From Corallincola sp. (GTDB taxonomy: Bacteria > Pseudomonadota > Gammaproteobacteria > Enterobacterales > Neiellaceae), in NCBI GenBank assembly GCA_017998495.1, contig JAGOCY010000021.1:1-10302 (forward strand): a DNA stretch of 10,302 bases, written 5' to 3'. The translations under genes and the position numbers were made by a program. The notes beneath the pieces are model-generated. The model worked only from the letters and a program-made list of their open reading frames with translations. It did no database searches and had not been told where the DNA came from. Each line of letters opens with the position of its first letter. Within the stretch, counting starts at the first letter, position 1. Below are positions 1-10,302 of this stretch, piece by piece.

Positions 1-537
1 GCCTGCCACCAGTGCGGAGAAGTCCAGGCTGAGCTGAGGCAGCCGCTTGGCCAGGGTGGCATCGGTAACCAGTAACTTGTCCAGCCCAGTCAAGGCTCGG
101 GCGGAGGCAATAGCAGCATCATCAGGTAGGTTTTGTGGCTGTTGATGGCGGTCAAAACCCCACAGCTTAAGCAAGGGGCCGACCGTGACATCGAGGGCGC
201 CATGGCTCAACTGGCCTAGACGCAGGGCCTCCTGGGCCACCACCACCAGCTCGGCAGACACGGCAACAGGCTCTGTCGTCTGCTGCTGGTTAAAGCGCGC
301 CAGTTCGGAGTCATCACGCCAGGTGGAAAATTGCTGGTCAATCTCGGCCAGCACCCGCTCAACCTGCTGCTGGGCGTCTAGCGGCAGCCCCTCAGCAGGC
401 GCTACCAGGCTCAGGTGGTAACTGCTACCCATGGTCGGGCCGGACAACTGCAGCAACGGCTGTTGCTGTACTGGCTGCTCACAGGCAGTGATGAAAAAAA
501 CCAGCCCGATCAGGGCTGGTTTGAGGTACTGCAGCAT
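1..537 (-). CDS. apbE: ApbE FAD:protein FMN transferase, lipoprotein, 3' end cut by the window edge
   Basis: Reading leftwards from the ATG at 537, the frame stays open for 179 codons to the window edge, so the C-terminal part is missing. The first 19 residues form a lipoprotein signal: a short hydrophobic stretch ending in the lipobox ITAC, with Cys19 as the lipidated residue. This places the enzyme outside the inner membrane, where the FMN domains of NqrC and NqrB are modified. ApbE-family motifs follow in order: GPTMGSSYHL near residue 34, STWRDDSELARFN near 72-84, GALDVTVGPLLKLWGF near 113, and LDFSAL close to the cut end. Known family function: Mg2+-dependent transfer of FMN from FAD to Thr/Ser of the D-x-x-[ST]-G-A-[ST] motif. 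The gene starts only 9 nt after the nqrF stop, so it is probably the last or a late gene of the nqr transcript. No strong Shine-Dalgarno precedes it, which suggests coupling to nqrF translation. Confidence 0.93.
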   Translation of the reverse strand, partial: MLQYLKPALIGLVFFITACEQPVQQQPLLQLSGPTMGSSYHLSLVAPAEGLPLDAQQQVERVLAEIDQQFSTWRDDSELARFNQQQTTEPVAVSAELVVVAQEALRLGQLSHGALDVTVGPLLKLWGFDRHQQPQNLPDDAAIASARALTGLDKLLVTDATLAKRLPQLSLDFSALVAG

Positions 538-546
538 CGGCACTGA

Positions 547-1773
547 TCAGCCACCAAAGTCATCGAGGAGGATGTTTTCCTCTTCCACGCCGAGACTCTT
601 GAGCATGTTGATCACCGCCGCGTTCATCACTGGCGGGCCACACATGTAGAACTCACAGTCCTCAGGCGCATCATGGTTCTTGAGGTAATTCTCGAACAGC
701 ACGTTATGGATGAAGCCGGTGTAGCCGGTCCAGTTGTCGCCGGGCTGCGGATCGGAAAGAGCCACATGCCACTGGAAGTTGGGATTCTCCGCCTGCAGCA
801 TGTCGAAGTCCTCGACATAGAACATCTCGCGTTTGGAACGGGCACCGTACCAGAAGCTGATCTTGCGCTGGCTTTTCAGGCGACGCAGCTGATCGAAGAT
901 ATGGCTGCGCATCGGCGCCATGCCCGCACCACCACCGATAAACACCATCTCGGCGTTGGTATCCTTGGCGAAGAACTCACCAAAGGGCCCGGAGATGGTC
1001 ACCTTGTCACCTGGCTTCAGACTCCAGATGTAGGAGGACATCTTGCCAGGGGGGGCCTTGGGATTACCCGGCGGTGGCGTAGCGATACGCACGTTGAGCA
1101 TGATGATGCCCGCTTCTTCCGGATAGTTGGCCATCGAATAGGCGCGCACCACTGGCTCATCGACCTTGGATTCAATCTTGAAGAAACCAAAGCGCTCCCA
1201 GTCGCCGCGATACTGCTCTTCAATATCAAAGTCGGCGAACTTGATATGGTGAGCTGGCGCCTCAATCTGGATATAGCCACCAGCACGGAAGGGCACCGCT
1301 TCGCCTTCGGGAATCTTGAGTTTCAGCTCTTTAATGAAGGTCGCGACGTTATCGTTGGAGATAACCTCACATTCCCACTTCTTGATCCCGAACACCTCTT
1401 CATGGAGCTCGATTTTCATGTCCTGCTTAACCGCCACCTGGCAGGCCAGACGACAGCCTTCACGCGCCTCTTTCTTGCTGATGTGTGACAATTCGGTGGG
1501 CAGGATATCGCCGCCCCCCTCTTTGATCACCACCCGGCACTGGCCGCAGGAGCCACCACCGCCACAGGCCGACGACACGAAAATACCGTTATCCGCCAAG
1601 GCACCGAGCAGTTTATTACCGGCGCTGGAGGTGATGGTTTTGGCGGGATCATCGTTGATGGCGATGGTGATCGCACCACTGCTGACCAGCTTGGCCTTGG
1701 CCGCCAGAATGAACAGCACCAGCACCACCACGATCAGGGTGAACATCACCACACCGAGAACAATCTCTTGCAT
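547..1773 (-). CDS. nqrF: Na+-translocating NADH:quinone reductase subunit F (NADH dehydrogenase subunit)
   Basis: This is the 408-aa NADH-oxidising subunit, the same length as Vibrio NqrF. One N-terminal membrane helix (about residues 4-24) anchors a cytoplasmic body. A plant-type ferredoxin domain follows, with 2Fe-2S ligands Cys70, Cys76, Cys79 and Cys111 (motif [10 protein letters not shown], then CRLAC). A ferredoxin-reductase-like FAD domain carries R210-A-Y212-S213 and Ser246. The NADH domain has the glycine-rich [14 protein letters not shown] and the late FYMCGPP motif. All key residues are present. The subunit passes electrons from NADH via FAD and the 2Fe-2S cluster into the membrane part of the pump. 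The ATG at 1773 is chosen because the membrane helix begins there and AGAGGA lies 9 nt upstream (1783-1788). nqrF is the last nqr gene, 21 nt after nqrE. Confidence 0.98.
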
Positions 1774-1782
1774 AAGTTCAGA

Positions 1783-1788
1783 TCCTCT
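1783..1788 (-). promoter_or_regulatory. Shine-Dalgarno of nqrF
   Basis: AGAGGA on the minus strand, 9 nt before the nqrF ATG, in the 21-nt gap after nqrE. This is the longest gap inside the nqr genes. Confidence 0.7.
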
Positions 1789-1794
1789 GTGGTG

Positions 1795-2403
1795 TTACAG
1801 CTGCACGCCGGAGAACGACATGAAGCCGAGAGCCATCAGCCCTGCAGTGATAAAAGTGATACCCAGACCGCGCAGGCCATCGGGTACATCCGCGTATTTC
1901 ATCTTTTCGCGGATCCCGGCCAGGGCAACGATGGCCAACATCCAGCCAAGGCCGGCACCAAAGCCATAAACAACGCTTTCACCAAAGGCATACTCACGCT
2001 GCACCATGAATGATACGCCGCCAAAAATGGCGCAGTTCACCGTGATCAGCGGCAGGAAGATGCCGAGGGCGTTGTAAAGCGGTGGGAAATATTTATCGAG
2101 AGCCATCTCCAGCACCTGCACCAGCGCCGCAATGACACCGATGTAAGTGATAAAGCCGAGGAATGACAGATCCGCCTCGGGCAGCCCCGCCCAGGCCAAG
2201 GCGCCCTCTTTGAGAATGTACTGGTAGACCACCTGGTTAACGGGCACCGAAATGGTCAACACCACTACCACGGCCACGCCCAGGCCCAGTGCGGTTTTTA
2301 CTTTTTTAGAAACCGCCAGGAAGGTACACATGCCGAGAAAGAAGGCCAGCGCCATGTTCTCAACAAACACGGCCCGCACCAGCAGTGAAATATAGTGTTC
2401 CAT
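1795..2403 (-). CDS. nqrE: Na+-translocating NADH:quinone reductase subunit E
   Basis: This is a polytopic inner-membrane protein of 202 aa and the homologue of RnfA/RsxA. It begins [16 protein letters not shown] and has about six hydrophobic segments. Two conserved cysteines are visible: Cys26 in [11 protein letters not shown] and Cys124 in [11 protein letters not shown]. In the Vibrio enzyme the equivalent NqrE cysteines, with two from NqrD, hold an intramembrane Fe-S centre that moves electrons between NqrF and NqrC. Compared with my memory of the Vibrio protein (about 198 aa) there are about four extra residues around 66-77, between the second and third hydrophobic segments, which explains Cys124 rather than Cys120. 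AAGGAG at 2410-2415, 6 nt before the ATG, fixes the start; it lies inside the last Lys-Glu codons of nqrD. The gap to nqrD is 3 nt. Confidence 0.98.
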
Positions 2404-2406
2404 CGC

Positions 2407-3039
2407 TTACTCCTTCGGCTCTACCTGTTCCGGGCGCCAGGTGCGCACGGCCCAGATGATCAAACCGATGATGAAAAATGCCGAAGGCGGCAACAGCAAC
2501 AGGCCATTGCTGAGATACCAGCCACCATTGCTGGTGAGCTGCAGCACTTCGATACCGAAAATAGAGCCTGAACCCAGCAACTCACGGATGAAGCCGACCA
2601 GCAACAGGATGGCGGAGTAACCAAGACCATTGCCGATGCCATCGATGAAGCTCATCAGCGGCGGGCTCTTCATCGCATAGGCTTCGGTACGGCCCATAAC
2701 AATACAGTTGGTGATGATCAGGCCGACAAACACCGACAGCTGTTTACTGATCTCATAGGCATAAGCCTTGAGGATCTGGTCCACCACGATCACCAGCGAG
2801 GCGATGATGGTCATCTGCACGATGATGCGTACGCTGCTGGGGATATGGTTGCGGATCATCGACACAAACAGGCTGGAGAAGCCGGTGACCAGGGTCAGGG
2901 CGATGCTCATCACCACTGCCGTTTCCAGCTTGGAGGTGACCGCCAGCGCCGAGCAAACCCCCAGCACCTGCAGGGTGATGGGGTTATTGGCAACGATCGG
3001 CCCGAACAGCGTGTTCTTGATCTCTTTGGTATCAGCCAT
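2407..3039 (-). CDS. nqrD: Na+-translocating NADH:quinone reductase subunit D
   Basis: This membrane subunit of 210 aa is the homologue of RnfE/RsxE, and its length matches Vibrio NqrD. The frame stays open up to 3108, but the start is set at the ATG at 3039 ([19 protein letters not shown]). Family members begin there, and AAGGAG lies 9 nt upstream (3049-3054). Cys29 ([15 protein letters not shown]) and Cys112 ([11 protein letters not shown]) are the two conserved cysteines that, with the NqrE pair, hold the intramembrane Fe-S centre. Other conserved blocks are [33 protein letters not shown] and the tail EQVEPKE. About six transmembrane segments are expected. The start codon lies inside the end of nqrC (8-bp overlap), so translation is probably coupled. 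Confidence 0.98.
2410..2415 (-). promoter_or_regulatory. Shine-Dalgarno of nqrE inside nqrD
   Basis: AAGGAG on the minus strand, 6 nt before the nqrE ATG. It is formed by the last Lys-Glu codons of nqrD and confirms the nqrE start. Confidence 0.85.
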
Positions 3040-3823
3040 GGTTATTGGCTCCTTGACGCAGCTTGGCAAGGAAAGGCCCAAAGCCATACTCACCCAACCA
3101 GAAGGCAAAGGAGTTGTGCACCCCTTTACTGGTCAGGGTGGCACCGGCCAGGCCATCGATTTGATAAGCGAAGTTGGGATCATTAGGGTCCGCGGTTGAC
3201 TTGAGCACCGTCAACGCCACCTCACCCTGCTCGTTGAACAGCTTCTTGCCATCCCACTGGGCGATCCACAGCGGATTGACCACTTCGCCGCCCAACCCCG
3301 GAGTCTCCCCTTGGTCGTAATAGACCACGGAGCGGGCTGTCACCCCGTCGGGCTGAATGGCCAGGAAGGCATACATGGTCGACCACAGCCCTTGGCCATG
3401 AACCGGGATCACATAGCTGGATACCGCACCGCTCTCATCATGAGCGATATAGACACTGGCCAGGCGACTGACGGTTCGCACCCCGGCGACATCAGCCTCC
3501 GGCGGCACCGGCTTGGCAAAGGCCTTCTGTTTGACCGCCTTGCGCTGATCAAAAGTGTTGGGATCAACCTCGTCAACATACTCACCGCTAGCCAGGTCAA
3601 TCACCTTGGCTTCGATATGTTTGTTATAGATCTCGGGGATCTTGCCCTCAGGAGCGGTGATCCCTGCAGCGGCCAGAATATTGCGCTGCTTGTCCAGTGC
3701 CCGCTGCGTCAGCTGTTGTGGCCGCAGCGACACCGCTGCGACTGAAACCACCAGAGCGCACACCAGACAGGAGGCGACCACCACGAGCATGGTCTTGCTG
3801 AATGAATCATTAGAGTTAGACAT
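3032..3823 (-). CDS. nqrC: Na+-translocating NADH:quinone reductase subunit C (covalent FMN subunit)
   Basis: NqrC of 263 aa has one N-terminal membrane helix (about residues 11-33) and a periplasmic FMN-binding domain. Conserved blocks are [29 protein letters not shown] and, near the C-terminus, D-G-L-A-G-A-T. The last Thr, Thr229, is the residue expected to carry FMN through a phosphoester bond made by ApbE. It is followed by LTSKGV and the typical ending [16 protein letters not shown]. The residue before GAT is Ala where Vibrio NqrC has Ser, a substitution also known in RnfG-type proteins. The frame stays open upstream to 3895, but the ATG at 3823 ([11 protein letters not shown]) is chosen because it directly precedes the membrane helix and has GGAGACAGG 7-15 nt upstream. 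The gene overlaps the end of nqrB by 8 bp. Confidence 0.97.
3049..3054 (-). promoter_or_regulatory. Shine-Dalgarno of nqrD inside nqrC
   Basis: AAGGAG on the minus strand, 9 nt before the ATG at 3039, within the Gln-Gly codons near the end of nqrC. It decides the nqrD start against the in-frame ATG at 3108. Confidence 0.85.
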
Positions 3824-5039
3824 ACCGTGCCTGTCTCCGCTTGATGTTGGACTGCGCCACAAAGTAGTCGAACAGCGGCGCAAACAGGTTGGCAAAGAGG
3901 ATGGCCAGCATCATCCCCTCCGGGTAAGCGGGGTTAACCACCCGAATCATGATCACCATGACACCAATCAGCGCGCCATAGGCATAGCGACCGGTGTTGG
4001 TGAAGGAGGCCGACACCGGATCGGTCGCCATGAACAGCCAGCCGATGGCAAAACCACCCAATACCAGATGCCAGTACCAAGGCAGCGCAAACAATGGATT
4101 GGTGGTCGAGCCGATCAGATTAAACAGCCAGGTGGTGGCGATCATGCCCACCAACACCCCGACCACGATGCGCCAGCTAGCGATGCGGGCGTAGATAATG
4201 ATGGCGCCGCCGATCAGCAGCATCAGGGTTGAGACCTCACCGATGGAGCCCTGGATATTGCCGAGGAAGGCATCCATCCAGGTAATGCCGGCGTTGGCCA
4301 GCGCCTGCACAGCCCCCAATGCTGGATCGGCCTGGGCGGCAATCGACAGCGCCGTAGCACCGGAGAACCCGTCTACCGCCGTCCACACAGCGTCACCGCT
4401 GATCTGCGCCGGGTAAGCGAAGAACAGGAAGGCACGCCCCGCCAGCGCCGGATTCAGGAAGTTACGCCCGGTACCACCAAAGACCTCTTTGGCGACAACG
4501 ATACCGAAGGTGATCCCCAGTGCTGCCTGCCACAGCGGCAGCGACGGCGGCACGATCAGGGCAAAAAGGATGGAGGAGACGAAAAAGCCTTCGTTGATCT
4601 CATGCTTGCGCACTGAGGCAAAGAGCACCTCCCAGAAGCCGCCGACAACAAATACTGTCAGATAGATCGGCAGCGCCCAACAGGCACCGTAGAGCATCAT
4701 GCTGCCCCAGCCCGCGTCGCCACCCAGCTGCCCCCCCAACAGATGGAACAAGCCCACCTGCCAGGCATCCGGCAGCTGATAGCCAGCAGCCAGCGCCAAA
4801 TTGGCCTGCTGGCCGATGTTGAACCAGCCCCACAGCATTGCCGGCCACAACGCCAGGTAGACGGTGATCATCATCCGTTTGAGATCGAGGAAATCCCGCA
4901 CATGGGTGTTCTTGCCGGTGACTTTGCCCGGCGTGTAGAAGATGGTGTACGCCGCTTCAAACAGGGCATACCACTTTTCATAGCGGCCGCCCGTTTCGAA
5001 GTGCGGTTCGATCTTCTCAAAAAAGCTCTTCAGCCCCAT
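3816..5039 (-). CDS. nqrB: Na+-translocating NADH:quinone reductase subunit B
   Basis: This is the large membrane subunit of 407 aa, with about ten hydrophobic segments, homologous to RnfD. In Vibrio NqrB this subunit carries covalent FMN and riboflavin, takes part in quinone reduction and forms the Na+ path. The flavinylation motif D223-G-F-S-G-A-T229 is intact, and Thr229 corresponds to Vibrio Thr236. Other conserved blocks are [16 protein letters not shown] near the N-terminus, [33 protein letters not shown] (given here in pieces: [10 protein letters not shown] and NPALAGRAF), and the late [16 protein letters not shown]. Gly133-Gly134 ([10 protein letters not shown]) align by the same 7-residue offset with the Vibrio glycines linked to HQNO/korormicin sensitivity and are unchanged, which suggests a sensitive enzyme. 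AAGGAGGG at 5045-5052, 5 nt before the ATG, decides this start over the in-frame ATG at 5057. The gap to nqrA is 1 nt. Confidence 0.98.
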
Positions 5040-5040
5040 G

Positions 5041-6384
5041 TCAGCCCTCCTTCTCAATCTGGTTCAGGCAGGTGCGCAGGTAACTGCCGTACTCGTACTT
5101 GCCCGGACAGACGAAGGTGCAGAGCGCCAGGTCTTCTTCATCCAGTTCCAGTAACCCCAGCTCCTGAGCGCTGTCGACATCGCCAGACAGCAGATCGCGC
5201 AGCAACAGGGTTGGCAGCAGGTCAAGCGGCATCACCCGCTCGTACATACCGATGGGCACCATCGCCCGATCACTGCCACCGGTGGTGGTGGTGAAGGCAA
5301 AGCGCTTGGCAGGGAAAAGGTGAGACAAAAACGCCCGGGTCAGGGAGAACTTGTCGCTGCCTGGCTTCAACCAGCCGATGAACTCCTTGTCATAACCTTC
5401 CGCCAGCGCCGTGACCTGCAGATGGTAACGGCCCAGATAAGCCACCGGCCCTTCGGCAGTGTTACCTGCCAGCACCGAGCCGCTGATCACGCGGTTATCG
5501 CCATCAGCCAGCTCAGTGGCGGTCAGCTCATCAATGGCCGCGCCCAGCAGGGTGCGCAACAGGCGCGGCTGCTTGACCTGTGGGCCCGCCAGGGCAATCA
5601 CCCGTTCGCTGTTAAGCTGGCCGGTTGTGAACAGCTGGCCAATGGCAATACAGTCCTGGTAGTTCAGATGCCACACTGATTTGTGAGCGTTGACCGGTTC
5701 CAAGAAGTGAATGTGGGTGCCGACCAGGCCAGCCGGATGAGGGCCACTAAATTCGTGGGTTTCAACCCGCGGCAGGCTGACGTTGGGTACGGCTGAACCC
5801 GCTTTCTTGCACACATAGAGTTTGCCTTCGGTCAGCCGGCTGAGAACCGCAACCCCTGATGCAAACGCCGCTTCGTGACCGGTGATCACCGTAGCCGGGT
5901 CGGCGGCCAGCGGGTTACTGTCCATGGCGTTGATAAAGATCGCCCGTGGTTTGGCATCCGCCGCTGGCACCCGCGAAAACGGCCGGGTGCGCAACGCCGT
6001 CCACAGCCCGGAGCGCTGCAGCTGGGCACGCACCAACGCCTCATCGAGGCTGGCCAGTTGGCCTGGCTCGAACTGCTCAAAGCGCTCAGCGTCATCACCA
6101 CTCAAGCGGATCACTACCGACAGCAGCGAGCGCTTGTCGCCACGATTGATGGCCACCACCTCACCAGCCGCTGGCGCAGTAAAGAGCACGCCGGGGTTCT
6201 TTTTGTCTTCGAATAGTGGCTGGCCCTTACCTACCAGATCGCCCTCGCGCACCAACATGGTCGGGCGTAGCCCGACATAGTCGTTGCCAAGCAGGGCGAC
6301 GTGGGTAAGAGCGGGGCCACTGTGAATGACCTGCTGCGGTGCGCCCGCAATGGGCAGGTCCAGCCCCTTTCTGATTTTGATCAT
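5041..6384 (-). CDS. nqrA: Na+-translocating NADH:quinone reductase subunit A
   Basis: NqrA of 447 aa has essentially the same length as the Vibrio protein. It is the peripheral cytoplasmic subunit associated with NqrB and is known to bind ubiquinone analogues. It starts [16 protein letters not shown]. Near residues 37-90 it has the RnfC/NqrA-type barrel region ([46 protein letters not shown]). The C-terminus has the family signature [17 protein letters not shown] with Cys422 and Cys426, ending IEKEG. The reading frame is open for 44 more codons upstream, to 6516. That extension has no family resemblance, and all homologues begin at MIKI, so the ATG at 6384 is used. Only a weak GAG lies upstream of it. 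It is the first gene of the nqr operon, behind a 204-bp intergenic region. Confidence 0.97.
5045..5052 (-). promoter_or_regulatory. Shine-Dalgarno of nqrB inside nqrA
   Basis: AAGGAGGG on the minus strand, 5 nt before the ATG at 5039, made by the last Lys-Glu-Gly codons of nqrA. It decides the nqrB start against the ATG at 5057. Confidence 0.87.
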
Positions 6385-6588
6385 AGCTACTCGCGTGTCG
6401 TTATTGGGCAGTATGGTCACGAACGGCCGAGCTCCGTAGCAGCGACAACGTACGCCACAGGGGGGCTCAACCGCTCCCAAGCTTGAACGAAACAGTCGGG
6501 ATTCTAACCCAACCATCCCGGCAGATTAAGTTCAGTCTGGCAAAGTGTTAGCTCCGTCCACTGGAACGTGATGGGCCGCCCGCTTCGC
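6385..6588 (-). promoter_or_regulatory. nqr operon leader and promoter region
   Basis: This is the 204-bp non-coding interval between the bolA stop and the nqrA start. I see no stem-loop with a T-run that would end bolA transcription, so bolA transcripts may read into nqr. The region is GC-rich and holds a candidate sigma-70 promoter (listed separately). From that promoter the nqrA leader would be about 110 nt. I found no recognisable riboswitch, FNR box or other named operator in it. Confidence 0.5.
6501..6529 (-). promoter_or_regulatory. candidate sigma-70 promoter for nqrA
   Basis: On the minus strand a -10-like TAGAAT (6501-6506, 5 of 6 consensus bases) is preceded, after 17 nt, by a weak -35-like TTAATC (6524-6529, 3 of 6). 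Transcription would start near 6494. The spacing is ideal but the -35 box is poor, so this is a prediction only. Confidence 0.38.
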
Positions 6589-6945
6589 TCATGGCTGATC
6601 CACAACCATGGCGGCAAGCACATCTTCGCCACCGTCGCGCAGCAGGCCACCACGGCATTTGGGCGACAACGGGACAGCACCCACACTGGCCTGCCACTCC
6701 GCCGGGGTGTAAGTGTGTAGCGCCAAGGCATGCACCGGCCCCGCCAGCTCTTCCGCCAAAATAGTGTTGACGGCGCGGTGACGCTGCAGCAGGCGCTGAC
6801 CGTCAAAGCAGGCGCAGACCAGCACCAGCTTGAAATGGGTTTCGCTGCCCAGCGGCACGTTGTGGCGATGGCTCTCATTGATCACCTCCAGGAACTGGGG
6901 CGACAACTGCTGTAGTTTCTGCTCGATACGCTGGGCGACACTCAT
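6589..6945 (-). CDS. bolA: BolA family protein
   Basis: BolA of 118 aa, about 13 residues longer than E. coli BolA. The family pattern is clear: RIEQKLQQLSPQFLEVINES, RHNVPLGSETHFKLVLV, RHRAVNTILAEEL and VHALALHTYTPAEW. It has the class II KH-like fold with conserved His56, His72 and His77; the conserved C-terminal-side His is the residue that ligates the shared 2Fe-2S cluster in BolA-glutaredoxin complexes. Known roles are partnership with monothiol glutaredoxins in Fe-S and iron handling, and stress-linked morphology in E. coli. Differences from E. coli are Cys44 and Cys46 (a C-x-C in the second beta strand), Cys97, and a C-terminal tail of about 18 residues ending VVDQP. The ATG at 6945 has AGG about 8 nt upstream. 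The AlkB-family gene ends 4 nt before it, so the two are probably cotranscribed. bolA beside nqrA is a known gammaproteobacterial arrangement. Confidence 0.95.
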   Translation of the reverse strand: MSVAQRIEQKLQQLSPQFLEVINESHRHNVPLGSETHFKLVLVCACFDGQRLLQRHRAVNTILAEELAGPVHALALHTYTPAEWQASVGAVPLSPKCRGGLLRDGGEDVLAAMVVDQP

Positions 6946-6949
6946 GTGG

Positions 6950-7549
6950 TTAACCTGTAGCGGGGCTGACGATGGTTCTGAAGGTCAAGTTTATACGGGG
7001 ATGCTCGACCCGCGCCTCTTTTGGCAAGGCGTGAGACCAGCAACGCTGGGTGTCTCCGGCCATCACCAGCAGGTCGCCACTGGCCAGCGGCAACTCAAAA
7101 CGGCATCCGAGATGCTTGTGACGCAGCAGAAAACGGCGGCTGGCTCCCAGCGACAGCGATGCAATCACTGGCCGCTCACCCAGTTCCGGCTCATCATCGC
7201 TGTGCCAGCCCATATGATCGGCGCCGGAACGGTACAGATTGACAAGCACGCTGTTAAAGCGCTGGCCACAGGCCTCGCCCACCTCAGCAGCGACAGCCGC
7301 TACTGCCGGATGCCAAGGGTCCGGCTCAAACAGGGTGGCAGAGTAGCGATAGCGGGCCTCGGCATCACCCATCCACCACTGGCGGCGGGGAATGGCCACC
7401 TGGCGGCCGTAGATACGGATCTGCGGTTGCTGCCACTGCCCCTGTTCAAGCAGCTGCTGCAGCAGCGACGCCGCGCGATCCCGGGCCATAAACCCGGGCC
7501 AATAGAGCAACTCGCTGTCGGCCAGCTGCCAGCGCAAAAAATGACTCAT
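6950..7549 (-). CDS. alkB: AlkB-like Fe(II)/2-oxoglutarate-dependent DNA/RNA repair dioxygenase (ALKBH2-like)
   Basis: This 199-aa protein belongs to the AlkB family, which removes methyl groups from 1-methyladenine and 3-methylcytosine by oxidation. The iron ligands are visible as His116-x-Asp118 (MGWHSDDE) and His173 (WSHALP). The 2-oxoglutarate-binding signature R-x-N-x-T-x-R is Arg185-Ile-Asn-Leu-Thr-Phe-Arg191, and the conserved Asn104-x-Tyr106 (VLVNLYRSGAD) precedes the HxD. Overall it resembles human ALKBH2 (IPRRQ, GDAEARYRYS, DPWHP, FNSVLVNLY, ASLSLGASRRFLLRHK) more than E. coli AlkB, so the symbol is at family level. The ATG at 7549 is the first possible start because an in-frame TGA lies two codons upstream; GAGG is only 1 nt from it, so the ribosome site is poor. 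The gene is divergent from the response regulator at 7639 and 4 nt ahead of bolA. Confidence 0.93.
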   Translation of the reverse strand: MSHFLRWQLADSELLYWPGFMARDRAASLLQQLLEQGQWQQPQIRIYGRQVAIPRRQWWMGDAEARYRYSATLFEPDPWHPAVAAVAAEVGEACGQRFNSVLVNLYRSGADHMGWHSDDEPELGERPVIASLSLGASRRFLLRHKHLGCRFELPLASGDLLVMAGDTQRCWSHALPKEARVEHPRINLTFRTIVSPATG

Positions 7550-7638
7550 GCCTCACAGATCCCGATGGTGGCGATTGTTTGTCCAACTTAGGCTGCCCAC
7601 ACTCGCCGGTTGCCGCCACTGCCGTTGTTGTCGAGTAC
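7550..7638. promoter_or_regulatory. divergent intergenic region between alkB and the first response regulator
   Basis: These 89 bp must contain the promoters for both divergent units unless either starts further inside a gene. I looked for -35/-10 pairs on both strands and found none convincing. An in-frame TTG at 7579 would extend the response regulator by 20 residues into this region. Confidence 0.4.
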
Positions 7639-8313
7639 ATGGACAGTTCTGCCGCACTGCAGGTTCTGGTCGTCGACCATGATCAACAGGTTCGGGATCT
7701 GATCGCCGATCTGCTGCATCGCCTCGGCCACAGTGTCTGTACGCTCGCCGATGGCCAGGCACTCAGCGATCAACTGCTGGCCATGGCCAGTTTTATCGTG
7801 GTTAACCTGCATGATGCCGAAGAGAGTGGTCTAGCCCTGTATCAACGCATTCGCGAGCGTTATACCACGCCAATGCTGATGCTGATCAAAGAGGCCCAGC
7901 TGACCACCACCCGCAGCGCCCTCACCTGCGGTTTTGCCGATGTCCTGCTCAAACCCTTCTCCGCCAGCGAGCTGCTAACCAGCATGCGTCAGTTGTTGCG
8001 CCATGCTGGCCATAACGACGGCGAGCAGCGGATCGGCCGTTGGCGTTTCAACGGTCACACCCACCAGCTGCTCGGCGATGACGGCCAGCTGCTGCAGCTG
8101 ACCAGCGGCGAAGCGACCCTGCTGCTGGCACTGCTGGCCCAGCGCGGCGAGGTGGTTGACCGCCAGCAGCTGGCGATCCGCCTCACCGGAGCACCAGCCG
8201 CCAGCGGCGATCGCACCATTGATGTCCAGATCAGTCGGTTAAGACGACGGCTGGGCGATAGCCATGGCATCACCACTATTCGTGGCCGAGGTTATCGGCT
8301 CGACTCTGATTAA
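7639..8313 (+). CDS. OmpR-family response regulator with degenerate receiver (pseudo-receiver)
   Basis: The product is 224 aa: a receiver domain (about 7-122) and an OmpR/PhoB winged-helix DNA-binding domain (about 130-224; LTSGEATLLLALL, RTIDVQISRLRRRLGD, RGRGYRL). The receiver has lost its chemistry. Aligned without gaps to the neighbouring regulator, the phosphorylated Asp is Asn56 (VVNLHDAEESG against ILDVMLPGEDG). The second acidic pocket residue is His14 (VVDHD against VVDDD), and the conserved Thr is Ile83 (MLIKEA against MLTASS). Asp13 and Lys105-Pro106 remain. Normal phosphorylation is therefore not expected. The reading frame is intact and the DNA-binding half is well conserved, so it is not an obvious pseudogene. 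The ATG at 7639 is chosen because it lies six residues before the receiver's first strand; a TTG at 7579 is possible. It precedes a canonical regulator and kinase. Confidence 0.92.
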   Translation: MDSSAALQVLVVDHDQQVRDLIADLLHRLGHSVCTLADGQALSDQLLAMASFIVVNLHDAEESGLALYQRIRERYTTPMLMLIKEAQLTTTRSALTCGFADVLLKPFSASELLTSMRQLLRHAGHNDGEQRIGRWRFNGHTHQLLGDDGQLLQLTSGEATLLLALLAQRGEVVDRQQLAIRLTGAPAASGDRTIDVQISRLRRRLGDSHGITTIRGRGYRLDSD

Positions 8314-8421
8314 GCAGCAGGCGGGAATCTTGCCCGGCGTCTCACTGTTGGTTGCGGCAGATTGTCTGTCGCCTCGCCCTTTTGCATGCTGCTGCCACCT
8401 GTTCTCGTGGCCATCATCGCC
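8314..8421 (+). other. interval between the two response regulators
   Basis: This is 108 bp between the first regulator's stop and the chosen start of the second. A short CGGG/CCCG stem near 8330-8337 has no T-run, so I do not call a terminator. Part of it may be coding if the second regulator starts at TTG 8362, ATG 8386 or GTG 8407. Confidence 0.4.
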
Positions 8422-9141
8422 GTGACCCAACCCCAGGACGCTGACCCGCTGCCAAGCCCGACCATTGTGGTGGTCGATGATGATGAAGAGATCCGCGATC
8501 TGCTGGGCGAGCACCTGCGCCGGGCTGGCTTTGCCGTAGCGGCACTGGCCGATGGCCGGGGTCTGGATGAGGCGTTGCTGCGCCGGGCGGCCGTGGTGAT
8601 CCTGGATGTGATGCTGCCGGGCGAAGATGGCTTCAGCCTATGCCGACGCATCCGTAGCCGGCTGGACGTTCCCATCATCATGCTCACCGCCAGCTCCGAT
8701 GAAGCAGACCGCGTGATCGGTCTGGAGCTGGGGGCCGACGATTACGTGGCCAAGCCGTTCTCACCACGAGAACTGGTCGCCCGTATCAAGGCGCTGTTGC
8801 GCCGCAGCCGACGTCAGGGGCTGGGGCCACGGGCAGTGCGCTTTGGCGGCTGGCATCTGGATCTGGTCAGCCATCAGTTACAGCATGAAAATGGCAGCCA
8901 GGTCGCCTTATCCGGCGCCGAGTTCGCCCTGCTTAACCTGTTTGTCAGCCAGCCTCAGCAGATCCTCGATCGTGACCAGATCTGCCAGGCATTACATGGC
9001 CGTGACGCCCTGCCTTTCGATCGCAGCGTCGATGTCCAGGTCAGTCGCCTGCGTCAGCGACTAGGTGACGATCAGGCACTGATCCGCACGGTGCGCGGGC
9101 GCGGTTATGTGCTGGCCGCCGCTGTCAGCCATGAGGGTTAA
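8422..9141 (+). CDS. OmpR-family response regulator, canonical
   Basis: With the GTG at 8422 the product is 239 aa, the usual OmpR length. The receiver has all active-site residues: acidic pair Asp19-Asp20 (VVVDDDEEIRDLL), phosphoacceptor Asp62 (ILDVMLPGEDGFSLCRRIR), Thr89 (IIMLTASSDEADRV) and Lys111 (ADDYVAKPFSPREL). The C-terminal winged helix has LSGAEFALLNLFVSQP, the recognition helix RSVDVQVSRLRQRLGD and the wing RTVRGRGYVLAA. The receiver is strikingly OmpR-like (MLPGEDG, CRRIRS). The start is uncertain: the ATG at 8386 and TTG at 8362 are in frame but would add a hydrophobic leader unlike any regulator, and none of the starts has a good Shine-Dalgarno. The last 11 bases overlap the kinase gene, so this is the likely cognate partner. 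Target genes cannot be told from the sequence. Confidence 0.93.
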   Translation: MTQPQDADPLPSPTIVVVDDDEEIRDLLGEHLRRAGFAVAALADGRGLDEALLRRAAVVILDVMLPGEDGFSLCRRIRSRLDVPIIMLTASSDEADRVIGLELGADDYVAKPFSPRELVARIKALLRRSRRQGLGPRAVRFGGWHLDLVSHQLQHENGSQVALSGAEFALLNLFVSQPQQILDRDQICQALHGRDALPFDRSVDVQVSRLRQRLGDDQALIRTVRGRGYVLAAAVSHEG

Positions 9142-10302
9142 GCAGCTCCTGCCACGCACCATGTTCGGGCGCATGGTGCTGATTCTGCTGGCTACCGTCT
9201 TGGCCGCCCAAGCGCTGGTGTCGGTGGTATGGCGTAGTCAGGTAGTCAACCGTGACGAGCAGACCCTGCGCGAAGTGTCACGCTCGCTGGCGCTGTCGGT
9301 GGCGTCCACCGCCCGTTTCTTTAATGCCCTGCCTGCCGATTACCGTCACATCGTCCTCAATCAGCTGCGCAGCATCGGCGGTACCCGCTTTTTTGTCTCG
9401 ATCAACAGCGAACAGCTGCAGATGGCAGCGCTGACGACCACCCCCCGTCAGGATCTGGTGCGGGCCGAAGTGGCAGGAACTGTGCGCCAGCAGTTGGGGG
9501 CCCGCCACGATGTGCAGGTGATCTTCACCAGTGCCGAGGAACTGCGCATCCTCAACAACAACACCCGGCTTGGCGATCTGCCCCCCACCTGGGCCGAATA
9601 CAGCCTGACCCTGCATCCGCTTGATCCCCCTATTCTGGTAACCCAGATCCAACTGGCCGACCATCAGTGGCTCTATCTGGCGGCGTTGCTGCCGATGCCG
9701 CTACTGCCGCTGGATGACAACTATCTCAACCCGCGCGACCTGCTGCTGTTCAGTCTCACTGCGGTACTGTTGCTGGCGGCCGCCGCCCTGCTGTCGCGCT
9801 GGGTAGCCCGGCCGCTGAGGCGGCTGGTCAAGGCCGCCCGCGACCTTGGGGCCCAGCGCGAGGCCGCGCCCATTCCCGAGCAGGGTCCCAACGAGGTACG
9901 CGAAGCGGCGCGCGCCCTCAACGCCATGCAGCGCCAGCTCGACCGTTACATTCAGGATCGGGCTCAGCTGTTCTCCAGCATCTCCCACGACCTTAAAACC
10001 CCCATCACCCGTTTGCGACTGCGGGTGGAACTGCTCGATGACGACGAGCAGCGGCATAACTTGCTGCGCAATCTGGATGAGCTGGAACTGCTGGTCAAAG
10101 GGGCTTTGCAGTGCGTTAAAGAGACAGATATTCACGAGAACATCGAACCTGTGGATATCGGCCTGCTGTTGCAACAGCTGCGCAGCGATCTGGCGCAACC
10201 AGAGCAGCTCACTATCAACGGTGGCTGCCGACCCCTGCGCGGCAAACCGCTGGCCCTCAAGCGCTGTCTGACTAATCTCGTCGACAATGCCCTCAAGTAT
10301 GG
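9131..10302 (+). CDS. EnvZ-like membrane sensor histidine kinase, 3' end cut by the window edge
   Basis: From the ATG at 9131 the frame is open to the window edge (390 complete codons). Order of domains: a short cytoplasmic start (LLPRTMFGRM, like EnvZ), first membrane helix about 15-34, a periplasmic region about 35-202, second membrane helix about 204-222, and a HAMP domain from about 223 with the conserved Pro228 (RWVARPLRRLVKAARDLG). The HisKA domain carries His286 in SISHDLKTPITRLRLR. Asp287 and Thr290 fit the H-D-x-x-T pattern of kinases that also dephosphorylate their partner. The catalytic N-box (NLVDNALKYG, Asn382 and Asn386) sits at the very edge, so the G-boxes are outside. The periplasmic part is longer than EnvZ's as I remember it and gives no clue to the signal. 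The 11-bp overlap with the preceding regulator implies cotranslation. Without the C-terminus completeness cannot be judged. Confidence 0.93.
   Translation, partial: MRVKQLLPRTMFGRMVLILLATVLAAQALVSVVWRSQVVNRDEQTLREVSRSLALSVASTARFFNALPADYRHIVLNQLRSIGGTRFFVSINSEQLQMAALTTTPRQDLVRAEVAGTVRQQLGARHDVQVIFTSAEELRILNNNTRLGDLPPTWAEYSLTLHPLDPPILVTQIQLADHQWLYLAALLPMPLLPLDDNYLNPRDLLLFSLTAVLLLAAAALLSRWVARPLRRLVKAARDLGAQREAAPIPEQGPNEVREAARALNAMQRQLDRYIQDRAQLFSSISHDLKTPITRLRLRVELLDDDEQRHNLLRNLDELELLVKGALQCVKETDIHENIEPVDIGLLLQQLRSDLAQPEQLTINGGCRPLRGKPLALKRCLTNLVDNALKY

Follow-up and report, generated by a model that had tools for sequence, protein, structure and literature searches.

The window, that is the whole stretch of DNA that was analysed (10,302 nucleotides), is one contig of a draft Corallincola genome (453 contigs totalling 2.2 Mb, completeness 60.8%) and carries a gene for an OmpR/PhoB-type regulator, here called RRa, followed by a canonical response regulator, RR2, and a sensor histidine kinase. 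The features are as follows.

6950..7549, minus strand: AlkB-like 2OG-Fe(II) oxygenase, divergent neighbour (PF13532, 136 bits)
7639..8313, plus strand: RRa, OmpR/PhoB-type regulator with a predicted pseudo-receiver (ORF, Pfam Response_reg and Trans_reg_C, relatives)
7660..8001, plus strand: predicted pseudo-receiver domain of RRa, residues 8-121 (codons, alignment, AlphaFold2 model)
7678..7758, plus strand: residues 14-40 of RRa (alpha1-beta2, with Cys34), the stretch most conserved towards the distant relative P0006
7678-7680 (H14), 7738-7740 (C34), 7804-7806 (N56), 7885-7887 (I83) and 7951-7953 (K105), plus strand: residue codons of RRa
8035..8310, plus strand: winged-helix DNA-binding domain of RRa, residues 133-224 (8/8 effector signature positions)
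8461..9141, plus strand: RR2, canonical response regulator of the OmpR type, GltR-like judging from the gene order of one relative (Pfam, canonical residues)
9107..10300, plus strand: sensor histidine kinase, EnvZ/GtrS-like, truncated at the contig end (HAMP, HisKA)

RR2 stayed below the cut-off of its best NCBIfam model (OmpR, 221 bits against 331), and the kinase below that of the EnvZ model (113 bits against 415). RR2 possibly starts upstream of 8461: its frame is open from a TTG at 8362, and the first receiver strand lies at about 8461. By eye, the ORFs on the minus strand of positions 1-6516 look like a Na+-NQR operon, in which an ApbE-like gene comes first on the contig, and the ORF beyond the AlkB-like gene resembles BolA. 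Just upstream of the AlkB gene, positions 7550-7585 are, again by eye, near-identical to 9053-9090 of the corresponding locus (L038) in a sister species, with GGCGATTGTTTGT unchanged before the two sequences diverge; the two species may share a promoter or operator here. Positions 7400-9200 were scanned for promoters, which gave no sigma-70-like site where 0.6 were expected, and two terminator-like sites where 1.0 was expected.

The RRa gene is intact, reading from the ATG at 7639 to the stop at 8311-8313 and encoding 224 residues, in agreement with the sequence-only reading, which had described an open frame and a full-length protein. Pfam recognises in it a receiver (Response_reg PF00072, 49.4 bits vs a cut-off of 30.2) and the C-terminal winged helix of the OmpR/PhoB family (Trans_reg_C PF00486, 64.7 bits vs 26.2), and no NCBIfam family reached its cut-off among the best 25 of 61 matches, PhoB standing at the top with 92.2 bits (cut-off 296.2). 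The gapless alignment of its receiver to that of RR2 was reproduced, RR2 having Asp, Asp, Thr, Tyr and Lys at the positions equivalent to 14, 56, 83, 102 and 105. Read directly, the codons of RRa are GAC at residue 13, CAT at 14 (7678), AAC at 56 (7804), ATC at 83 (7885) and AAA at 105; codons and alignment agree exactly with the earlier claim that Asn56, His14 and Ile83 stand where canonical receivers have the phospho-acceptor Asp, the second metal-binding acid and the switch Thr, and that Asp13 and Lys105 are still present. With three of five active-site residues missing, RRa is by sequence criterion a regulator of a known class, the pseudo-receivers (PsR) or aspartate-less receivers (ALR), and a conserved one.

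How far this conservation reaches was judged from its relatives. Among about 5.8 billion proteins searched there were 55 matches, including a near-copy from the window itself (P0002, 99% identical, not counted further), three close relatives (P0003, P0004 and P0005 with 93%, 91% and 86% identity, respectively) and one distant metagenomic protein (P0006, 43-44%); the remaining matches were at most 38% identical over most of the length, or partial, with up to 50% over a third. P0005 is identical to the RRa protein of G001, the genome of a sister species of the same genus (about 88% complete), on which a literature search found no publication. In a profile search, which scored the 7998 candidates with most words in common and in which RRa and the four relatives that built the profile match by construction, P0002-P0006 had E < 1e-100 and the next match 3.5e-39 (best 120 of 328 matches). 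Across 59 genomes (58 relatives besides the genome of the window), nothing outside the genus scored better than a match of 38% identity; the family-level search covered seven genomes, and a scan of genome contigs gave seven loci, G001 as the sole close relative and six weak matches (27-29%). The contigs that carry P0003, P0004 and P0006 (1887, 4358 and 2654 bases, respectively) could not be linked by length to any RR2 copy; the RR2 matches at 99%, 92% and 76% identity sit on contigs of 24429, 2645 and 1140 bases.

For a residue-wise comparison we used an alignment of 79 rows, from which L056 was dropped (RRa fetched again), leaving five RRa proteins and 73 canonical rows (32 database proteins, 40 genome loci and RR2) that are near matches and not a random sample, five of them being one gene fetched twice. 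The canonical rows have D14, D56, Tyr102 and Arg115 in 73 of 73 cases and Thr (70) or Ser (3) at position 83. Compared with them, RRa has additionally lost Pro at D+4 (A60), Ala/Gly at T+1 (K84) and Tyr at K-3 (V102), and carries E96T, D100A and R115S; residues 96, 100, 102 and 115, at all of which the canonical residue is missing, form part of the alpha4-beta5-alpha5 dimer face of OmpR-type regulators. In the order window, P0003, P0004, P0005, P0006, position 14 reads H/N/H/N/R, position 56 N/N/N/N/D, position 83 I/I/I/I/T, position 102 V/V/L/V/S and position 115 S/S/S/S/Q. The proposed conservation of the three substitutions thus held for Asn56 and Ile83, which occur in all three close relatives (4/4 with the window), and failed for His14, which is H or N; since it is not fixed, the common feature at this position is only the loss of the acid, gone in 5/5 RRa proteins. 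Nor does it extend to P0006, in which Tyr and the second acid are missing but Asp56 and Thr83 are kept, so that acceptor loss is not a trait of the whole RRa family; the alpha4 stretch of P0006 contains four prolines and a gap of two residues. Should P0006 be a plain orthologue, the acceptor may have been lost later than the metal acid and the dimer face. Of the positions with at least 95% invariance across the canonical rows, 10 of the 20 that make up the receiver signature are altered in all four close RRa proteins, and all eight of the effector signature are retained in all five RRa proteins.

Such an accumulation of altered invariant residues in a gene that seems restricted to few relatives (its own copy and four proteins below E 1e-100) might be taken as the mark of a duplicate that is decaying and will eventually disappear. 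The nucleotide comparison of the window with G001 (Nei-Gojobori, a single pair with dS near 1) gave a dN/dS of 0.085 at a dS of 0.97, below 1 as had been anticipated; the values for other genes of the window were 0.114 (AlkB), 0.167 (BolA), 0.069 (NqrA), 0.027 (NqrB) and 0.022 (NqrF), with Nqr and BolA named by eye. Furthermore, neither of the two RRa copies available as DNA contains a stop or frameshift, the other relatives are full-length proteins, and close relatives with a normal Asp and scattered frameshifts, the pattern named beforehand as speaking for decay, did not appear (Asn56 in 3/3). Because Asn56 and Ile83 are kept at a dN/dS of about 0.09, we read RRa as a conserved pseudo-receiver and dismiss the decaying copy, to which we give practically no credence. 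By parts, dN/dS was 0.060 for the receiver, 0.211 for the linker and 0.101 for the effector, with 13 of 121 receiver and 15 of 92 effector residues changed (a difference given without a significance test). The suggestion that selection kept DNA binding while phosphorylation was lost needs amending in this respect: the receiver is, on these values, under no less constraint than the DNA-binding domain.

Could RRa nevertheless still be phosphorylated, either after deamidation of Asn56 to Asp or on another residue? Asn at the acceptor site of a CheY mutant reportedly undergoes deamidation, Asp13 and Lys105 are still there, and P0006 retains both Asp56 and Thr83. Against this, the second acid, the Thr, the small residue at T+1, the Pro at D+4 and the Tyr at K-3 have gone in all four close proteins, and we regard continued phosphorylation as very unlikely.

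The constraint on the receiver appears to lie in an unusual place. Between RRa and P0006, identity is 82% at residues 14-30 (alpha1) and 80% at 31-40 (beta2), compared with 18% at 79-95. Among canonical pairs with 40-55% receiver identity, the identity of residues 8-57 minus that of 58-121 was on average -0.20 and at most +0.035; for RRa and P0006 the same difference was +0.30 to +0.37, a value reached by none of the 1622 canonical pairs, which share rows and are hence not independent. Judged from these comparisons, the usual alpha4-beta5-alpha5 face is rewritten and conservation towards P0006, one metagenomic protein, is found in alpha1-beta2 instead. A mosaic P0006, or one from a chimeric contig, would give the same picture of moved constraint. 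P0006 is about 80% identical to RRa over residues 14-40 and 18-60% identical in later receiver segments, as strong constraint or a mosaic would produce. For the pair of window and G001, silent divergence over residues 1-40 is ordinary (pS 0.48, vs 0.55 for the whole gene) and gives no sign of a recent conversion between these two.

Within this stretch, Cys34 is present in 5/5 RRa proteins and in 0/73 canonical rows, where the residue is variable and mostly polar, and it lies 20 residues after the second position of the acidic pair (DD2+20), inside the predicted strand beta2 (32-36 in the AlphaFold2 model); Cys97, the only other cysteine of RRa, occurs in 4/4 close RRa proteins and in 1/73 canonical rows. 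This would fit a redox switch in which oxidation of Cys34, alone or with Cys97, governs dimerisation or conformation, as reported for the atypical regulators of Campylobacteria and, with the cysteine elsewhere, for RitR; Cys34 is one residue off the DD+19 position named in the available part of PMC12632262. However, a conserved cysteine is no evidence of redox sensing, and, in the portion of a 2021 paper available to us, the reactive cysteines are undefined even for HP1021. P0006 has a gap at Cys97 and other cysteines at 39, 65 and 216 (own numbering), so that a Cys34-Cys97 pair cannot be general. A linker cysteine of the RitR type was sought in the RRa proteins and is absent, RRa having cysteines at 34 and 97 only, and RRa is therefore not using the RitR mechanism. 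We consider a redox switch conceivable but unlikely; a redox or partner role of the alpha1-beta2 patch is a testable proposal.

The AlphaFold2 model of RRa (70 rows; mean pLDDT 86.5, pTM 0.61, weak at 91-100) predicts strands and helices in (beta-alpha)5 order, a receiver followed by a winged helix. Searched with Foldseek against the PDB, it had OmpR-type regulators at the top; among the best 50 matches, the whole-query TM was highest for four of the five RitR chains (C128 mutants), at 0.59-0.61, while the fifth chain had 0.47. The same 50 include CosR and an entry whose title describes an atypical orphan regulator that is phosphorylation-independent. As the relative placement of the two domains is uncertain, these matches show fold and not mechanism.

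Gene order was compared with the other six genomes of the family (G001-G006), in all of which the AlkB neighbour fixes the syntenic position. The window has the order AlkB-RRa-RR2-kinase, G002-G006 have AlkB-RR2-kinase without RRa, and G001 has AlkB-RRa-gtsA without RR2 or kinase at the locus, no remnant of either being found in 20.7 kb around its RRa. Elsewhere in G001, the best-scoring kinase match was 33% identical and another reached 34% over 120 residues, and two regulators compared with RR2 were 44% identical; at about 88% completeness a kinase elsewhere in this genome could be missed. In G004 the locus continues past the kinase with genes for a sugar-binding protein, two permeases and an ATPase, and the window's contig ends before the place of these transporter genes. 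The sugar-binding gene gtsA of G001 is 72% identical to that of G004 and had no match in G002, G003, G005 and G006. Directly after RRa in G001 (L038 9998-11272), it appears to be an orphan, which is odd for a binding protein: the best-scoring gtsB match in this genome was 25% identical, with a further short one at 30%.

The tandem RRa-RR2-kinase of the window invites the reading that RRa is a partner of the adjacent two-component system, as a heterodimer with RR2 or by docking to the kinase through alpha1 in competition with RR2. The alpha1 face is used by receivers for kinase docking, and it is alpha1 that is conserved towards P0006. Partner and competition models have also been proposed for CmrT of CmrRST, according to the portion of PMC12632262 available. 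Yet the sister species retains RRa under selection, in the same place, with neither RR2 nor kinase there, and the alpha4-beta5-alpha5 face that OmpR-type dimers use is rewritten in RRa. RRa thus seems independent of the neighbouring kinase; synteny makes a dependence on it unlikely, and a partnership with the adjacent pair appears rather doubtful to us. Since the site chemistry is lost and the neighbouring kinase is absent in the sister species, RRa likely acts independently of phosphorylation, as far as can be judged at the sequence level. Its preservation in related bacteria despite the lost site suggests that it works by a signal other than the phosphate switch, and a ligand-sensing or constitutive state is possible.

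With regard to origin, a tandem duplication of RR2 may be the simplest reading of the position of RRa, and residues 188-207 are 65% identical in the two proteins. In a tree of 54 rows, which omits 25 of the 79 (six repeats, P0006 and 18 more), the support for joining RRa to the window's RR2 was 88/73, and that for joining it to the RR2-like clade 93/80, both short of significance; an alternative tree with an RR2-like clade excluding RRa was not rejected (p-AU 0.231). A tree of 73 rows with P0006 placed RRa outside the RR2-like clade (support 97/99), on a long branch.

The region between RRa and gtsA in G001 contains TGTTAACACTGTTA (L038 9849-9862), a direct repeat TGTTA-N4-TGTTA with one match in 18 kb of this genome against 0.01 expected. 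Upstream of gtsA in G004 (L047 10367-11006), TGTTAC occurs three times within 36 bases, which are three of its 12 occurrences in 18 kb; the TGTTAC boxes had been spotted by eye before counting. Moreover, GTGACAAA, part of a P. aeruginosa GltR-binding site (PMC7927077, in part), is one base off the reverse complement of TTTGTTAC, which is present upstream of gtsA in G004 and which alone is at chance level, no rarer than expected. TGTTAC was not found upstream of RRa (window, G001) or of RR2 (window, G004). We take the TGTTA and TGTTAC boxes as a lead to possible binding sites.

Together, the substitutions and their conservation in close relatives, the purifying selection, and the persistence of RRa without the kinase pair at the locus are direct observations, from which we infer its origin, DNA targets, dimerisation mode and any signal. 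RRa may derive from a tandem duplication of the GltR-like RR2. It appears to have lost the phosphotransfer chemistry, the Y-T coupling and the dimer face that alpha4-beta5-alpha5 forms in canonical regulators, selection having presumably retained the DNA-binding domain together with a re-purposed receiver whose constrained surface would be alpha1-beta2 with Cys34. Such a protein would be expected to bind DNA independently of Asp phosphorylation and of the adjacent kinase, perhaps at sites resembling those of RR2, e.g., upstream of the sugar-binding gene that follows RRa in the sister species. We hold this account, a pseudo-receiver factor, perhaps from RR2 duplication, with phosphotransfer lost, the receiver re-purposed and DNA binding independent of a kinase, to be probable. 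A bolder extension, in which RRa founds a lineage-specific class with its control surface moved away from the phospho-site and the alpha4-beta5-alpha5 face to the alpha1-beta2 region surrounding Cys34, with redox state, a ligand or a partner as input, and has taken over, in the sister species, the sugar-binding gene of a lost GltR-GtrS-like system, strikes us as improbable.

Compared with known receivers of this kind, RRa is ordinary in some respects and not in others. Counts put aspartate-less receivers at about 4% of receivers; for pseudo-receivers the share of bacterial receivers is about 6%, where 13% had been estimated earlier (PMC12632262, in part). Asn is the second commonest substitute for the phospho-Asp (16% of ALRs), and most ALRs keep acid 1 and the Lys and lose acid 2 (PMC4395418, in part), which is likewise the pattern of RRa. 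However, 44.5% of ALRs keep both Y-T coupling residues (PMC4395418, same part), both of which RRa lacks, and known PsR dimers use part of alpha4-beta5-alpha5, except CsgD, FleQ, RitR and VpsT (PMC12632262, in part), whereas this face is rewritten in RRa. In Clostridioides difficile the CmrRST system clusters the pseudo-receiver CmrT with a canonical regulator and a kinase (PMC12548384, in part), and CmrT is, as RRa, an OmpR-type pseudo-receiver regulator beside such a pair; but the acceptor site of CmrT is a phospho-mimetic Glu, with Thr and Lys retained, where RRa has Asn56 and Ile83, and in the sister species the locus contains RRa and no canonical pair. An OmpR-type aspartate-less regulator is also found in RitR of Streptococcus pneumoniae, yet its redox dimerisation relies on C128 in the linker (PMC12632262, in part), and the RRa linker has no Cys. 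The atypical orphans HP1021, Cj1608 and CemR of Campylobacteria carry a conserved Cys (C27 or C31, DD+19) in the alpha1-beta2 loop (PMC12632262, in part), and Cys34 of RRa stands at DD2+20, in its predicted beta2; HP1021 has six cysteines, according to the portion of its literature available, and RRa two.

For RR2 and the kinase the nearest model is GltR-GtrS, which regulates gtsABCD in P. aeruginosa, where the gene order is glk-gtrS-gltR according to the accessible part of the source. The likeness is that RR2 and the kinase lie upstream of a sugar ABC transporter in G004 and that the kinase adjoins RR2 in the window and in G002-G006; the gene order is unlike that of P. aeruginosa. Matches to RR2 named by source as Pseudomonas are 61-64% identical, none named GltR among the matches listed, and a literature search on GltR with atypical response regulators gave one review, on urinary infections, and no RRa counterpart in Pseudomonas. 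The switching of bacterial pseudo-receivers has been called a mystery, and most of those studied are orphans (PMC12632262, in part). In this respect, the pair alone, a pseudo-receiver with the pair and a pseudo-receiver without the pair, all at the same chromosomal place, represent a natural deletion series that asks whether a pseudo-receiver works via its neighbouring two-component system or alone, and the apparently moved constraint points to a surface (alpha1-beta2) and a residue (Cys34) worth testing, which together make RRa more useful than an ordinary pseudo-receiver example.
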